In this document: positions 1-64,000 of the stretch, piece after piece
How the letters are laid out: each line of letters begins with the position of its first letter
Position numbering within the stretch: position 1 is the first letter of the stretch
The notes under the pieces: model-generated
Told to the model about the DNA's origin: nothing
What the model saw: only the letters and a program-made list of their open reading frames with translations
Database searches by the model: none
Assembly: GCF_024298845.1 (NCBI RefSeq)
Contig: NZ_CP101156.1
Span: 558,001 to 622,000, forward strand
Origin: Natronosalvus amylolyticus
GTDB taxonomy: Archaea; Halobacteriota; Halobacteria; Halobacteriales; Natrialbaceae
DNA length: 64,000 nucleotides
Direction of reading: 5' to 3'
Translations under genes and position numbers: made by a program

Positions 1-111
1 GGGAGACTGTTTAGCGGTTTGTGACGGACCGGGACGGTCGCTGACCAGGACGACTACCCCTCTCAGGCGACGTCCGACCGGTTCTGTACGCCACGCACTG
101 ATACCTGCCAA

Positions 112-1617
112 TCACAATCGAAAGTCCTCGTCCCCGGTGATCGAGGGCTCCCGAAGGGAACCGAGACCTTCGCCGACGTGCCGATAGCATCCTCGAATCG
201 CCCGATCCCGAAACAGCGCTGCTGGAACGAGACCAGTCATCCGCTCTGGAACGGGTCGACCAAGCGAGGCCATCACCATCGGAGCGATATCCGCTCCAGT
301 GAGTCGACGTGTCGTGGTTCCACAAACCGCGGGGCCGGTAAGGAAACAGTGGCCGGGACTCGAGCGAACGAAACCGCGAAAGCGGCTCACAGGTGTCCGG
401 TTGGGCGCCCCCGAAATCGTACAGTTCGTCCCTGCAGTCGATACGACCACATCGGGGACATCTCTCGGGGGACGGCCCGGATACAGGTGGTCGCGTCGAC
501 AGACGAACTCGAACGCCGGATTTCCGTCCGGATCGAGACAGTCTGCCAGCACGTCGATGACGGCTTCCTGTGTCTCCCGATATATGGAGTTGGTGACCGT
601 TCCGTTGGGTTCTCGCCCCGCTACGTTCAGTCTGATTCCACCGCCCGTGGGACTCGGACAGAACGCCCGCGAGTGCTCCCAATCGTAGACGGTCCACGTT
701 GCTGTCCCATCGTGTGCCCTGTAGGGGCCGTCTTCCCCATTCGAAACGGTACCCGAGGGTGCGATGTCGCGGAACGGAGCAGTGAGTCGCCTCAGTGCTT
801 TCGTAAACCCTGTTTGTTTCGCGGCGTCAGTTCGCTCGAGCAGTCCGGCACCAGTGAGGAGTTCGTTGAGGTGGACCACGTAGCCGTCGATGTGCCGGAC
901 CCCGGCCGGTGAACAGCCTATGACTGTCGTGGTGTCGGGAACCGACTCGATTATCGCCTCGACCAGCCCGTCCGCGATCTGCAGTGCTCGTCGACGAACC
1001 GTTTCCGGGTTGGATCCATCTCCGTTCGTGACTCGGGCGAGTAACCCTGGCGTGAGAATCGGTACGTGGATGATGGCTAGCTCCCAGGGCTCGTTTTCCA
1101 GGCAGTCTCGACAGACGCGTCGTCGGCGCTCGAGCAGTACCTCGAGGTCGCGACTCGAGTGTACGTCCGCAGTCGTCCACGGACGGCTGGCTGGTGTGGT
1201 TGTCGTCGGACGTGTGTTTCGCCCGGGTATCAGTGTCGTATTTTGCATCTGCTGATGAGAGAGTGAGCTTTCGAACGACTGCTCCTCGTTCAACACTGGA
1301 AGCCCGCACACGACCGCCCGTGCACCCTGGCTCGCCAGATACTCCCATACGTATGGACGGTTTCGGTCAGCTGGCCTGACCGGCCGTTCGGACCCTGGAT
1401 AGCCATCTCGCGTGTGACTGTCGAAAATCCCGTGCTCGTGTGGTTCGGTGCCGGTTGCGACGGTCGTCCAGGCGCTAATGATCGACTGTGGAACCGGTGG
1501 ATCGAGCGCAGCGATCGTCCCCGTTCGCCGCAGTCGACTGATCGTGGGCAGTACGTCCGAATATCGCTCGAGGCACTCGTGATCGAGGCCATCGAACGCA
1601 AACATAAGCGTCTGCAT
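112..1617 (-). CDS. Alkaline-phosphatase-fold (type I phosphodiesterase-like) protein, probably degenerate
   Basis: 501 aa. The N-terminus FAFDGLDHE (residues 6-14) and the block PPVPQSIISAWTTVATG (40-56) match the metal-binding and nucleophile regions of the AlkP/nucleotide pyrophosphatase superfamily found in archaeal glycan loci. The intact relative at 30.2 kb has TDRVNH and ASDHGF; the matching places here read IIHVPILTP (182-190) and GCSPAGV (234-240), so the expected Asp and His metal ligands are missing. A later SPGH motif may keep one His. No signal peptide or membrane segment is seen. It lies 274 nt downstream of the sugar-nucleotide operon on the same strand, which suggests a part in glycan or lipid-linked sugar metabolism. 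It may be a non-catalytic family member. The fold assignment is fairly secure and the function is unknown. Confidence 0.8.
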   Translation of the reverse strand: MQTLMFAFDGLDHECLERYSDVLPTISRLRRTGTIAALDPPVPQSIISAWTTVATGTEPHEHGIFDSHTRDGYPGSERPVRPADRNRPYVWEYLASQGARAVVCGLPVLNEEQSFESSLSHQQMQNTTLIPGRNTRPTTTTPASRPWTTADVHSSRDLEVLLERRRRVCRDCLENEPWELAIIHVPILTPGLLARVTNGDGSNPETVRRRALQIADGLVEAIIESVPDTTTVIGCSPAGVRHIDGYVVHLNELLTGAGLLERTDAAKQTGFTKALRRLTAPFRDIAPSGTVSNGEDGPYRAHDGTATWTVYDWEHSRAFCPSPTGGGIRLNVAGREPNGTVTNSIYRETQEAVIDVLADCLDPDGNPAFEFVCRRDHLYPGRPPRDVPDVVVSTAGTNCTISGAPNRTPVSRFRGFVRSSPGHCFLTGPAVCGTTTRRLTGADIAPMVMASLGRPVPERMTGLVPAALFRDRAIRGCYRHVGEGLGSLREPSITGDEDFRL

Positions 1618-1797
1618 TGTCAGGCCCTCCGTGCTATTCGCGACGTGGCCACCGGTGTCGAGCAGAATCGACTGGCTGTGTCACCGGCCCATGATCGCAT
1701 CGAGTACGGAGACGCTGCTCACCGGTATCGTTAATCGGGTATTTCCGGTGTTGATTGCTGTTTCCCGGACGTGATGTGAGCTTCACGGGGCTCGAGC

Positions 1798-1891
1798 TGG
1801 TGCAACTTAGTGGTTCGTCACGCCTGAACATGTAAGCCGAACCAATATCGGTTGTCGGATTCGGCCTACACGTCAACGCGTGACGGAGTAC
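1798..1891 (-). repeat. Repeated 3'-flank motif, copy 1
   Basis: Just after the stop of the nucleotide-sugar dehydrogenase lies a segment that resembles the 3' flank of the enoyl-CoA hydratase gene at 36.3 kb. The shared core on the plus strand is GTCACGCCTGAAC, preceded by GTGGTTYG and GGTGCA, with a GACGGAG block next to the stop codon. In this copy the core is bracketed by the inverted arms GGTTCG and CGAACC. It could be a terminator-like structure or debris of a small mobile element. No gene is seen in the rest of the 1618-1891 gap. Confidence 0.5.
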
Positions 1892-3451
1892 TTAGTTTTC
1901 TGCGTCGAACGCTGCTGGCCTCCCGATCGTCGAGGTTCCCGTCTCGGTGCTCGTCCCGCTATCGATGACGACCGGTTGCCGTCCACGTGCACCGCCGAGA
2001 GTCACGACCCGGTGGTCGGTATTCTCGAGGGAGAGCACGTCACGGCCATCGAGGACGGTCATCGGATCCATGGCGTCCCACCGAATGCGGTCGAACGCGT
2101 CTTGCGGGGTAACGAGCACGGCCGCGTCGAAGGCGTGGTCCGGCAACTCGTCGACCGTAACGGCCCGGGCGCCGAACTCGCTCGGATCGACCAGGGGATC
2201 ACAGCCCCAGACCGTTGCCCCGCCCTCGAGCAACGTTTCGACCACGTCAATCGCTGGCGACGACCTGGTTTCCTCGACGCCCGGCCTGTACGTGAAACCG
2301 AGAACGAGGACGGTTGCATCCTCGAGTCGGGTCCCTATCGATTCCAGTTCGGCCTCGATCATCGAGACGACGGTTGCTGGCATTTCCCGGTTGACCGACC
2401 GGGCGAGTTCGACCAGCGAGAGGGGCGTTTCGACCTGAGAGAGGAGGAAGTGCGGATAGTACGGAATACAGTGGCCACCGACTCCCGGTCCCGGATCGTG
2501 AAGGTGGCACATCGGAATGTGATTTGCCGTTTCGATAGCCTCTCGAACGGAGATATCGAGATCGGCAGCCGTCCCAGCGAGCTGGTTTGCCAGTGCGATA
2601 TTGACGTCACGATACACACCCTCGAACACCTTGACGGCCTCAGCTGTCGTCGCGTCCGAAACCAGATGCACGGCGTTGCTCGACAGTTCGTCGTACAACA
2701 GCGCCGCTGCGTGCCCGCTCTCGGCGTCGACGCCACCGACCACTTTCGGGTAGGCGCCTCGAATGTCCCGGATCGCTGTTCCCGACGCCGTTCGTTCGGG
2801 ACAGAACGCGAGGCCGAACGACCCCGTCTCGAGGCCGCTTTCCTCGAGGAGATACGGATGGATTACGTCTCGACAGGTTCCCGGAGGAAGGGTCGATTCG
2901 ACGATCACGAGGTCGCCGGGCTCGAGGCCGGCCGCGATGACCTCGAGGACCGCCTGAACGGTCGAGAGGTCCGGTTTGAAACTCGAGCGGTCAGTGGTAC
3001 TCGAATGGGCAGCGGTCCTCGAACGGTCGGATTGACTCTCGCTCCCCGTCTCCTCCTCGGAAATCTCTGACGGGACGATGACGACGTGAATGCGCGCATC
3101 CGCCGCGGCTCCGTATCCATCGGTGGTCGCCGCTAATCGATTCCGTTCGACCTGCTCGGCGACCAGTTCCTCGAGCCCGGGCTCTCCACATACGTGACTC
3201 GATCCATCGTTGACCGTCTCGACGACGGCCCGATCGACGTCGACGCCGGTGACGGCACCGGTTACCTCGGCGAAGACGGCCGCCAGCGGAAGTCCCATTT
3301 TACCGAGCCCATAGACTGCTACCGGCACCTCACCGTTTCTGAGCGCATCTCGACATGCTGTATCGGCTCCGAGTGCCTCCTCGGGTTCGACGACACCAGC
3401 ACCCACGGCCCCGTACAGACTCGGCTTCGAACGCGAGTCTGCGTTCGTCAT
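1892..3451 (-). CDS. Nucleotide-sugar 6-dehydrogenase (UDP-GlcNAc/ManNAc dehydrogenase family)
   Basis: 519 aa enzyme of the UDP-glucose/GDP-mannose dehydrogenase family, which oxidises the C6 hydroxyl of a UDP-sugar to a carboxylate using NAD+. Visible features: a Rossmann motif VYGLGKMGLPLA (47-58), ESTLPPGTCRD (185-195), CPERTASG (217-224), and the catalytic cysteine in GPGVGGHCIP (C328). A polar insert of about 28 residues (131-158, Ser/Thr/Asp/Glu rich) lies between the nucleotide-binding core and ESTLPPG; this is unusual in the family. The start overlaps the upstream oxidoreductase by 4 nt (ATGA), so the genes are probably translationally coupled. With the neighbouring oxidoreductase, aminotransferase and acetyltransferase it matches a WbpA-type step (UDP-GlcNAc to UDP-GlcNAcA). 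The substrate is inferred from context. Confidence 0.9.
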   Translation of the reverse strand: MTNADSRSKPSLYGAVGAGVVEPEEALGADTACRDALRNGEVPVAVYGLGKMGLPLAAVFAEVTGAVTGVDVDRAVVETVNDGSSHVCGEPGLEELVAEQVERNRLAATTDGYGAAADARIHVVIVPSEISEEETGSESQSDRSRTAAHSSTTDRSSFKPDLSTVQAVLEVIAAGLEPGDLVIVESTLPPGTCRDVIHPYLLEESGLETGSFGLAFCPERTASGTAIRDIRGAYPKVVGGVDAESGHAAALLYDELSSNAVHLVSDATTAEAVKVFEGVYRDVNIALANQLAGTAADLDISVREAIETANHIPMCHLHDPGPGVGGHCIPYYPHFLLSQVETPLSLVELARSVNREMPATVVSMIEAELESIGTRLEDATVLVLGFTYRPGVEETRSSPAIDVVETLLEGGATVWGCDPLVDPSEFGARAVTVDELPDHAFDAAVLVTPQDAFDRIRWDAMDPMTVLDGRDVLSLENTDHRVVTLGGARGRQPVVIDSGTSTETGTSTIGRPAAFDAEN

Positions 3452-4458
3452 CGGACGATGACCTCCTGTTCCCCGTCGTCGATCAGCCGTTCGATTTCGG
3501 TGACGATCTCGAGCGCTTCCAACCCGTCAGTGGCGGTGACAGCTGGCTCGCTCCCCGTTCTGATGGCCTCGATAAACGACCTGATCTCCCGTTTGAGCGG
3601 TTCACCATTGTGGACGCGTGGCCGTTCGATGACGGACTCGTGGCGATATCGGTTGGTTCCATCGTTAGTAACGTACTCCGGGTAGGAATCCCGGTGGATC
3701 AGCACGGACTGCTCGAGGTAGTCGACTTCGATCAGACACTCGCTGGTCGTGATGGTGAGCGTCCGGACTTTCTTCTGGGTCCGTCTGCTGGCCGTCACGG
3801 ACGCGATCACGTCGTCGTAGTGCATCGTCGCCGTTGCATACTGGCCGTCGTCGGTCCCCTGGGCTGCAATTTTCGTGGGCTTCGATCCCAACAGGGAGCC
3901 GATGACGTCGATATCGTGGATCATCAAATCGAGGACGACGCCGTCGAGATCCGGTCGATCGACTGGCGGTCCGAGCCGTTGGGCATCGATTGCTATCACG
4001 TCGAGATCATCGATGATCGCGGCTGCCGTTTCGACGGCAGGGTTGAACCGTTCGACGTGGCCGACTTGCAACATCGCTTCAGATTCGTTCGCCTGCCGAC
4101 AGAGGGTTCGCCCTTCCTCGAGTGATTCTGTCAGTGGCTTTTCGACCAGCACGTGTATCCCGGCCTCGAGGAACGTTCGAACAGTATCGGCGTGAGCGAA
4201 CGTTGGCACGGCAACGCTGACGAGATCACAGGCCTCGAGCAGGTCCGCCAACTGGACGGCGGTGGTTCCATACTGCTTGGCCACATCCATGGCGAGTTCG
4301 TGGTCGAGATCGACGACACCGACGAGGTCGATGTCTCGACACTCGCTGTAAACCCGGGCGTGGTTGGCACCCATGGCCCCGACGCCGATGACGCCTGCTC
4401 GAAGTTTCGATGGCTCTTCTCCGTCGTTTACAACTGCTTCGCTACGGTGTCCTGTCAT
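3448..4458 (-). CDS. Gfo/Idh/MocA family oxidoreductase, UDP-sugar 3-dehydrogenase-like
   Basis: 336 aa. The N-terminal NAD(P) motif GVIGVGAMGANHARVYSE (22-39), the EKP catalytic motif (106-108, VLVEKPLTES) and the conserved DLMIHDIDV segment are typical of Gfo/Idh/MocA dehydrogenases. In the Wbp/Wlb pathway the equivalent enzyme (WbpB) oxidises C3 of UDP-GlcNAcA before transamination. The gene overlaps both neighbours by 4 nt, inside a four-gene minus-strand operon. Family assignment is firm. The exact substrate (UDP-GlcNAcA) is inferred from the company of an NDP-sugar 6-dehydrogenase, a DegT aminotransferase and a hexapeptide acetyltransferase. Confidence 0.88.
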   Translation of the reverse strand: MTGHRSEAVVNDGEEPSKLRAGVIGVGAMGANHARVYSECRDIDLVGVVDLDHELAMDVAKQYGTTAVQLADLLEACDLVSVAVPTFAHADTVRTFLEAGIHVLVEKPLTESLEEGRTLCRQANESEAMLQVGHVERFNPAVETAAAIIDDLDVIAIDAQRLGPPVDRPDLDGVVLDLMIHDIDVIGSLLGSKPTKIAAQGTDDGQYATATMHYDDVIASVTASRRTQKKVRTLTITTSECLIEVDYLEQSVLIHRDSYPEYVTNDGTNRYRHESVIERPRVHNGEPLKREIRSFIEAIRTGSEPAVTATDGLEALEIVTEIERLIDDGEQEVIVR

Positions 4459-5564
4459 TGGTGATCGTAAAATGCGGTGATCGCTTCGATGACTGTCTCC
4501 AGCTCGTCGTCGCTCAGGTTCGGATGCACTGGCAGCGACAGCACTCGTCTGGCTGCTGCCTCGGCATGTGGGTGGCTCGAGGCAGCCGTGCTTACCGACT
4601 CGTATGCCGGCTGTTGATGGATTGGCGTCGGATAATAGATCCCCGTCCCGATATCACGGTCTGCCAGCCAGGATGCGAGTGCGTCCCGTTCGTCCGTCGA
4701 AATCGTGTACTGATGGTAGACGTGTTCCATGCCATCGGGAACCGCGGGGGTCTCGAGAGGGAGACCGGACAACTCCTCGTCGTACCTCTCAGCGTTCGCC
4801 TGTCTCGCGTGGGTAAACTCGGGTAATCGATCGAGTTGTGATCGGCCGATAGCGGCGGCGAGACTCGTCAATCGATGATTGTTTCCGAGTCGTACGTGGT
4901 CGTAGCCACGGTCGCCCGAGACGTCGCGACCGTGGTTGATGTGGCTGGCCGCTCGGTCGGCGATGTCCTCTCGAGTCGTGGTGATAATGCCACCTTCGCC
5001 GGTTGTCATATTTTTTGTCGGATAAAAAGAAAAGCAACCGGCGTCACCGAGGCTCCCGACCGGTTGCCCGTCGATAGCGGCTCCGTGGGCCTGACAGGCG
5101 TCTTCGACGACGATCAGGTCGTGTGCCGCCGAAATCTCGAGCAAGCGATCCATATCCGCAGGCAAGCCATAGAGGTGGACCGGAAGGAGACCCACGACGT
5201 CTGACCGTCGGCGTACGATGCGTTCGACCGAATCAGGGTCGAGAGTGTAGGTGTCCGGGTCGATGTCGGCGAACACCGGCGTTGCCCCGGCCAACCGGAT
5301 CGCGTTCGCACTCGCAACGAACGAAAACGGCGTCGTGATGACCGCGTCACCGTCACCGATATCCAGGGCCTTCAGTGCCGTTACGAGCGCTGTCGTTCCG
5401 TTCGTCGTCGCAACGCCGTGGTCCGCACCGCAGTAGCGCGCGAAGGCCGATTCGAACTGCCGGACCTCTGGCCCGTCGGCGAGTTGCCCGCTCTCGAGAA
5501 TCGCATGGACTCGGTCGTACGCGTCCGGACCGATGTCGGGGTTCGCGATCGAAATCCCCGTCAT
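4455..5564 (-). CDS. DegT/DnrJ/EryC1/StrS family sugar aminotransferase
   Basis: 369 aa PLP-dependent aminotransferase of nucleotide sugars. Family motifs: ATTNGTTALVTAL (52-64), FADIDPDTYTLDP (98-110), VVEDACQAHGA (152-162), and the PLP lysine in FYPTKNMTTGEGG (K184). The length is normal for the family. In a WbpE-type role it would transfer an amino group to the 3-keto sugar made by the preceding oxidoreductase step. Start and stop overlap the neighbouring genes by 4 nt each, which supports one translationally coupled operon. The 3-amino-sugar product is inferred from the gene set, not proven. Confidence 0.9.
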   Translation of the reverse strand: MTGISIANPDIGPDAYDRVHAILESGQLADGPEVRQFESAFARYCGADHGVATTNGTTALVTALKALDIGDGDAVITTPFSFVASANAIRLAGATPVFADIDPDTYTLDPDSVERIVRRRSDVVGLLPVHLYGLPADMDRLLEISAAHDLIVVEDACQAHGAAIDGQPVGSLGDAGCFSFYPTKNMTTGEGGIITTTREDIADRAASHINHGRDVSGDRGYDHVRLGNNHRLTSLAAAIGRSQLDRLPEFTHARQANAERYDEELSGLPLETPAVPDGMEHVYHQYTISTDERDALASWLADRDIGTGIYYPTPIHQQPAYESVSTAASSHPHAEAAARRVLSLPVHPNLSDDELETVIEAITAFYDHQ

Positions 5565-6157
5565 GCGAGCTGATTCGGGCCCTCGAGACCCGCAGGGAGT
5601 GGTCGTTCGGTTGCCGGGACACCGACGGCAAGCGTGTTGGACGGGACGTCACGGGTAATCAGCGCCCCCGCGGCGACGAAGGCGTTTTCGCCGACGGTGA
5701 CGCCCGGGAGCAACGTGGCGTTGGCACCGATTGAGGCGCCGTCCTCGATGGTCGGCCCCTCGAGTTCGACGTCAGTCCGAATCGGATACGGGTCGTTCGT
5801 CAGGACGGCACCGGGACCGATGAACACGTTGTCGCCGATGGTCGTCCCCGTTGGGATGTAGACGGCAGACTGCAGGCTGACGTGTGAACCGATGTCGGTC
5901 CGGCCGTCGATGACGGTGTTCGTCCCGACGAGCACGTCGTCCTCAATTGTGGTCTCCTCACGGACGAGGACTCGATGACCCGTCGTGAACTCGTCGCCGA
6001 TGGCGACGTCACCGTAGATGATCGACCCTTGCCGGATCGTCGCCCCATCTCCGATCGAGGTGGGACCGAACGAGTCACCGTACCCGATCGTCACCCCCTC
6101 ATCAATTGTACAGTCATCGCCACAGGTGTACACTGCAGGCACAGTCACGGTAATCAC
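5561..6157 (-). CDS. Hexapeptide-repeat N-acetyltransferase (sugar-nucleotide acetyltransferase)
   Basis: 198 aa built almost wholly of left-handed beta-helix hexapeptides (for example IGDGATIRQGSIIYGDVAIG, TDIGSHVSLQSAVYIPTG, TTIGDNVFIGPGAVLTND). It belongs to the group that includes WbpD/WlbB, which acetylates the 3-amino group of UDP-GlcNAc3NA with acetyl-CoA. It is the first gene of the minus-strand operon acetyltransferase > aminotransferase > oxidoreductase > 6-dehydrogenase. A promoter must lie in the 6158-6250 region; an A/T-rich GGGATAACAAAG is seen on the minus strand there. The family is certain; the specific acceptor is inferred. Confidence 0.87.
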   Translation of the reverse strand: MITVTVPAVYTCGDDCTIDEGVTIGYGDSFGPTSIGDGATIRQGSIIYGDVAIGDEFTTGHRVLVREETTIEDDVLVGTNTVIDGRTDIGSHVSLQSAVYIPTGTTIGDNVFIGPGAVLTNDPYPIRTDVELEGPTIEDGASIGANATLLPGVTVGENAFVAAGALITRDVPSNTLAVGVPATERPLPAGLEGPNQLA

Positions 6158-6646
6158 GTAGGACCTTCCGGTAACCGGGCTTTGTTATCCCGAACCTGAC
6201 GCTCGAGTAGTGGCGTCTTACGTCCTGTTACAGCCGAGAAACATGCCGATAGCGTGTCTGGTCTGACTCCGTGTTCGAGGCACCATCGTGCTCTCCACTT
6301 TTCGGGAGATGCACACTCGGTTTACCCCAGATTACATCGGTCCCGTACGAACATACCACCCTGTCAAATACAACTGTCTCAGGCCTCCAGAACCGGTCAG
6401 TTACGTGCGCTGCCGACGCATCCCGCGGCGTCCGTCTACGGTTGGTACTGGTAGTGACCCACGCGAGAGCGAGTACAACCGTGTGAACGTATCGAGTTTT
6501 ACGTCAGTCATCGGAATCGATCGGTACAACCCGATTTCGGTTCGGTAGCCCGATGATAGTAAAGTGGCAATCGGTGGCACTCAGGGCTGTGAGTCAACCG
6601 ATGATGTACACTCTGGTGTTTGGAAGGATCTCTCGTGAGGGGCGCT
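6158..6646. other. Intergenic region without a supported gene
   Basis: A 489 nt gap between divergent genes. It should hold the promoter of the minus-strand sugar-nucleotide operon and that of the DUF7344 gene. Three overlapping short plus-strand open frames occur at 6254-6548, but their composition is not haloarchaeal-protein-like (many His, Ser, Pro and Cys, few acidic residues) and I do not call them. No tRNA-like or repeat structure was seen. Confidence 0.5.
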
Positions 6647-7177
6647 ATGAGTGAGGAGCTGACACAGGCCGAGCTGTTCGATGTCTTTAGCAACGCCAGA
6701 CGGCGGCAAACGGTCAGATACCTCAAGCGCCACCAGGGAACCTGTGACCTGGCGCCGCTGGTCGAGCAGGTAGCAGCCTGGGAGAACGATACGGAAACGG
6801 AGGCAGTGACCAGAACGCAACGACGACGAGTGTACATTTCGCTGTATCAGACCCATCTTCCTATGCTCGAGGAGCACGGCATCGTCGACTGGGATCCTGA
6901 CGCCCACCGTATCGAGTTACTTCCCAGCGAGGACACCTTCGAGCCGTATCTTGACAGGCAGCTGAACGAACAGCGTTCCTGGCATCTTTTCTATGCGTCA
7001 GTGACGCTCGTGGGTGGGCTCCTTTTCGTGCTGGCACTGCTTTCTATTGGCGTCGTTTCACCCTCGATAGCACCCTTGATCGCCCTTGGGGTATGTTTCG
7101 TCATCGCGGCGATCGCCCTTACGCAGTACGTTTCCAGACAGCCAGCACACACGCTGCCGTTCGGTCTCGGGCGTTGA
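6647..7177 (+). CDS. DUF7344 family winged-helix membrane protein
   Basis: 176 aa from the ATG (MSEELTQAELFDVFSNARRR). A longer frame opens at a TTG 27 nt upstream, but the ATG suits the family N-terminus better. The first ~110 residues look like the haloarchaeal DUF7344 winged helix (LFDVFSNARRRQTVRYLKRH, later RRRVYISLYQTHLPMLEEHGIVDWD). Two hydrophobic helices follow near the C-terminus (VTLVGGLLFVLALLSIGVV and PLIALGVCFVIAAIALTQYV). The likely role is a membrane-tethered transcription regulator; the ligand and targets are unknown. A paralogue lies at 44.6 kb with the same order of parts, including the YVSLQQTHLPQLEEDDVI segment. Confidence 0.8.
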   Translation: MSEELTQAELFDVFSNARRRQTVRYLKRHQGTCDLAPLVEQVAAWENDTETEAVTRTQRRRVYISLYQTHLPMLEEHGIVDWDPDAHRIELLPSEDTFEPYLDRQLNEQRSWHLFYASVTLVGGLLFVLALLSIGVVSPSIAPLIALGVCFVIAAIALTQYVSRQPAHTLPFGLGR

Positions 7178-7338
7178 AAGTACCGTTGGCCTGTCTTCCA
7201 GTTTCGTTCCGAGGGTGCATCAATCGGAGCTAGCAGTTCTCAGTGGATCCTTCGACTTCCTGTTGCCCAACGAAAGGGCATGTGCTCGGCGCTCGAGAAT
7301 AGAGGAGACGGAACATTAGGCGAGCGTACGTGATTCAC

Positions 7339-7393
7339 CCACGGGTCAGGTGACCCGTGGAACTCTCGCTGTTTCCTTTAGAATTGGGAAGCC
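7339..7393. other. Perfect hairpin plus IS200/IS605-end-like motif
   Basis: Positions 7339-7360 form a perfect 10-bp stem (CCACGGGTCA / TGACCCGTGG) with a 2-nt loop. About 20 nt on, at 7381-7393, comes GAATTGGGAAGCC, which resembles the right-end sequence of haloarchaeal TnpB-type (IS200/IS605) elements. No transposase reading frame is nearby. The segment sits between two convergent genes, so it could equally act as a bidirectional terminator. Confidence 0.4.
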
Positions 7394-7435
7394 ACGCAGC
7401 ACGCACTCGAGAGAGTGGCTGGCGCCCTCTCGAAC

Positions 7436-9040
7436 TTAGTCATCTGTGTCGTCTGTATCGTCTGTGTCGTCTGTATCGTCTGTGTCGTCTGTATCGTCTG
7501 TGTCGTCCGTATCGTCGGAATCGTCTGTGTCGTCCGTATCGTCGGAATCGTCTGTGTCGTCCGTATCGTCGGAATCGTCTGTGTCGTCCGTATCGTCGGA
7601 ATCGTCTGTGTCGTCCGTATCGTCGGAATCGTCTGTGTCGTCCGCATCGTCGGAATCGTCTGTGTCGTCCGCATCGTCGGAATCGTCGGAGTCGTCTGTA
7701 TCGTCGGTGTCGTCGGTGTCGTCGGTGTCGTCGGTGTCGTCGGAGTCGTCGGTGTCGTCGGAGTCGTCGGAGTCGTCGGTGTCGTCTGTGTCGTCCGCAT
7801 CGTCGGTGTCGTCTGTGTCGTCGGTGTCGTCCGCATCGTCGGTGTCGTCCGCATCGTCTGTGTCGTCCGCATCGTCGGAGTCGTCTGTGTCGTCCGTATC
7901 GTCAGTATCATCTGCGTCGTCTGATGAATCGACCTCGTCTTCACCAACCGTGTCGTTGGAATCAACCGTTCCATCACCATCGTCCGAATCGGACTCTGCC
8001 GGTTCCTCCCCATCGTCTTCGCCACCGGATCCCGGTGCCGCTGGGGGCGTCTCGATGGTGACCCAGAAATACGTATACTCGAGTGAATCATCCATCGTCG
8101 GCGTCGCTGGCGCATCGCCCTCGAACAACATTACGGCGATTCGAACCGTCTCGCCGTCCTCCGCTTCCGGCGTCACGGTTCGCTCGGCGGTGATACGTCC
8201 CCCGTCGTCGGACTCGCTGATCGCCCGGACTTCGCGATGGGTGATTCGCTCGAGCACCTCACCGTCTTCGACGACTTGCTCTTGAATAACGAGGGTGTAC
8301 TCCATGGACTGGCGTTCGTGGTTGTGTATCTGGAACGTGATCGGGATCTCTTCGCCTGGAGCGGCGACGTCCGGCATCGTCGCTCTGAGTTCGCCATCGT
8401 CGGTTGCCGTGTAAATACCGAGTTGCGTGAACCCACCTGCTGCCATCGGCGTCGCGAATGCATAGAGCAGGACACCGACGGCAAGAACAACGGCAATAGC
8501 GAGAACGATAGCCGATGCCCTCGATTTTCCTGTTCCAGCCGCGAGTGAGGCTCGCTCGAGTACATCTGAGAACGAAACAGTGTATCGCTGGTTAGCTGGC
8601 AGTCGCAGTCGACGGATAACACCAAACTGGGCAAACACGATTGCGAGGGCTGCGAGGGCACCCACGATGGCGTTCAACTCGAGGCCCCACTGTGTGAACG
8701 GGAGTGCGAGGACGACCATCGGCGTCAATGCGAGTGACGTTCCGAGGCCCAGCGCAAGCCGTTCGACGGCGTCAATTCCACCCGGGCGACGATTTCCTGG
8801 TGGCGATTCGGTGTCTGTCGAACGCGCTCGCGCTCGTGCAGGAAACAGCACTGATATCAGTGCGTATCCAGGAACGAATGCGACGAGTGCCAGCGTCAAC
8901 ACGAGGCGGATAGCGCTCCCCTCCGCCAGAGATGGAATCAACCACCAGCTACCAGCCGCGACCAAAGAGACGAGGGCGAGATCCGACGGGTAGCGAGCAA
9001 CCGCCCCCACAGTGTGTTGTGTCTTCGCCGCCAGACTCAT
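7436..9040 (-). CDS. DUF1616 family membrane protein with long Asp/Thr/Ser repeat tail
   Basis: 534 aa. The N-terminal half has at least four membrane helices (LALVSLVAAGSWWLIPSL, LVLTLALVAFVPGYALISVL, AIVGALAALAIVFAQFGV, AIVLAIAVVLAVGVLLYAF). An extracytoplasmic beta-rich part follows (FTQLGIYTATDDGELRATMPDVAAPGEEIPITFQIHNHE), as in DUF1616 proteins. The last ~200 residues are acidic. From about residue 365 to the end the chain is DD[T/S/A] triplets, encoded by near-identical DNA repeats (7440-7925), ending at a TAA. DUF1616 proteins are haloarchaeal envelope proteins of unknown function, often near surface-glycan genes. The tail is probably an extended, highly charged surface stalk. It is convergent with the DUF7344 gene. 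Confidence 0.85.
   Translation of the reverse strand: MSLAAKTQHTVGAVARYPSDLALVSLVAAGSWWLIPSLAEGSAIRLVLTLALVAFVPGYALISVLFPARARARSTDTESPPGNRRPGGIDAVERLALGLGTSLALTPMVVLALPFTQWGLELNAIVGALAALAIVFAQFGVIRRLRLPANQRYTVSFSDVLERASLAAGTGKSRASAIVLAIAVVLAVGVLLYAFATPMAAGGFTQLGIYTATDDGELRATMPDVAAPGEEIPITFQIHNHERQSMEYTLVIQEQVVEDGEVLERITHREVRAISESDDGGRITAERTVTPEAEDGETVRIAVMLFEGDAPATPTMDDSLEYTYFWVTIETPPAAPGSGGEDDGEEPAESDSDDGDGTVDSNDTVGEDEVDSSDDADDTDDTDDTDDSDDADDTDDADDTDDADDTDDTDDTDDADDTDDTDDSDDSDDTDDSDDTDDTDDTDDTDDTDDSDDSDDADDTDDSDDADDTDDSDDTDDTDDSDDTDDTDDSDDTDDTDDSDDTDDTDDSDDTDDTDDTDDTDDTDDTDDTDDTDD
7440..7925 (-). repeat. Tandem DNA repeat encoding (DD[T/S/A])n
   Basis: About 480 nt of 9-nt-based tandem repeats (GTCGTC followed by a variable triplet, read on the plus strand). 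Several copies of a 27-nt higher-order unit (TCGTCTGTG + TCGTCCGTA + TCGTCGGAA) occur between about 7505 and 7635, then variants with GCATCG. The near-identity at DNA level points to recent slippage or unequal recombination, and length is likely to vary between strains. Long open frames in all the other readings of this tract are artefacts of the repeat. Confidence 0.9.
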
Positions 9041-9839
9041 CGTTGCCCCGCCATCGACAGCCGAGGGATTGCTACTGAAACGGACATTCTCGAATCAGTA
9101 GCTCACTCGAGTGTTCGGTGCTTTGTTATGGACGAATTACCCTGTATCGGGGCAGTGTGGCTTTACAATGAGTTGTGTTAGGAGACGCACGTTACGTTAG
9201 AAATCAGGAGGTGCGTCAAGACGATCCGCGGGAGTCATGAGACACTCGAGTTGCGACGGGCTCGCTCGAGTATCTCGAGCGTTCGAAATCACTGTCAGTT
9301 TGCGGAAAGAAACTGGCGGTGCCTGCGCCGGTAACTATACAGACTGGGGGAAATTTGGCGAGAGGCCTGCTCAAACGGCCGGAACAATCGACACGGACGA
9401 ATTTCGAAGCCGTCACTTCCGGTCGCGACCGTTCTCTGGTTCGAAATTCGTTGGCACGACCGTTAAATGAGCCATTCCCGTCCCGGCCTTTGGCTCGTCT
9501 TCGTCCGCGGGAATCTCGTGGGTCGTGTACTGGTTGGTTGCCATCTCGTTCAGATGTACGCGAACAGCACGCATAAAATTACCCATGCTCATAATGCATG
9601 CGAGGTGAGAGACACATTACTCTCGAGTATCGGACGTTCGAAAACCACACGAAAGCGCGCCTGTGTTTCGATAGCGAGTCTCGAGTGCAAATCTGCTGTC
9701 GACGGTCGTAAAATACGGGTCCCCAAGGGCCGAGGTGGAAGTCGGCCCGACAACCGTTATCGGTTCGGTTCACAGAAATGCAAGGAGGAAGCCCACGATT
9801 TAGTCGTGGGTCGATGACCCGTGTGGGGCTGTGACAGCA
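9041..9839. other. 799-nt intergenic region with few features
   Basis: No convincing gene is seen. A TATA-like CATAAAATTA (9572-9581) precedes a tiny plus-strand ORF starting with ATG at 9598 (37 codons, MRGERHITLEYRTF...); I cannot support it as a gene. The far end carries an IS-end-like hairpin (9787-9807). The promoter of the DUF1616 gene should lie near 9041-9120. Confidence 0.4.
9787..9807. other. Hairpin resembling an IS200/IS605 right end or ppa terminator
   Basis: GGAAGCCCACGA-TTTAG-TCGTGGG forms a stem-loop of the kind found at the right end of haloarchaeal TnpB elements, followed by GTCGATGACCC. It lies about 30 nt beyond the stop of the pyrophosphatase gene, so it could serve as that gene's terminator. 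No tnpB or tnpA remnant was recognised beside it. Confidence 0.45.
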
Positions 9840-10373
9840 CTAGCCGAAGTGTTCTTCGTACAGGTCTTGAGCGTGTTCGATGGCATCGTGGGCCGCCTGT
9901 TTGTCTTCCCACCCGAGCGTCTCAACTTCTTTCCCAGCCTCGAGGTTCTTGTAGGTCGCAAAGAACTCGTCAATTTCGTCACGCTGTTGTTCTGGGATGT
10001 CCTCGAGGTCCTGGATGTGATCGTATCGCGGGTCCTCTTCGGGAACGGCGATGACTTTGTCGTCCTGTTCGCCGTCGTCGTCCATCTTCATAAGTGCGAC
10101 CGGACGGGCTTCGATTACACAGCCGGGGAACGTCTGGTCCTCGACGAGAACGAGCACGTCGAACGGGTCCTCATCGTCGTAGTAGCTTTGCGGAATAAAG
10201 CCGTAATCAGAAGGGTAGTGGACGTTCGAGTGAAGGACTCGGTCGAGCACGACGCCGGGGACGTCCTTGTCGTATTCGTATTTGTTGCGCTCGCCTTTGA
10301 GGCACTCGATAACGGCATAGATCGTTTCCGGTGCGTTTGGTCCAGTTTCGAGGTCTTCCCAGAGATTTACCAT
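9840..10373 (-). CDS. ppa: Inorganic pyrophosphatase (family I)
   Basis: 177 aa soluble enzyme that hydrolyses PPi to two phosphates and so pulls biosynthetic reactions forward. Family I signatures: ECLKGERNKYEYDKD (23-37), HYPSDYGFIPQSYYDDEDPFDVLVL (the DxxPxDVLV metal-binding region), and DDKVIAVPEEDPRY with the conserved DK. Length and acidic composition are normal for a haloarchaeon. It is a single gene, divergent from the PadR-like gene across 247 nt that hold two palindromes (see 10555-10583). Confidence 0.95.
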   Translation of the reverse strand: MVNLWEDLETGPNAPETIYAVIECLKGERNKYEYDKDVPGVVLDRVLHSNVHYPSDYGFIPQSYYDDEDPFDVLVLVEDQTFPGCVIEARPVALMKMDDDGEQDDKVIAVPEEDPRYDHIQDLEDIPEQQRDEIDEFFATYKNLEAGKEVETLGWEDKQAAHDAIEHAQDLYEEHFG

Positions 10374-10554
10374 ACAGGCTCACCTCGGTGGTCGACCAAA
10401 AAGTACTTTCGTAATCGTGACTGACCTGTCAATGACGGCTATCAGTCCACTGTCGTCTGACAGCGACTCGCTCAAAAGCACGTCACCGCGGTCGCTGGCC
10501 GACGACAGTTGGCAGGGAACCTATCCCTCGATCAAATATACAAAAGCTGTCACT

Positions 10555-10583
10555 AACCGAACGGTAAGGCGAACCAAATGGTT
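10555..10583. promoter_or_regulatory. Tandem palindromes, candidate PadR operator
   Basis: Two short inverted repeats of the same design, AACCG-AA-CGGT (10556-10565) and AACCA-AA-TGGTT (10572-10583), have centres about 17 bp apart. They lie directly upstream of a TATA-like TTAAATAT (10592-10599) that precedes the padR-like ATG at 10621. Position and symmetry suit binding of one or two dimers of an autoregulatory winged-helix protein. The binding is inferred. Confidence 0.5.
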
Positions 10584-10620
10584 GGTAAGTCTTAAATATC
10601 TCGGTGACATTTACAAACCT

Positions 10621-10980
10621 ATGTCAGAGGCACAATCAATCACCGGCGAACAGAGCATCGCGCGCGAACTTACCGCGTTTCAGAACAATATTCTCGTCAT
10701 CCTCGCAAACGAGCCAATGTACGGATTGGCGATCAAACGCGAACTCGAGTCGTACTACGGCACTGAAGTCAACCACGGCCGACTCTACCCCAACCTCGAC
10801 GAACTCGTCGACCTGGGCCTGGTCGAAAAGAGCGAACTGGACAAACGCACGAACCAGTACGCCCTGACTGACGACGGATACGATGCCGTCCTCGATGGCA
10901 TTCAGTGGACCCTGTCGAACGTCGTCACCAACGACGACCGCGCGGACGAGATCAACGATATCGTCGAAGACAGCTACTAA
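10621..10980 (+). CDS. PadR family transcriptional regulator
   Basis: 119 aa from the ATG at 10621; the longer upstream frame has no support. A winged helix typical of haloarchaeal PadR proteins is seen: FQNNILVILANEPMYGLAIKRELESYY, then EVNHGRLYPNLDELVDLGLVEKSELDKRTNQYALTDDGYD. A TATA-like box ends 22 nt before the ATG, so the mRNA is probably leaderless. Two palindromes just upstream suggest autoregulation. The gene it controls besides itself is not evident. A shorter paralogue is at 42.7 kb. Confidence 0.88.
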   Translation: MSEAQSITGEQSIARELTAFQNNILVILANEPMYGLAIKRELESYYGTEVNHGRLYPNLDELVDLGLVEKSELDKRTNQYALTDDGYDAVLDGIQWTLSNVVTNDDRADEINDIVEDSY

Positions 10981-11004
10981 CGGTTCGAAAAAGAGCGCAT
11001 CGAA

Positions 11005-11637
11005 CTACTGAGACGGCTCCGACCGAACGTCGGGACACGGCTTTTCAGCCGTCTCGAACACCAACTCGAGAGAGTCATCGACGACTGCCCTTTGTTCGGA
11101 AGACGGCCAGGCGTTCCGCACGAAATATTCGTTACGAAACTCGAGTAACTCGTCTCTGGAGGCCGAGGTAATGGGTTTCGCGTAGTGATTACTCATATAA
11201 TCTGCCAGTGCAGCAGCAGTATCCCCGTGCACGTCACCGTGGTCCTCGCGGACTGCAGCCGCCAGTGCCCGGTTTTGCTCGTCGACGGCTTCCCATTCGT
11301 CAGGGTCACCGGCTCCATCCAGTGGGAGTTCGACAGCCCGTGAGAGGTCGTCGATACGATCTGTCCGGATCACCTCTTCGTCTTGCCACTCCGCGGGGTG
11401 TAAAACCAGCACTTCGTTACCATCGTCGGTCCGGATGTGGTCCGTGTAGTCATACCTGTCGAGAATCGTTTCCCGTCGGTCTGCATATGCGTCAGCCTCC
11501 CCATCGTCGACTGCATTGCGCTCGAGTCGACGCAAGCGTTCGGCTTCGTCGACGACGTCAGAAGGCAAGTCGTCCGTTTCCTGCTCCGGGAACGCCTCAT
11601 CGACGTCGGTCGAGCGGGATTCCTCGTGCTCAGACAT
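11005..11637 (-). CDS. RnhA operon protein (haloarchaeal conserved protein)
   Basis: 210 aa, soluble and acidic. Recognised as the conserved haloarchaeal protein that lies next to ribonuclease HI and is annotated only as 'RnhA operon protein'. Visible parts: an acidic N-terminus, a helical segment VVDEAERLRRLERNAVDDGEADAYADRRE, a compact middle (DHIRTDDGNEVLVLHPAEW) and a C-terminal helical region (AALADYMSNHYAKPITSASRDELLEFRNEYFVRNAWPSSEQR). No catalytic motif is recognised. It follows rnhA by 58 nt on the same strand, so it is probably co-transcribed. Function unknown. Confidence 0.8.
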   Translation of the reverse strand: MSEHEESRSTDVDEAFPEQETDDLPSDVVDEAERLRRLERNAVDDGEADAYADRRETILDRYDYTDHIRTDDGNEVLVLHPAEWQDEEVIRTDRIDDLSRAVELPLDGAGDPDEWEAVDEQNRALAAAVREDHGDVHGDTAAALADYMSNHYAKPITSASRDELLEFRNEYFVRNAWPSSEQRAVVDDSLELVFETAEKPCPDVRSEPSQ

Positions 11638-11695
11638 TCACTCGATAGCTGGGTCTCGAAGGACTTGTGTCGTCCGTTTTCGCTGGCAGCGCTTC

Positions 11696-12289
11696 TTACC
11701 CCTGGTCCATCGCTTCGTTTGCCAGTTCGTCTGCTCGGCTATTGACTTCGCGCGGAACGTGCTCGAGGGTCCACTCGTCGAAGTGCCGAAGCAGTTCGTG
11801 GACAGTGACCCGTTTTTCACGCAGTTCGGGATCGTTCGTGTTGTACTCGCCACGGACCTGTTTGACGATTAGTTCTGAATCGCCCCTGACGTGCAATTCG
11901 TCGTATCCGTAATCTCGAGCGGCCTCCAGGGCGGCAATCAGTGCTTCATACTCGGCCTGGTTGTTGGTGGCACGTCCGATGGTCTCGCTTCCTTCCGCGA
12001 CGATTCCGTCGCTCGTGACGATAACCCAGCCGATGCCGGCGGGACCTGGGTTGCCGCGCGCGCCACCGTCGAAGTACACGTGTGCTCGGCCTCCTTCTTC
12101 TCGTAACAGCGCCTCGAGCCTGCGGGGATTTGCCCCCTGAATGACGACCTTGTTCTCGTATGCAACGGCCGTTGCATCCCCCTGAGACGCCCGCCATCGT
12201 TCGTGTTCGGTGTTTCCGGGTTCGACTGTTACCCCCTGGTCCTCGAGGCGCTTTCTGGCTACATCGACATCGCATTCGATAACCGGCAT
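11696..12289 (-). CDS. rnhA: Ribonuclease HI
   Basis: 197 aa from the ATG giving MPVIECDVDVARKRL; an upstream frame extends to 12427 but crosses the promoter region. A ~65-residue N-terminal domain precedes the RNase H fold. The catalytic acidic residues are visible as D74 (VYFDGGARGNPGPAG), E113 (NNQAEYEAL), D137 (VRGDSELIVKQ) and the final Asp in NSRADELANEAM. The enzyme cuts the RNA strand of RNA-DNA hybrids (R-loops, primers). It is divergent from tfb and precedes the 'RnhA operon' gene, a common haloarchaeal arrangement. Confidence 0.94.
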   Translation of the reverse strand: MPVIECDVDVARKRLEDQGVTVEPGNTEHERWRASQGDATAVAYENKVVIQGANPRRLEALLREEGGRAHVYFDGGARGNPGPAGIGWVIVTSDGIVAEGSETIGRATNNQAEYEALIAALEAARDYGYDELHVRGDSELIVKQVRGEYNTNDPELREKRVTVHELLRHFDEWTLEHVPREVNSRADELANEAMDQG

Positions 12290-12416
12290 ACGCTCTGGGG
12301 GTCGCGAGAGACCGAGTAAAGTCTTTGTGATTCTTTTCGTAAATCTGTACAAACATGTGGGTGAAACCGGTGAATTCGGCAAACGAGTCTCATACGTAAA
12401 AAACATCGACCAAAGG

Positions 12417-12424
12417 TTTATATA
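12417..12424 (+). promoter_or_regulatory. TATA box of tfb
   Basis: TTTATATA, preceded by a purine-rich CAAAGG that resembles a BRE, lies 28-35 nt before the tfb ATG. The expected start site then falls within a few bases of the ATG, as for leaderless haloarchaeal mRNAs. Confidence 0.65.
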
Positions 12425-12451
12425 CACCTATGATGCTACTATAAAAGTGCG

Positions 12452-13414
12452 ATGACACGGTCCACCCGCCAGCGGGAGCGAATGCGCGAGACGGACGAGA
12501 CCGAAGACCAGGAAGGGGTACGTGCCTGCCCCGAATGCGAATCGGAAAATCTCGTTAAGGATTCTGATCGGGGTGAGCTCATCTGTGAAGACTGTGGGCT
12601 CGTCGTCGAGGAAGAAAAAATAGATCCTGGGCCTGAATGGCGGGCGTTCAACCACCAGGAACGCCAGAACAAATCCCGCGTCGGCGCACCGACGACTCAA
12701 ACGATGCACGACAAGGGACTGACGACGACCATCGACTGGAAGGACAAAGACGCCTACGGTCGATCGATTTCCTCGAAAAAGCGCAGTCAGATGCACCGGC
12801 TGCGCAAGTGGCAAGAACGCATCCGAACCAAAGACGCCGGCGAACGCAACCTGCAGTTTGCCCTGTCCGAAATCGACCGGATGGCCTCGGCGCTCGGTGT
12901 CCCCCGGTCAGTCCGAGAAGTGGCCTCCGTGATCTACCGACGAGCGCTCAAAGAAGACCTCATCAGAGGGCGTTCGATCGAAGGCGTCGCCACGTCCGCG
13001 CTGTACGCTGCCTGTCGAAAGGAAGGGATTCCCCGCAGCCTCGAAGAGATTTCCGAGGTATCCCGCGTCGAACGTAAAGAGATCGGTCGAACGTATCGGT
13101 ACATCTCACAAGAACTCGGCCTCGAGATGCGACCCGTCGACCCGAAAAAATACGTCCCTCGCTTTTGCTCCGAACTCAAACTCTCCGAAGAAGTCCAGAG
13201 CAAGGCCAACGAAATCATCGAAAAGACGGCTGAGGAAGGACTGCTCTCGGGGAAATCGCCGACCGGATACGCCGCAGCAGCGATCTATGCGGCGTCACTG
13301 CTCTGTAACGAGAAAAAGACCCAGCGAGAGGTCGCTGATGTCGCCCAGGTGACTGAGGTGACGATTCGAAATCGGTATCAAGAGCAAATCGAAGCGATGG
13401 GCATCCACGGGTAA
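12452..13414 (+). CDS. tfb: Transcription initiation factor IIB (TFB)
   Basis: 320 aa basal factor that bridges TBP-TATA-BRE and RNA polymerase. The N-terminal zinc ribbon has C26, C29, C45 and C48 ([10 protein letters not shown]...LICEDCG). The B-finger region [21 protein letters not shown] follows, then two cyclin-like repeats (about 120-215 and 216-315), each with helix-turn-helix character. Haloarchaea carry several TFB paralogues and this one cannot be numbered from sequence alone. It is monocistronic with its own strong TATA box and divergent from rnhA. Confidence 0.96.
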
Positions 13415-13575
13415 GGTCCACCACCGTTTTTCGCGGAGTCGTTTGACCGGGATCGGTCCGGTCACAGGACTCACTTTCGGTGGACATATTCTGGACGTAT
13501 TCACTGCAATTGTTCTCGAGCAATGGCCATCTCCGACACGTACACGTCGGCTGTCCGAAACGTCCAACCAATCGA

Positions 13576-14736
13576 TTACTGACAGCCCACGTTTTCAGCA
13601 AACTCGAGCAGGATCTCCTCCTCGAGTTCACTACTCAGCTGATAGGTAAGCTCGCCACAGTCCCAGGTGACGAGCGTGAGGTCGTAGGCGCTTTCGACGG
13701 TCGCGTTCATCGGTCCGACTTCCTCCTCGTCGGCGTCATCGCCGCGCAAATCTCCATCTGATACACTGAACCACAGCAGGTGTTCGTCGGATTCGTAGGT
13801 TTTGTGTGCAGTAACGACACCATCGAATCCATCAGCGGCGAGGTCGACGCGTTCGAAATCCGGGAAGGTTGCCTCGGGTAACGTAAACGGAAGTTGTTCT
13901 TCTGCGTCTGCTCGGTCATCGAACTCGACGTACCCCGTAATCGCTGGTTCGTCTTCAGCGGGCGGTGTGGGTTCGTCCGGTTGGGTTTCCGTCGCTGGCG
14001 GCTCGAATAGTTCGTCCTCGATGTCGACGCCGAACGTAACTGATTCGAACGTCGAGGTTACCTCGAGCGTCGTCCCATCTGGGTCAGTGTACCGCTCCTG
14101 TGCTTTCAGCGGATAACGTTTTTCCGTATCGATCCAGAGGGTCCCACCCTGGAAGTCGGTTTCCGGTGTCTCTGCCGTTTCGAGGGGATAGACGTACTGC
14201 GTATCGCCGACGAGGAAGCCAATACCGGTTTCGACCGTTTCGTCTTTCGGCTCGTACTCGACCACGTGGACCGAGCGGTTGGCTATCGTGTCCGTACCCT
14301 CGTAACTAACCGTATACCCCTCGAGTCCCGTCGCAACATCCGTCTGGTTCTCAGCCGTCGACTCATCGGATGGCTCGAGATCGTAGCGTTCAATCTCTTC
14401 GCCATCGTCGAATATCCGCCAGAATGTGGTCGAATTTTGTATCGTCACATCGCCTGGTGTGGCCCCGTTGATCCCCTGGCTCTCGAGCAACTCAGTTCGC
14501 TGCTCTGCGGGCGGCCGTATCCAGACTCGCTCCGTGGTGGTGTAATTTCTGGCGCTGTCTTCGAAGGCGACCGTTCGTTCACCGACCAAATCAGGTGCCT
14601 CTGAGCCGGTAAGAGCATCCTCGAGAAGGAGTTCTGGATCGGGCTCCGTATCGCCAGACACGAATGTCGTACACCCAGCGAGTACGACAACTACGAGGAG
14701 GGCAACGGCGAGGGTGAGTACACGACCGCGTTCCAT
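13576..14736 (-). CDS. LolA-like lipoprotein (haloarchaeal outer-membrane-sorting-protein homologue)
   Basis: 386 aa. It has a short hydrophobic leader VLTLAVALLVVVVLAGC with a lipobox ending at Cys, so it is a likely lipoprotein anchored on the outer face of the cytoplasmic membrane. The middle resembles LolA/LolB-like beta-sheet domains (NYTTTERVWIRPPAEQRTELLES, TLWIDTEKRYPLKAQERYTDPDG). After an acidic Pro-rich linker (TETQPDEPTPPAEDEP) comes a second domain (FTLPEATFPDFERVDLAADG). Archaea have no outer membrane, so the cargo is unknown; lipid or glycolipid binding is plausible. It is a single minus-strand gene convergent with tfb. Confidence 0.8.
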   Translation of the reverse strand: MERGRVLTLAVALLVVVVLAGCTTFVSGDTEPDPELLLEDALTGSEAPDLVGERTVAFEDSARNYTTTERVWIRPPAEQRTELLESQGINGATPGDVTIQNSTTFWRIFDDGEEIERYDLEPSDESTAENQTDVATGLEGYTVSYEGTDTIANRSVHVVEYEPKDETVETGIGFLVGDTQYVYPLETAETPETDFQGGTLWIDTEKRYPLKAQERYTDPDGTTLEVTSTFESVTFGVDIEDELFEPPATETQPDEPTPPAEDEPAITGYVEFDDRADAEEQLPFTLPEATFPDFERVDLAADGFDGVVTAHKTYESDEHLLWFSVSDGDLRGDDADEEEVGPMNATVESAYDLTLVTWDCGELTYQLSSELEEEILLEFAENVGCQ

Positions 14737-15054
14737 TTTGAGAGATTGTTCGCTCGATTGTACTAAGTGTTAGTGTTTTCAGGACGAATCGAGCGCCACC
14801 CTGGGCCCCCTATGTTGTGCAGGAAGAGTACGCCTGGAGACGTGAGCCGGATGGCAGCCATCGGATCGAGATGTCAGAGGCACGACCGACGGGTGAGTGG
14901 ATTTGTGGAGGGCCTTATACGGACTGGTGATACCATTCCGCATCGGTTCACGTCACTGGCGACCTGCATCTTCGACAAAAACGGGAGATAATATAAAAAG
15001 ATCAGGGCGTATTCAGAAGGAGAAAACACTCCTCGAGCATTCCCGTGGGTGTTA
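14737..15054. other. Intergenic region without a supported gene
   Basis: 318 nt between two minus-strand genes. The promoter of the lipoprotein gene should lie at 14737-14780. An A/T-rich patch AATATAAAAAG near 14990 is on the plus strand and faces no annotated gene. Nothing else is recognised. Confidence 0.4.
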
Positions 15055-15366
15055 TCAGCGCGTTCCGTACAGCGAATACGTGATCGCGACCAGGCCAGCC
15101 AATCGGCTCACATTCTCGAGAAATACTGTCACGGTCTGGTCGGCTCCGGTCAGTGTCGTCACCGTTACGTTCAGCACGAAGGGACCGAGTGTCAACAATA
15201 GCAATCCGAGAGCGAGATACAACATCGGTTCGCTGTCGTTGCGCCGGTAGCCTCGGTACGCCTGGATGGCGATGAGCGTCCCGACGATGGCGACGAGTAG
15301 TAAACTCAGGACCGTCAAGAGTTCGAACGGTGGTGCCTGATCTAGGCGGACGACGTCACCGGTCAT
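15055..15366 (-). CDS. DUF7521 family small membrane protein
   Basis: 103 aa from the ATG that overlaps the stop of the upstream wHTH gene (ATGA at 15363-15366). Three hydrophobic helices are visible (LLTVLSLLLVAIVGTLIAIQAY, MLYLALGLLLLTLGPFVLNV, and LAGLVAITYSLYG at the end), joined by RGYRRNDSEP. Haloarchaeal DUF7521 proteins are regularly paired with an ArsR-type wHTH gene, as here. The pair may form a membrane-linked sensor and regulator; no signal is known. Confidence 0.75.
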   Translation of the reverse strand: MTGDVVRLDQAPPFELLTVLSLLLVAIVGTLIAIQAYRGYRRNDSEPMLYLALGLLLLTLGPFVLNVTVTTLTGADQTVTVFLENVSRLAGLVAITYSLYGTR

Positions 15367-15710
15367 CGCATCCCCTCCCACAGCCGGGTGAATTTGTCGG
15401 CAACGTCTTCGTCCCGACGGCGCACCTCGAGTGTGAGTTCGCCGTCGTCGAGTGTCACCTCGAGACCTTCGAGTCGGGCTTCGTACACGCTGTAGTGGTT
15501 ACCGTCCGGTGCAAGTGTCGTCTGTTCACTGATCAGGTCACACTTCTGTAGCCGCTCGAGGCGGCGGTAGACGGTTGGAAGGGACGCCTCACAGCGGTCG
15601 CTCAAGGTGCTGGCGGACATGGGTTCGACGCTCGTTTCGGTGAGGATCGCGCGGGCATACTCGTCATCGAGAAGGGCGAGTAGTTCCGAAATATCTGCGT
15701 CCTCACTCAC
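15363..15710 (-). CDS. ArsR-like winged-helix regulator paired with DUF7521
   Basis: 115 aa. Winged helix: ISELLALLDDEYARAILTETSVEPMSASTLSDRCEASLPTVYRRLERLQKCDLISEQ, followed by a beta-rich C-terminal part (HYSVYEARLEGLEVTLDDGELTLEVRRRDED). This matches the haloarchaeal one-component wHTH proteins found upstream of DUF7521. The stop overlaps the next gene by 4 nt, so the two are translationally coupled. Targets unknown. Confidence 0.82.
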   Translation of the reverse strand: MSEDADISELLALLDDEYARAILTETSVEPMSASTLSDRCEASLPTVYRRLERLQKCDLISEQTTLAPDGNHYSVYEARLEGLEVTLDDGELTLEVRRRDEDVADKFTRLWEGMR

Positions 15711-15865
15711 AACTGAGGGGTTGTTCTCGGACAGATATCAAAAGGGGTCCGGTTTTTCTGTCTCAGAACATCCCACACCGATTCGACGCGAAGGGGACGA
15801 CATGGACTCTCGCGGTAGGTTCGGGAGACAACATTGATTTGGTCGGCGTGCCGAAGAGTAATCGA

Positions 15866-17158
15866 ATGCGTCTCGGCGACTACATCGAGGAGTTAGAACC
15901 CGACGAAGAAGCCGAGCGTCGGCGACTCGCAAAAGAAAAATCGTACGCCATCACCGACCACCTCGAGCGGTTCGAACGAAACTTCGAGCAAGCGCTGTCG
16001 GGTGACACCCTCGTCGGCTCGTCTGCCCCCTCTATATTCGTCGGGCGGTCGAATTATCCGGACATACCCGTGGGCGTCCTCTCCCCGGTTGGCGACGAGG
16101 CCCAGGCCGAAGAGTACGTCACGGACGGAAAGTGGTACCAGCAGGGGTATGCTATCGACGACGTCTTGCAACGACGAACCGGGTTGTTGAACTCGAGCAA
16201 ACGCACGAACGTGGATTCGCCGGGTATCGCGAGTCGGCTCGCCCCCTCAGTGCAAGACGTCTGGGACGGGTTCGTGGGCGTCCAGCGGGAGGTCGCCATA
16301 GCGGATCGGCCAGTTGACCTCGAAATCGGGCTCGACGGCACCCCTGACCTCGGCCTCGACGCCGGAACCGACGTGGCAACCCCTCGTGGCCCGCGGGCGA
16401 CCGCACGGTCGGCCGACCTGACCGAAAATCCACACGTTCCCCGTCCGGTGAAAAAGACCCTCGAAGACGACGACTGGCAGGCCCAGGGCGCGATGACGTA
16501 CCTTTACCGACGCGGCTTCGACGTCTACGAAATCAACTCGATTCTCTCGGCGGGCGCACTCGGCGAAGCGGCCCAGCGCCGCCTCGTTCCGACACGCTGG
16601 TCGATTACGGCCGTCGACGATACGATCGGACAGTATCTCCGTGGCCGGATCAAGAACGCCCCCAGTATAGACGAGGTTCAGGTCTGGGCTAACGAATACA
16701 TGGGGAACCGCTACTGGGTCATCCTCGCCCCCGGGACCTGGGAGTTCGAACTCGTCGAAATGAAATCTCCCGGCAGTATTTGGAATCCTGCACCGGAGGG
16801 CAACGTCTGGATGGCCAGTGCTGCTGAAGGGTACGAGGGTCGCTCGAGTTACGTCGAGGAAACTGCCGGGGCATACTATGCTGCACGACTCGGTGTTCTC
16901 GAACATCTCGAGTCGATCGGCCGGCAAGCGACCTGTCTCGTCTTACGAGAGGTCAGCGACGACTACTGGGCACCCGTCGGCGTCTGGCAGGTTAGAGAGA
17001 GCGTCAGAAACGCCTTCGATGGTGAGTACGGGACGGCCGAAACGTTCCACGACGCGGTGTCGACGGTGACCCAACGCCTACCAATTTCACTCGGCCGGCT
17101 TCGGCGAAAATCGACGCTGGCTGCCGGATTGCAATCCAATCTATCTGCTTTCGAGTGA
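15866..17158 (+). CDS. nreA: DNA repair protein NreA
   Basis: 430 aa from the ATG giving MRLGDYIEELEPDEEAERRR; 27 nt of open frame upstream is ignored. It matches the archaeal Nre family along its length (FVGRSNYPDIPVGVLSPVG; NPHVPRPVKKTLEDDDWQAQGAMTYLYRRGFDVYEINSILSAG; RRLVPTRWSITAVDDTIGQYL). The C-terminus QSNLSAFE (423-430) fits a PCNA-interacting PIP box, which is known in Nre proteins. Family members protect against DNA-damaging agents; the biochemical activity is unknown. The N-terminus lacks the cysteines of a zinc finger. Monocistronic. Confidence 0.92.
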   Translation: MRLGDYIEELEPDEEAERRRLAKEKSYAITDHLERFERNFEQALSGDTLVGSSAPSIFVGRSNYPDIPVGVLSPVGDEAQAEEYVTDGKWYQQGYAIDDVLQRRTGLLNSSKRTNVDSPGIASRLAPSVQDVWDGFVGVQREVAIADRPVDLEIGLDGTPDLGLDAGTDVATPRGPRATARSADLTENPHVPRPVKKTLEDDDWQAQGAMTYLYRRGFDVYEINSILSAGALGEAAQRRLVPTRWSITAVDDTIGQYLRGRIKNAPSIDEVQVWANEYMGNRYWVILAPGTWEFELVEMKSPGSIWNPAPEGNVWMASAAEGYEGRSSYVEETAGAYYAARLGVLEHLESIGRQATCLVLREVSDDYWAPVGVWQVRESVRNAFDGEYGTAETFHDAVSTVTQRLPISLGRLRRKSTLAAGLQSNLSAFE

Positions 17159-17240
17159 GGGTGAATCGTTCGTCGCTTCCGCAGAACACTCCCTCGTTAC
17201 GGTCCGCAACCTGTATTTGATCTGAATAGCTACGTACCGT

Positions 17241-17570
17241 ATGCACTGGTCTGTGGCATGGTCGGCTTCTGCGTTGCTCTCTGGAACCGACTCATCTCTG
17301 CTGATGACTGGTTCCGCCGCCAGTATTCCCGGCGGTCCTGAACTGGGTGTCATCCTCTTTATTTTCGTGGTGATGTTCGTGGTCCCCGCGATACTGATTA
17401 TACTCCTCCTGATCGCGATCAGGCGACGTGCGCCGGGTCTCGAAGCGTACGAGGACATCGAGTCGGACACAATCGAAAGCGATGAATCGGGCGACGAGGT
17501 GTCCGCAGCGGACTCGCTCGAGGGAAAAACGACGGCAGGGGAAAACGACGGTTCCGAGAACGGTCGGTGA
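17241..17570 (+). CDS. Small single-span membrane protein with acidic tail
   Basis: 109 aa. A long hydrophobic stretch (LGVILFIFVVMFVVPAILIILLLIAI, about 37-61) is followed by RRR and an acidic Glu/Asp/Ser-rich tail, so the C-terminus is probably cytoplasmic by the positive-inside rule. Short Ser/Gly-rich N-terminus. Haloarchaea have many proteins of this kind; no function is recognised. The end abuts the convergent DUF7405 gene at 17570/17571. Confidence 0.65.
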   Translation: MHWSVAWSASALLSGTDSSLLMTGSAASIPGGPELGVILFIFVVMFVVPAILIILLLIAIRRRAPGLEAYEDIESDTIESDESGDEVSAADSLEGKTTAGENDGSENGR

Positions 17571-18860
17571 TCACCGAGGATTCGGCAGTGGAAGCGAGCG
17601 ATGTCGACGCGGCGGGACGAGATAATTCGCCCGTCGCCGGACAGTCATATACTGCAGAATACCGTTGTTCATGCGGGCCGTAATCGCAGACTCATCCGCG
17701 ATATCTGACCCCGTCATGGCTGCCCTGGTCGCGACGAAATCGTCGATCGATCGCTGATGGCACAGAAAGTGAAGGCCTGCTTCGTCGTTGTCCGTCGAGT
17801 TGAAATCGCGACGGAGAATAATCGGCCGCCCATCCTCTCGAGCACGGGCAGATTTCTGGGCGTGGCCAACCATTCCGTGCTCTTTGGCGTCCTCGAGGGT
17901 GCGCTCGGCACAGCCACCGACCTGGGACGAATCGCCGAGGTTGTGTCCTGCGCCTTCGATGCGATTTTCTTCCGCGTGTGCAGGACAGAACATCTTCCGT
18001 TCGCGGATCTCTCGGCTGTCCTGTTCGTACCACTGGTTGAGATGCAGTCGGATGAGCGAGAGGTGCGTCGTGGTACCATCGGCGAAGGGGCCCTCCTGAA
18101 TCGTGACGCGGTCTTCTGTCGCCTGACTCTTCTTGAAACCTGACTTAAATCCCATGAAAAGCGGGGCGTCATCGGGGACTGGTTCGCTGTCGGGAATGCC
18201 ATCGATACCCGACTGGTTGTCCGCCGGGAGTCCCTCCCCAATAAATCCCGTTCGGCGTTCAGCAACCTCGAAAATTCCCTCGAGCGAGCTCCCGACGTCG
18301 ACACCGTTGAGCGTCTCGAGGTCGCCACGCAGTGCTTCCTCGGCGCTCAGAACGGCGCTGCCGTGGTCGCTCGCGAGGTGAATCATCACGTCGTAGCTGT
18401 CGAGTTCGGGATCCTCGATCGGCGAAAGCGATTCCGGTTCCGGTACGTCGACGGGGTCCGGAAGCGACTCATCGAACCGACCGAAGTACGTCGGGCCGTA
18501 GCCGACGGTGAACAGGAGTCCGTCACTCCCTCGAGCGTACGCTCGATCGAGTGTTTCGAAGGCCGATTCGACAGTTTCTCGCTCCTCGCTCATCGTCTCG
18601 GGACCGCCACCCACGTACTCGAGATGCAGCGCGACGTGGTGTTCTGGTGGTATCGAATTACCGTGCTCGTCCGTTCGTTCGTAGTCGACCCAGGCGTGTT
18701 GGCGCTGGGGCAGCGTCTCGAGTTCGTCGGGTTCGAGGCCTCGTGAGATATCCGTCTCCGACTCTCGGTCGAGACATGCGGCGAGGGCACTCGCACCACC
18801 GATAGCGACTGCGCTGCGGACGAATGCCCGGCGCGAGAGTGTACGCGAGGACCGTTCCAT
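17571..18860 (-). CDS. DUF7405 family Tat-exported lipoprotein (DyP-peroxidase-like fold)
   Basis: 429 aa from the ATG giving MERSSRTLSRRAFVRSAVAI. A twin-arginine signal (SRRAFVRSA) is followed by a lipobox-like LAAC, so export by Tat and lipid anchoring are likely. The body has the haloarchaeal DUF7405 segments RRTGFIGEGLPADNQSGIDGIPDSEPVPDDAPLFMGFKSGFKKSQ and RVTIQEGPFADGTTTHLSLIRLHLNQWY. These recall dye-decolourising peroxidases, but the canonical GxxDG heme motif is not clear (GIPDSEP), so enzymatic activity is uncertain. The last residues, NYLVPPRRHRSLPLPNPR, resemble the family tail. Confidence 0.82.
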   Translation of the reverse strand: MERSSRTLSRRAFVRSAVAIGGASALAACLDRESETDISRGLEPDELETLPQRQHAWVDYERTDEHGNSIPPEHHVALHLEYVGGGPETMSEERETVESAFETLDRAYARGSDGLLFTVGYGPTYFGRFDESLPDPVDVPEPESLSPIEDPELDSYDVMIHLASDHGSAVLSAEEALRGDLETLNGVDVGSSLEGIFEVAERRTGFIGEGLPADNQSGIDGIPDSEPVPDDAPLFMGFKSGFKKSQATEDRVTIQEGPFADGTTTHLSLIRLHLNQWYEQDSREIRERKMFCPAHAEENRIEGAGHNLGDSSQVGGCAERTLEDAKEHGMVGHAQKSARAREDGRPIILRRDFNSTDNDEAGLHFLCHQRSIDDFVATRAAMTGSDIADESAITARMNNGILQYMTVRRRANYLVPPRRHRSLPLPNPR

Positions 18861-18977
18861 ACACGTCTTTCGGGGCCGCGCGTTAATGGGGGTTATGGTG
18901 GACACAACGGTGGGCTTTCGATCAGCAAGCACCAGTGGAAGCGATCTTTTAACCGAGCTCGAGTGAGAAGACAGCTA

Positions 18978-19643
18978 TCAGTCAAGAATAGCAGGGAGCC
19001 CATCCAGTCCCGCTATTTCGTAGGTTGGCTCGCCGTCGAACCCGTACTGTGAAAACTGGTAGGCCTCACGGTGTGACCGTCGAAGGAAGACGGAGTCGAT
19101 TCCGATGGTTTCGGAGACGGCGACGTCGACCCAGCTATCGCCGACGTACAACGGGTTCGAACAGCCCATGTCGTCGATGGCGTTCTCCAGGTAGTAGGGG
19201 GTTGGCTTTTTCCGTTCGATACCGGCGATAGTCGGTTCTCGACCGTAGTAGGGATCGAATCCCTCGAGGTCGAAATAGTCGACGATGGTTTCGATCGTTT
19301 CGTGCTGATTGTTGCTCACGATTGCACGAGGGACCTCGAGGTCGGTTATCGTCGTCACGTCTCCATAGAGGGTTTTCTCCCCGGAGACAATCGCCTCCCG
19401 CTGTTCCTCGATTGCCGCGCGTTCGCGTGCTGCCCACAGTGAATCAGCGTCGATATCGTAGCGGTTTGCGATATCGTGAACTCCCTCGACCGTTGGCGAA
19501 AACAACGTCTCGAGGTCATCTCTCGTTGGATCTTCGACTCCGTGTGTTTCGAACGCGTATGCCGACGCCCGTCTGAGTTTTTCGTGATCGGTCAAGGTCG
19601 TCAACACGCCGTCGTTATCGAAGATGACTGCGTCGTACTCCAT
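18978..19643 (-). CDS. HAD family hydrolase
   Basis: 221 aa. HAD motif I is VIFDNDGVLTTL (7-18, Asp nucleophile and DxD-type second Asp). Motif II is in AIVSNNQHETI, the lysine in RKKPTPYYLENAI, and motif IV in NPLYVGDSWVDVAVSETIG. A helical cap lies between motifs I and II, so it is a phosphoglycolate-phosphatase-like class I HAD. Substrate unknown. It is divergent from the DUF6735 gene. Confidence 0.88.
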   Translation of the reverse strand: MEYDAVIFDNDGVLTTLTDHEKLRRASAYAFETHGVEDPTRDDLETLFSPTVEGVHDIANRYDIDADSLWAARERAAIEEQREAIVSGEKTLYGDVTTITDLEVPRAIVSNNQHETIETIVDYFDLEGFDPYYGREPTIAGIERKKPTPYYLENAIDDMGCSNPLYVGDSWVDVAVSETIGIDSVFLRRSHREAYQFSQYGFDGEPTYEIAGLDGLPAILD

Positions 19644-19827
19644 TAGACGGCTGTACGCAACGCCATCGTATTGGTCTTTTGTCGCCGGGAAAATGGGCCT
19701 TCACGCGGTCTTCGGAATCGCCCGGCGAGTGACACCCTCGACCCTCATTACCCCTCGAGACCCAACGTTCTCGAGCGTTCACCGCTTCGCCGAGAGTTCA
19801 TATACGAACACGCGGCCAACGACGGTA

Positions 19828-20376
19828 ATGGGACATAGAGCGCTTCTCGCCTATCGCCGACCAGACCGGTTGTACGATCTACGGTACAGCCACTGGGGTG
19901 GTGACGAACTCGAGTTGTTCGAGTATCTGGGCCCGGACTCACCACTGGCTCACGGCCGTATCGACGCCGAACTGCTCGCCGATGCTGTTGCGCTGGATAG
20001 TGTTCTCACGGATTATCTCGATCCCGGCGGGTACGAGGCCCTGTATCTGGTGTCTCAAGACTTCGAAATCCAGGCCTATCGCGTCTGCTGGCTCGAGTGG
20101 CACGACGGTCGGGAACAGGGCCGTGGCGCCCTCATCGACGTCGAACCAGGAGATCGGGATTTGCAGGTACAGACGTGGTTTCGCGCAACAAAGACCGCAC
20201 TCGCAGATATCGTCGAGATGGGTGTTCTCTCGCGGCGGGCGGCACAGTCCTATCTCGAAGCGCGAATCACAGAAGACCAGAACGGCTATTTTTACACGTA
20301 CGGTTCGGAGACAGCGGTTCCCGATCGAACGGAACCCCTTTTCGACGCCTTCCTTGGCGAATTTGAATCGTCCTAG
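19828..20376 (+). CDS. DUF6735 family protein
   Basis: 182 aa from the ATG giving MGHRALLAYRRPDRLYDLRYSHWGG; the upstream 204 nt of open frame is not family-like. A conserved haloarchaeal protein of unknown function with a beta-rich N-terminus and helical C-terminus (TKTALADIVEMGVLSRRAAQSYLEARI). No membrane segment or catalytic motif. Its stop overlaps the convergent ilvE stop by 4 nt (20373-20376). Confidence 0.72.
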   Translation: MGHRALLAYRRPDRLYDLRYSHWGGDELELFEYLGPDSPLAHGRIDAELLADAVALDSVLTDYLDPGGYEALYLVSQDFEIQAYRVCWLEWHDGREQGRGALIDVEPGDRDLQVQTWFRATKTALADIVEMGVLSRRAAQSYLEARITEDQNGYFYTYGSETAVPDRTEPLFDAFLGEFESS

Positions 20377-21302
20377 ACGTATTCGAACCACTCTTCGTAC
20401 TTGTCGGTTCGTCGTTCGACGACGTCGAAGAATTTCTGCTGGATTTCCTCGGTAATCGGGCCTCGAGACCCGTCACCGATGGCAACGTTGTCGACTTGCT
20501 TGATCGGCGTCACTTCGGCAGCCGAACCGGTAAAGAACAGTTCGTCGGCCGTATAGAGTTCGCCACGGGAAATCGAAACCGCATCGTTGACCGTGTAGCC
20601 GAGATCTCGAGCGATGCGAGTGACCGAGTTTCGCGTGATCCCATCCAGAATCGATTCGGAGAGTCCGGGTGTGAAAATCTCGCCATCGCGCACGAGGAAG
20701 ATGTTCTCGCCCGGGCCTTCGGCGACGTTGCCCTCCTTGTTAAGAACGATCGCTTCGGCACAGCCGTTTCGCCGCGCTTCTTCTCCTGCGAGAAGGCTGT
20801 TGACGTAGAGCCCCGTGGTCTTCACGTTGGTTGGAATCTGACTCGAGGCGTGCTTTCGCCAGGACGAAACCATCACGTCGATACCGTTCTCGAGGGCGTC
20901 TTCACCGAGATAGGCCCCCCACGGCCAGACGGCGATCATCGTTCGGGTGGGGCAGTCACTCGGACTGACGCCAAGGCTATTGTAGCCGTAGTAGACCAGC
21001 GGGCGAATGTAACACGAGGCCAGATCCTGCCGGTTGATGAGTTCTTTCGTGGCCTCGGTCAATTCCGCAGGGGAGTGGTCGATTTCCATCTCGTATGGAA
21101 GACAGGAGTCGAAGAGTCGATCGACGTGCTCCTCCCAGCGAAAGATCGCTGGTCCGTTTTCAGTATCGTAACACCGTGCACCCTCAAACACGCCGGTTCC
21201 ATAGTGCATTGCGTGTGTGAGAACGTGGACCTGCGCGTCATCCCAGTCGACGAACTCGCCATCCATCCAGATCGTGTCGACGTCCATCTCGTCGAATCCC
21301 AT
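20373..21302 (-). CDS. ilvE: Branched-chain amino acid aminotransferase
   Basis: 309 aa class IV PLP aminotransferase that interconverts Leu, Ile and Val with their 2-oxo acids. Family features: IWMDGEFVDWDDAQVHVLTHAMHYGTGVFEGAR, the PLP lysine region SQIPTNVKTTGLYVNSLLAGEEA, and NGCAEAIVLNKEGNVAEGPGENIFLVRDG. Length is normal. Single gene; the MITE-like copy A lies upstream, between it and ribB. Confidence 0.94.
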   Translation of the reverse strand: MGFDEMDVDTIWMDGEFVDWDDAQVHVLTHAMHYGTGVFEGARCYDTENGPAIFRWEEHVDRLFDSCLPYEMEIDHSPAELTEATKELINRQDLASCYIRPLVYYGYNSLGVSPSDCPTRTMIAVWPWGAYLGEDALENGIDVMVSSWRKHASSQIPTNVKTTGLYVNSLLAGEEARRNGCAEAIVLNKEGNVAEGPGENIFLVRDGEIFTPGLSESILDGITRNSVTRIARDLGYTVNDAVSISRGELYTADELFFTGSAAEVTPIKQVDNVAIGDGSRGPITEEIQQKFFDVVERRTDKYEEWFEYV

Positions 21303-21453
21303 ACCCGGGCAGAGGAAGCCCTCCGTAATGAACGTTCGCGATTAACCGCCGCTATCTCACCACCTGGAGGATGTCACCGATCACCGATCCCACACTCGAG
21401 GGTGTAGCTGCGGGACCGATTGTGTGGAAATCGTCGATGCCTGATAGAGTACC

Positions 21454-21537
21454 TTAGTAGCTAGTAAAACGATGTTCAACCGACCGCGACGCACGCCTGG
21501 AATAGGTGTGTGCACTGACGTTCACTGGCTACTATAG
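21454..21537 (-). mobile_element. MITE-like palindromic element, family 1, copy A
   Basis: 84-bp element in the minus orientation relative to copy D at 45.4 kb. The right end TTCACTGGCTACTATAG is the full 17-bp terminal repeat; the left end (TTAGTAGCTAGTAAAAC) is diverged. It overlaps the 3' end of ribB: the last codons and TGA of ribB lie inside the terminal repeat. No transposase is encoded. Confidence 0.75.
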
Positions 21538-22265
21538 AAACTCTCGAGGACGTCACGCCCCTCGAGGTACACGAAGTCGTGACGCTCGGCATACGACTGT
21601 GCATCCTCGGGAGTCAACGCCTGTCCGGAGGTGTCGTCGAGCATCTCACAGACGACAACCGCTGGCGGAAGGTCGCCTTCTACAGCCAGGGCAACGCCGA
21701 GTTCCGTATGCCCTTCCCGTTGTGCAAGCAGGTCCGGTGCGGCCCGTAGGAGATGGACGTGTCCGGGTACTCTGAACGTCTCCTCGAACACGGTTTCGTC
21801 GGGGTTATTGGCCGCACGTCCGAGTGATCGAATTGTCAATGATCGGTCCGCGTCGGTGATGCCGGTGTACGTCTCCCGGTGGTTGACTGTCAGTGAAAAC
21901 GAAGAACGTTCGTCGTAGCCAAGGTCGTGATCGGTGGTCGCTGGATGATCGACGACGTCGGTGTAAAAGGGGAGGCCAAACGATTCAGCAACTGAATCAC
22001 CGAGTGCGACACAGATCAGCCCGCCAGCGTCGTTTCGGAGGCGAGAAACGGCATCCGGCGTGACCGCATCGGCGTGGTAAATCAGGTCGGTCTCACCCTC
22101 CCGGTCGGCGGCATCGTGAACGAGAATCGGTTCTCCGTTCTCGAGGGCCTCGATTGCATCGTCAACCGTCGAACCGGCGGTGCGCTGGGCACCAGTGCTC
22201 CCCGGTGTGGTACTGGTTGATAACTGTTCACTCCGATGGTTCGTGCTCGTATCTGGTCCGTTCAT
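21522..22265 (-). CDS. ribB: 3,4-dihydroxy-2-butanone 4-phosphate synthase
   Basis: 247 aa. Converts ribulose 5-phosphate to the 4-carbon precursor of riboflavin. Family motifs: EPILVHDAADREGETDLIYHADAVTP (acidic metal-binding DREGETD), a lumazine-synthase-independent layout, and GHVHLLRAAPDLLAQREGHTELGVALAV near the active-site His/Glu. A 38-residue low-complexity N-terminus (Ser/Thr rich) precedes the core. It follows ribK by 5 nt in one operon. The C-terminus ...ESFYSSQ-TGA is formed by the terminal repeat of MITE copy A, so the native end was probably replaced. Confidence 0.93.
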   Translation of the reverse strand: MNGPDTSTNHRSEQLSTSTTPGSTGAQRTAGSTVDDAIEALENGEPILVHDAADREGETDLIYHADAVTPDAVSRLRNDAGGLICVALGDSVAESFGLPFYTDVVDHPATTDHDLGYDERSSFSLTVNHRETYTGITDADRSLTIRSLGRAANNPDETVFEETFRVPGHVHLLRAAPDLLAQREGHTELGVALAVEGDLPPAVVVCEMLDDTSGQALTPEDAQSYAERHDFVYLEGRDVLESFYSSQ

Positions 22266-22270
22266 ATGTA

Positions 22271-22975
22271 TCAGTGATCTCCGACGATTATCGTTACGTG
22301 GCTGTCGTCCGTGAGATCGAATTCGTCACGCAGTTTGTCCGGTGCGATCAATTCGAGTTGATCTTCGTCGTGGTGGGTTCGTTCGGGGGCGATCGTGTGG
22401 GCTGTCTCGTAGCGAGTGCCATCGCTCAATTCGACCGTGGCAGGATGGCAGGCGGCTGGGCCGTAGGTGCGTTCCTCGTCTTCCCAGCCATCGATCGGGA
22501 TCGACTCGAGTGAGGACATCGCACTTCGTCGTCGAATGCTGTCGTCGGTGAGTTCGACGTTGAGTGTCCCGAGAAACGGTTCGTATCCCAGGCGGTCTTC
22601 GAACTGTCGTTTGTACCCCGAAAGTGAAATGTAGTGACGGCCTTCGCCCATCCCGCTCGTGACGGTTCCCTCGAGTTCGATCGTCGCATTGTTCTCGAAA
22701 ATACGCCTGTACGCCTCGTACTCCGAGCGAAGGGCGCTAGTCCCAGCATCGGTTATCGTGATCCACTGTCCGTCGGCGACTGTGTCACGTTCGAGATACC
22801 CCTCGCTCTCGAGTCGCTGGAGGCGTCTGGATGCGGTCTGATTCGACGCGTCCAACTGCTCTGCCAGGACTGAACAGGAGATTTTCCGCTCGCCCGCCAA
22901 TCCACCGTCCAGCGCGAGTAGCTTGAGTACGGCGAGTTCGTCGTACCCGACGGTAGATTGAACAGTCTCGTGCAT
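22271..22975 (-). CDS. ribK: CTP-dependent riboflavin kinase with N-terminal winged-helix domain
   Basis: 234 aa. The N-terminal ~95 residues form a winged helix ([46 protein letters not shown]). The C-terminal part is the archaeal RFK (DUF120) domain: [42 protein letters not shown]. Makes FMN from riboflavin using CTP. Proteins with this architecture (RbkR) are known to act also as transcription regulators of riboflavin genes. The gene heads the ribK-ribB operon, and a 30-bp imperfect inverted repeat lies 25 nt upstream, so autoregulation is plausible. Confidence 0.93.
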
Positions 22976-22999
22976 GATCGACAGTTTGGGTCGTCACGA

Positions 23000-23029
23000 C
23001 ATAAGCATACCGAATGTGGCATGCATAAC
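23000..23029. promoter_or_regulatory. Imperfect inverted repeat upstream of ribK, candidate RbkR operator
   Basis: The arms CATAAGCATACC (23000-23011) and GGCATGCATAAC (23018-23029) are inverted copies matching at 9 of 12 positions around a 6-nt spacer, 25 nt before the ribK ATG. The site overlaps the expected promoter. The assignment to RbkR is an inference from position and symmetry. Confidence 0.45.
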
Positions 23030-23084
23030 AAAACTGGAAAGCTGTTGGAGGCCGTTTACGATTGACTGTCCAATTATGTACTCG

Positions 23085-23885
23085 TTAGAGCGTCGCTGCA
23101 ATGTATTCATCGATCGCTACGACGCGCTCTCGGTCGTACGTCCAGAATCCATCCCAGATTCGCGGCTCCATCTCCAGACAGACGAGTGCTGCCCCCTTTT
23201 TCTGTTCGGTCCACTCGTCAGGGCGGAAGACGACGAACCAGGCGTTGTGGTGTTCGGCTGAATCGCCCGCGTGGACGCTAACCTCGAGGCCCGATTGAAG
23301 ATCATCGATATCCGACTCCGCGGATTCGTACCCGTACAGGTGCACGTCGACACCCGTTTCCCCCATCGATTTGTAGACGTTGTGCGTTCCCACTTCGTCG
23401 GTCACGCGGGAAAGGTTCTGGAACGAGCTCCGAAGCGTCCCGCGCCCCGTTTCCCAGGCTAACTGTTCGATATACCGTGAGATGACGATCAGTAAAAACT
23501 TCTCTTTGTGTGCAAGCGGATACCCTCGGAGTCTGAACTCCTGGTTATCCAGGTTTGCAAGGACGTCGGGTAATTCGATTTCGCCGAGTTCACGCGCCCC
23601 AGTGATGAACAGATCGGAATTGATGGCCAACAGTGCATCGTACAGCTCCATCAAGGAAGATTCAGCGACGACTCGATCGTCTTCGATCAACACGACTTTC
23701 GTATCGGCTTCGATGGAAGGTGTCGAATTAGCAGCTTCGTCGATTGTCAAATCGAGCGGCTGTTCTTCGAACGTTTCCGCTAACATCGACTCGAGGGGAC
23801 CATCCACGCTCCCGTCGAAGACAGCGAGTTGGCGCGAGCTAGAGGCAGTCTCATCGATAAATGAACGCAGCGACACCGTACTCAC
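23085..23885 (-). CDS. DICT sensory domain-containing protein
   Basis: 266 aa soluble protein. The haloarchaeal DICT core is recognisable: KVVLIEDDRVVAESSLMELYDALLAINSDLFITGARELGEIELPDVLANLDNQEFRLRGYPLAHKEKFLLIVISRYIEQLAWETGRGTL, followed by a C-terminal extension with GVDVHLYGYESAESDID and HHNAWFVVFRP. DICT domains occur in prokaryotic light or redox signalling proteins; the ligand is unknown. A stand-alone gene, with the start taken at the ATG (MSTVSLRSF). Confidence 0.85.
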   Translation of the reverse strand: MSTVSLRSFIDETASSSRQLAVFDGSVDGPLESMLAETFEEQPLDLTIDEAANSTPSIEADTKVVLIEDDRVVAESSLMELYDALLAINSDLFITGARELGEIELPDVLANLDNQEFRLRGYPLAHKEKFLLIVISRYIEQLAWETGRGTLRSSFQNLSRVTDEVGTHNVYKSMGETGVDVHLYGYESAESDIDDLQSGLEVSVHAGDSAEHHNAWFVVFRPDEWTEQKKGAALVCLEMEPRIWDGFWTYDRERVVAIDEYIAATL

Positions 23886-23980
23886 ACCTCGTTAATGGGC
23901 GAATATCGCCATAAATATTCTTGCCATTTCTGCTGTGCATGAGTGGACAGTCGGAAGGCAACGTGTGACAGGGAGCCGTC

Positions 23981-25066
23981 TCAATCGCTCGCGACTGGAT
24001 CGCGTTCCCAGAACTCGCTGTCCTTTTTCAATTTCGGGACCCACGTATCCTCCGTCTTCGAGAGCAGCGCAACTCTCGAAGGTGGCACACCTTTTACTTC
24101 AGTGAACTCGGGCATGTGGGTGGCGACGGCGTTCGCAAACTCCATGACATCCTCGTGTTCGGGCATCGACGATCGGTCGAGACGTCCTCGAGAGTGTCCC
24201 ACGTGCATGTACGCTTTGAGTTCGACGAAATCGGGGTCCGCCCGCTGATAGAACGCGGCGTACCAGTCGGGGTCTCGCATGTTCTCACCGTCGATGAGCG
24301 TCGTTCGAAGCACGGTTCGTGTCTCGTCTTTTGCTGCGAGGACGTCCATGGTTTCGACGAGTTTCTCCCAGGCGTCGTCTTCCATCGCTTTGACGACCTG
24401 ATCGAACGTCCATCGCTCCGGCGCGTCGACGCTGACGTACAACTGGGTCGGATCACACTCCCGGAGGACTGCTGGTCGAGTTCCGTTTGATACCAGAAAC
24501 GTCGTGATATCGCGGTCGTGAAACGCCTCGATGAGTTCCGGGAGATACGGGTACAGTGACGGCTCACCGTCGAGACTGATCGCGACGTGGCGCGGTTCCA
24601 TGGCCTCGTCGAACGCCGAGCGGGGAACTTTGTCGTTTCCGCCAAAGCCCGAGAGTAACTTCTTTTGTAAGCGAATCGAGGCGTCAACGACCGCTTCGGG
24701 ATCGTCCCACTCGACGCCGTCGAGTTCGTACGCGTGGCCGTTGTGATCGCGCCAGCAAAAGACACAGCGCTCGTTACATCGAACCACGGGCGTCATCTGA
24801 ATACAGCGGTGTGACTCGATTCCGTACCAGATGTTTTTGTAGCATTTACCCTCGCCGCGCAATGCGTTTGCCGTCCAGCCACAGGTCTGGGCTGCCGTGT
24901 GATTCTCGTTGTGATAATTCGGCGAATCGACCTGCATCGGTCCATCATCGCCGTTTGACGATCCTGACTCTTCATCTGTCCCACTACGTTCCTCTCGCTT
25001 GGGCTCGCCACCGTCGACGGCCTGGGTCTCGGCAGCCTCGAGCGCCCCCGATTCGGCGTCACTCAT
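23981..25066 (-). CDS. twy1: tRNA 4-demethylwyosine synthase (Taw1, radical SAM)
   Basis: 361 aa. Makes the tricyclic wyosine core on m1G37 of tRNA-Phe from pyruvate with a radical SAM mechanism. The radical SAM cluster cysteines are C97, C101 and C104 (CNERCVFC). A second set, C62, C75 and C88 (CGWTANALRGEGKC...HRC), fits the additional Fe-S cluster known for Taw1. The ~50-residue acidic N-terminus is an extension common in haloarchaea. Other family segments: FGGNDKVPRSAFDEAMEPRHVAISLDGEPSLYP and ELKAYMHVGHSRGRLD. Single gene. Confidence 0.95.
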   Translation of the reverse strand: MSDAESGALEAAETQAVDGGEPKREERSGTDEESGSSNGDDGPMQVDSPNYHNENHTAAQTCGWTANALRGEGKCYKNIWYGIESHRCIQMTPVVRCNERCVFCWRDHNGHAYELDGVEWDDPEAVVDASIRLQKKLLSGFGGNDKVPRSAFDEAMEPRHVAISLDGEPSLYPYLPELIEAFHDRDITTFLVSNGTRPAVLRECDPTQLYVSVDAPERWTFDQVVKAMEDDAWEKLVETMDVLAAKDETRTVLRTTLIDGENMRDPDWYAAFYQRADPDFVELKAYMHVGHSRGRLDRSSMPEHEDVMEFANAVATHMPEFTEVKGVPPSRVALLSKTEDTWVPKLKKDSEFWERDPVASD

Positions 25067-25139
25067 GTTGGAAAGCGGTTGGACGGCCGCGAGTAAAAGT
25101 CGTGTGGTGTCGATATCGTGCTAGCGAGGGTGGAAACCG

Positions 25140-25826
25140 CTACGTCCCCGTGCCGCGAACGCGCTCGAGCACGTCCAACGTCCCATCGGCGTGTTCAGCC
25201 TCGAGGACCTCGTCGGCGGCTGCTTTCGCGTGGGTATCGGCGTTAGCGACGGCAAAGCTCCGGCCGACGACTTCGAACGTTGAGACGTCGTTGATCGAAT
25301 CGCCGACGGCGACCGCGTTGGTGAGGTCGAATCCTTCGGTTTCGGCGACGAGGCGGACGCCGTTGCCTTTCGACGTGTTTGGATCGATGACGTGGTAGGC
25401 GTAGCCGGTGTCGAGTACCTCGAGACCGAGTTCGGCTGCAATTTCGCGCAGTGGCTCCGCTGGTTGCTCGCGACTGATGGCGACCTCGGTTTCTCGCCAC
25501 CGATTGACGGTGTCTTCCGGACCCCAACCGAGGGTGTAGCCCGCCTCGAGGTACGCATCGACAACTGCCTGTGTCCCACTCCGATCAGCGGTAATCGTCA
25601 CCGAATCGTCGGTGTATACGACGCCACCGTTTTCCGCGACGACAAGCTGTGGAATTCCAATAAAGTGACAGAGAGCGATAGGGTATGGGAACGCTTTCCC
25701 CGTGGCGAATACGACGGGGCCGTTCCAGTTCCATAACGGATCGAACACGCGTGGGTCGATACCCCAGCGGTCCGGACGGGTCAGCGTCCCATCGATATCG
25801 AGAATCAAGGGCGGGTCAGTAGACAT
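25140..25826 (-). CDS. pgp: Phosphoglycolate phosphatase, archaeal (HAD type IIB)
   Basis: 228 aa. Motif I LILDIDGTLTRPDRW (7-21), VVFATGKAFPYP (motif II), the lysine in NTSKGNGVRLVAETEG, and motif IV AVAVGDSINDVSTFEVV. The C2-type cap between motifs II and III places it with archaeal TA0175-like phosphoglycolate phosphatases. Removes 2-phosphoglycolate or related sugar phosphates. Single minus-strand gene next to the alpha-galactosidase. Confidence 0.9.
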   Translation of the reverse strand: MSTDPPLILDIDGTLTRPDRWGIDPRVFDPLWNWNGPVVFATGKAFPYPIALCHFIGIPQLVVAENGGVVYTDDSVTITADRSGTQAVVDAYLEAGYTLGWGPEDTVNRWRETEVAISREQPAEPLREIAAELGLEVLDTGYAYHVIDPNTSKGNGVRLVAETEGFDLTNAVAVGDSINDVSTFEVVGRSFAVANADTHAKAAADEVLEAEHADGTLDVLERVRGTGT

Positions 25827-25933
25827 ACACAGTACCCTGGAGTGCCATCTTCAAAAGTCGTCGGTTACGCCGTCGGGTTCCTGCCGTATGGTCCTCGATG
25901 TCTGGCCGAAGGAACTCGAGTCTGAGCGAGTGG

Positions 25934-27904
25934 CTACTGTCCACCGGTGAGTGAGTCAGGTGAGCTTTCTTCCAGAATCGTTTCGTCGCCGATAGTGAAA
26001 ACGGCCGCACCATGTGGCGCGAGCGCTCGTTCGATCCTCCCATCGCTCTCGAGCGGTTCGCCAGCGAAGCCATCCCACACGATCGGCGCCTCGTCAGTGA
26101 CGGCGGTTCCCTCGAGATAGCGCTGCGGGTCGAACGAAACGGTCGTTTGTTCGTCGCTCCAGTTGAACAATGCCACCGTTCTCGCCCCATCTCCCGTTCG
26201 TTCGCAGGTAACACGGGACGGGAACTCCCGGTCAGCAACTCCTTCGACGACGCCAGTTTCGACCGGCGGTAGGCTTCGCTCGAGGAGACGGCGTCCAGTG
26301 GGGTCGATTTCGGCAATACGGTCGGAGAAGACGTTCACGCCACCCGTGGTCGCGACGAGTGCGGCAAACGCTTCCCGTTCGGCCGTCGTGAGGTCGCTCG
26401 TTTCCCTGACGAGTTGGCAGTCGGGATCGTTGAGCCACCAGCGCCGGTGCAGGAACTGCCGTGTGAGGGTGTTTCTGACGGCGTTTTTGAGCGCCGGCTG
26501 ACTGGCCGATTCACCCACCGTTTCCCAGACCGGGTCGGTGTCCGGACCGATTCGCATCGCATCGACGAGACCCACGCTCGGTGCAAGCGGTGCACCACAG
26601 CCGAGCACCGTGACGTCGTCACCGACGGTTTCGTCGATTATCTCCATCCCCGTTCGATAGGCCTCGATACGCGTGACGTCGTCGTAGCGCGACCCGGGAA
26701 GCGCGGCAGCGAAGAGGAAGTCGAGCTTGAGGTACTGGAAGCCCCACTCCTCGACGGCCGTCTCGAGGGTTTCTCGGAGCCACGACTGTACCTCCGGATG
26801 GGTCGTATCGAGTCCGTGCAGATGATCACCAGCGCGAAAGCCACCATCTACGGGTTCGTCGGTTTCGGGGTCGGTGATGAACCACTCCGGATGGTCCTGA
26901 AAGAGGTGTGAGCCGGCTTCCACGTAAAACGGGGCCAGCCAGAGGCCCGGCGTGAACCCCTCGTTCTCGATAGCTCCTGCCAATCCGGCCATCGAATCGA
27001 AGTCGTCGTCGATCGTTCGCCAGTCGCCAAAGGCGTTCATGTACCCGTCGTCGAGCTGGACGATATCGACGGGGATACCCCACGACTGGAGTTCGTCGAG
27101 ATTTTCCCTGACGTCGGCTTCGGTGACGTCGGTGAAGTAATGATACCACGAACACCAGCCGGTTGGTACGGTTTCAGGTACTCTGGCATCCATCTCATCA
27201 GCGACGAGATCGGCAATCGTCACGAGGCCGTCTTCCAACGAGCGAGCCGTGTCGATCCAGAGCGTCGCACTCTCGAGGCTGTCACCCGGTTGGAGCGTGA
27301 GTCCATCGAACGGGCAGACGGCAGCAACCTCGTGGATACCCCGCTCGTCATCACGGACGTCGAAACGGGTGCAAAAACGGTCGTGCTCGAGAAACCCCAT
27401 CGTCACCGCCTGCCCCGACTCGTCCACGAACCCGGTGAGGTAACTGCTCGTCCGCCTGTTCGTCGGTGCCTCGAGGTCGAGCATCATCGGAGCATTGTCG
27501 GACGATTCTTCGGGGAAGCGCTCACCGGCTGGGAGCGTCGCCGTGGGCGACCAGGACTGATAGCCGTGGCGGTAGATCCGACTGTTGGGGCCAAAGAGTG
27601 AGGAATCGTCAGATGTCTCGAGATCGAAGACGAGACTCTCGAGCGAACGTGGCCGTTCGCCGGTGTTGGTAATCGTCACCGATACGGCGACGCCGCCAGC
27701 AGTCGTCTCGAGCGAAACGTCCGTTTCGAGGGAGACATCATTTTCGAGCGTAGTAGCGGACGCGTCGGACGGTTCCGGACCCAGTGGGCGAACCTCGAGC
27801 GAGCCGTCGAGCATAGAACTTTCGTCGTCGCTCCGGCCGATGACTATCCTCGAGTGTTCGTCATCGTAGCCGACCGATGTTCCGTTTGCCGTTCGGTTGT
27901 GCAT
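25934..27904 (-). CDS. Alpha-galactosidase (GH36/GH-D clan)
   Basis: 656 aa from the ATG giving MHNRTANGTSVG; a GTG 24 nt upstream is a possible alternative. The N-terminal beta-sandwich (about 1-240) is followed by a TIM barrel: VPTGWCSWYHYFTDVTEADVRENLDELQSWGIPVDIVQLDDGYMNAFGDW, FTPGLWLAPFYV, and FQYLKLDFLFAA with the catalytic Asp in KLDF (about D395). The likely acid/base Asp is in MRIGPDTDPVW. No signal peptide, so it should act inside the cell on alpha-galactosides. Divergent from the GH42 gene across 75 nt, so the two probably share a control region. Confidence 0.9.
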   Translation of the reverse strand: MHNRTANGTSVGYDDEHSRIVIGRSDDESSMLDGSLEVRPLGPEPSDASATTLENDVSLETDVSLETTAGGVAVSVTITNTGERPRSLESLVFDLETSDDSSLFGPNSRIYRHGYQSWSPTATLPAGERFPEESSDNAPMMLDLEAPTNRRTSSYLTGFVDESGQAVTMGFLEHDRFCTRFDVRDDERGIHEVAAVCPFDGLTLQPGDSLESATLWIDTARSLEDGLVTIADLVADEMDARVPETVPTGWCSWYHYFTDVTEADVRENLDELQSWGIPVDIVQLDDGYMNAFGDWRTIDDDFDSMAGLAGAIENEGFTPGLWLAPFYVEAGSHLFQDHPEWFITDPETDEPVDGGFRAGDHLHGLDTTHPEVQSWLRETLETAVEEWGFQYLKLDFLFAAALPGSRYDDVTRIEAYRTGMEIIDETVGDDVTVLGCGAPLAPSVGLVDAMRIGPDTDPVWETVGESASQPALKNAVRNTLTRQFLHRRWWLNDPDCQLVRETSDLTTAEREAFAALVATTGGVNVFSDRIAEIDPTGRRLLERSLPPVETGVVEGVADREFPSRVTCERTGDGARTVALFNWSDEQTTVSFDPQRYLEGTAVTDEAPIVWDGFAGEPLESDGRIERALAPHGAAVFTIGDETILEESSPDSLTGGQ

Positions 27905-27979
27905 GGACGAGCATCGAACTGCCGTCACAAATACCCTGCTATGACAAGGCTTAGGTAGCCGTCGGCGAACGGTTTGGGT

Positions 27980-30016
27980 ATGTCAGTTGGCGTCTGTTAC
28001 TTTCCGGAACAGTGGCCTCGAGAGCGGTGGGAAACCGACGTCGAGGCGATGGCTGAGGCGGGCCTCGAGTACGTTCGCATGGCCGAATTCTCCTGGGCCG
28101 TCCTCGAACCAGAGCGCGGCGACTTCGATTTCGAGTGGCTCGACAGAGCCGTCGAACTAATCGGCGAACACGGGATGGAGGCCGTTTTGTGTACGCCGAC
28201 TGCAACCCCGCCGAAGTGGCTCGTCGACGAACGGCCGGAGATTTTGCAAGCGGAACCCGACGGAACGCCTCGAGCGTTCGGCAGTCGGCGACATTACTGT
28301 TTCAACTCCGACGCCTACCGCGAAGAGACGCGCCGAATCGTCGAGAAACTCGCCGACCACTACGCCGATAACCCCCACGTTGCTGGCTGGCAAACCGACA
28401 ACGAGTTCGGCTGTCACGACACGGTTCGGTGTTACTGTGATGACTGTTCGAGGGCCTTTAGCGAGTGGCTCGCCGAACGGTACGAACACGTCGAGGAACT
28501 CAACACTGCCTGGGGGAACACCTTCTGGAGCCAACGCTACAACGACTTCGAGGCCGTCGACCCGCCGCGTCACACTGCAGCCGAACACCATCCCTCGAGA
28601 TTGCTCGAGTACTATCGATTCGCGAACGATTCGGTGGTCGAGTACAATCGGCTCCAGGCGGACCTGCTTCGCGAACGCAACGACGACTGGTTCATCACCC
28701 ACAATTTCATGGGTCGGTTCGACTCGCTCGACGCCTACTCGGTCAGCGAGGACCTCGACCTCGTCTCCTGGGACTCGTATCCGACCGGCTTCGTCCAGGA
28801 CCGCCTCGAGGATGGGCACCAACCCACGCCGGACCAGCTACGGGCAGGCGACCCAGACCAGGTCGGCATGGATCACGACATCTATCGAAGCGCACTCGAC
28901 CGTCCGTTCTGGGTCATGGAACAACAGCCTGGTGACGTCAACTGGCCACCCCACTGCCCACAGCCGGGTGACGGTGCGATGCGACTCTGGGCCCACCACG
29001 CGGTCGCCCACGGGGCCGATGCCGTCCTGTATTTTCGTTGGCGACGAGCTGTCGAAGGTCAAGAACAGTATCACGCGGGGCTCCGAAAACAGGACGGCTC
29101 GCCGGACCGGGGCTACGAGGACGCGACGCAGACCGCCTCGGAGTTCGAGAACGTCCTCGCGGACGGCCTGGACCACGTCGACGCACCCGTCGCCGTCTTG
29201 CACGATTACGACAACCTCTGGGCGCTGTCCGAACAGCCACACGCGCCGGATTTCGAATACTGGAACCTGCTAGACGCCTTCTACAGCGCGTTCCGTGCAC
29301 GCGGCGTGCAAGTCGACGTGGTCCATCCCTCCAGTGACCTCTCAGGATACGACATCGTGGCCGCGCCCGCACTACATCTGGTAACTGATGCGTTGGCTGC
29401 CAGACTGACCGACTTCGTCGAAACGGGTGGCGAGGTGCTGTTCGGTCCTCGATCGGGCGTCAAAGACGCCTACAACAAGCTGCAGCCACGACTCCAGCCC
29501 GGGCCGCTCACGGACCTGGTTGGCGCACGTATCGACCAACACGAGTCGCTGCCACCACACCTCGAGAGCTGCGTTACCCACCTCGAGACGGGCACGAACT
29601 ACGAATACCGAACCTGGGGCGAATGGCTCGAGCCGACGACCGCATCACCACTTCTCGAGTACGATGGAACGACCGGTGGCGTTGCGTGCGGGCGACCGGC
29701 TGCCGTGGTCAACGACGAACGCGACGGCACCGTCACTTACTGTGGCGTCTGGCCCGAAGCCGACCTCGCAGACGCTCTCGTCGAACCGATACTCGAGCGG
29801 GCCGCCGTCGACTACAGCTCCCGACTCCCAGACGGCGTTCGCGTGGGCGCTCGCGATGGCTACACGTGGGTCACGAACTTTTCCAGTGACCGGTATCGGA
29901 TTCGGCCCGCTAGCGAGACCACGCCGGTTATCGGTGGGCTCGAAATCGACGGCTTCGACGTCACCGTGGTCGAAGGCGACGCCGTTGACGACCTGTCCGT
30001 TGTCTCCCTCGAGTGA
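27980..30016 (+). CDS. bga: Beta-galactosidase (GH42)
   Basis: 678 aa from the ATG giving MSVGVCYFPEQWPRERWETD. TIM-barrel GH42 motifs: acid/base Glu in TDNEFG (E142), nucleophile Glu in WVMEQQPG (E314), and the zinc-site cysteines C107, C151, C153 and C156 (RCYCDDCSRAF) as in Thermus-type GH42 enzymes. A trimerisation (GATase-like) domain and a small C-terminal beta domain (WVTNFSSDRYRIRPASETTPVIGG) follow. Cytoplasmic; cleaves beta-galactosides. It pairs with the divergent alpha-galactosidase, which suggests a galactoside-utilisation locus, although no transporter or regulator is adjacent. Confidence 0.94.
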   Translation: MSVGVCYFPEQWPRERWETDVEAMAEAGLEYVRMAEFSWAVLEPERGDFDFEWLDRAVELIGEHGMEAVLCTPTATPPKWLVDERPEILQAEPDGTPRAFGSRRHYCFNSDAYREETRRIVEKLADHYADNPHVAGWQTDNEFGCHDTVRCYCDDCSRAFSEWLAERYEHVEELNTAWGNTFWSQRYNDFEAVDPPRHTAAEHHPSRLLEYYRFANDSVVEYNRLQADLLRERNDDWFITHNFMGRFDSLDAYSVSEDLDLVSWDSYPTGFVQDRLEDGHQPTPDQLRAGDPDQVGMDHDIYRSALDRPFWVMEQQPGDVNWPPHCPQPGDGAMRLWAHHAVAHGADAVLYFRWRRAVEGQEQYHAGLRKQDGSPDRGYEDATQTASEFENVLADGLDHVDAPVAVLHDYDNLWALSEQPHAPDFEYWNLLDAFYSAFRARGVQVDVVHPSSDLSGYDIVAAPALHLVTDALAARLTDFVETGGEVLFGPRSGVKDAYNKLQPRLQPGPLTDLVGARIDQHESLPPHLESCVTHLETGTNYEYRTWGEWLEPTTASPLLEYDGTTGGVACGRPAAVVNDERDGTVTYCGVWPEADLADALVEPILERAAVDYSSRLPDGVRVGARDGYTWVTNFSSDRYRIRPASETTPVIGGLEIDGFDVTVVEGDAVDDLSVVSLE

Positions 30017-30164
30017 CCGCTCGGAAGGGAGGCTGAGAACGTTCTGTTATACAATCGACGGGATCGTACCACTGTACTGGGGCAACACGTGCCCACTGTC
30101 CGTCATTCTCGAAAACAGTGTCTCGAGACGAACCTTCTTGTAGCCAGTCGGACTACGGTCTTCC

Positions 30165-31508
30165 ATGGGTTTGTTCGACCGATTGCGCGGCGATGGAAAT
30201 CCGCGCGTCGCGTTCATCGGCATCGATGGCGTGCCGTACAGTTTATTGGCAGATAACCGTGACCGCTTTCCTACCTTCGACGCCCTCGCGAAGGAGGGCA
30301 CTGCCGCCGAGATCTCGAGTATCGTACCGCCGGAATCGAGTGCGTGCTGGCCGGCGCTGACGACCGGCGTCAACCCTGGCGAGACCGGTGTCTATGGCTT
30401 TCAGGACCGTGAGATCGGTACGTACGAGACCTATGTTCCCATGGGGCGAGAGGTCCAGGCCACTCGCCTCTGGAACCGAGTGACAGACGCCAATCGAAAC
30501 GCCACCGTGTTCAACGTTCCCGTCACGTTTCCGCCACAGCGAGATATCCAGCGAATGGTCTCTGGTTTTCTCTCACCGGGCCTCGAGAAGGCTGCCTTCC
30601 CCGACGACGTCCGCCAGCAGCTAGAATCGCTCGACTACCGAATCGACGTGAACCCCAAACTGGGGCACGAAGCGGATAAAACTGCCTTCATCGAGGACGC
30701 CCACGAAACCCTCGATGCCCGGTTCGAAGCGTTCCGTCACTACCTCGAGGAAGACGACTGGGACCTGTTTTTCGGCGTCTTCATGACGACCGACCGCGTG
30801 AATCACTTCCTGTTCAAAGATTATGAACAGGACGGTGAGTACCACGATGAATTCCTCGAGTTTTACGAGAAACTGGACGACTGCATCGGCCAGATTCGGG
30901 ACCTGCTTCCAGACGACGTCACGCTCGTCGTCGCCTCAGACCACGGATTCACCAGCCTCGAGTACGAAGTGCACTTCAACGAGTGGCTCCGTCAGGAGGG
31001 GTGGCTCTCGTTCGACACCGATTCACCGCAGGAACTCGCGGATATCGCCGACGAGACACGTGCCTACTCGTTTATCCCTGGGCGCTTCTATCTCAATCTC
31101 GAGGGGCGAGAGCCACGCGGTTCCGTCGCGGAAGCTGACTACGACGAGGTGCGAGACGAACTCAGAGCCATGCTCGAGTCACTCGAAGGGCCGGACGGCA
31201 ACCCCGTCGTCGAACGTGTCGTCGACAAGGAGACGGCTTTCCGCGGCGAACACGACGCCATCGCACCCGATCTGGTCGCAATTCCAACCAACGGCTTCGA
31301 CTTCAAATCCGGCTTCAAAGCCGACAACGAGGTGTTCGACGTTGGGCCACGAAACGGAATGCACAGTTTCGACGACACCACGCTGATCATCGACGACCCG
31401 GACGCCGAGATCGAAGACGCCGACCTGTACGACATCGCACCAACGTTGCTCGGGTTGATGGATGTCGATTTCAAGCGGTCGGCGTTCGACGGAGCGAGTC
31501 TAGTCTGA
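30165..31508 (+). CDS. AlkP-superfamily phosphodiesterase/nucleotide pyrophosphatase-like enzyme
   Basis: 447 aa, intact metal site: FIGIDGVPYSLL (18-29), nucleophile region PPESSACWPALTTGVNPGETGVYGF (55-79), DRVNH (D210, H214), ASDHGF (D259, H260) and a late His in GPRNGMHSFDD. Cytoplasmic (no signal). Hydrolyses phosphoesters; in archaea such proteins often lie near glycan or phospholipid genes. The preceding spacer (30017-30164) carries no clear promoter element. Substrate unknown. Serves here as a comparison for the degenerate relative at 0.1 kb. Confidence 0.88.
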   Translation: MGLFDRLRGDGNPRVAFIGIDGVPYSLLADNRDRFPTFDALAKEGTAAEISSIVPPESSACWPALTTGVNPGETGVYGFQDREIGTYETYVPMGREVQATRLWNRVTDANRNATVFNVPVTFPPQRDIQRMVSGFLSPGLEKAAFPDDVRQQLESLDYRIDVNPKLGHEADKTAFIEDAHETLDARFEAFRHYLEEDDWDLFFGVFMTTDRVNHFLFKDYEQDGEYHDEFLEFYEKLDDCIGQIRDLLPDDVTLVVASDHGFTSLEYEVHFNEWLRQEGWLSFDTDSPQELADIADETRAYSFIPGRFYLNLEGREPRGSVAEADYDEVRDELRAMLESLEGPDGNPVVERVVDKETAFRGEHDAIAPDLVAIPTNGFDFKSGFKADNEVFDVGPRNGMHSFDDTTLIIDDPDAEIEDADLYDIAPTLLGLMDVDFKRSAFDGASLV

Positions 31509-31567
31509 TATAAGTCGCTCTCGAGCGAATCCGATTCCGTTTTCACCCGGTGACCGTTGGCTCGAGT

Positions 31568-32050
31568 ATGGACGACGCGACGGACCAGCGTACACAGGAA
31601 GAGGACGCCCTCGAGTCACCGCTGACTGAAGTGATACACGCCCGGGGACACGAACACGTTTCGGCCCGACACTCGAGCACGTTCGAAATCACCTCGGACG
31701 ACTTTCTGACGCCTGCCGGCGATTGTATCCTCGCTATCGAGGCCGACCGCACCCCTGCGGATTTTGCTCCCGAATTTATCGAGGCCTGCCAATCGAAGAC
31801 GGCGACGATCAGGGTCACGATCGAGGCTGGTGGACACAGCGACAGCGTCGCCGGACGGGGCGACCCCGCACTCGAGTTTACCAACGAACGGAGTGCTGTC
31901 GGTCGAACGAGCGAGTACGTCGACGACAGAACGGTCATGCTCGAGGCCGAGCACGCTGCCGAAGGATTCGATCGTGAACTGGTCGATGTGCTCGAGGCGG
32001 GCCACGACGTGAAAGTGACGTTCGCCGTCGAATGCTTCGACAAACAATAG
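31568..32050 (+). CDS. DUF371 domain protein
   Basis: 160 aa from the ATG giving MDDATDQRTQEEDALE. The core EVIHARGHEHVSARHSSTFEITSDDFLTPAGDCILAIEADRTPADFAPEFIEACQSKTATIRVTIEAGG matches the archaeal DUF371 family of small cytoplasmic proteins. No catalytic residues can be named. Convergent with the Lhr helicase gene (11 nt apart). Confidence 0.82.
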   Translation: MDDATDQRTQEEDALESPLTEVIHARGHEHVSARHSSTFEITSDDFLTPAGDCILAIEADRTPADFAPEFIEACQSKTATIRVTIEAGGHSDSVAGRGDPALEFTNERSAVGRTSEYVDDRTVMLEAEHAAEGFDRELVDVLEAGHDVKVTFAVECFDKQ

Positions 32051-32061
32051 CTGCTACACTA

Positions 32062-34941
32062 CTAGCGGGTACGACCGGATTTCTCGCCGATTTCCTCGAG
32101 GACGTGCTCGTGAAATGCCTGTAAAACGGCGCTCTCGTCTTCAGCCAGAACGACGTCGCTCGCCGACAGCGTGGCCAATCCGAACGCTCGAGGTGTCGGT
32201 GACTCGACGAGCTGTCTCGAGAGGTAAATCTCGCCAGTTTCGAGTTGCTCGACGATCCGTTCGATTTCGGAGACGGCGAGTTTGTCCTCGAGGATTTCGC
32301 GATACGTTTCGTCCATGACGGCAAAGTCCTCGAGGTCTTCGGCGAAACCGAGTAACATCTCACTCGAGACCTGCTGTTCGCTGGCCGATTTCTCGTAGCC
32401 CTTGTAGCGTTTGAGAATCATCAGCGCCCGGGTGGCATTGATGCGGAAATATCGCTGTAACAGGTCGGTTCCCTGTAATGCATTCCGAAGCTCTCCACGA
32501 ACGGCCTCGGCGGTGAGGCCCTCGATAATCCCCTCGAGGTCCACTTTCCGATTCAATGGCATCGTCAACACGAATCCGTTGTCGGCCACGGCGACTTTCA
32601 CGTCGGCGGTGGCTTGCTGTGCACATCGGTACGCGACCAGTCGGGAGAGCCCGTCGTTTACCTGTCGACCGTAACACGAGTGGACGTAATAGTGGCGCTC
32701 GTACTCCTGGCGGTCGCGTTCGACTTCGATTGCCAGCCGAGTGTCGGTGCTCACGCTCTCTGGCCCCGCGTATTGCAACTGATACTCGAACAGTCGCGCG
32801 ATGGCTCGCACGCTCGAGTCGTCTAACGGGAATTCGCGAAGCCAGGCCCGAACTCTCGAGGCGCCACCCGCCCGATGGTGCTCGAGGAGGTCGCGCTGGA
32901 ACGCGAGAATTTCACGCCCCATATCGGTCGAGAGCGGGAGGCGTTCGGCGAACCAGGAGGGGACCGTCGGCCGGGCGCTCGTGCGGTCGACGTACACCTT
33001 CGAGCCGCGTCTGTAGCGATACTCGAAGTGCTCGCCACCGAGTACGAACACGTCGCCTTTCTCGAGCGTGTCGAGGTAGTTTTCGTCGAGTTGGCCGACC
33101 CAGGTACTGTCGCTCCGGGTGTGGACATCACAGCTAAACGAGTCCGGTATCGTCCCGATGTTAGTCATGTAGATGACGCGAGCGAGGCGACCGCGTTTGC
33201 CCATAAGCGGCTGGCCGACAGCATACTCCTCGTAGTGATGCGTGCCGTCAGGTGGGTCGTTTTCGTCGCGCCAGACTTTCGCGTAGACGTTTCGGTCTTC
33301 CATCCCAGCGTATTCGGCGGTCAGGTACCGCATCAGCGCTTCCCACTCGTGGTCCCCGTAGGTTCGATACGGATAGGCTCGAGTCAGGATCTCCCGGATT
33401 TCCCGCTCGGGTCGGATTTCAGCGATCGCCATGCCGTACACGTGCTGGGCGGCGACGTCCTGCGCGTTTCTGGGTATGGAAACGGAGTCGACGAAGCCCT
33501 CGTCTGCGCGTTTACACATGACTGCGCACTCGAGCAGTTCGTCTCGGTCGAGTGCGATGACCCGGCCGGTCACGGTCTGGCCGACTCGATGGCCCGCCCG
33601 CCCCACTCGCTGTAAGAGCGAGGCGACCGATTTCGGCGACCCGATCTGGACCACGAGGTCGACGTGTGGCATGTCGATGCCTAACTCGAGGCTGGTCGAA
33701 GTGGTGACGACGTCGAGGTCGCCGGTTTTCAACGAGCGCTCGATACGCTGGCGAACGTCTTTAGAGAGACTCCCGTGGTGACAGCCGGAGTTTTCCTCGT
33801 CGTACGCGTCGAAACGCTCCCTGAGGCCGTGTAACACGCGCTCGGCTCCTGAGCGCGTGTTCGTGAACACGAGGGTGTTCGTGTGTGATTGGATGTGCTC
33901 GTGCAGTAGCGTGTAGAACTTTTCCTGGACGACGTCACGGCGGGTGTTAATCAAATCGTCGACGGGACACTCGAGTTCGATGTCGAACTCGCGAGCGAAT
34001 CGAGCGTCGACGATTTCGTAGTCTCGGGGCTCGAGAGTGGGTAAGAGCGGTGAAACGTTTCCGTTTCCGTCGCCTTCCCGATCGTCCGCAACCGCATCGC
34101 TTCCCCGGCTATCCGCGTCCTCATGCTTCCCGTCACGATGTTCGCTACCAACCAGGAACTCCGCGACGGTCGACAGTGGGTCGATAGTCGCCGAGCAGCC
34201 GATGCGCGTTATTTCCTCGTCGTGGTCGACCAGCGAGGTCAGTCGCTCGAGGCTGACCGACAGGTGTGTTCCGCGTTTGTTCGCCGCCAGCGAGTGGATT
34301 TCATCGACGATGACGTACTCCACGGTTCGCAGTTTGTTCCGGAATTTCGGCGAGTTGAGGAGGATAGCGAGGGTCTCTGGGGTCGTATTGAGAATGTGTG
34401 GCGTCGTCTCAAGCATGGCCTGGCGCTCGCTCGAGCTGGTGTCGCCGTGACGGATCGCATGGCGTATCTCGTCGATGCTGTCTGCGTTTCCCTCGTCATC
34501 TGCCGTATTGTTATTGGAGCTGGATCTATTTGCTATTGAAGTAATACCTTCGAGCGGCACCTCGAGATTCCGGTGAATGTCGTTGGCGAGCGATTTCAAC
34601 GGCGAAATATACAGACAGTAGACCGAATTCTCGAGCCCCGCCGTCTCACGACTGCGTCGATACAGTTCGTTGATGATCGCCGTAAACGAGGCGAGGGTCT
34701 TCCCGGAGCCCGTCGGTGCACAGATGAGGGTGTTCGTCCGCGACTGAATTCTGGGGATCGCACCCTTCTGTGGCGGGGTGAAAAATCCGCCGTTTTCGGG
34801 GACGTACTCGCCAAATTCCTCGAGCCACCATTGCCTGACGGCTGGCTCGAGAGCTTCGAAGACGTCACCGTCGTCGATAGCGACCGTTTCGGGATCGAAC
34901 GGCAACTCTCCTGCCGGCACTGGCAGGGTATCGACGTTCAT
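32062..34941 (-). CDS. Lhr-type ATP-dependent superfamily 2 helicase
   Basis: 959 aa. Motif Q/I region FTPPQKGAIPRIQSRTNTLICAPTGSGKTLASF (Walker A 76-82), motif II DEIH in YVIVDEIHSLAANKRGTHLSVSLERL, motif III GCSATIDP, motif IV-VI segments TLVFTNTRSGAERVLHGLRERFD, VVTTSTSLELGIDMPHVDLVVQ and LLQRVGRAGHRVGQTVTGRVIALDRDE. A winged-helix and Lhr-specific C-terminal region follow. Lhr-core helicases unwind DNA and RNA-DNA hybrids and are linked with repair. A polar Asp/Gly-rich insert (about residues 265-300) is seen. Single gene. Confidence 0.92.
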   Translation of the reverse strand: MNVDTLPVPAGELPFDPETVAIDDGDVFEALEPAVRQWWLEEFGEYVPENGGFFTPPQKGAIPRIQSRTNTLICAPTGSGKTLASFTAIINELYRRSRETAGLENSVYCLYISPLKSLANDIHRNLEVPLEGITSIANRSSSNNNTADDEGNADSIDEIRHAIRHGDTSSSERQAMLETTPHILNTTPETLAILLNSPKFRNKLRTVEYVIVDEIHSLAANKRGTHLSVSLERLTSLVDHDEEITRIGCSATIDPLSTVAEFLVGSEHRDGKHEDADSRGSDAVADDREGDGNGNVSPLLPTLEPRDYEIVDARFAREFDIELECPVDDLINTRRDVVQEKFYTLLHEHIQSHTNTLVFTNTRSGAERVLHGLRERFDAYDEENSGCHHGSLSKDVRQRIERSLKTGDLDVVTTSTSLELGIDMPHVDLVVQIGSPKSVASLLQRVGRAGHRVGQTVTGRVIALDRDELLECAVMCKRADEGFVDSVSIPRNAQDVAAQHVYGMAIAEIRPEREIREILTRAYPYRTYGDHEWEALMRYLTAEYAGMEDRNVYAKVWRDENDPPDGTHHYEEYAVGQPLMGKRGRLARVIYMTNIGTIPDSFSCDVHTRSDSTWVGQLDENYLDTLEKGDVFVLGGEHFEYRYRRGSKVYVDRTSARPTVPSWFAERLPLSTDMGREILAFQRDLLEHHRAGGASRVRAWLREFPLDDSSVRAIARLFEYQLQYAGPESVSTDTRLAIEVERDRQEYERHYYVHSCYGRQVNDGLSRLVAYRCAQQATADVKVAVADNGFVLTMPLNRKVDLEGIIEGLTAEAVRGELRNALQGTDLLQRYFRINATRALMILKRYKGYEKSASEQQVSSEMLLGFAEDLEDFAVMDETYREILEDKLAVSEIERIVEQLETGEIYLSRQLVESPTPRAFGLATLSASDVVLAEDESAVLQAFHEHVLEEIGEKSGRTR

Positions 34942-35018
34942 TAGCGGATTCTCAGGGCCGCCCCCTCAAATGCGTTTGGCTCCAAATCCTTTTACGCGAT
35001 CACGGCACAGAGTCTGGT

Positions 35019-35753
35019 ATGCGCGTCACGTTTCTCGGCACCGGCAGTGCGATTCCCACCGGCGATCGATACCAGTCGAGTATCCTCGTTCAGGAGGATG
35101 GCCACTCGTTGCTCGTCGACTGTGGCAGTGGCTCCCTCCAGCGCCTCCAGCAATCAGGGGTTGGATTCGAAGCCATCTCGAGTGTCCTCCTCACCCACCA
35201 TCATCTCGATCACGTCGCCGACCTTTTACCGCTGATGAAGGCGCGTTGGCTCGCGGGTGAGGAGTCTCTCGAAATTGTCGGTCCACAGGGTACAAAGGCG
35301 CTCGTCGACGGGTTACTCTCGGTCCACGAGTATATGCAAGATCGGCTCGAGTTACAGGTTCGCGAAGTGGTCGCCGACGACTTTACGGTCGCCGGATTCG
35401 ACGTTAGGGGGTATGAAACCAGACACTCGTTGCCGTGTCTGGCCTATCGTTTCGACGATTACCTGACGGTAAGCGGTGACAGCGAGGCGTTCGCTGGCCT
35501 GGCGAACTTCGCCGATGGCTCCGGGATTCTGGTCCACGACTGTTCGTTCCCAGACGATGTGGACGTCTCGAATCACCCGACGCCGGACGCCCTTGGAAAA
35601 GTTCTCGCGGGCAAAGACATCGGTCGCGTCTATCTGACCCACCTGTATCCACACACGGAGGGACGCCACACCGAGATGCGCGACTCGATCGCTCGCCACT
35701 ACGATGGTGACGTTCGGTTTGCCGAGGACTTACAGACGGTTTCGATCGAGTGA
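35019..35753 (+). CDS. MBL-fold metallohydrolase (RNase Z-like)
   Basis: 244 aa. Zinc motif THHHLDHVADLLPL (HxHxDH type), DCGSGSLQRL upstream, HDCSFPDD and VYLTHLYPHTEGR near the end, as in the RNase Z/ElaC-like MBL group. Short for RNase Z and lacking an obvious flexible arm, so it may be a phosphodiesterase of another specificity. Starts at the ATG with MRVTFLGTGSAIPTGDRYQSS. Single gene, divergent from Lhr. Confidence 0.88.
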   Translation: MRVTFLGTGSAIPTGDRYQSSILVQEDGHSLLVDCGSGSLQRLQQSGVGFEAISSVLLTHHHLDHVADLLPLMKARWLAGEESLEIVGPQGTKALVDGLLSVHEYMQDRLELQVREVVADDFTVAGFDVRGYETRHSLPCLAYRFDDYLTVSGDSEAFAGLANFADGSGILVHDCSFPDDVDVSNHPTPDALGKVLAGKDIGRVYLTHLYPHTEGRHTEMRDSIARHYDGDVRFAEDLQTVSIE

Positions 35754-35918
35754 CGCAGGAACTGGCCAGCAAGAGGACTGCTTCGTCATCTGCTCTCGAG
35801 AACGCTCGAGAGAGTGTCACAGGGATGGCTCGAGCGTAGCTACCCACGTACCATCCCAAACGCCGACTGGTGGAATAAATCAACCGATGACGAATGATTT
35901 ACTCCGCCAGTTCAAGTT

Positions 35919-35930
35919 TGGGAAGCCACT
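35919..35930 (+). other. IS200/IS605-end-like motif TTGGGAAGCCAC
   Basis: A second occurrence of the TTGGGAAGCCAC sequence seen at 7385, here overlapping the stop of the PRC-barrel-like gene. It is not followed by a hairpin. Listed only as possible insertion-sequence debris. Confidence 0.2.
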
Positions 35931-36204
35931 AGAGACGTTGTGCCTGCCCCGAATCGTCATCGTCCAGATTGGTCTTGAGATGTATCTCGTCGTCGGTCAC
36001 CCGGTCGATGGATGATACCTGTAGGGGATAGGTGTCTTCGCTGGTATCGCCCCAGCCGAGTTTCGCCTTGATGGTGTCTGTCATCCCCGGGTCCGGCTGG
36101 ACGTGTGCCGTCCCGTGTTGGATCGCCGAAACCATACCGATTGGCTCGCCGTTTGCGTTCACGACCGTTTTCCCGATGTCGCTCTCAGTTACTTCGTGGC
36201 CCAT
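35929..36204 (-). CDS. PRC-barrel-like small protein
   Basis: 91 aa from the internal ATG giving MGHEVTESDIGKTVVNANGEPIGMVSAIQHG. The open frame continues upstream to 36378, but that part is not family-like and overlaps possible mobile-element debris. The KTVVNANGEPIGMVSAIQHGTAHVQPDPGMTDTIKAKLGWGD segment is the haloarchaeal PRC-barrel-like fold. Role unknown. The flanks contain a repeated motif, so the gene may lie at a former insertion point. Confidence 0.72.
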   Translation of the reverse strand: MGHEVTESDIGKTVVNANGEPIGMVSAIQHGTAHVQPDPGMTDTIKAKLGWGDTSEDTYPLQVSSIDRVTDDEIHLKTNLDDDDSGQAQRL

Positions 36205-36321
36205 AGCATTCAAGCACGCACCAGGGACGGGGATGATGGTAGTGCCTGCATCAGCAGGCAGAGACGAGTCTCGGTTCTCGAAGACGGTTGTGAATCCCGT
36301 GAAACGATTTCGTGGAAACGT

Positions 36322-36390
36322 TGGGTGCAGTGGTTTGTCACGCCTGAACGTGTGAGGCGTTTGGTTCACACGGGACACTTGACGGAGGAC
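36322..36390 (-). repeat. Repeated 3'-flank motif, copy 2
   Basis: Second copy of the element at 1798-1891. The core GTCACGCCTGAAC is preceded by GGTGCAGTGGTTT and followed by GTGTGAGGCG, giving an ACGCCT/AGGCGT stem, with GACGGAGGACTCAG at the stop codon of the enoyl-CoA hydratase gene. As in copy 1, it lies directly downstream of a minus-strand gene. Confidence 0.5.
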
Positions 36391-37155
36391 TCAGTCGAAA
36401 TCCGGTTTTCGCCCCTCGAGGAACGCGGACACGCCTTCTTCGTGTGCGTCCGACGTGTATGCCTGCACCTGCAGCAAGTTTTCGTACTCGAGTGCCTCTC
36501 CCCAGTGTCGACCGAGGTTTTCGTGCATTCCTCGTTTCATCAGCCCGATAGTCGACGTCGGACGCCGGCCCAATCGCTCGACGGTTTCGGTCACTCGTTC
36601 CTCGAGGTTCGCAGCCGGAACGGCTTCGTTGATCAAATCGAGATTTGCTGCCCGGTCGGCGTCGAAGAACTCACCGGTGAACGCGAGTTGTTTGGCCGTG
36701 CGAAGGCCGACCAGTTTGGGCAAGAGGAAGGTTCCACCCGTATCCGGGATGAGTCCGACGCGGACGAACGCACACGAGAACGTTGCGTCCTCGCTCGCAT
36801 AGGCGAAATCCGAAAGGGCGGCGATTGCCAACCCAGCGCCGACAGCGTCACCGTTGATCTTTGCGACGATCGGCACGGGACACTCGAGCATCGCTTCGAC
36901 GACGCGACCGAACGTCTCCGAAATCCGGTCGAACGCCTCCTGCGGTCCTTCCCGACGTTCCGCCATCGCCTCGATGTCGCCCCCGGCGCTAAATGCCGGC
37001 CCCTGGCCGGTAAGGACGACCGCGTGGTACTCGGATACCGTGGCATCTTCGATCGCATCCGCCAGTTCCTCGGCCGTCTCCGGCGTAAACGCGTTCATCA
37101 CACCTGGTCGGTCGAACGTGATCTCGAGCACGCCATCGGCACTGTCAACCTGCAT
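36391..37155 (-). CDS. Enoyl-CoA hydratase/isomerase family protein
   Basis: 254 aa crotonase-fold enzyme that adds water to 2-enoyl-CoA or catalyses a related reaction. Family motifs: ITFDRPGVMNAFTPETAEELADAIED, oxyanion-hole segment VVLTGQGPAFSAGGDIEAM, and PCPVPIVAKINGDAVGAGLAIAALSDFAYASEDATFSCAFVRVGLIPDTGGTFLLPKLVGLRTAKQLAFTGE. The Glu pair expected in true hydratases is not fully assignable. Single gene; a perfect hairpin lies 33 nt upstream. Confidence 0.88.
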   Translation of the reverse strand: MQVDSADGVLEITFDRPGVMNAFTPETAEELADAIEDATVSEYHAVVLTGQGPAFSAGGDIEAMAERREGPQEAFDRISETFGRVVEAMLECPVPIVAKINGDAVGAGLAIAALSDFAYASEDATFSCAFVRVGLIPDTGGTFLLPKLVGLRTAKQLAFTGEFFDADRAANLDLINEAVPAANLEERVTETVERLGRRPTSTIGLMKRGMHENLGRHWGEALEYENLLQVQAYTSDAHEEGVSAFLEGRKPDFD

Positions 37156-37187
37156 ACCTCGAGTATTGTGTAGGGTCCGCTTAAGTC

Positions 37188-37208
37188 CCCTCGATAGCAG
37201 ATCGAGGG
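37188..37208. promoter_or_regulatory. Perfect hairpin upstream of the enoyl-CoA hydratase gene
   Basis: CCCTCGAT-AGCAG-ATCGAGGG is an 8-bp perfect inverted repeat 33-53 nt upstream of the gene's ATG, overlapping the expected promoter. It could be an operator. No regulator gene lies next to it. Confidence 0.35.
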
Positions 37209-37443
37209 ATACCGACTGTTGGGAGCGAAGCCGGAGCGTCCCGTCGTGTTACATCATGTAGGAATCCAAACGAAACTCTCTCCCCACAACCGTCCTGCAC
37301 ACTGCGTTCGTTGACCGGCCGCCACATCTATAGTTCAGCAATCATATTGACGCCGAAGACTCCCGTGTTCTCCAGAGAGTAACGAATTCCTACCAATCGC
37401 CACTGAACGAATAACGATACTTCTGATTCCGGTCTCCCCGTTC

Positions 37444-39348
37444 ATGGTTGGACTCACTGGCCGTATCGGATCACCGGTCGAGGCATCTCGAAGCGAGGCA
37501 GCGTCGTTTGAGGCCTCGCTCGAGGGGCTGCTACACACCGATCGATTGTCGAGTTCCGTCATCTATGACGGCAGAGGAAACGCAGAGTCACACCGCTTCC
37601 AGGTTGGATACACTGCCTACCCTTCGTATCCGATCGAACGTTTCGAAACCGAGGAGTACCTGTTCTGTCTCGAGGGCATACTGTACGACGTCCCGGATGC
37701 GTCGCTCGCAGATGAACTGCAGTCTATCGCCTCGCTCCTGTTCGAAACCGGACAGAGGACTGACGACAAAGGAAATTCGACGACGGACGCTCAACTCGAG
37801 GAATTCCGGGAGTGGCTACTCGACGTCGATGGCACCTTTCTCTGTGCGATTCTCGAGAAGGAAACCGGTGAACTCGTGTTGTTCAACGACGTATTGGGCC
37901 GGTTGCCAACGTATTACTACGCCGATTCGGATCGTGTTCTGTTCTCTCGAGAACTTCGATACCTGCTCGAGTCGGTTCCACCCGAATTCGACCGACTCGG
38001 GGCCGCCCAGTGTTTGCTCTTTGGGTACTCGTTGGGCACGCGTACGCTGATCGATGGAGTCGAGCGGCTGCGACCGGGAACGCTGGTTCGTATCAGGGCC
38101 GATCCGCTCGACCTGGAGATCATCGACGTCCATACCTTCTCGTTCGACGACCCGAAACACACAACCCGGACTCGATCACAGAACGCCAGGGAGTTGGCGA
38201 CCCGATTCGTATCCGCCTGTGACCGTCGCGCTGGTTCGTTCGAGACGGATCTCATCTCGCTGAGTGGTGGGCTCGATTCGCGCTCGGTACTCGCCGGCTA
38301 TCACGCCGCCGGCCGACAGATCAAAGCGGCGACTATGGAGTCAGCGGAATACGTTCCCATTTCGGACGTCGAACTCGCCGAAGAGTTGGCTGACGCGTTC
38401 GATGTCGAGTGGCAATCGTACGACGTCGGCCATCCGTCCGGCGCAGACCTCGATACGCTTATCAAAACGAAAAACGGTCAAATCGGTCTCATGACTTCGT
38501 TCGTGCTGACATTTTTACGCCAACTCGAGGCCGACCACGGCCACTCGATGGCTTATATTACGGGTGACGGTGGCGACAAAGCGCTCCCCGACCTGACACC
38601 GTCCCGGTCGGTCGAAAGGGGAGATCTCCCCGACTACATCATCGCCGAAAACAGCATCCTCGACATCGATCAGGTGGCTCGAATAACGGGTGTGTCGACG
38701 GCGGCGATTCGCCAGAGCGTTCGCGAACACGTCCGTACCTATCCCGAGACGACCGTCGATGGGACCTACATACACTTCCTGCTGTACGAACGGGCCGCAA
38801 ACTTCCTGTTTGAGGGAGAGGACCGAAATCGGCTCTTCTTCTGGAGTGAAACACCGTTTTACTCGCTCCCGTTTTTCCGCTATGCGATGAACTGTCCCCC
38901 AGAACAGAAGACGAGATACAAACTGTATCGTTCCTTCCTCCAGTCACTCTCACCAACTGCTGCGAACTGTACGCATGCGCTCTATGGTGCGCCAGTCAAC
39001 TCCTACCGACACGCAGCTGGGGCGCTGGCCGACGATATCCTGTCACGGTATCCGTCCGTCCTCGAGACGCTCAAGCCGATAATCAAGTCCGTCAACGACC
39101 TCGACACCGAAGCGACACTCGACCCGGCGACGCTCGAGTGCATTCGAGACCAGGTCGACCGTATCGACACACTGGAAGCCAGGTTCGACACCGACGAACT
39201 GCATCAGTTCCTCGATACCGCTGATGACCGCGAGAAGTATGCCGTCTACCGAATCTTTGCGTTGACATCCGTTATCGACGACCTCACGTCCACCGAGCAG
39301 AACCGGCCGAGCATTCTCGAACGGCGCAGCGACACAATATTTGCTTGA
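37444..39348 (+). CDS. Asparagine-synthase-like protein lacking the N-terminal Cys
   Basis: 634 aa. An N-terminal Ntn-like domain (1-190) is followed by an ATP-pyrophosphatase domain with the PP-loop LSGGLDSRS (273-281) and ITGDGGDKALP (372-382). Authentic glutamine-dependent enzymes start with MCG; here the start is MVGLTG, so the glutaminase nucleophile is missing. It should therefore not use glutamine. It could use ammonia or form another amide bond, as in beta-lactam-synthetase-like members. Length is within the family. Relatives of this kind occur in haloarchaeal surface-glycan and secondary-metabolite loci. It stands alone here. Confidence 0.8.
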   Translation: MVGLTGRIGSPVEASRSEAASFEASLEGLLHTDRLSSSVIYDGRGNAESHRFQVGYTAYPSYPIERFETEEYLFCLEGILYDVPDASLADELQSIASLLFETGQRTDDKGNSTTDAQLEEFREWLLDVDGTFLCAILEKETGELVLFNDVLGRLPTYYYADSDRVLFSRELRYLLESVPPEFDRLGAAQCLLFGYSLGTRTLIDGVERLRPGTLVRIRADPLDLEIIDVHTFSFDDPKHTTRTRSQNARELATRFVSACDRRAGSFETDLISLSGGLDSRSVLAGYHAAGRQIKAATMESAEYVPISDVELAEELADAFDVEWQSYDVGHPSGADLDTLIKTKNGQIGLMTSFVLTFLRQLEADHGHSMAYITGDGGDKALPDLTPSRSVERGDLPDYIIAENSILDIDQVARITGVSTAAIRQSVREHVRTYPETTVDGTYIHFLLYERAANFLFEGEDRNRLFFWSETPFYSLPFFRYAMNCPPEQKTRYKLYRSFLQSLSPTAANCTHALYGAPVNSYRHAAGALADDILSRYPSVLETLKPIIKSVNDLDTEATLDPATLECIRDQVDRIDTLEARFDTDELHQFLDTADDREKYAVYRIFALTSVIDDLTSTEQNRPSILERRSDTIFA

Positions 39349-39465
39349 TATTCCCTCGAGTCGTCGTGTGAGTCGAACCAATATCGATGAACTGACCAAC
39401 GGAGAGGAAAATTCGACACACGTTAGAGACGAAAATTGTAAAGGGGTACAGACCAATTTGTGCGT

Positions 39466-40056
39466 ATGCGAACGCTGGATGAAACGGACCTCGAGATACT
39501 GCGACTGCTCGTCGAAGATGCTCGACGACCGTACAGCGATATTGCTGAACAGGTCGGAGTTTCGCCACCGACGGTTTCGGACCGAATCGATAGACTGCAA
39601 GAGCTGGGAGTTATTCAGGGGTTCAGTGTCGATATCGATCGCACAACTGTCTCGAGTGGCACCGAATTACTCATTGATATCGAACTCGATCCGACGATCG
39701 ATAACCGCGTTGCAGACCGGTTTGGCGCAATCGAACACGTCGAGCACGTGTTCACGACGGCAGACTGTCGATTACTCGTTTTGGCGACCGTGTCTCAGGA
39801 CCGTGTTCGTGACCTCATCACGGAAGCCGTCGATCTGGAACTCGTTCGTTCGTACACCGTCCAACTCCTGACCGATCGGCAGTGGACGCCGACCGTCGGG
39901 TCGACCGATCTGGCACTTGCGTGTGATGAGTGTTCGAACACCGTGTCGAGTGACGGGGTTTCGACCGTTATCGACGATACCCGGTATCACTTTTGCTGTC
40001 CGACCTGCCAGGCAACCTTCGAAGATAGATACACCAGCCTGAGCGAATCTGCCTGA
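39466..40056 (+). CDS. Lrp/AsnC family regulator with C-terminal TRASH metal-binding domain
   Basis: 196 aa from the ATG giving MRTLDETDLEILRLLVEDARRPYSDIAEQVGVSPPTVSDRIDRLQELGVIQGFSVDID, the AsnC-type helix-turn-helix. A RAM-like middle follows. The C-terminal TRASH domain, LACDECSNTVSSDGVSTVIDDTRYHFCCPTCQATFEDRY, has the Cys set for metal binding. This architecture in haloarchaea is linked with copper (or other metal) homeostasis and usually neighbours a P-type ATPase and a CopZ-like protein; neither is in this window. Confidence 0.9.
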   Translation: MRTLDETDLEILRLLVEDARRPYSDIAEQVGVSPPTVSDRIDRLQELGVIQGFSVDIDRTTVSSGTELLIDIELDPTIDNRVADRFGAIEHVEHVFTTADCRLLVLATVSQDRVRDLITEAVDLELVRSYTVQLLTDRQWTPTVGSTDLALACDECSNTVSSDGVSTVIDDTRYHFCCPTCQATFEDRYTSLSESA

Positions 40057-40330
40057 TATCGTTCACATATGGCCCCTCGCAATCGGAGCCAGTAGTCCAT
40101 TATCACCCAACAGTAAGAGATTGGGGGGCTGTGACCGATCGATTGTTGGCCCCTCCTGAAGGCACCCACCTCGAGCAAGCGGAGAGCGATTTTGCATCGT
40201 TCGGAACTCGTGGAGATGGGCGCCCACTCGAGTGGCCCGTCAAAATCCCGATTACGGTGAGCCTTTCCGCGTCTTCGCCCTCCGATACGGGTTCAGCACC
40301 GTTATTTATCGTGACGACATCTGGTAGTTC

Positions 40331-40963
40331 GTGGAGAACGTTACCGAGCGAACGAGTAACCCATTCGGGATGCGACCGCCTTTCGAACGACAGGACCCTG
40401 GTAGTCACGTGGCCGTTTTCGGATATGGTGACGCAAACGCCGACTTTCATCTCATCGGTGATCACCCCGGTATCCACGGCGGCGAGCGAACTGGCATCCC
40501 GTTTACCGGTACCCGCACGGGCGACATCCTCCTAGAGGTGTTTCGTGAACTCGGATTCGTCAGCGGCGACCGTAATCAGCCACTGCTTTCGAATCTGTTC
40601 GCCAATTACGTTCACATGTGTAGTCTGCCGAACGGACGAGATCCCACGGTGGCCGAATACGACGAACTCGAACGCTACTTCGATGCTGAACTGCGAGCGA
40701 TAAATGCACACATCCTCTTGCCTGTTGGGGAACACGCTACGGACCACGTTCTACGGGAGTACACGACACAGCGCCATCGAATCGAGCTGGCAATGCCACG
40801 ACTCCACGCCACGGAGATTCGTGGACGCGGGTTTTTGATCGTCCCCGTTCGCGAGCCGGGCGAATGGGAAGACACGGATCGGGAACGACTACGAGCCAGA
40901 CTCGAGGCAATACTCGAGTCGGATTATCGCCAGACGAAGGGCGTGGCGACTCGCATTGGATAG
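40331..40963 (+). CDS. Uracil-DNA glycosylase superfamily protein
   Basis: 210 aa starting at a GTG (MENVTERTSNPFGMRPP, the family's usual start). Motif-1-like region HLIGDHPGIHGGERTGIPFTGTRTGDILLEVF, then NLFANYVHMCSLPNGRDPTVAEYDELERYFDAELRAINAHILLPVGEHAT. The superfamily fold is clear, but the canonical catalytic motif GEAPG is replaced by GDHPG and the Fe-S cysteines of family 4 are absent. Activity on uracil cannot be assumed. Single gene. Confidence 0.82.
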   Translation: MENVTERTSNPFGMRPPFERQDPGSHVAVFGYGDANADFHLIGDHPGIHGGERTGIPFTGTRTGDILLEVFRELGFVSGDRNQPLLSNLFANYVHMCSLPNGRDPTVAEYDELERYFDAELRAINAHILLPVGEHATDHVLREYTTQRHRIELAMPRLHATEIRGRGFLIVPVREPGEWEDTDRERLRARLEAILESDYRQTKGVATRIG

Positions 40964-40996
40964 GTCGTTCGGCGGCCGGGGGTCCAACGATCCGTG

Positions 40997-42352
40997 TCAG
41001 CGACCGAACCGTTTTCTGATACTGGCCCGCAGGGGCAACCCAAAAGCACCGAGGAGCGGGAAAACACCGAACAGCGCTATCTCGAGTGCTAACGTGCTGT
41101 ACCCGGCGAGGATCACGCCGAAACCGATTGCGGGTGCCAACACACACCCCACGTACAGATACGATGGTGACCAGCCAGGAAGCTGGTGTGTTCGATGGAC
41201 GATGACGCCGAACAACAGCGGCATCAGGACGGTACCCGTAAGAAGGGGCCCACCGATTACCATCGTCACGGCCGTCAGTGCAATCGCCACGACTATGGTT
41301 TCGTCTATCGATACGGGGCCCCAGGTTTCACTTCGCCACCGAATCCGGCCGATGACAACCAGTAGTAGCGAAAGGACGACGATTCCAGCCAAGAGACCAT
41401 ACCATTCTAGTGCTTCAAGTGGTGGGGAAACGAGTTCGACACTCGAGACGAACTGTAACGGTGTCGGAACGCCGTGGCGGCTGGTCGATATCGCCGCCCA
41501 GATGGCCCCAATATCACTTCCATGACTTTGCACCTCAGTTACGAGTGCCGTGAGTGTTGCTTCGTGGGCGCGTCCAAAATGGGCAAGACCGGCGAGGTAG
41601 ATGAGCGTTGCCGCATAAATGAGCGGCCAGGCGAAGTTCTGGTTTCGCCACCACCGGACAATCGCGTTGTCAGTCACTCGGCCGGGTCGTGAACCCGCTG
41701 TGGACCGACCCGACTGCGCAAACCCACCGTTCGTTTGTGCATCACCATTTGGTGTTTCGGTTTGCCCCGTTGTCGTCGAACCCGTTCGATTCGCACTCGT
41801 TCCGGTCGTCGAGGATGCTGCCGTCGATGTGTTTGCACCTGTGGCACTGCTCCCTGTGGTCGAACTCGTGGATGACGATGCCCTGGATTCACTGCTGGTG
41901 GCACTCGAACTCGAGCGACCACTGCTGCCTGACGTCGTTTGCCCGTCTCGTGAACCGGAGTCAGTGCCCGTCGTTCTCGACCGTGATGTACTCCGGGACG
42001 CGCTCGAGGTAGTCGTCCGTGATTGCGATCCCCCGCTCGTTCCACCGATCTCGCTGGAGGTACTACTCGATGTGTCATCAGGACGTTTCCAGAGGTCCGG
42101 GGAGGGCAATCCAGAGGTCCGTTTTGCAACGTAGTCTTCGTGTCCGAGTCGGTCGTACGCCCGTCGCTCGACGGGGTCTCCCAGGATATCGTATGCCTTT
42201 TTTACCGCGGTAAACTGCGCTTGCGCTCTATCATCGTCGTTGAGGTCGGGATGGTAGACACGAACCTGTTCTCGAAACGCCGTCTTGATCTCATCTTGGG
42301 ACGCGTCATCGGCAACGTCGAGAAGGTCGTAGAAGTCAAAATCATCGGTCAT
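40997..42352 (-). CDS. J-domain membrane protein
   Basis: 451 aa from the ATG giving MTDDFDFYDLLDVADDASQDEIKTAF. A J domain (1-75) with HPD at 34-36 starts the protein; it stimulates Hsp70 (DnaK). A Ser/Thr-rich linker of about 130 residues (about 85-215) separates it from the C-terminal half, which has about six membrane helices (FAWPLIYAATLIYLAGLAHFG, YGLLAGIVVLSLLLVVIGRI, TIVVAIALTAVTMVIGGPLL, and others). It may recruit DnaK to the membrane. Single gene; promoter in 42353-42420. Confidence 0.85.
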   Translation of the reverse strand: MTDDFDFYDLLDVADDASQDEIKTAFREQVRVYHPDLNDDDRAQAQFTAVKKAYDILGDPVERRAYDRLGHEDYVAKRTSGLPSPDLWKRPDDTSSSTSSEIGGTSGGSQSRTTTSSASRSTSRSRTTGTDSGSRDGQTTSGSSGRSSSSATSSESRASSSTSSTTGSSATGANTSTAASSTTGTSANRTGSTTTGQTETPNGDAQTNGGFAQSGRSTAGSRPGRVTDNAIVRWWRNQNFAWPLIYAATLIYLAGLAHFGRAHEATLTALVTEVQSHGSDIGAIWAAISTSRHGVPTPLQFVSSVELVSPPLEALEWYGLLAGIVVLSLLLVVIGRIRWRSETWGPVSIDETIVVAIALTAVTMVIGGPLLTGTVLMPLLFGVIVHRTHQLPGWSPSYLYVGCVLAPAIGFGVILAGYSTLALEIALFGVFPLLGAFGLPLRASIRKRFGR

Positions 42353-42697
42353 GGAAATCGGGGTCAGGGGCAAGCGGGTGTCGTCTATGTAGACGTTTTC
42401 GTGGGATACCTTATAACTTCAATATCTCGATTCGACTCTGTCGGTGAGTGCTCACTCGAGTGCTATGGGTATTTCGGCCGAATTATCAGTAAACGAAACA
42501 GAACGACCGATAGTAGCCAGTGAAACGAACCCCCACCGATCACGACGCCGTCCTGCGATAGGGTGTGCACTGACTGTCACTGGCTACTAGCGCTCTGCGG
42601 ACGTCGAAGGGATGGCGAGCCGGTATATCTGTCCCTGTTTGGGAGCCATACCGTAACCAATACTTGATGGGCTACGGCTCCAATCGAAAACCTGGCC
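42353..42697. other. Intergenic region holding MITE copy B
   Basis: 345 nt between the J-domain gene and the second PadR gene. It holds family-1 copy B (42510-42590) and otherwise no recognised gene. An A/T-rich patch ACCTTATAACTTC near 42410 may be the J-domain gene's promoter. Confidence 0.5.
42510..42590 (-). mobile_element. MITE-like palindromic element, family 1, copy B
   Basis: 81 bp, minus orientation. The terminal repeats ATAGTAGCCAGTGAAAC and GTCACTGGCTACTAG are near-complete, with GCGATAGGGTGTGCACTGAC in the interior as in the reverse complement of copy D. No coding capacity. Confidence 0.8.
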
Positions 42698-42973
42698 CTA
42701 CACGTCGACGTACTGTTCTTCCCACTCGCGACGCTCGTCGATTCGTGCCAGGCCCTCATCGGTAATAGCGTAATAATTCGTCCGACGGTCGAGTTGCCCC
42801 TTCTCGACGAGTTCTTTGTTGACGAGTGTATCGAGATTCGGATACAGTCGCCCGTGATTAATCTCGGAGCTGTAGTATCCTTCGACCTCTTCTTTGACAT
42901 TCTGGCCAGACGGTCGGTCCGCCCCGGCAATTACGTACAACAGGTCACGCTGGAATCCGGTCAGATCGTGCAT
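42698..42973 (-). CDS. PadR family transcriptional regulator (short)
   Basis: 91 aa. LTGFQRDLLYVIAGADRPSGQNVKEEVEGYYSSEINHGRLYPNLDTLVNKELVEKGQLDRRTNYYAITDEGLARIDERREWEEQYVDV is a compact PadR winged helix, a paralogue of the gene at 10.6 kb. Just upstream on the other strand lies ACCGTTCCGT (42991-43000), one mismatch from the ACCGTTCGGT form of the palindrome in front of that paralogue. Targets unknown. Confidence 0.85.
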   Translation of the reverse strand: MHDLTGFQRDLLYVIAGADRPSGQNVKEEVEGYYSSEINHGRLYPNLDTLVNKELVEKGQLDRRTNYYAITDEGLARIDERREWEEQYVDV

Positions 42974-43240
42974 TGCTCAATCACATGGACCGTTCCGTTG
43001 AATGGATATTTGTTATCCGCATCATACAGCCGTGTACCGATCGATTTTGAAAAGCGATGTGAGCAGTTTCACATCACTACACCTGACTACCATTGACGGA
43101 ACGATCGACCGGATTAATCACGGAAGTCGCTCCGAGGCCTCTCCAGCGTCTTCGATCGTTCAGTTGTCGCTGTGCGCAAAAGATCCGTACTCCCCCAACT
43201 CGGCGGCCACCCTTGGGCGTAATGACAACCGTATCGATAC

Positions 43241-43570
43241 TCATTCACCAGCAACGGTCGACACGTCGATACCGTTTTGGCCGATTGTAACCTGGACGTG
43301 ATCGACGGTTGCCTCGTAGGCGGTCGTATGCGTTCCGTTTTCCTCGAACCGTATACACTCCGCCAGTAGTTCACTCTCGAGCAGATTGTTGATTCGGCGA
43401 TAGACCGTTGCTGAGGAACAGTCTGCAATCTCGGTAAGCTCTTTGGCTGTTTGTGGGCCGTCACTGGTTGCAATCAGAATGGTACGTGCGCATTCGTCCC
43501 CCAGTACGTTGAGTTTGGCCATGGTATCGACGGTCGATTCTGCTGTGACGTTGTTTGCGTGCGTTGACAT
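43241..43570 (-). CDS. Winged-helix (ArsR-like) transcriptional regulator
   Basis: 109 aa from the ATG giving MSTHANNVTAESTVDTMAKL. Winged helix: LGDECARTILIATSDGPQTAKELTEIADCSSATVYRRINNLLESELLAECIRFEENGTHTTAYEATVDHVQVTI. It resembles the haloarchaeal one-component regulator at 15.4-15.7 kb, with a beta-rich end. Upstream, CAGTATGT occurs twice (43602-43609 and 43639-43646), a possible binding site. The partner gene is not adjacent here. Confidence 0.82.
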   Translation of the reverse strand: MSTHANNVTAESTVDTMAKLNVLGDECARTILIATSDGPQTAKELTEIADCSSATVYRRINNLLESELLAECIRFEENGTHTTAYEATVDHVQVTIGQNGIDVSTVAGE

Positions 43571-44035
43571 GGATTGAATCACCCTCTGAAACGGTTGGGC
43601 GCAGTATGTGGAACGAGCCTGCGGCCGTGAGTTGGCCTCAGTATGTTCCAGTCACCTGCCTCGTAGGCCGTATGGGTATTTTATAACGGACATCCTTACA
43701 GAGTGGAATGCTGATCATTACTCCCAGAAACCGCCGATTTCGAACGAGTAATTACTGATTTCGTCACGCCCTATTGGGTGCTTATACCGTGAACTGGAGA
43801 AAAAGCAGGTGAATTCAGTGAGATGAATTTCCAAGTTTCCGTCCGGAGACACCGGAGTGTCCGGGTGTAATCGAATCCAAACACCTGCAAGTGCGATGTT
43901 ACTACGCGCTTCCGGGACAGACTCGAGTGAACAAACGTTCGCCTTTATTCAGATCTGGCTGCCTCGATTTCATACTGCTCGGGGCCAGCCACCCGGCGGC
44001 ACTCGAGTACACGTGACCAATGGATATCTCTACAC
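43571..44035. other. Intergenic region
   Basis: 465 nt. It holds the direct repeat CAGTATGT (43602 and 43639) and a minus-strand TATA-like TTATAAAATACC near 43675-43688, both probably for the ArsR-like gene. No gene is supported. Confidence 0.4.
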
Positions 44036-44227
44036 ATGAACTCACCAAAACACACCTGGACGCCAACTGAATCGAAATCGACGGGAACACGCTGTCGCAA
44101 CTGTGGCACACACGTCACCCAGCAGTTTGCTCGCGTGTTTGGTGATAACGGCGATGTCGTCCACGGTTGCCCATCGTGTACGACGTATCGGGAAATGCAA
44201 TCGGGTGGCCACTTGCCAACACGCTAA
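44036..44227 (+). CDS. Small zinc-ribbon protein (DUF7563-like)
   Basis: 63 aa. Two Cys pairs in RCRNCGTHVTQQFARVFGDNGDVVHGCPSC (CxxC ... CxxC) form a zinc ribbon. Sequence and size fit haloarchaeal DUF7563 small proteins. Such 'micro' zinc-finger proteins often act as regulators. Starts at the ATG (MNSPKHTW). The role here is unknown. Confidence 0.75.
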   Translation: MNSPKHTWTPTESKSTGTRCRNCGTHVTQQFARVFGDNGDVVHGCPSCTTYREMQSGGHLPTR

Positions 44228-44557
44228 CGACGTCGCGGAGACATCGTCCTGAAATCGTACCAGGATTTACATTTTGATAACCTATAGTCGCCAGTGACAG
44301 TCAGTGCACACCCTATCGCAAATGGGCGTCACGTTAGGTGTGTAAATCGTTTCACTGGTCACAGTATTCGTGAGTGCTACGCCAGATTCGAATCCGCTAT
44401 TCTGGCTTTTCATTCTATCCATCCAGGATTAAGTCAGCCACAAGCACATAGAACATCTTACATCAGCTTCAAATGGGCTGTAGTTGAGTATCAGAGTGTT
44501 ACGATGGTAGGTGGTGGACTGTTCGATAGCTGCTGTGGGACAGAGAGTTGCTAAGAT
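44228..44557. other. Intergenic region holding MITE copy C
   Basis: 330 nt. It contains family-1 copy C (44283-44364) and the presumed promoter of the downstream DUF7344 gene. Nothing else is recognised. Confidence 0.45.
44283..44364 (+). mobile_element. MITE-like palindromic element, family 1, copy C
   Basis: About 82 bp, plus orientation. Left end TATAGTCGCCAGTGAC, interior GTCAGTGCACACCCTATCGC, right end TTCACTGGTCACAGTA (diverged). Clearly homologous to copy D. Confidence 0.75.
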
Positions 44558-45076
44558 ATGTCACTACAGCAACGCCGTTCTGATACGCTGGCCGAAAGCG
44601 AAATTTTCCATATTCTCGGGAACGATCGACGTCGAGCGATCGTCCAACTACTCGCGTCTGAACCCGGGCAGGTTGACGTGTCAGCAGTGGCCACGGCGAT
44701 TGCGTCCCAGGAAGTTGGGGAAGACGTCTCGAGTAACGAGAGCGAGACGGTACCGAACAATCTGTACAAGAGCGTCTACGTCTCGCTGCAACAAACCCAT
44801 CTCCCGCAACTCGAGGAAGACGACGTCATCTCGTACGATTCGTCGGCGAAAACGCTTCGACGGGGAGAACAGTTCGACGCCGTGTATCAATACGTTGACG
44901 GAGAGCACACAAACGACAAACAGCTCATGCTCTCCCATCTCTCCCTCAGTGTTCTCGGCCTGGTCGTGATCGTGCTCGCGGGCTTCTCTCTCCCCTTCAG
45001 TATCGATCCGGTGCTCTCGAGCGTACTACTGTTCTTGCTGGTCGGTGCGAGTAGTTTGTATCGACTGTTAACGTAA
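44558..45076 (+). CDS. DUF7344 family winged-helix membrane protein (paralogue)
   Basis: 172 aa. Same order of parts as the gene at 6.6 kb: an N-terminal winged helix (AESEIFHILGNDRRRAIVQLLA), the conserved KSVYVSLQQTHLPQLEEDDVISYD, and two C-terminal hydrophobic helices (HLSLSVLGLVVIVLAGFSLPF and PVLSSVLLFLLVGASSLYRLLT). A degenerate MITE copy begins 15 nt after its stop. The two proteins are distant, so they may serve different signals. Confidence 0.8.
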   Translation: MSLQQRRSDTLAESEIFHILGNDRRRAIVQLLASEPGQVDVSAVATAIASQEVGEDVSSNESETVPNNLYKSVYVSLQQTHLPQLEEDDVISYDSSAKTLRRGEQFDAVYQYVDGEHTNDKQLMLSHLSLSVLGLVVIVLAGFSLPFSIDPVLSSVLLFLLVGASSLYRLLT

Positions 45077-45090
45077 TCGGTGTGTTCTCT

Positions 45091-45174
45091 CGTAGCTACT
45101 GGAACGGTTCACATACCTATCACGGCGCCGTCTTGTGAGAGTGTGTGGACGTCATTTTCAATGGCCACTGTAGG
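45091..45174 (-). mobile_element. MITE-like palindromic element, family 1, copy E (degenerate)
   Basis: About 84 bp, minus orientation relative to copy D. CGTAGCTACTGGAACGGTTC at the left and TTTTCAATGGCCACTGTAGG at the right are diverged terminal repeats; the interior CACGGCGCCGTCTTGTGAGA matches by position. The oldest-looking copy. Confidence 0.55.
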
Positions 45175-45363
45175 AGATCCCGAACCTGCACCTCCGAGTA
45201 GACTCGACTGTGCACGTCCGGTGCCGCTCAGGACGCAACGTTTGGGAGAAGACGGGTACTCACCGTCGAGTGGCATGGTATTAACCTTCACACGCGTCTG
45301 AAGACATGGGCATGCGCCCGCACCATATACCAATTCAGACTGCAATTTCTTTTCGACGTGCCA

Positions 45364-45449
45364 CTATAGTAGCCAGTGAACGTCAGTGCACACCCTATCG
45401 CAAGCGGGCGTCGCGGTAGGTGTGTAAATCGTTTCACTGGCTACTATAG
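45364..45449 (+). mobile_element. MITE-like palindromic element, family 1, copy D (most intact)
   Basis: 86 bp with perfect 17-bp terminal inverted repeats, CTATAGTAGCCAGTGAA and TTCACTGGCTACTATAG. The interior (GTCAGTGCACACCCTATCGC, GGTAGGTGTGTAAATCG) also has partial dyad symmetry (CACACC/GGTGTG). No coding capacity. Used as the reference copy. Confidence 0.85.
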
Positions 45450-45510
45450 GTGGCCTCCACCACGTTTCTGCCAAAGAAATAGCGAAGGACGTCACCCGAT
45501 CAGCTGACGT

Positions 45511-47058
45511 TCACAGGGGTGACAGTGCGCCGATCGGAACGAGTCGGTCCGCTTCGCCGTTGTCGTTTTCGTCCATGTCGTCATCAGCTTCTTCGTCTTC
45601 AGCTGCCTCGAGTGTGATGAACGCCACCTGACCGAACTCGTCGGTCAGAACCATGTGGACGTACTCACCTGGCTCGATATCAGCCGTATCTACTTCGAAG
45701 GTCACCGTTTCACTTTCCTCAGGTCCGAGTGTGAGTGATTGTGATTCGACGAGGTTCCCTTCGAGTCTGAACTGAACGTCCTGGGTCGCTTCCTCATCAG
45801 TCGGGTTGGTGATGGTTGCAGTCACCGTAATGACGTCGCCAACAGTCGCATTTTCGGGTGCCTCGAGGTCATCTACGGTGAACGACTCCGTTTCTTCGAC
45901 GTCCTCTTCAGGCTCGTCCTCCTCGGGTTCGTCTTCCTCGGGCTCGTCCTCTTCAGGCTCGTCCTCTTCAGGTTCGTCCTCTTCAGGTTCGTCCTCCTCA
46001 GGTTCGTCCTCCTCGGGCTCGTCTTCCTCAGGTTCGTCTTCCTCAGGCTCGTCTTCCTCAGGTTCGTCTTCCTCAGGCTCGTCTTCCTCAGGTTCGTCTT
46101 CCTCAGGCTCGTCTTCCTCAGGTTCGTCTTCCTCAGGTTCGTCTTCCTCAGGCTCGTCTTCCTCAGGTTCGTCTTCCTCAGGTTCGTCTTCCTCAGGCTC
46201 GTCTTCCTCAGGCTCGTCTTCCTCGGGTTCGTCGACATCGACTTCCCCGTCGAGGATTTCCTCGAGACGGTCGAGGTCCGCATCGTCACCGATAACGAGT
46301 ACGTAGACCTCAGCGTTTTCGATGACCAGTTCTTCGATCGTTAGATTCTCGATGATGACGAAGGTTGCCTGCGGTTGAACGATTGCGACACCGTCCTCGA
46401 CGGCGTCATGATCCGGCTCCATGATGACCGTCTCATCATCTTCGGGTTCTTCTTCCTCGGGCTCGTCTACCTCAGGCTCGTCCTCTTCAGGCTCGTCCTC
46501 TTCAGGTGCTTCGTCTTCCTCGAGTGTAACGACTGCGTCGTCAGTCACCGGTTCGCCGTCTTCGTCCACGTATGGACCGTCTTCCTCACCTTCGGTTTCG
46601 ACGAAGTCGTATTCCTGGTTATCGTTGGTATCCAGGTGCGGCATCGCGATCAACGTCTCACTCTCCTCGAGTGGCTCGTCGAGTTCGATTTCGACGTTTT
46701 CGTGGGTGCCTGCCTCGAGATATTCGGAGACGCCGATGACGCTCTCGATCACGTTCCCAACGAGCAACGAACTGTCGTGAATCGTGACGAAGCCACCCTC
46801 GTCCATGGTGACTTCGTCGACGACAACTGTTGTCCCATCAGTGGTTTGGTCGCTAAACGTGACACTTGCGGCCGGCTCTGCGACCGCATCGTCATCCTCG
46901 TCTGTATCTGTATCGTCCGGTTCATCGTCGTCGTTCGAATCGTCCTGTGCCGAAACAGTCGTCGGTGATGCTACTGCGGCCCCCGCCACCATGGCGACCC
47001 CGCTACACAGTACCATCAGCGCGACGAATGCAACGACGAGTTGTTTCCGTGTGCTCAT
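45511..47058 (-). CDS. DUF7282 surface protein with EEDEP repeats
   Basis: 515 aa from the ATG giving MSTRKQLVVAFVALMVLCSGVAMVAGAAVASP, a Sec-type signal peptide. The domain after the acidic linker (SVTFSDQTTDGTTVVVDEVTMDEGGFVTIHDSS, LVGNVIESVIGVSEYLEAGTHENVEIELDEPL) is DUF7282. Next comes a VIIENLTIEELVIENAEVYVLVIGDD segment, then about 22 copies of EEDEP, then a CARDB-like beta domain (APENATVGDVITVTATITNPTDEEATQDVQFRLEGNLVESQSL). Likely a secreted or cell-surface protein with a rigid acidic spacer. No membrane anchor is seen. Confidence 0.85.
   Translation of the reverse strand: MSTRKQLVVAFVALMVLCSGVAMVAGAAVASPTTVSAQDDSNDDDEPDDTDTDEDDDAVAEPAASVTFSDQTTDGTTVVVDEVTMDEGGFVTIHDSSLLVGNVIESVIGVSEYLEAGTHENVEIELDEPLEESETLIAMPHLDTNDNQEYDFVETEGEEDGPYVDEDGEPVTDDAVVTLEEDEAPEEDEPEEDEPEVDEPEEEEPEDDETVIMEPDHDAVEDGVAIVQPQATFVIIENLTIEELVIENAEVYVLVIGDDADLDRLEEILDGEVDVDEPEEDEPEEDEPEEDEPEEDEPEEDEPEEDEPEEDEPEEDEPEEDEPEEDEPEEDEPEEDEPEEDEPEEDEPEEDEPEEDEPEEDEPEEDEPEEDEPEEDEPEEDEPEEDVEETESFTVDDLEAPENATVGDVITVTATITNPTDEEATQDVQFRLEGNLVESQSLTLGPEESETVTFEVDTADIEPGEYVHMVLTDEFGQVAFITLEAAEDEEADDDMDENDNGEADRLVPIGALSPL
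45900..46232 (-). repeat. Tandem 15-nt repeat encoding (EEDEP)n
   Basis: About 22 copies of a 15-nt unit (plus-strand reading CTCGTCTTCCTCAGG with C/T changes at third positions). Only silent changes separate most copies, so the peptide unit is constant. Slippage or recombination is the likely origin. Long open frames in the other readings are artefacts. Confidence 0.9.
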
Positions 47059-47380
47059 GTATCTCGTGCCTGTAAGGCGTCGGAGAATAGACGAAATATA
47101 GTATAAAGCGGGCAATCCCTTCCGGCCGGTAACGAAATACTGGACTGTACAGTGGCTCGTTCACCCTCCGAACAGTATCGAAAAGCCTCATTGGGATGAG
47201 AGTCACTCGAGCGTTGCTTTCAGTGCCATCGACGGGTCCGGTTGCTGTTGCTGTGTTTCTCTGGACGACGACTCACAATGTAGCGTCGATGGCCGACAGG
47301 TTGCAAGCGCTCGGCGAGTCATGAACAGTACCGACAGTCCGAATCATACGGTCTGTTGTATCTTTTCCAGGTAAACCGTA
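47059..47380. other. Intergenic region with promoter and family-2 element
   Basis: 322 nt. The promoter of the DUF7282 gene is at 47095-47108 and a family-2 palindromic element occupies 47344-47383. Nothing else is recognised. Confidence 0.45.
47095..47108 (-). promoter_or_regulatory. TATA-like box of the DUF7282 gene
   Basis: On the minus strand GCTTTATACTATAT lies about 37-50 nt before the ATG at 47058, a suitable place for a haloarchaeal promoter. Confidence 0.5.
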
Positions 47381-47383
47381 TCA
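47344..47383 (-). repeat. Family-2 palindromic element, short copy
   Basis: 40 bp. On the minus strand it starts with the stop codon of the upstream HTH gene: TGATACGGTTTACC at one end and ACAACAGACCGTATGA at the other. Compared with the copy at 61.4 kb it has an internal deletion of 35 bp but keeps both ends. Confidence 0.65.
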
Positions 47384-47869
47384 GTCCGTCCGCTTCATTT
47401 CACTCGAGGTCGAAGAATCACTGGATCGAGAGAGTTGCGGTTCGTGGCCACGAATACAGACGAGGTTCTCACGCCCGAGTCGTAATTTCGTGACCTGGCC
47501 GTCCTTCTCCAGTTCGCTCAGGAGACGGCTCACTTTCGCTTTCGACCAGTCGACAGAGTCGACGATAGCAGACTGTTTCATCCGCCCACCGTTATCCCGG
47601 ATGAGTGAACAAACCAGTTCCCTGTCCGTCTTGACGGGTTGCTGATCCGTGTGGCTGCCGGTCTCGCTTTTTGCTCGTGAGAGTCGTTTTTTCACGTGCA
47701 ACGAACCACCCAGCACGGCCAGGGCTACAATCCCGACCAGGGCTGCCAAATGGGATCGACGATCGGTCTGTAAAATGAACTCGCTGGGCAGGGCAAAGAC
47801 CCCGGTAACGTCGGTCCAGACCCACGCGGTTTCGAGGAGGAATACACCGGCAATCTGTATGGAATTCAT
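47381..47869 (-). CDS. Membrane helix-turn-helix protein (DUF7343-like)
   Basis: 162 aa from the ATG giving MNSIQIAGVFLLETAWVWTD. It starts with hydrophobic segments (IAGVFLLETAWVW and LAALVGIVALAVLGGSLHV), followed by a basic stretch KKRLSRAK and a C-terminal winged helix: DRELVCSLIRDNGGRMKQSAIVDSVDWSKAKVSRLLSELEKDGQVTKLRLGRENLVCI. It fits the haloarchaeal membrane-anchored MarR-like regulators. Its stop codon lies at the edge of a family-2 palindromic element. Confidence 0.82.
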   Translation of the reverse strand: MNSIQIAGVFLLETAWVWTDVTGVFALPSEFILQTDRRSHLAALVGIVALAVLGGSLHVKKRLSRAKSETGSHTDQQPVKTDRELVCSLIRDNGGRMKQSAIVDSVDWSKAKVSRLLSELEKDGQVTKLRLGRENLVCIRGHEPQLSRSSDSSTSSEMKRTD

Positions 47870-48072
47870 GGAAACTGAATAGTGGACGGTGCTCGAGTGA
47901 CAGTTCGTCAGCATCAAACGACACGTGGCACCTAAATCATTTTTATAAGGGAGGCAGGTTGTACTCGGAAAGTGAAAGTGGAAATAGCGGGAAACTCACG
48001 GTCGACAGTTGGTTATCAGAGGTCGTCGCGGCAACTCGAGTTAACACCTTTCGAATGGCCATCGTAGTAGCT

Positions 48073-48157
48073 ATCGTAGCCAGTGAAAGTCAGTGTACAC
48101 CCTATCGCAAGCGGGCGTCGCGTTAGGTGTGTAAACCGTTTTAAGCCCATCTATATC
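48073..48157 (+). mobile_element. MITE-like palindromic element, family 1, copy F (3' end lost)
   Basis: Left end TATCGTAGCCAGTGAAAGTC and interior GTACACCCTATCGCAAGCGG match copy D; the right end (TTTTAAGCCCATCTATA) is diverged. It sits at the end of a minus-strand coding remnant. Confidence 0.7.
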
Positions 48158-48370
48158 CGCCATTTGGAACGATTCAATGGCAAACACGCATCTACAGAAG
48201 GCGAGTGCCTCGGGGTCGTTCGGCTGATCTTGATCTTCCGTGACTGAGCGACGCAAAGCTTCGCGATGGCCGCGAAACCGATGGTTTGGCTCGATGACGA
48301 AAGACTCGAGGTTTTTTCAACCACTTGCCCCCGAGGTACTTCACGAATGGCAGGGTGATCATCTCCGCTC
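48150..48370 (-). pseudogene. Frameshifted coding remnant truncated by MITE copy F
   Basis: In one minus-strand frame MITLPFVKYLGGKWLK (about 48360-48310) is followed, after a shift at the poly-T tract near 48309-48318, by NLESFVIEPNHRFRGHREAL and RRSVTEDQDQPNDPEALAFC, running to RCVFAIESFQMADIDG. The joined reading looks like haloarchaeal protein (acidic, normal codon use) and ends where MITE copy F begins. No family is recognised. It is probably the wreck of a small gene. Confidence 0.4.
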
Positions 48371-48375
48371 TCGTT

Positions 48376-48726
48376 TCAGGTTGGAACACCGACGGCGTCG
48401 AACGTTGTAACACCGACAACCGCCAGGAGCGTCAACACGATCAGCACGCTGAGCCAGGCGACCAGCGTGATGAGGAGCGCCCGAATCCATCCCCCAGGAT
48501 ATCGAGCATTGATCACCGATAAATACGCCAGGAACACGAGTATCGGGCCCAGAAATGGTATCCGGCCGAAAAAGAAGCCGACGACACCCCAGACGAGCGC
48601 ACCGAATAACGCCGTGACGATAGCGTAGGTGTAATCCGTCGTGTCGACGATGGCTCGAGCGCCGACGTAGATACCGAGTGCGCCGATCAAGAGGCTAACG
48701 ACGAAGACGATGATGCTGTTCAGCAT
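48376..48726 (-). CDS. Small integral membrane protein
   Basis: 116 aa from the ATG giving MLNSIIVFVVSLLIGALGIYVGARAIVDTTDYTYAIVTALFGALVWGVVGFFFGRIPFLGPILVFLAYLSVINARYPGG. Four hydrophobic helices, the last near TLVAWLSVLIVLTLLAVVGV. Resembles conserved haloarchaeal membrane proteins of unknown function. MITE copy G lies 56 nt upstream, in the promoter region. Confidence 0.7.
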   Translation of the reverse strand: MLNSIIVFVVSLLIGALGIYVGARAIVDTTDYTYAIVTALFGALVWGVVGFFFGRIPFLGPILVFLAYLSVINARYPGGWIRALLITLVAWLSVLIVLTLLAVVGVTTFDAVGVPT

Positions 48727-48781
48727 ACCCCGCGTTCTGTGATCGTTGACAGTAACTAATGACCTCCTACTCGAGGAAGCA

Positions 48782-48863
48782 TATAGTAGCCAGTCAAAGT
48801 CATTGAATACGCTATCGCAAGACGGCATCGCCGGAGCGGTCTAAATCGTTTTGTTGGCTACGA
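48782..48863 (+). mobile_element. MITE-like palindromic element, family 1, copy G (diverged)
   Basis: 82 bp. TATAGTAGCCAGTCAAAGTC at the left and TCGTTTTGTTGGCTACGA at the right; the interior CGCTATCGCAAGACGGCATC is diverged from copy D. It lies upstream of the small membrane protein gene. Confidence 0.7.
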
Positions 48864-48890
48864 CAACTTGCCCGACCACGGACAACCGCA

Positions 48891-48919
48891 CCGCGAAAAA
48901 GATACAGCAGACCGTTTCA
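48891..48919 (-). repeat. Family-2 palindromic element, half copy
   Basis: On the minus strand the stop codon of the epimerase gene runs straight into TGAAACGGTCTGCTGTATCT and TTTTCGCGG, which matches one arm (inverted) of the element at 61.4 kb. The other arm is not clear. Confidence 0.5.
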
Positions 48920-49945
48920 ATCGTCTGACCGGCCAGTTCCTGCCGAGGTATACTCATCGCCGGCCGGCGGAGACTGTTCGGACTCACCGTCGGTTCGTCG
49001 CCTGTACTCCATCCGCTCTAATCCCGTCTCGAGGTCGATGCGAGCCTCGAAGTCGAGTTCGCGTTTACAGCGGGTCGTCGATGCAACGCTGTGGCGGATA
49101 TCACCCGGCCGGGGAGGTTTGTGTACGATCGGGGAGTCGGAACCGGTTACAGCCGAAATCTTCGACGCCAGCTCGAGAATCGAGGTAGCAGTCCCCGACC
49201 CAACGTTCAGCGACGGTGCGTCGACATCGATGCTCGCCGCACGAACGGTTGCCGTGACGACGTCGTCGACGTGAACGAAATCGCGGGTTTGCTCACCGTC
49301 GCCTTCTATCGTAATCGGTTCACCAGACCGTGCCTGCTCGAGAAAAGTCGAGATGACCCCGCTGTAGGGGCCTTGCTGTCTGGGTCCATAGACGTTAAAA
49401 TACCTGAGTGCGACGGCCTCGAGGTCGTAGCACTCCCGATAGACACGAGCGTACTGATCGAGCGCCAGTTTCTGGACGCCGTATGGTGACGTCGGTCGCA
49501 ACGAATCTCCTTCAGCAATCGGTACGTTCGTCGGATGGCCGTAGACGGCCGCACTCGAGGCCAGCACGACTCGCGCGTCTTCGATTCTGGCCTGTTCGAG
49601 CACCGAGTGGGTCGCCTCTATGTTGACGGCGTGACTCGCCCGTGGCTCGTCGATACTCTGTTCGACGCTCACGATGGCAGCGTGGTGAAAGATGACGTCG
49701 ACGTCTCTAGCCGCTCGCTGGAGCGCAATTTCGTCTCGAATATCACCCTCGATGAGGGTTGCGTCCTCGTGGACGTGGTCTCGAGTGCCGGTCGAAAACC
49801 GGTCGAGTACACGAACGTCGTTGTCCGAAACGAGCGTGTCGACCAGGTGGCTGCCAATAAAACCACCGCCGCCGGTGACGAGAATTCGTTTTCCCTGGAG
49901 TGAGTCGGCTTCGTGGGCCGATCCAACGTTCCTCTCGGGTTTCAT
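48917..49945 (-). CDS. NAD-dependent sugar-nucleotide epimerase/dehydratase (GalE-like)
   Basis: 342 aa from the ATG giving MKPERNVGSAHEADSLQGKR. Extended SDR family: RILVTGGGGFIGSHLVDTL (NAD motif), FHHAAIVSVEQSIDEPR, catalytic Tyr/Lys region SSAAVYGHPTNVPIAEGDSLRPTSPYGVQKLALDQYARVY (YxxxK as YGVQK), RYFNVYGPRQ and GDGEQTRDFVHVDDVV. It interconverts UDP-sugars (UDP-Glc/Gal or UDP-GlcNAc/GalNAc). It may feed the glycan pathway of the 1.9-6.2 kb operon, or supply UDP-Gal. Single gene. Confidence 0.9.
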   Translation of the reverse strand: MKPERNVGSAHEADSLQGKRILVTGGGGFIGSHLVDTLVSDNDVRVLDRFSTGTRDHVHEDATLIEGDIRDEIALQRAARDVDVIFHHAAIVSVEQSIDEPRASHAVNIEATHSVLEQARIEDARVVLASSAAVYGHPTNVPIAEGDSLRPTSPYGVQKLALDQYARVYRECYDLEAVALRYFNVYGPRQQGPYSGVISTFLEQARSGEPITIEGDGEQTRDFVHVDDVVTATVRAASIDVDAPSLNVGSGTATSILELASKISAVTGSDSPIVHKPPRPGDIRHSVASTTRCKRELDFEARIDLETGLERMEYRRRTDGESEQSPPAGDEYTSAGTGRSDD

Positions 49946-50107
49946 TGACGCTGGCAACTGGGGGGCGGCGGTTTAGTATGAAGGACGTACCGACCGAAGC
50001 TCCTCGAACTGCAAGACTTATGGCACCATTGCTGTCAGATCTCCCACTTTGGTGGCCGGTGAGAAGCCAACAGAAGCTATTTGATCGGTCCTTCGGAAGG
50101 GTGCACA

Positions 50108-51469
50108 ATGACAGTTGATCTCGTCGTCCGCAATGGAACGGTCGTCACACCGGCCGGCCGAAGCGCGGACGCAGGCATCGCTATCGACGGGGAGACCATC
50201 GTCGCTGTCGGGCAAAGCGACCAGCTACCCACAGCAGACCGCGAAATCGACGCCGAGGGGAACGTCATCGTTCCGGGAATAGTCGATTGTCACATTCACA
50301 ATCGCGAACCCGGTCTCGAGTACAAAGAAGACTGGGAGTCAGCAACGCGAGCGGCCGCTGCAGGTGGAGTCACCACGGTAGTCGGTATGCCAAACACGGA
50401 TCCCATCATCGACCGACCCGAACACCTGCAACTGAAATTCGATCGTGGTGAGGCGTCGGCTCACGTCGATTTCCAGAGTTACGTGGTGGTTACCAGCGAC
50501 AACCTCTCGTTGATTCCCGACCTCGACGAGGCTGGCGCGCTGGGGTACAAAATCTTCCTCGGCTCGACCGTCGGTGATGTGCCACCGCCGACCGATGGCG
50601 AGATTCTCGAGGCGATGGAACTGATCGAGGGGACGGGCAAGCGCCTCGGTTTCCACGAAGAAAACGGCGAAATTGTCGACCATTACACGACCCAGTTCAA
50701 GGCGGCTGGAAAAAACGAACCGATCGATTTTGCCCACTCGCGGCCAGTGATTGCCGAACGGGAGGCTATCGAACGGATGCTCACCTTCGCCGAGGAAACC
50801 GGCGCCAAGGTACATATGTATCACGTCTCCTCCGGATCAGGTGCGGAAGCCGTCGCCCGCGGGAAAGACCGTGGAATCGACGTCACGGCCGAAACCTGTC
50901 CGCACTACCTCTGGTTTACCGAGGACGTGTTGCGAGAGAAAGGCAATGTGGCTCGCATTCAACCACCGATTCGCGATGCCGACCAGCGAGACCGTCTCTG
51001 GACAGCCCTCCAGTCGGGCGCGATCGATTGTATCGCGACTGACCACGCACCACACACTGACGAAGAGAAACTGGTCGACGACCCATTCGGCAACACCTGG
51101 GACGCAATCTCGGGATTCGTCGGCCTCGAGACCGAGGTCCCGGCGCTGTTGACTTTCGTCGACCAGGGGAGACTGACGCTCGAGGAGTGGGTCTATCACC
51201 ACGCCACCCGTCCTGCACAGGTCTGGGGAATGTATCCTCAAAAAGGCTCGCTACAGGTCGGTACCGACGCCGACTTCACCATCGTCGACCCCGAACACGA
51301 GTGGACACTCGAGGACCGGCACACACTCCACTCGAAAAATTGCGTGACACCGTTCGAAGGCGAGACCTTCACCGGAAAAGCGACGACGACGGTGGTTCGA
51401 GGCGAGGTCGTTTATCAGGACGGTTCGGTCGTCGGCGAGTCCGGATTCGGCACTCGAGTCGACGTCTGA
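50108..51469 (+). CDS. pyrC: Dihydroorotase-type cyclic amidohydrolase
   Basis: 453 aa from the ATG giving MTVDLVVRNGTVVTPAG. Binuclear-metal amidohydrolase: VDCHIHNREPGLEYKED (H62, H64, R66), the carboxylated lysine in LGYKIFLGST (K148), His ligands in KVHMYHVSSGSG and the ATDHAPHT motif. The REPGxxxKED pattern fits dihydroorotase; an allantoinase is the main alternative. It converts carbamoyl-aspartate to dihydroorotate in pyrimidine synthesis. Convergent with pyrD (the next enzyme) 17 nt away, which favours the pyrimidine role. Confidence 0.88.
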   Translation: MTVDLVVRNGTVVTPAGRSADAGIAIDGETIVAVGQSDQLPTADREIDAEGNVIVPGIVDCHIHNREPGLEYKEDWESATRAAAAGGVTTVVGMPNTDPIIDRPEHLQLKFDRGEASAHVDFQSYVVVTSDNLSLIPDLDEAGALGYKIFLGSTVGDVPPPTDGEILEAMELIEGTGKRLGFHEENGEIVDHYTTQFKAAGKNEPIDFAHSRPVIAEREAIERMLTFAEETGAKVHMYHVSSGSGAEAVARGKDRGIDVTAETCPHYLWFTEDVLREKGNVARIQPPIRDADQRDRLWTALQSGAIDCIATDHAPHTDEEKLVDDPFGNTWDAISGFVGLETEVPALLTFVDQGRLTLEEWVYHHATRPAQVWGMYPQKGSLQVGTDADFTIVDPEHEWTLEDRHTLHSKNCVTPFEGETFTGKATTTVVRGEVVYQDGSVVGESGFGTRVDV

Positions 51470-51486
51470 TCGGATCGTAAGTCGGT

Positions 51487-52554
51487 TTACTCCTCGAGAT
51501 CCGCTCCAATCGCTGTCTCAATCGAGGCAAACCCGTCTCGCTCGAGCAGTTCGACCAGCCCTTTGTTGATCTCGCGGGCGGTCGATGGGCCGTTGTAGAC
51601 GAAACCGGTGTACAACTGGACCAGCGACGCACCAGCCCTGATCTTCTCGTAGGCGGTTTCGGCCGAGTCGATGCCGCCGACGCCGATGATCGGCAAGTCG
51701 GTGTTCGAAGCTAGCAACTCGATGACGTGCGTCGACTGCTCGCGGAGGGGTGCACCACTCATACCACCCCATTCGTCGCGTTCAGGGGCTTGCAGTCCTT
51801 CTCGACTGGTCGAGGTATTCGTCGCGATCAGTCCGTCGACACCGTGTGATTCGACGATGTCGAGTAACTCGAGGATCGAGTCGTCGGGTGAGTCGGGGCC
51901 GATCTTGACGAGGATCGGGACCTCGAGGTCGTTTTCAGCCTCGATGGTTTCGAAAATCGCCTCGAGGTGTTCGGGCGAACTCTCGTCGAACGTATCGGGC
52001 GTGTTCGGACAGGAGACGTTCACGACGACGTAATCGGCGAACGGGCTGAGTCGAGAAAAGACACGTCGGTAATCCTCGATTGCTTCCCGTTCGGTCGAGG
52101 GGTTCATTTTGCCGATGTTGACGCCGAGTGGGACACCTGGCGTAGAGTCTGCGAGGAGGCGCTCTTTGACCGCTTCCATGCCGTCCCCGTTGAATCCCAT
52201 GCGATTGATCATCGCTTCGTCTTCCTGTAGACGGAACAATCGGGGCTTTTCGTTACCCGTCTGGGAGTACGGCGTGACCGTGCCGATTTCGACGAAGCCG
52301 AATCCCAGTGCCTCGAGTGCGTGGGTACACTCAGCGTTTTTGTCGAACCCAGCGGCGACGCCGACCGGATTCGGAAACTGGGTGCCAAATCGCTCGAGTT
52401 CCAGCGCGGGGTCTTCGTACTGATAGACCGAGCGAAGGGCTTTGCGCGTCGGCCAGGTGGACTGCCCCAACCGAAGCAATCGCTTCCCAAGGGTATGAGC
52501 CAACTCTGGCGGGAGTCGAAACGCCAGGGGCCGAAGGCGAGAGTAGCAAGTCAT
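51487..52554 (-). CDS. pyrD: Dihydroorotate dehydrogenase (quinone, class 2)
   Basis: 355 aa. Class 2 features: an N-terminal helical membrane-association region (CYSRLRPLAFRLPPELAHTLGKRLLRL), FGTQFPNPVGVAAGFDKNAECTHALEALGFGFVEIGTVTPYSQTGNEKPRLFRL, NRMGFNGDGMEAV, VVNVSCPNTPD (catalytic Ser) and IGVGGIDSAETAYEKIRAGASLVQLYTGF (FMN phosphate site). Oxidises dihydroorotate to orotate with electrons to the quinone pool. Confidence 0.95.
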   Translation of the reverse strand: MTCYSRLRPLAFRLPPELAHTLGKRLLRLGQSTWPTRKALRSVYQYEDPALELERFGTQFPNPVGVAAGFDKNAECTHALEALGFGFVEIGTVTPYSQTGNEKPRLFRLQEDEAMINRMGFNGDGMEAVKERLLADSTPGVPLGVNIGKMNPSTEREAIEDYRRVFSRLSPFADYVVVNVSCPNTPDTFDESSPEHLEAIFETIEAENDLEVPILVKIGPDSPDDSILELLDIVESHGVDGLIATNTSTSREGLQAPERDEWGGMSGAPLREQSTHVIELLASNTDLPIIGVGGIDSAETAYEKIRAGASLVQLYTGFVYNGPSTAREINKGLVELLERDGFASIETAIGADLEE

Positions 52555-52814
52555 TGGCTGAACTGGTTCGTGGACGTACCTAAAAGAATCGGACCGAGAC
52601 CAGCGTGCATGACAGCTAAATCAATATTGTGACGGTGGATATCTCCTCGAGTGATACCGGAGTGCTGAATAGGTACATGAATGTTCGTTCGGAATCCGAA
52701 ACAAGCGTCGGTCCAGACGCCTGTGTTCGGAAGATAACGAAATAGTTTTCCTACGACTCCCGCATGAGTCGACTACCAGACAACAGAGCCATGAGTAACG
52801 TATTTCCGCCGAGT

Positions 52815-52819
52815 GGAGG
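52815..52819 (+). promoter_or_regulatory. Ribosome-binding site GGAGG of mrpE
   Basis: GGAGG lies 8 nt before a GTG at 52828, which decides the start. A GTG at 52813 would begin before the site and is less likely. Confidence 0.6.
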
Positions 52820-52827
52820 GATCTTCT

Positions 52828-53871
52828 GTGGGGGTTGAGCGACTGCTCATCCCGCTTTCTCGCTCGGCAACTGTCCGCCAAACAGTGGCCTACGCCGTCC
52901 AGTCCGGGCTCGAGTCGTCGCCCGAAACACTGTCGTGTCACCTCGTCGTCGCCGTGCCCTACGAGGCTGACGTGCCAGAAGAACAGGCAGCTCTCGAGGA
53001 AGCGCGCGCCTTACTCGAGCGAGCGGTCAACTGGATCAACGAGGACGCCGAAGGGTCCGAGACGACAGTCGAGTGTGAAACGGCTGTCCTCGGGGGTGGG
53101 GAGTACCTGTTCGGTCCGAAAGACTACGCCAGAACGTTCCAGGCGTACGCCGACGAACACGATATCGACCGACTCGTCCTCGACCCGGAGTACCAGCCAG
53201 GTGCAACTGCACCGATCTTACAACCACTCGAGCGAGAGTTGGCACGCTGCCCGTTGCCGTTTACCGAAGCGCCGGTCGAACGGCCGGCACAGCACGAGCG
53301 CCTGACTGGTACGGCGAGCTGGAGCCGTTTTCTCTCGCTGTTCGGCATCTCGTTTGCATTTTATCTTATTCTGGGCGATCCAACGTACTGGTTCGACCTC
53401 GTGACGGGAACGGCCGTCGGTTTGATCGTCGCCCTCACCCTTTCACACGTGACGTTCTCGACGGCTCCGACGTTTCCGCAATCGCCGATGCGGGTCCTCA
53501 GATTAGTCGTCTACGTGCCCTATCTCATCTTCGAGATCATCAAAGCGAACATCCTCATCTCGCTGGTCATCTTGCGGCCATCGATGCCGATCAATCCCCG
53601 AATGACCCAGGTGAACGCCCGCGTTCGAAGCGGGCTCCCGCTCCTTGCGCTCGCGAACAGTATCACCCTCACGCCCGGCACGCTCACCGTTCGGGCTAAC
53701 GACCAGCGACTGCTGGTCCATACGTTGATCGACGACGCTCGAGAGGACCTGTTCGATGGCGGTCTGGAACGTGCCATCAGGTTCGTGTTCCACGGCCGCG
53801 AGTCGGCGAGGATCCCGACGCCTCGAGAACGCGGCGATACGGAAGTGCTCAACGGGGGTGCTGAAGAGTGA
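52828..53871 (+). CDS. mrpE: Mrp antiporter subunit E with N-terminal USP-like domain
   Basis: 347 aa from the GTG with a GGAGG site. The first ~150 residues resemble a universal-stress-protein (USP) domain (RLLIPLSRSATVRQTVAYAVQSGLE; DIDRLVLDPEYQPGATAPILQPLERELARCPLPF). The MrpE domain follows, with two or three membrane helices (FLSLFGISFAFYLILGDP; LVTGTAVGLIVALTLSHV) and LRLVVYVPYLIFEIIKANILISLVILRP. The N-terminal fusion is known in haloarchaeal antiporters but not in bacterial MrpE. First gene of a nine-gene operon; its stop overlaps mrpF. Confidence 0.9.
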   Translation: MGVERLLIPLSRSATVRQTVAYAVQSGLESSPETLSCHLVVAVPYEADVPEEQAALEEARALLERAVNWINEDAEGSETTVECETAVLGGGEYLFGPKDYARTFQAYADEHDIDRLVLDPEYQPGATAPILQPLERELARCPLPFTEAPVERPAQHERLTGTASWSRFLSLFGISFAFYLILGDPTYWFDLVTGTAVGLIVALTLSHVTFSTAPTFPQSPMRVLRLVVYVPYLIFEIIKANILISLVILRPSMPINPRMTQVNARVRSGLPLLALANSITLTPGTLTVRANDQRLLVHTLIDDAREDLFDGGLERAIRFVFHGRESARIPTPRERGDTEVLNGGAEE

Positions 53872-54149
53872 TCCCGACCGACATCAACGAAATATTTGTG
53901 TTCGCTGCCGCGATTTTCGTCCTCATCGCCATCGCGATGTTCTATCGGGCGGTGGCGGGACCGACGACCCAGGACCGACTCCTCGCGGTGAACGTACTGG
54001 GGACGAACACGGTCGTTATTCTGGCACTCCTCGCCGCGGGGCTCGATCAGCCATGGTTCCTCGATATCGCCCTGATTTACGCCTTGCTTAACTTCCTCAT
54101 GGCGGTTGCCATCTCGAAGTTCACCGTCGAACGAGGTGGGGTCCTGTGA
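53868..54149 (+). CDS. mrpF: Mrp antiporter subunit F
   Basis: 93 aa, three membrane helices (INEIFVFAAAIFVLIAIAMFYRA; LLAVNVLGTNTVVILALLAAGL; WFLDIALIYALLNFLMAVAISKF). The family motif MFYRAVAGPTTQDRLLAVNV is clear. Starts at a GTG overlapping the mrpE stop by 4 nt (GTGA); its own stop overlaps mrpG. Confidence 0.93.
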   Translation: MIPTDINEIFVFAAAIFVLIAIAMFYRAVAGPTTQDRLLAVNVLGTNTVVILALLAAGLDQPWFLDIALIYALLNFLMAVAISKFTVERGGVL

Positions 54150-54547
54150 TCGAAACCGTCCGCTTCTGGGCCATTATCGTCTTGCTCGCACTGGGTGTCT
54201 TCTTCACGTTCGTCTCCGCAGTCGGCGTACTCCGGTTGCCGGACGTGTACGCCCGCGCTCACACCGCATCTCAGACCGACACGCTCGGCGCGGGACTCGC
54301 TCTCGCCGCCGTCGCGCTCGCACTCGGGTGGCAACACGCGACGGTCTACACCGTGCTGTTGTTGTTCTTCGTGTTCATCACGAACCCCACGGCAGCACAC
54401 GCAATCGCCCGCTCTGCAGCCGAGATGGACATCCAGCCCTGGACCGCAGACAGCGGGGATGACGAGGCCGGAGCCAACCTCGAAGCGGATGGCGGATCGT
54501 CACTCGAGGATTCAGCAGACGGCCACAACGGGGGTGATACCCGATGA
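54146..54547 (+). CDS. mrpG: Mrp antiporter subunit G
   Basis: 133 aa. Typical MrpG core RFWAIIVLLALGVFFTFVSAVGVLRLPDVYARAHTASQTDTLGAGLALAAVALALGWQHATVYTVLLLFFVFITNPTAAHAIARSA, then an acidic tail (TADSGDDEAGANLEADGG). Starts with a GTG overlapping mrpF by 4 nt. Confidence 0.93.
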   Translation: MIETVRFWAIIVLLALGVFFTFVSAVGVLRLPDVYARAHTASQTDTLGAGLALAAVALALGWQHATVYTVLLLFFVFITNPTAAHAIARSAAEMDIQPWTADSGDDEAGANLEADGGSSLEDSADGHNGGDTR

Positions 54548-55083
54548 GCCTCGTCGCCTATACGCTCGTCGCGTTTATTCTCGTCACTGCCGTGGCGACC
54601 GCGCTGTTCCGCGACGTACTCTCGGCAATCGTCGTCTTCGGGGCCTACAGCCTGGGGATGGCGATTCTGTATACGCTGTTGCTCGCTCCTGACGTCGCCA
54701 TGACCGAGGCGGCAATCGGGGCCGGCGTCACGACGATACTGCTCCTATTGACGATCGCACGAACGACCAGGCCGAGTACGGAACGGCTGTTCGAGCCGAT
54801 CAACGTGCCCGCACTGTTCGTCGTGACCGCGTTCGTCATCGTTCTGGTCACGCAGTTGCTCCCAGAGATGTATGCCGTCGGTGACCCTAACGCCCCGGTC
54901 TGGTCGAACCCCGAGGTCACCCAGGCCTACCTCGAGCAAACCTATCGTGACACGGGTGTACAAAACGCCGTGACCGCCGTACTCGCGGCGTATCGAGGGT
55001 TCGACACCTTCGGCGAGGCGGTCGTCGTCTTCGCCGCTGGTATCGCAACCCTACTCGTATTGAAACGGGAGGTGTTCGCCTGA
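54544..55083 (+). CDS. DUF4040/MbhD-MbhE-like antiporter subunit (C-terminal part of MrpA)
   Basis: 179 aa with about five membrane helices. VVFGAYSLGMAILYTLLLAPDVAMTEAAIGAGVTTILLLLTIARTT is the DUF4040 (MbhD) core that in bacteria is the C-terminal part of MrpA; the rest (ALFVVTAFVIVLVTQLLPEM; EAVVVFAAGIATLLVLKREVF) matches MbhE. MrpA is therefore split in this operon. Overlaps mrpG by 4 nt and abuts mrpB. Confidence 0.88.
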   Translation: MSLVAYTLVAFILVTAVATALFRDVLSAIVVFGAYSLGMAILYTLLLAPDVAMTEAAIGAGVTTILLLLTIARTTRPSTERLFEPINVPALFVVTAFVIVLVTQLLPEMYAVGDPNAPVWSNPEVTQAYLEQTYRDTGVQNAVTAVLAAYRGFDTFGEAVVVFAAGIATLLVLKREVFA

Positions 55084-55607
55084 TGGCCGATAAACGGACG
55101 ACCGGGTACGAAGACACCTATACCGAGAGCCAGGTCATCCTGACGGCGGTGAAGATTATCGCTCCCTTCACGCTGACCTACGGGATGTTTATGACGCTTC
55201 ACGGAGCCGACACCCCTGGCGGAAGCTTCCAGGGTGGTGCGATAATCGGCGTCACGATACTCATGTTGGCGTTCGCCTTCGGCATCGAACCGACGCGCCA
55301 GTGGCTCAAAAATAGCGTCATCGTCTCACTGGTTGCCGGCGGCGTTGCCATCTTCGTCGGCGTTGGGCTCGCGACGATGGCACTCGGTGGCAACTTCCTC
55401 CAGTACGAACTGTTCGACACCGAACTCGGGATTCCAGACGGCACCAAGTGGGGGATGGAAGCCATCGAGGTTGGCGGTATCGCCCTCATCGTCGCCGGCG
55501 TGGTCATCACGCTGTTTTTCGCGACGGCCGCAGGCTTCACTCCCGAGGGACGGAGCTACAGACCGGATTCGACCGACTCGGACGACGAGGTGATTTCCGA
55601 TGATTGA
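55083..55607 (+). CDS. mrpB: Mrp antiporter subunit B
   Basis: 174 aa. MnhB domain: VILTAVKIIAPFTLTYGMFMTLHGADTPGGSFQGGAIIGVTILMLAFAFG, with four membrane helices and a polar C-terminus (PEGRSYRPDSTDSDDE). Starts at the last base of the previous stop region and overlaps mrpC by 8 nt. Confidence 0.93.
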   Translation: MADKRTTGYEDTYTESQVILTAVKIIAPFTLTYGMFMTLHGADTPGGSFQGGAIIGVTILMLAFAFGIEPTRQWLKNSVIVSLVAGGVAIFVGVGLATMALGGNFLQYELFDTELGIPDGTKWGMEAIEVGGIALIVAGVVITLFFATAAGFTPEGRSYRPDSTDSDDEVISDD

Positions 55608-55989
55608 GTTGCTTGCCACTCGCTATGCGTATCTGTTGATGTTCGTTCTGCTAGGTGTCGGTCTCTACATGACCATCGCCAGCCAGAACCTCGTAAAGAA
55701 ACTGATCGGCGTCAACCTGTTCCAGACGGCGATTTTCCTGTTCTTCGTCGCCGTCGCCTACGTCGAAGTTGATGGTGAACCGGGTGGATCACCGGTCGTT
55801 CCAGCCACCGAAAACCCTGCCTCGAGCGACCTGATCCTCGCCAGTCCGTTGCCACACGTAATCGTTCTGACCGCGATTGTCGTCGGGATTGCGCTCACGG
55901 CGGTTGGACTGGCGTTGATCGTCCGTATCTACTCGGAGTACGGAACGCTTCGAGAAGACACCCTCCGGGAGGTGCGTGCCGATGAGTAG
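55600..55989 (+). CDS. mrpC: Mrp antiporter subunit C (NuoK-like)
   Basis: 129 aa, three membrane helices. RYAYLLMFVLLGVGLYMTIASQNLVKKLIGVNLFQTAIFLFFVAVAYVEVDGE is the NuoK/MrpC core; then ILASPLPHVIVLTAIVVGIALTAVGLALIVRIYSEYGTLREDTL. Overlaps both neighbours. Confidence 0.94.
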   Translation: MIELLATRYAYLLMFVLLGVGLYMTIASQNLVKKLIGVNLFQTAIFLFFVAVAYVEVDGEPGGSPVVPATENPASSDLILASPLPHVIVLTAIVVGIALTAVGLALIVRIYSEYGTLREDTLREVRADE

Positions 55990-57541
55990 CGTCGAACTGC
56001 TGCCGGCGTTGCTAGTCGTGGTTCCGATCCTCCTGGCGACGGTGCCTATCGCGCTCGGACTGCGTTACGATCGGACCGGCTGGTCTGTCACGCTTGCGAC
56101 AACGGTTGGCCTGTTCGCTGGGACTGTCTACCTCGCGACGGTCGTCTACGGCGGGTCGGGAACGAACCAGGAAGTCGCCGTCATCCATGAACTCGGTGGC
56201 TTCACCGCACCGATGGGCATCGAACTCGTTGCGGACACGCTGTCGACGATGATCGCCTTGTTGGTCACCGGAACGGCACTCGGTGTCCTCGCGTTCACCC
56301 GCGTTGGCGGCCCGCGTGGAAACACGTTTTACAGTGGCTATCTGTTGCTCGTCGGCGGCCTGCTCGGACTGACCATGACCGGCGACGTGTTCAACATGTT
56401 CGTCTTCCTCGAGATCGTCGGCCTCGGCAGTTACGCCCTGATCTCGAGCGGGAGAGGTCCGGAAGCGGCCGTTGCCGCCCTCAAGTACCTGATTATCGGT
56501 ACCGTCGGCGCGTCGATCTACCTGATCGGTGTTGGCTTCCTGTTCATGGCGACGGGGTCGCTGAATATGCTCGACCTGGCGGCTACGGTCCCCACACTCG
56601 AGGGACAGAATCTCCAGCTCGCTCGAGCGGCGTTCGCGTTCATCTTCGTCGGCTTCGCGATCAAAGTGGCCCAGTGGCCGCTACACAGCTGGCAACCGGA
56701 TGCCTATCAGCACGCCCCTGATGGCGTGACGCCGCTGATTGCGGCCCTGGTCTCGACGGTGTCGGCGTATGCGCTCGCACGCCTGCTGTTCACCGTGTTC
56801 GGCGCTGAGTTCATCGCTTCGACCCCCTATGCGAGCGAAATAATCGTCACAGTGGGTGCCGTCAGCGTCGTCGCCGGCAGCACCCTCGCCGTGATTCAGA
56901 CCGACGTGAAACGGATGCTCGCGTACTCTTCGGTCTCACAGTTTGGTCTGATCGTGGCTGCCTACGGTCTGCTCACCGAGACGGCACTTGTCGGCGCGCT
57001 CATCCACCTCATCGGCCACGGGCTGATGAAAGCCGGCCTGTTCATCGCCGTTGGAATCATCGCGATCGGCTACGGTGCTCGGACGGTCGATGCATACGCC
57101 GGTCTCGCCGGCGAGCGCCCGTTCGTGGCAGGTTCGATGGCCGTACTCCTCATCGCCTTGGTCGGAATCCCGCCATCGATCGGCTTCATCGGCAAGTGGT
57201 ACATCGCCGTGGGTGCCATCGAGGCCCAGTCCTGGCTCGTGGCAGGCGTCATCTTCCTCAGCACCATGTTGACGCTCGCCTACGTCGCCCGTCTGCTCGA
57301 GCGGATGTACTTTACTCCTGCCTCAGCGCTCGAGGCTGGCCACGAAGACACCGCGACAGTTGGCCACGCCGTCACCGATGGGGGAACCGCAACGGTGAGG
57401 GGTACTCGAGTCACGATCGGGATGCTCGCCATCGTTATTTTCGTCGCGGCGCTCGCGGTGTTCCTCGGCTTTGCCGGGGACGCGTTCTTCGCGTTGCTCG
57501 AACCGTTCGTCGAATCTGCTGACCTGGAGGTGTCTCCCTGA
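55982..57541 (+). CDS. mrpD: Mrp antiporter subunit D (proton-conducting), first copy
   Basis: 519 aa from the ATG giving MSSVELLPALLVVVPILLATVP; 14 or so membrane helices. The ND2/4/5 family core is seen: FVFLEIVGLGSYALISSG, LKYLIIGTVGASIYLIGVGFLFMATGS, FAFIFVGFAIKVAQWPLHSWQPDAYQHAPDGVTPLIAALVSTVSAYALARLLF (trans-membrane Lys and His-Ser-Trp motif), DVKRMLAYSSVSQFGLIVAAYGL. The carrier moves protons in exchange for Na+. Overlaps mrpC by 8 nt. Confidence 0.92.
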   Translation: MSSVELLPALLVVVPILLATVPIALGLRYDRTGWSVTLATTVGLFAGTVYLATVVYGGSGTNQEVAVIHELGGFTAPMGIELVADTLSTMIALLVTGTALGVLAFTRVGGPRGNTFYSGYLLLVGGLLGLTMTGDVFNMFVFLEIVGLGSYALISSGRGPEAAVAALKYLIIGTVGASIYLIGVGFLFMATGSLNMLDLAATVPTLEGQNLQLARAAFAFIFVGFAIKVAQWPLHSWQPDAYQHAPDGVTPLIAALVSTVSAYALARLLFTVFGAEFIASTPYASEIIVTVGAVSVVAGSTLAVIQTDVKRMLAYSSVSQFGLIVAAYGLLTETALVGALIHLIGHGLMKAGLFIAVGIIAIGYGARTVDAYAGLAGERPFVAGSMAVLLIALVGIPPSIGFIGKWYIAVGAIEAQSWLVAGVIFLSTMLTLAYVARLLERMYFTPASALEAGHEDTATVGHAVTDGGTATVRGTRVTIGMLAIVIFVAALAVFLGFAGDAFFALLEPFVESADLEVSP

Positions 57542-59517
57542 TGTCTGAAACCGTCGTTACTGACCTGCGACCGCTGGCTGCCGTACTCGTCTCGGCAATC
57601 GCCGTGGTCTTCATCGTCGCGTCGTATCGCTACCCGAACGTTCGTGAGGGGTGGTCGGTTCTGGCTGCACTGGCCAAATTCGCCATCGTCGCCAGCATGT
57701 TACCCGGCGTGATGAACGGCACCGTGTATAAATGGAGTTTCGCCGAGGCAACCGGCCTCGATTTCGTCGCAGGCGTCGACTTCGCCCTCCGGGCGGACCC
57801 GCTCGGAATGCTCTTTGCCTTGCTCGCGAGTTTCCTCTGGATCTTCACCTCGTTTTATGCGGCAGGCTACATGCGCGGACTCGACGAACACGCCCAGACC
57901 CGGTTTTTCGCCGCGTTCGCCGCCAGTCTCTCGACGGCCGTCGGCATCGCCTTCGCCTCGAATCTCGTCACCATCTTCATCTTCTACGAACTGCTCTCGC
58001 TGGTGACCTACCCGCTCGTTGCCCACAACGAAGATAGCGAGGCACGGATTGCCGGTCGGAAATACCTCACCTACACGTTCTTCGGCGGCGGGGTGTTCTT
58101 ACTCGCCGGAACCGTCCTCGTCTACTGGCTGACAAGCTCGGCCAGTGGGACGGACACGGCCACCCTCGAGTTCCAGGCTGGTGGGATCGAACTCCTCACG
58201 GAGGCCGCAGCGGCTGACCCGGCAATCGCTCAGGCCGCGTTTTACCTGCTGATTGCCGGCTTTGGTGTCAAAGCAGCGGTCATGCCGCTACACTCCTGGC
58301 TCGCAGACGCGATGGTTGCGCCGACCCCCGTGTCCGGACTCCTCCACGCCGTGGCGGTCGTCAAGTCCGGGGCCTTCGGGGTTGCCCGCGTCTATCTGGA
58401 CGTGTTCGGCCTCGAGTTCCCGACGGCGTATCCACTTTCGGTCCCGGTGGTCGGCGACGTGCCACTGAACATTCCAGTGGCGATACTGGCTGCCTTCACG
58501 TTGACGGCGGCGAGCATCATCGCGTTGCGAAAGGACCACCTCAAACGACGGTTAGCGTACTCGACGACCGCACAGCTCTCGTACATCGTGCTGGGGCTCT
58601 CGATGCTGCATCCCATCGGCGTTCTCGGTGCCTTACTGCACATTCCCGCACACGCGTTCGGGAAACTCACGCTGTTCTTCTGTGCCGGTGCGATCCACGT
58701 CGAAACCCACACCGACTACGTTAGCGAGATGGCGGGTATCGGCAAACGAATGCCACTCACGATGTCGGCGTTCACGCTCGGCGCCGCGAGCATGGCGGGC
58801 ATCCCGCTGCTCGCCGGCTTCGTCAGCAAGTTCTATCTGCTCATCGGTGCTGCAAGCGGTGCTGAGGTCGCGGTGTACGGCCTCGAGGCGACCTGGCTGT
58901 GGATTTTCGCGGCCTCGCTCATCGTCTCCGGCGTGCTCAACATCGCGTACCTCTGGCCCGTCGTCTACACCGCGTTCTTCGAGAGCGAGGATCGACACGA
59001 CGCCAAACCAGTGTTCGAGTTCCCCGCAGGCGGCGAACGGAAATCCTACGGCGTCCTCGAGGGCGAACGGGATCACGACGTGGCCCCCGACGGCGGTCCG
59101 GACGACGATGTCCGGAAAGACCGCTACGCAGTCGACGAAAACCCGAGTGACGCAGACGTGCCGTTCGGGCCAGGTTCGGGCGGTTCGACGGCTGCCGGCG
59201 AAACTCCTGTCGCTGCCAATCACGATGAAACTGGGCACGAAGACAATGGGAACGACCACCACGATAGTGCGATGAACGAACCCCACGAAATTCACGACGA
59301 CGGTCACCACGACGACCATCACCACGGCGGCGCACCGCAAGGTGGTTGGGAACGACGCTCCGCACTCACCTTTAGCGAAAGTACCTGGCTCATGTTGATG
59401 CCGATTACCATCATCGTCACCGGGGCCGTTACCCTCGGGATTCTCCCCGATTACGCGGTCTTCCTCGAGCTGGCTGATACTATCGTTGCCGGGGTTACCG
59501 GGGAGGGGGTACTATGA
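57541..59517 (+). CDS. Mrp/Nuo-type proton-translocating subunit with His/Asp-rich insert (second copy)
   Basis: 658 aa ND5-like subunit: FYELLSLVTYPLVAHNEDSEARIAGRKYLTYTFFGGGVFLL, FGVKAAVMPLHSWLADAMVAPTPVSGLLHAVAVVKSGAFGVARV, DHLKRRLAYSTTAQLSYIVLGLS, and GIPLLAGFVSKFYLLIGAA. After the conserved core, a polar loop (about 480-610) includes HDETGHEDNGNDHHDSAMNE and HDDGHHDDHHHGG near 560-600, before a last membrane helix (LMPITIIVTGAVTLGILPDYAVF). Probably the MrpA-type N-terminal partner. Overlaps neighbours by 1-4 nt. Confidence 0.9.
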   Translation: MSETVVTDLRPLAAVLVSAIAVVFIVASYRYPNVREGWSVLAALAKFAIVASMLPGVMNGTVYKWSFAEATGLDFVAGVDFALRADPLGMLFALLASFLWIFTSFYAAGYMRGLDEHAQTRFFAAFAASLSTAVGIAFASNLVTIFIFYELLSLVTYPLVAHNEDSEARIAGRKYLTYTFFGGGVFLLAGTVLVYWLTSSASGTDTATLEFQAGGIELLTEAAAADPAIAQAAFYLLIAGFGVKAAVMPLHSWLADAMVAPTPVSGLLHAVAVVKSGAFGVARVYLDVFGLEFPTAYPLSVPVVGDVPLNIPVAILAAFTLTAASIIALRKDHLKRRLAYSTTAQLSYIVLGLSMLHPIGVLGALLHIPAHAFGKLTLFFCAGAIHVETHTDYVSEMAGIGKRMPLTMSAFTLGAASMAGIPLLAGFVSKFYLLIGAASGAEVAVYGLEATWLWIFAASLIVSGVLNIAYLWPVVYTAFFESEDRHDAKPVFEFPAGGERKSYGVLEGERDHDVAPDGGPDDDVRKDRYAVDENPSDADVPFGPGSGGSTAAGETPVAANHDETGHEDNGNDHHDSAMNEPHEIHDDGHHDDHHHGGAPQGGWERRSALTFSESTWLMLMPITIIVTGAVTLGILPDYAVFLELADTIVAGVTGEGVL

Positions 59518-61364
59518 CCGAAGTCGATGCGGTGACGGCTATTTATCCGCCACTACTGGTCTTCGCGACGGCACTGTTGGTACTGGTTATCCCCCGAATC
59601 CTCGGTTTTGCCCTCGGTGCGGTGAGTCTGGCTACCGTGACCGTCATCGCGTACGTTGCCCCCGAAGGCGGGCACATGGCGATGACGTTCCTCGGATTCG
59701 ACGTCCAGCCGTATCTCGTCGACGAGTACACCCGATTCGTCGCCATCGGACTCGGCTTCCTCGGTACCTTCGCCGTCGTCTACGCGTACTCGAGCGAGGC
59801 GTCTCGAGGGATGGCTGCGTTCGCACTCGCGTACGTCGCCAGTGCGCTCGGGGCCGTCTTCGCCGGCGACTGGCTCGTCCTCGTGTTCATGTGGGAAATC
59901 ATGGCCGTGACGAGCACGCTGCTCGTCTGGCACTTCGGGGGCGACGCTGTCCGCGCGGGCTATCGCTACGCGCTGGCTCACGGGATCGGTGGCAGCCTCG
60001 TCCTGTTCGGGGTCATCGCTCACTACGCCCAGGCGGGGACGTTCCTCTACGGACAGGGCGTGGGCCTCGAGCAGACGTTCATCACTGGCGGTATCGCGAC
60101 GGGTATTCCCGCTCTGCTTGCCGTCCTGGGTATCGGCGTCAACGTGGCCTTCATCGGCTTTCACACCTGGCTGCCGGATACCTACCCCCGACCACACCTG
60201 GCCGCGTCGGTGTTCCTCGCCGCGTTCACGACAAAGACGAGCGCATACGTCCTGTTGCGTGCGTTCCCTGACGGGCACATCTGGCTCGCGTACATGGGCG
60301 GGTTGATGGCCGTTTACGGCGCTGGTTTCGCGCTCCTCCAGCACGATATGCGCGCCCTGCTTTCCTATCACATTCAGGCCCAGCTGGGGTACATGGTCGC
60401 CGGTATCGGCATCGGATCGGCCATTGGGATTGCCGGCGCGATGGGACACCTCTTCAACAACGTACTCTACAAGAGCCTGCTGTTCATGGCCGTCGGGGTC
60501 GTCATCTATCGAACGCGAGAGAACGACCTGTACAAACTCGGCGGCCTCTGGCGAGAGATGCCACTGACGGCACTCGCCTTCTTCATCGGCGCGCTCTCGA
60601 TTACCGCCGTACCTGGGTTCAGCGGCTTTATCAGCAAGGGGATGGTGTTCGATGCAGCAACCGGTTACTTCGGTGGGACCGAGCACTGGCCGCTGTTCGT
60701 GCTGTTGTTCATCGGCGGCATCGGAACGTTCCTCTCGTTCATCAAACTGGGATTCTACGTCTTCTTCCACGGGGAAAGTGACCGGGAGGTCAGAGATGCC
60801 AAAACCGGACAGACGACCGCCATGCTCTCTGTCGGTGGCGCCTGTGTCGTCCTCGGGCTGCCAGCCGTCGGCTGGCCAATCTTCACCGACCTCCTCCCGG
60901 TCATCGACGGTACCCAGTTCACCGGCCCGGAGGGGCTCGAGACGCTCAACCCCTACAGTATGGGCCACCTGCAGGACGCTGCGCTCTTGCTCGGTATCTC
61001 GGCAATCGCGTTCCCGATCATCCGGAAACCGCTCTCGAAGCTCGATTTCCGTGATCCGGCGACGTACGTCAACCCTGTCGGCTACAGACTTGGACGGTGG
61101 TCGATGCTCGGCGTTACCGAACTCTTCGCTGCCGTCGACCGAGCCGCTGTCGGACTGGTACGGACGTGCTACTGGGCCGGAAACAATCCCGTACGCGCTG
61201 TCGGGGCCGTTGTGAATCGTGTACCCGATAGCGTGCTCGAGAGCGATGTGTTCGAAGCCCGTGACGGGAAATCTCCCTCGACACTGTCCTTGCGGGCCAC
61301 TATCGGGATGACCGTCTTGATGGTCACGGTGGTGTTAACGAGCATGCTCTTGCTCGTGCTCTGA
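59514..61364 (+). CDS. Mrp/Nuo-type proton-translocating subunit (third copy)
   Basis: 616 aa ND4/ND5-like subunit with about 14-16 membrane helices. Core: FMWEIMAVTSTLLVWHFGGDAVRAGYRYALAHGIGGSLVLFGVIAHYAQ, LLAVLGIGVNVAFIGFHTWLPDTYPRPHLAASVFLAAFTTKTSAYVLLRAFP, LQHDMRALLSYHIQAQLGYMVAGIGIG, GFSGFISKGMVFDA. Last gene of the operon; the stop TGA is the first base triplet of a family-2 palindromic element. Confidence 0.92.
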   Translation: MTEVDAVTAIYPPLLVFATALLVLVIPRILGFALGAVSLATVTVIAYVAPEGGHMAMTFLGFDVQPYLVDEYTRFVAIGLGFLGTFAVVYAYSSEASRGMAAFALAYVASALGAVFAGDWLVLVFMWEIMAVTSTLLVWHFGGDAVRAGYRYALAHGIGGSLVLFGVIAHYAQAGTFLYGQGVGLEQTFITGGIATGIPALLAVLGIGVNVAFIGFHTWLPDTYPRPHLAASVFLAAFTTKTSAYVLLRAFPDGHIWLAYMGGLMAVYGAGFALLQHDMRALLSYHIQAQLGYMVAGIGIGSAIGIAGAMGHLFNNVLYKSLLFMAVGVVIYRTRENDLYKLGGLWREMPLTALAFFIGALSITAVPGFSGFISKGMVFDAATGYFGGTEHWPLFVLLFIGGIGTFLSFIKLGFYVFFHGESDREVRDAKTGQTTAMLSVGGACVVLGLPAVGWPIFTDLLPVIDGTQFTGPEGLETLNPYSMGHLQDAALLLGISAIAFPIIRKPLSKLDFRDPATYVNPVGYRLGRWSMLGVTELFAAVDRAAVGLVRTCYWAGNNPVRAVGAVVNRVPDSVLESDVFEARDGKSPSTLSLRATIGMTVLMVTVVLTSMLLLVL

Positions 61365-61436
61365 TACGGTTTACTGTCGTCTCTTACCGACCCCGTATGG
61401 GTATTCACCGGTAAAAAGTTACAGCAGACCGTATGA
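61362..61436 (+). repeat. Family-2 palindromic element, full copy
   Basis: 75 bp starting with the stop codon of the last antiporter gene: TGATACGGTTTACTGTCGTC at the left and AAGTTACAGCAGACCGTATGA at the right, so ATACGGTTTACTGT and ACAGCAGACCGTAT form the inverted ends. The interior is not coding. It could be a MITE or a terminator. Confidence 0.6.
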
Positions 61437-61757
61437 AGAGATTGTTGTAACTGAATAGCGGTCGGCGACCCTACCCTCGTGATCAGGATGCGACAATGGA
61501 TCCAATAACCCGGTTCGTTCGAGACACCAGGGTTCCCGTGAGCGAATCCGAACTGCCAGGAGTGTCTTGTTTTCTCATCGTGTCGGGAGACAGTACGCTA
61601 ATCGTGACCTACACCGAGTGCATGGGTCGCATAACAATGTCCGAACGAGCGCTTGAAAGTCCTAGATGAGACACACGGCTACCGAATGTGAACAACCGAC
61701 GTTTCGCCCGCTCGAGGCAGGTGACGGCGTTCAGTCGACACGCCCGAGCGTGAGGGG
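61365..61757. other. Intergenic region after the Mrp operon
   Basis: 393 nt. The first 72 nt are the rest of the family-2 element. The remainder should hold the promoter of the GT2 gene; no clear TATA box or gene is seen. Confidence 0.4.
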
Positions 61758-63044
61758 GTGACCGTCGTGTACCGAGAACACACTGTGGGGGTGGTGGTTC
61801 CAGCGTACAACGAGGCCGGATTCGTCGGGGAGGTACTCGAGACGATGCCCGATTTCGTCGACCGCGTCTACGTGGTCGACGACCGCTCGACGGATGGAAC
61901 CTGGCGAGAGATTTTGTCGGTTGTCGACCAGGAGATGGATGACCCTATCGACGGAGCGACAACGACAAATCGTCCGGCAGAATCACCAGTTACGGGTGCC
62001 GTAACCGATGGTGGGTCGGCGACAACGGTTTCCTCGGACGAGCGAGACGGGGCAGGTGAGCGGCCCCCATCGAGTAAGACGGTCTCTGAGGTGACAGAGG
62101 ACGATTCGGGCACGAAAGATGTGGCCACTGATTCGACGTCGGCCCAGGGATCGTCAGCTGCTGTGAACACTGGTGAGTCCGCCACCGAGATGGCTTCGAC
62201 CGAGTCCGCCGCTGAACCGACACCCGAAGCGTCGACCGAAGCTGACACTGTGGAAACCACGACTGTTCCACGCATCATCCCGATACGACACGAAGTCAAT
62301 CGCGGGGTCGGTGGTGCAATCAAGACGGGATACGAACACGCACTCGAGGACGAGATCGACATCGTTGCAGTGATGGCCGGGGACGGGCAGATGGACCCCG
62401 AACAGTTACACCGACTCCTGGACCCCATCGTCGACGGGGAAGCCGCATATGCCAAAGGCAATCGACTCGGCCGAAGTGAGGAACACGCCTCGATGTCGAG
62501 CTGGCGGCTCTTTGGCAACGTCCTGTTGACAATCTTGACGAAAATCGCCAGCGGCTACTGGGAGATGATGGATCCACAGAACGGCTATACGGCACTGTCG
62601 ACCTCGGTTTTGGAGACGGTCGATCTCGAGGGGCTGTACGAGGAGTACGGGTTTGCAAACGACTTGCTCGTCGAACTCAACACCGCAGGCTACCACATTG
62701 CCGACGTCTCGATGCCAGCAGTGTACGGCGACGAACACAGCCACATCGAGTATCGAACGTTCGTCCCACGGTTGTCCTCCCTGTTACTGTTCGGGTTCTT
62801 CCGACGGTTGCGCCGTCGCTACGTGGTCCGGGAGTTCCATCCGATGGTCTGTCTGTACGGACTCGGTATCGTCGGGTGGCTGCTCGCCACGGCAGGCGTC
62901 ACCCGGGCCATTGCTCGACGCACCGACGACGAGAGCGGGCGATCCAATAGCGTGTTGTATGGGTTTCTAGCGTCGATCTGTCTCGCCGTTGCGATGGTGT
63001 ACGACCGTGAGTATAACGACGGCAGCGTGGTGAGGGTCCGATGA
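61758..63044 (+). CDS. Family 2 glycosyltransferase with a ~110-residue low-complexity insert
   Basis: 428 aa from a GTG with a purine-rich site (GAGGGGG) just upstream. GT-A motifs: GVVVPAYNEAGFVGEVLETMPDFVDRVYVVDDRSTDGTWREIL (11-53), IRHEVNRGVGGAIKTGYEHAL (176-196), AVMAGDGQMDPEQLHRLLDPI and DPQNGYTALSTSVLE. A Ser/Thr/Glu/Asp-rich segment (about 60-170) is inserted between VDDRSTDGT and RHEVNRGVGG, where relatives have a short loop. Two membrane helices near the C-terminus (VCLYGLGIVGWLLATAGVT and VLYGFLASICLAVAMVY). It probably makes a lipid-linked or surface sugar. The stop overlaps the next gene (ATGA). Confidence 0.88.
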   Translation: MTVVYREHTVGVVVPAYNEAGFVGEVLETMPDFVDRVYVVDDRSTDGTWREILSVVDQEMDDPIDGATTTNRPAESPVTGAVTDGGSATTVSSDERDGAGERPPSSKTVSEVTEDDSGTKDVATDSTSAQGSSAAVNTGESATEMASTESAAEPTPEASTEADTVETTTVPRIIPIRHEVNRGVGGAIKTGYEHALEDEIDIVAVMAGDGQMDPEQLHRLLDPIVDGEAAYAKGNRLGRSEEHASMSSWRLFGNVLLTILTKIASGYWEMMDPQNGYTALSTSVLETVDLEGLYEEYGFANDLLVELNTAGYHIADVSMPAVYGDEHSHIEYRTFVPRLSSLLLFGFFRRLRRRYVVREFHPMVCLYGLGIVGWLLATAGVTRAIARRTDDESGRSNSVLYGFLASICLAVAMVYDREYNDGSVVRVR

Positions 63045-64000
63045 AAGTCGTCGTCACTATCCAGCACCCAGCACACGTCCACTTCTACAAGTACGTCATC
63101 GACGAACTCGAGGCCCGCGGGCACGACGTGTACGTCTTCGCCCGCGAGAACGACCTTGCAATCCCCTTACTCAACGCCTACGGGATCCCACACGAGGTGC
63201 TGGCTGGCCCACAAAACTCCCTTTCGGAACTCGTGCAGGTGCAACTGTGCTACGAACTCCGTTTACTCGAGCGAACTCGCCGAATCAACCCGGACGTCAT
63301 GACCGCTATCGGTGGCGTGGCGGTCTCCCACGTCGCACCACTGGTCGGCGCCCGAAGCGTGGTGTTCATCGACAACGAAGGCACCAGTTCACATCGAGTG
63401 ACGACCCCGTTTGCCCACGTGGTCGCGACCCCTCGAAATCACGATGTCGAGTACGGCTCCAATCACGTCAGATACGATGGGTTCCACGAGCTGGCCTATC
63501 TCGATCCGGCGTATTTCGAACCCGACCCCGAGCGGTTACGAGCAGCCGGCGTCGACCCCGACGAACGGTATTTCGTACTCCGGTTTCGGAAGTGGGACGC
63601 TTTACACGACGTCGGTGAAGCAGGCCTCTCACTCGAGGGCAAGCGAACGCTGGTGTCGGTACTGGCCGAACACGGTACCGTCTACATAACGAGCACGGAC
63701 CCCCTGCCCGAGGACCTCGAGCAATACGCGTTACCGGTTTCCCCGACGCACATCCACGACCTCTTGTATTACGCTGACTGCTATGCTGGTGACTCGGCGA
63801 CGATGGCAACTGAGGCGGCCTTGCTGGGTACGCCGACCGTTCGCATCCAGTCCTTCGCCGCACGAGGGACAGACATGACCAACTTCATCGAACTCGAGGA
63901 GACCTACGACCTGCTACGGTCGACGGCCGACGAAACCGAGGGGATCGAACTGGTTCGCGAAATCGTCGCCGACGACCGAACACCCGAACGCTGGCGGAGC
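63041..64000 (+). CDS. DUF354 family protein (glycosyltransferase/epimerase-like), partial
   Basis: The first 320 residues are present and the frame is open at the window end. From the ATG: MKVVVTIQHPAHVHFYKYVIDELEARGHDVYVFARE, the DUF354 N-terminus. Then PDVMTAIGGVAVSHVAPLVGARSVVFIDNEGTSSHRVTTPFAHVVATPRNH, FRKWDALHDVG, and DLLYYADCYAGDSATMATEAALLGTPTVRIQSFAARGTDM. DUF354 proteins have a GT-B-like fold akin to UDP-GlcNAc 2-epimerase. Starts 4 nt before the GT2 stop, so it is co-translated. The pair is probably part of a larger glycan locus beyond the window. Confidence 0.85.
   Translation, partial: MKVVVTIQHPAHVHFYKYVIDELEARGHDVYVFARENDLAIPLLNAYGIPHEVLAGPQNSLSELVQVQLCYELRLLERTRRINPDVMTAIGGVAVSHVAPLVGARSVVFIDNEGTSSHRVTTPFAHVVATPRNHDVEYGSNHVRYDGFHELAYLDPAYFEPDPERLRAAGVDPDERYFVLRFRKWDALHDVGEAGLSLEGKRTLVSVLAEHGTVYITSTDPLPEDLEQYALPVSPTHIHDLLYYADCYAGDSATMATEAALLGTPTVRIQSFAARGTDMTNFIELEETYDLLRSTADETEGIELVREIVADDRTPERWRS

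Follow-up and report, generated by a model that had tools for sequence, protein, structure and literature searches.

A short mobile repeat supplies the stop codon of ribB and the four codons before it in Natronosalvus amylolyticus

Results

The ribB gene of Natronosalvus amylolyticus ends inside a short mobile repeat. Its reading frame (21522-22265, minus strand; all such positions are those of the window, the whole stretch of 64,000 nucleotides analyzed here) encodes a 3,4-dihydroxy-2-butanone-4-phosphate (DHBP) synthase of 247 residues and closes as DVLESF-YSSQ-TGA, in which the YSSQ codons and the TGA stop derive from the element. In the reading we favor, to which we give a probability of about 0.92, the element entered the TA of ribB's own stop codon, and the element end supplies a replacement stop four codons further on, adding the tail YSSQ. 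The gene is not cut short; its own stop is split and replaced. This reading draws on the element itself and its TA duplication, the element-free ribB of a sister species, the shorter native proteins of relatives, and the same arrangement at the ends of other genes.

The product matches Pfam model PF00926 as a complete DHBP synthase (E 1.3e-52, profile positions 2-190 of 191), receives the same assignment from TIGR00506, and is matched over residues 33-243 to the solved enzyme 1pvw. The gene upstream (22271-22975) encodes a protein with a helix-turn-helix (HTH) region and a CTP-dependent riboflavin kinase region (PF01982), and ribB therefore sits in a riboflavin cluster. A second ribB gene, 61% identical, occurs at C5:211045-211713 on a 417-kb contig, and the sister species also has a second copy.

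Identification of the repeat

The last 15 bases of ribB belong to an 84-bp element (TATAGTAGCCAGTGA...TCACTGGCTACTATA, with the duplicated TA counted) and form its terminal repeat. The intact repeat TATAGTAGCCAGTGA is found exactly at 21522-21536 on the minus strand, coincides exactly with the last four ribB codons plus the stop, and reads TAT AGT AGC CAG TGA in the ribB frame. A preliminary description of this DNA had proposed that an element end supplies these codons, and the element indeed proves real. The ribB copy of the unit, an 80-bp element plus the duplicated TA, spans 21453-21536 on the minus strand (HMM match 21455-21536), and the 15-base end is part of a match of 82-84 bp (nhmmer E 2.3e-17). 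The far end, at about 21453-21467, has decayed, with CTAGCTACTAAGG in place of CTGGCTACTATA. A near-perfect copy at 45365-45448 (plus strand) serves as the structural reference; this intact copy folds end to end into one long hairpin (z-score -9.06), while the ribB copy with its decayed end forms no such hairpin (z-score -0.90). Further copies in the window lie at 42508-42591 (minus), 44283-44362 (plus, one end decayed), 45090-45172 (minus, diverged), 48072-48143 (plus, partial) and 48782-48863 (plus, diverged).

Matches to TATAGTAGCCAGTGA far exceed chance. Within the window there are 10 at three or fewer mismatches, against 0.33 expected from shuffled sequence, and genome-wide there are 200 at two or fewer mismatches, whereas the reversed pattern gives 6. 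Element copies align over 84 bp, TATAGTAGCC...GGCTACTATA; the 85 copies treated here are those within the stretches of genome that were fetched, rather than a genome total. Among 67 near-complete copies, TA is present at one end in 58 and at the other in 62, C precedes the TA in 39, G follows it in 42, and none shows a longer direct repeat outside the TA. Read most simply, the unit is an 80-bp element that has terminal repeats TAGTAGCCAGTGA and duplicates a TA target. Empty sites give the grounds for calling the TA a duplication: the sister-genome counterpart of the copy at C1:953551, the only clean empty site among six junction-spanning matches to that genome, reads CAGAT-TA-GTTGTG, and the sister ribB also lacks the element.

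The element had been called a MITE. Its anatomy agrees with that name: the unit is short and multicopy, has no coding capacity and no transposase gene, and combines terminal inverted repeats with a target-site duplication and empty sites. The duplicated TA is also what characterizes MITEs derived from IS630/Tc1-mariner transposons; IS630 favors a CTAG target. A parent transposase with these ends was sought at DDE_3 (IS630 type) loci, and only chance-level matches to the element ends were found at the 3 such loci of this genome and at 29 loci from the family (L232-L260). That search covered the DDE_3 family, with one locus taken per genome, 32 of 61 genomes having a match and 29 loci scanned.

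Some copies occur in compound settings. The sequences beside the copies at C1:780547, C1:3174303 and C1:1286699 belong to another short repeat, present at dozens of sites in the sister genome; nesting of the element within other repeats is therefore frequent. In two other genomes (G026, stretches L261-L289, and G059), copies form like-oriented pairs separated by only a few bases, which suggests that one site received repeated insertions or underwent duplication. An exact terminal repeat also occurs by itself at positions 1031-1045 of one 2-kb stretch (L142) that contains no partner, apparently as a remnant.

Reading frames at element ends

Insertion at the TA inside a TAA or TAG stop yields TA+T AGT AGC CAG TGA. 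We read the three frames into 162 element ends. The frame used by ribB adds exactly four residues at 139 of them, and 88 of the 162 give YSSQ. In the next frame, 156 ends bring a stop after no more than two residues. The third frame stays open further and closes within the element at only 74 ends.

Among the copies fetched, at least eight recognizable genes run into an element end. The figure is a lower bound for those copies, as 21 incoming ORFs were translated and the domain scans covered eleven of them, ten submitted to Pfam together (seven with matches, three without) and ribB separately, the remaining ten being mostly short. Five genes enter in the ribB frame, namely ribB, thiD, and those for a TrkA_C protein, a SpoIIM-like protein and a NUDIX protein, and gain four residues, mostly (Y/S)SSQ. 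Three enter in the next frame, where TAG follows after one codon: tmcA, a Gfo/Idh oxidoreductase gene and the gene for a small zinc-ribbon protein. None of the eight uses the third frame. That the repeat carries a stop in the ribB frame and can be tolerated at a gene end, as had been suggested from ribB by itself, is thus seen in eight recognized genes.

When the element is removed on paper, four of the eight genes have the TA within a stop codon: SpoIIM (TAA), NUDIX (TAA), TrkA_C (TAG) and ribB (TAA or TAG, its far end being decayed). The oxidoreductase gene recovers a native TAA one codon later, leaving its protein unchanged, and the zinc-ribbon gene would run for five more residues to a TGA; neither thiD nor tmcA recovers a nearby stop when read without the element. 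The SpoIIM, NUDIX and TrkA_C insertions, with tails SSGQ, YSSQ and SSSQ, are shared with the sister species and so predate the species split, whereas those in ribB, thiD, tmcA and the oxidoreductase gene are absent from it.

These frames invite a wider interpretation, in which the C-TA-G target together with early stops in two frames makes NNC-TAA and NNC-TAG gene ends preferred landing sites for a stop-safe mobile repeat, which would have written recurrent YSSQ-like tails onto unrelated haloarchaeal proteins, some of them kept since before the species split. We consider it unlikely, at roughly one chance in eight. Less probable again, and by about half, is that the element actively prefers stop codons, or that its ends were selected to carry stops and so be harmless at gene ends. 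Of the 162 ends, 139 close one frame within four residues and 156 close another within two, which would fit such selection, as would the placing of all eight recognized genes in those frames and the agreement of a C-TA-G preference with NNC-TAR stops. The terminal repeat, however, must be conserved for mobility regardless, and RUP and MITEAba12, judging from excerpts of their published accounts, are likewise reported to have stops in all frames. The counts are also against it. With the 58 genes of the window called by codon usage, coding sequence holds 1286 TA dinucleotides, intergenic DNA 344 and stop codons 20; if coding insertions are lost, 4.7 of 85 copies are expected in stop codons, or 11.2 with C-TA-G weighting, and about 4 clear ones are observed. 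Preferential insertion into stop codons is therefore unsupported, and since the observed number does not exceed expectation, special targeting need not be invoked.

Comparison with related genomes

The sister-species genome used throughout is probably that of Natronosalvus hydrolyticus AArc-curdl1. Its ribB, 90% identical, lacks the element, and the frame closes as VLETF-TAA. The stretch from ribB to the next gene is 255 here and 175 in the sister species, longer here by 80 bp. The right-hand junction cannot be aligned, the spacer having diverged from the sister's and the far element end having decayed. Removing the element on paper leaves the ribB frame with a stop directly after SF, read as TAG or TAA according to whether the last two bases are taken as mutated or lost.

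We aligned ribB C-termini in 90 rows, including the gene itself, two paralogs and at least two duplicate loci. The protein ends at aligned position 244 in 77 rows, at 243 in 3, including the sister species, and at 245-250 in 10, one of these being the N. amylolyticus protein at 247. Native RibB in relatives is thus mostly three to four residues shorter than the protein described here, the reverse of the possibility, a longer native protein, that the preliminary description had put up for testing. The related alternative, that an ancestral ribB was longer and the element shortened the protein while adding YSSQ, is very improbable: a few rows do equal or exceed its length (one other at 247, three at 249, two at 250), but the nearest relative ends at 243, most rows end at 244, and the paper empty site stops immediately after SF. 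Chance resemblance of a native YSSQ terminus to the repeat has no point in its favor and may be set aside, since the 15 bases form one end of the nhmmer match described above and a YSSQ end is absent from the other 89 rows, a result that also sustains the earlier claim of a new C-terminus and leaves no element-free relative with the same ending.

We return to insertion into the ribB stop. The 84-bp unit would be a non-autonomous mobile repeat, presumably moved by a transposase acting in trans, that inserts at TA, often within C-TA-G. At ribB it most likely entered the TA of an original stop, TTC-TAA or TTC-TAG; from comparison with TTC-TAA in the sister species, the dinucleotide at 21535-21536 would be the first two bases of that stop. 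The duplicated TA and the first base of the element would then make a TAT codon, after which a ribosome would read AGT AGC CAG and halt at the TGA of the terminal repeat, adding YSSQ. We infer that the insertion persisted because the RibB C-terminus is variable and tolerant. The last invariant residue of the alignment is G236, and in a predicted model of RibB (25 sequences, mean pLDDT 79) the last helix extends over the tail, residues 236-246, with a pLDDT of 76 for the last block. The tail is probably neutral.

Distribution of the element

Within the family, 40 of the 61 genomes sampled, belonging to 23 of the 29 genera, contain similar 84-bp elements. They are carried as well by 31 plasmid records, including some from Haloarcula and Halomicrobium. 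No match to the element was found in phages, a 28-letter element pattern was not found in viral contigs, and the window from 20000 to 50000 gave no match in Rfam.

Two of the plasmids bear on gene annotation. In Natronococcus sp. CG52 (L291, 1501-1512) the annotated start codon of a C-terminal binding protein lies inside the terminal repeat, and this start call is possibly wrong; the element there has extra sequence in its middle. In Natronorubrum bangense (L292, 648-1505) an annotated hypothetical protein terminates on the TAG within an element end, the counterpart of ribB in the next frame and in a different genus.

Discussion

The ribB gene offers a clear natural case in which a mobile repeat splits a stop codon and supplies its own, backed by a sister-species gene that lacks the element and by similar events at unrelated genes elsewhere in the genome. 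A simple rule follows, one that haloarchaeal genomes in general allow to be checked: when the element inserts at the TA of a TAA or TAG stop, the protein gains the same four residues. Annotators should be aware that YSSQ tails on haloarchaeal proteins can be derived from a repeat.

The event itself is an ordinary one of a known kind, as stops supplied by repeats are already known from BOX and from the QMITEs of Coxiella. Mycobacterial MIRUs have been reported at overlapping stop and start codons. Our literature search found no account of the 84-bp element or of its insertion in ribB.

The comparisons that follow are made by description and draw on excerpts of the papers cited. BOX repeats of Streptococcus pneumoniae, like the present element, overlap the 3' ends of genes and encode stops: 36 of 58 overlapping coding sequences, including folE, mtlD, dnaJ and glgP, receive their stop codon from the repeat, although strong evidence for truncation of the overlapped genes is lacking in that account (PMC3049150). 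BOX differs in that it can exceed 500 bp, is built of boxA and boxC parts, and has a bacterial host (PMC3049150). In Coxiella burnetii, insertions of QMITE1 and QMITE2 in functional annotated genes are all at the 3' end and cause small C-terminal changes, much as at ribB; QMITE1 is longer than the 84-bp element (input hits over 232 bp), the direct repeats of QMITE2 vary by copy, and the excerpted text makes no mention for QMITE of insertion within the stop codon itself, as occurs in ribB (PMC5896051).

Among haloarchaea, the SMR/MITE sequences of Haloquadratum walsbyi are similar in size, about 80-110 bp (HqIRS41 has 80 bp), have terminal inverted repeats unrelated to known transposons, and are in some cases nested in other elements; unlike the 84-bp element with its TA duplication, SMRs are stated to lack target duplications (PMC3119063). 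RUP, Correia and other TA-ended bacterial MITEs have different hosts, and RUP has a proposed insertion-sequence partner. They nonetheless resemble the element of ribB in their length of about 100-200 bp, terminal inverted repeats and TA termini, and they form strong stem-loops and are sometimes fused to reading frames (PMC2229807).

Follow-up and report, generated by a model that had tools for sequence, protein, structure and literature searches.

Our analysis indicates that the short palindromic repeats clustered in this stretch of DNA are copies of a MITE, i.e. of an 80-bp element which inserts at TA, is probably mobilised in trans by an IS630 transposase resembling those of ISNamo16/ISNpe3 and has very probably been amplified lineage by lineage, followed by neutral decay. 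The element is mobile, as seen from empty sites in other species, from the duplication of TA, from sites in a species of the same genus that carry no copy and from its presence in 102 of 125 Natrialbaceae genomes. The reading as a MITE, which had already been put forward in a preliminary description made from the sequence alone, is supported by the empty sites, the TA duplication, the copy number and an IS630 relative with matching target and end design.

The element is ordinary in kind, and unusually widespread and uniform. A search of the literature available to us returned no description of it; the kind of element is known, and this family of copies seems to be undescribed. A large, unannotated repeat family of the Natrialbaceae and of plasmids of other haloarchaea now has exact boundaries, a target and a link to IS630, which should help annotation and provides insertion markers at the species level. 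In addition, it offers a testable case of long-term mobilisation in trans without an evident parent.

Copies in the window

The window, i.e. the whole 64-kb stretch that was analysed (G000:C1:558001-622000), had been described as containing six copies within 6.4 kb and a seventh one elsewhere. All seven are real, with profile E-values from 2.7e-30 to 1.2e-11, and no eighth copy was found below E=0.05 when the window was searched with an nhmmer profile built from copies of the same genome. The best copy lies on the plus strand at 45364..45449 (nhmmer 2.7e-30) and consists of C, TA, the 80-bp element (45367-45446), TA and G. The same strand carries two copies with a decayed right end, at 44282..44367 (9.5e-25) and 48071..48156 (7.7e-24), and a decayed copy at 48781..48866 (7.3e-21). 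On the minus strand are found a decayed copy at 42508..42592 (5.1e-19), the most decayed one at 45087..45173 (1.2e-11) and, outside the cluster, the seventh copy at 21452..21537 (1.2e-17). Both orientations and differing stages of decay are thus represented, as had been stated before; the coordinates given at that time need correction by a few bases. With 3 mismatches or fewer, the window contains 10 occurrences of the terminal 14-mer TAGTAGCCAGTGAA versus 1.8 expected, a number reached in none of 100 shuffles. That a matching transposase is missing from the window was borne out as well: it contains no match to PF13358, and the three matches of this genome (C1:1363211, 1527172 and 2348676) lie outside 558001-622000.

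Structure of the element

The element proper comprises 80 bp, and the repeated unit of 86 bp consists of a target base, TA, the element, TA and a second target base. Fifty-seven copies from many species align without gaps over the 86 columns, with a mean column identity of 91%. The best copy had been credited with perfect terminal repeats of 17 bp; its 14 terminal bases are indeed perfect, but the outer three (C, T, A) are the target base and the duplicated TA. Of 92 copies, 63 carry the flanking C and 62 the flanking G; since the two occur more or less independently, these bases are part of the target and not of the element.

The element forms a near-complete palindrome. The outer stem has 18 pairs, TA and target base included, and is followed by a conserved internal loop, GTCA(N)/(A)ATCG, a middle stem of 7, a bulged C, an inner stem of 7-8 and a variable loop 9-11 bases long. 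For the best copy the fold z-score of the hairpin is -7 as DNA and -9.7 as RNA. In most genera the two ends of the element are unlike each other, reading TAGTAGCCACTG on the left and, inward, TAGTAACAACTG on the right; both are TAGTAGCCAGTG in the genus of the window. One copy (L149, G102:C2:49099-49223) is split in its loop by about 42 bp and could be a longer element related to the 80-bp one.

Insertion into TA and mobility

The flanks of 46 copies were joined and compared with the 125 genomes, and several of them matched other species across the junction. At four loci (L155, L156, L159 and L162) the empty site is CTAG and the occupied one C-TA...TA-G. At a fifth (L160) G replaces C, the empty site being GTAG and the occupied one G-TA...TA-G. 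The net gain of the occupied over the empty site is 82 bp, i.e. the 80-bp element plus the duplicated TA. Empty sites in relatives, named in the preliminary description as a means of checking it, are therefore present at five loci, where they are precise and clean; three further comparisons (L126, L102 and L112) are too diverged or lie within TAG microrepeats. In addition, a sister species of the same genus (G004) shares synteny with the window, the identity being about 85-92%, and in the alignment five of the six clustered sites, among them those of the copies at 42508, 44282, 45087 and 48781, hold no copy in G004; the sixth interval, at 48.07 kb, contains one whose orthology with the copy at 48071..48156 is undecided. 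The 80-bp element enters the TA of CTAG, sometimes of GTAG, and duplicates TA, so that an occupied site reads C-TA-[TAGTAGCC...GTTACTA or GGCTACTA]-TA-G.

These junctions also bear on a different kind of mobility. REPINs and REPs (PMC3116915, PMC3733652) are likewise short, palindromic and intergenic, occur in high copy number and carry GTAG near their end. The present element at times also forms tandem pairs, and it might be taken for a REPIN/REP-like element that is moved by a single-strand transposase of the HUH, RAYT or IS200 type. Unlike REPINs and REPs, however, it has a TA target duplication, true terminal inverted repeats and a kinship to IS630. The precise duplication of TA at CTAG together with terminal inverted repeats fits the double-strand DDE mechanism of IS630, and the two arms do not form a hairpin each. 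A REPIN is largely refuted by the TA duplication and is hardly credible here.

A separate observation is that CTAG is strongly avoided in the window (24 seen versus about 235 expected from its base composition) and is yet the preferred target of the element.

Distribution and genomic surroundings

In the genome of the window, 82 near-exact terminal repeats were found in forward and 83 in reverse orientation, versus 0 in a reversed-pattern control; the resulting 165 is a count of terminal repeats and not the exact number of copies. Among the Natrialbaceae, copies are present in 102 of the 125 genomes, representing 23 of 29 genera; the listed genomes of genera g6, g9, g10, g11 and g14 gave no copies. 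On plasmids, 223 places in 52 records were found. Among the named records with copies are Natrialba, Natrinema, Natronorubrum, Natronococcus and Halomontanus. Plasmids of Haloarcula, Halomicrobium and Halostella harbour copies as well, a sign of horizontal spread. Phage records and viral contigs, searched with the exact pattern and at blastn sensitivity, gave zero copies. Only 3 of 76 classified copies lie in ORFs as defined by a simple ORF caller, the rest being intergenic, and in 42 of 46 annotated plasmid records no gene is found under the best match. In single genomes, two copies of the MITE follow each other head to tail, their matches being 85-89 bp apart; this was seen at L058 and, in Natrinema thermotolerans, at L347 and L365.

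Two other features of the neighbourhood were noted. A second palindromic repeat family of about 73 bp (GATACGGTCTGCTGTA...TACAGCAGACCGTAT) occurs in the window at 61363-61435, 47345-47360 and 48903-48918, and has 29 end matches with at most 1 mismatch in the same genome (2 in the control). It nests with the MITE, being located inside MITE copies at L266 and L274 and adjoining others at C1:780629 and 1870990 of the genome of the window. Furthermore, the minus strand of the window encodes at 45511-47115 a 534-aa ORF, by eye exported-looking, with about 24 tandem 15-bp repeats that encode EPEED units.

Relationship to IS630 elements

Duplication of TA is a mark of the IS630/Tc1-mariner group. A search for the DDE_3 domain (PF13358) was positive in 75 of the 125 family genomes, and 36 IS630 loci were sampled, of which two show the same element again; their length is about 1055 bp. 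Like the MITE, which duplicates TA in CTAG/GTAG, the IS630 elements are flanked by TA in a C...G context, the left TA being preceded by C in 34 of the 36 loci and the right TA followed by G in 29. ISNamo16-type elements end in TATAGTAG.../TATAGTAAC... or, at greater length, in TATAGTAGACGTTAGAAATAATTGCTCAC at one end and TATAGTAACCGTTAGAAC at the opposite one. The terminal inverted repeats of the MITE are related to these: both share the first 6 bases after TA (8 including TA) and a G/A asymmetry between left and right end, and at positions 9-29 the left end of the MITE matches the right end of IS630 in 12 of 21 bases (shuffle p 0.0025). A representative transposase is assigned to IS630 by NCBIfam and by Pfam DDE_3, and is annotated as ISNamo16 family on the Natrialba magadii plasmid pNMAG02. 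Other IS630 subfamilies, with ends GGGATCAGC... and GTGTAGCTTCAA..., were rejected, as their ends are unrelated to the MITE.

The shared ends, their asymmetry, the subterminal bases and the C-TA-G target with its TA duplication make an IS630-type transposase acting in trans the likely mobiliser and, judging by type from the sequences, this would probably be the enzyme of the ISNamo16-type elements or one closely related to it. An IS630-family DDE transposase of or near the ISNamo16/ISNpe3 type would be supplied in trans, recognise the two related, non-identical ends, excise the element and join it at a TA. Each lineage would have amplified master copies on its own, and the older copies, mostly between genes, would decay neutrally.

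The mobiliser is inferred by type because no parent with exact ends was found and because the presence of PF13358 does not track that of the MITE. In detail, 125 genomes of the family and 392 of the order, two sets that overlap, were searched with an end pattern that excluded intact MITEs. The loci inspected, a part of the matches, contained no autonomous element with the exact extended ends of the MITE and were broken MITEs, nested insertions or unrelated sequence only. The search for an autonomous IS with the same terminal repeats, as proposed earlier, thus yielded a relative that agrees with the MITE in its target, its duplication and the design of its ends, but no parent with exact ends. 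One candidate, L185 (1363-2503, Natrialba magadii pNMAG02), displays MITE ends 1137 bp apart around an IS630 gene. It was ruled out as a parent, since the sequence shows a MITE copy with a CTAG into which an ISNamo16-type IS630 has inserted, and hence a relative only; the nested insertion exemplifies the target choice common to both elements. A repeated TATAGTAACAACTGGC match in genomes G193 and G308 comes without a paired element end or a transposase ORF and was taken as chance; the locus, as it reads, is presumably an rRNA locus.

The copy-rich genomes G002, G003, G031, G066 and G011 contain no PF13358 transposase at all, and in G015 and G020 ISNamo16-type elements are present and the MITE is absent, so that there is no simple one-to-one link among the family genomes. 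The genomes without PF13358 and the failure to find a parent with exact ends would both be accounted for if a different TA-duplicating transposase moved the MITE, in which case the insertion at TA would stand and the ISNamo16-type mobiliser would fall. This we consider rather unlikely, as the ISNamo16-type ends and target agree with the MITE in several independent features. Moreover, the absence of PF13358 from draft assemblies may reflect loss after past bursts, the copies in the genome of the window having diverged among themselves by several percent. It is improbable, too, that the MITE is an orphan lineage, with the same 80-bp hairpin family-wide and without a parent, in which the folded single strand, and not only the terminal repeats, is recognised by the host or by an IS630-type enzyme acting in trans.

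Conservation of the hairpin

The preliminary description had held that a conserved RNA with compensatory changes, orthologously fixed in all relatives, would speak against a MITE. Several observations are in line with a mobile structured RNA or a regulatory hairpin that is selected at its sites, e.g. as a terminator, mRNA stabiliser or small RNA. Across genera, 93.4% of the hairpin is paired, and two-sided changes number 62, compared with 18.6 in shuffles and no more than 20 in slid controls; overall the fold z-scores are about -7 to -11. In addition, 25 of the 37 copies in tandem contexts point with the upstream gene and 12 against it, a weak bias. The co-variation between species is real (C13-G74, for instance, has become G-C, and C32-G56 has become U-A), but paired changes would likewise arise in a master lineage if symmetrical terminal repeats co-evolved with a transposase or if palindromes were corrected.

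Within the genome of the window the changes are of a different kind. In 34 sequences the stems show 107 one-sided versus 6 two-sided changes, 2 of which still pair, and with four consensus-fixed pairs set aside there is no excess of G-U (34) over A-C (39) mismatches. An apparent strand bias for G-T wobbles vanished when the same four positions were left out. Furthermore, an Rfam gathering search of the window gave 0 matches, the copies are mostly found at non-orthologous places, and convergent gene pairs are not preferred (19 convergent, 17 divergent and 37 tandem contexts). Compensatory changes between species thus exist, without orthologous fixation and without compensation inside the genome. 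Given the uncompensated decay within the genome, the lack of a G-U over A-C excess and the mostly non-orthologous copies, an RNA role is unsupported and, in our opinion, highly improbable. The hairpin structure of the MITE is kept in the master lineage, not at genomic sites.

Comparison with known systems

The ISNamo16/ISNpe3 group of haloarchaeal IS630 elements resembles the MITE in the TA duplication inside C-TA-G, in the host family, in ends that start with TAGTAG on one side and TAGTAAC on the other, and in related subterminal bases. The inner end sequence differs, being GTTAGAA in ISNamo16/ISNpe3 and CACTGAAA in the MITE, and only the former, with their ~1055 bp, encode a DDE transposase, in two frames; the MITE contains no part of the transposase gene.

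The MITEs of Haloquadratum walsbyi (PMC3119063) likewise have transposon-related terminal repeats, a target duplication, a length too short for a transposase and similarity to their partner at the ends only, and they include MITEs without a functional transposase in the genome. They are confined to a single species, in which each strain has 55 copies from five families, whereas the present MITE is found in 23 of the 29 genera of its family at a nearly fixed 80 bp. The small mobile repeats (SMRs) of Haloquadratum (PMC3119063) are similar in their size of 80-110 bp, their inverted terminal repeats and their occasional insertion in other mobile elements; SMRs, however, lack a target duplication and have ends unlike those of any transposon, whereas the present element duplicates its target and has transposon-related ends. 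Being 80 bp long, too short for a transposase, multicopy and mobile, it is by the Haloquadratum definitions (PMC3119063) a MITE, and not an SMR or PATE.
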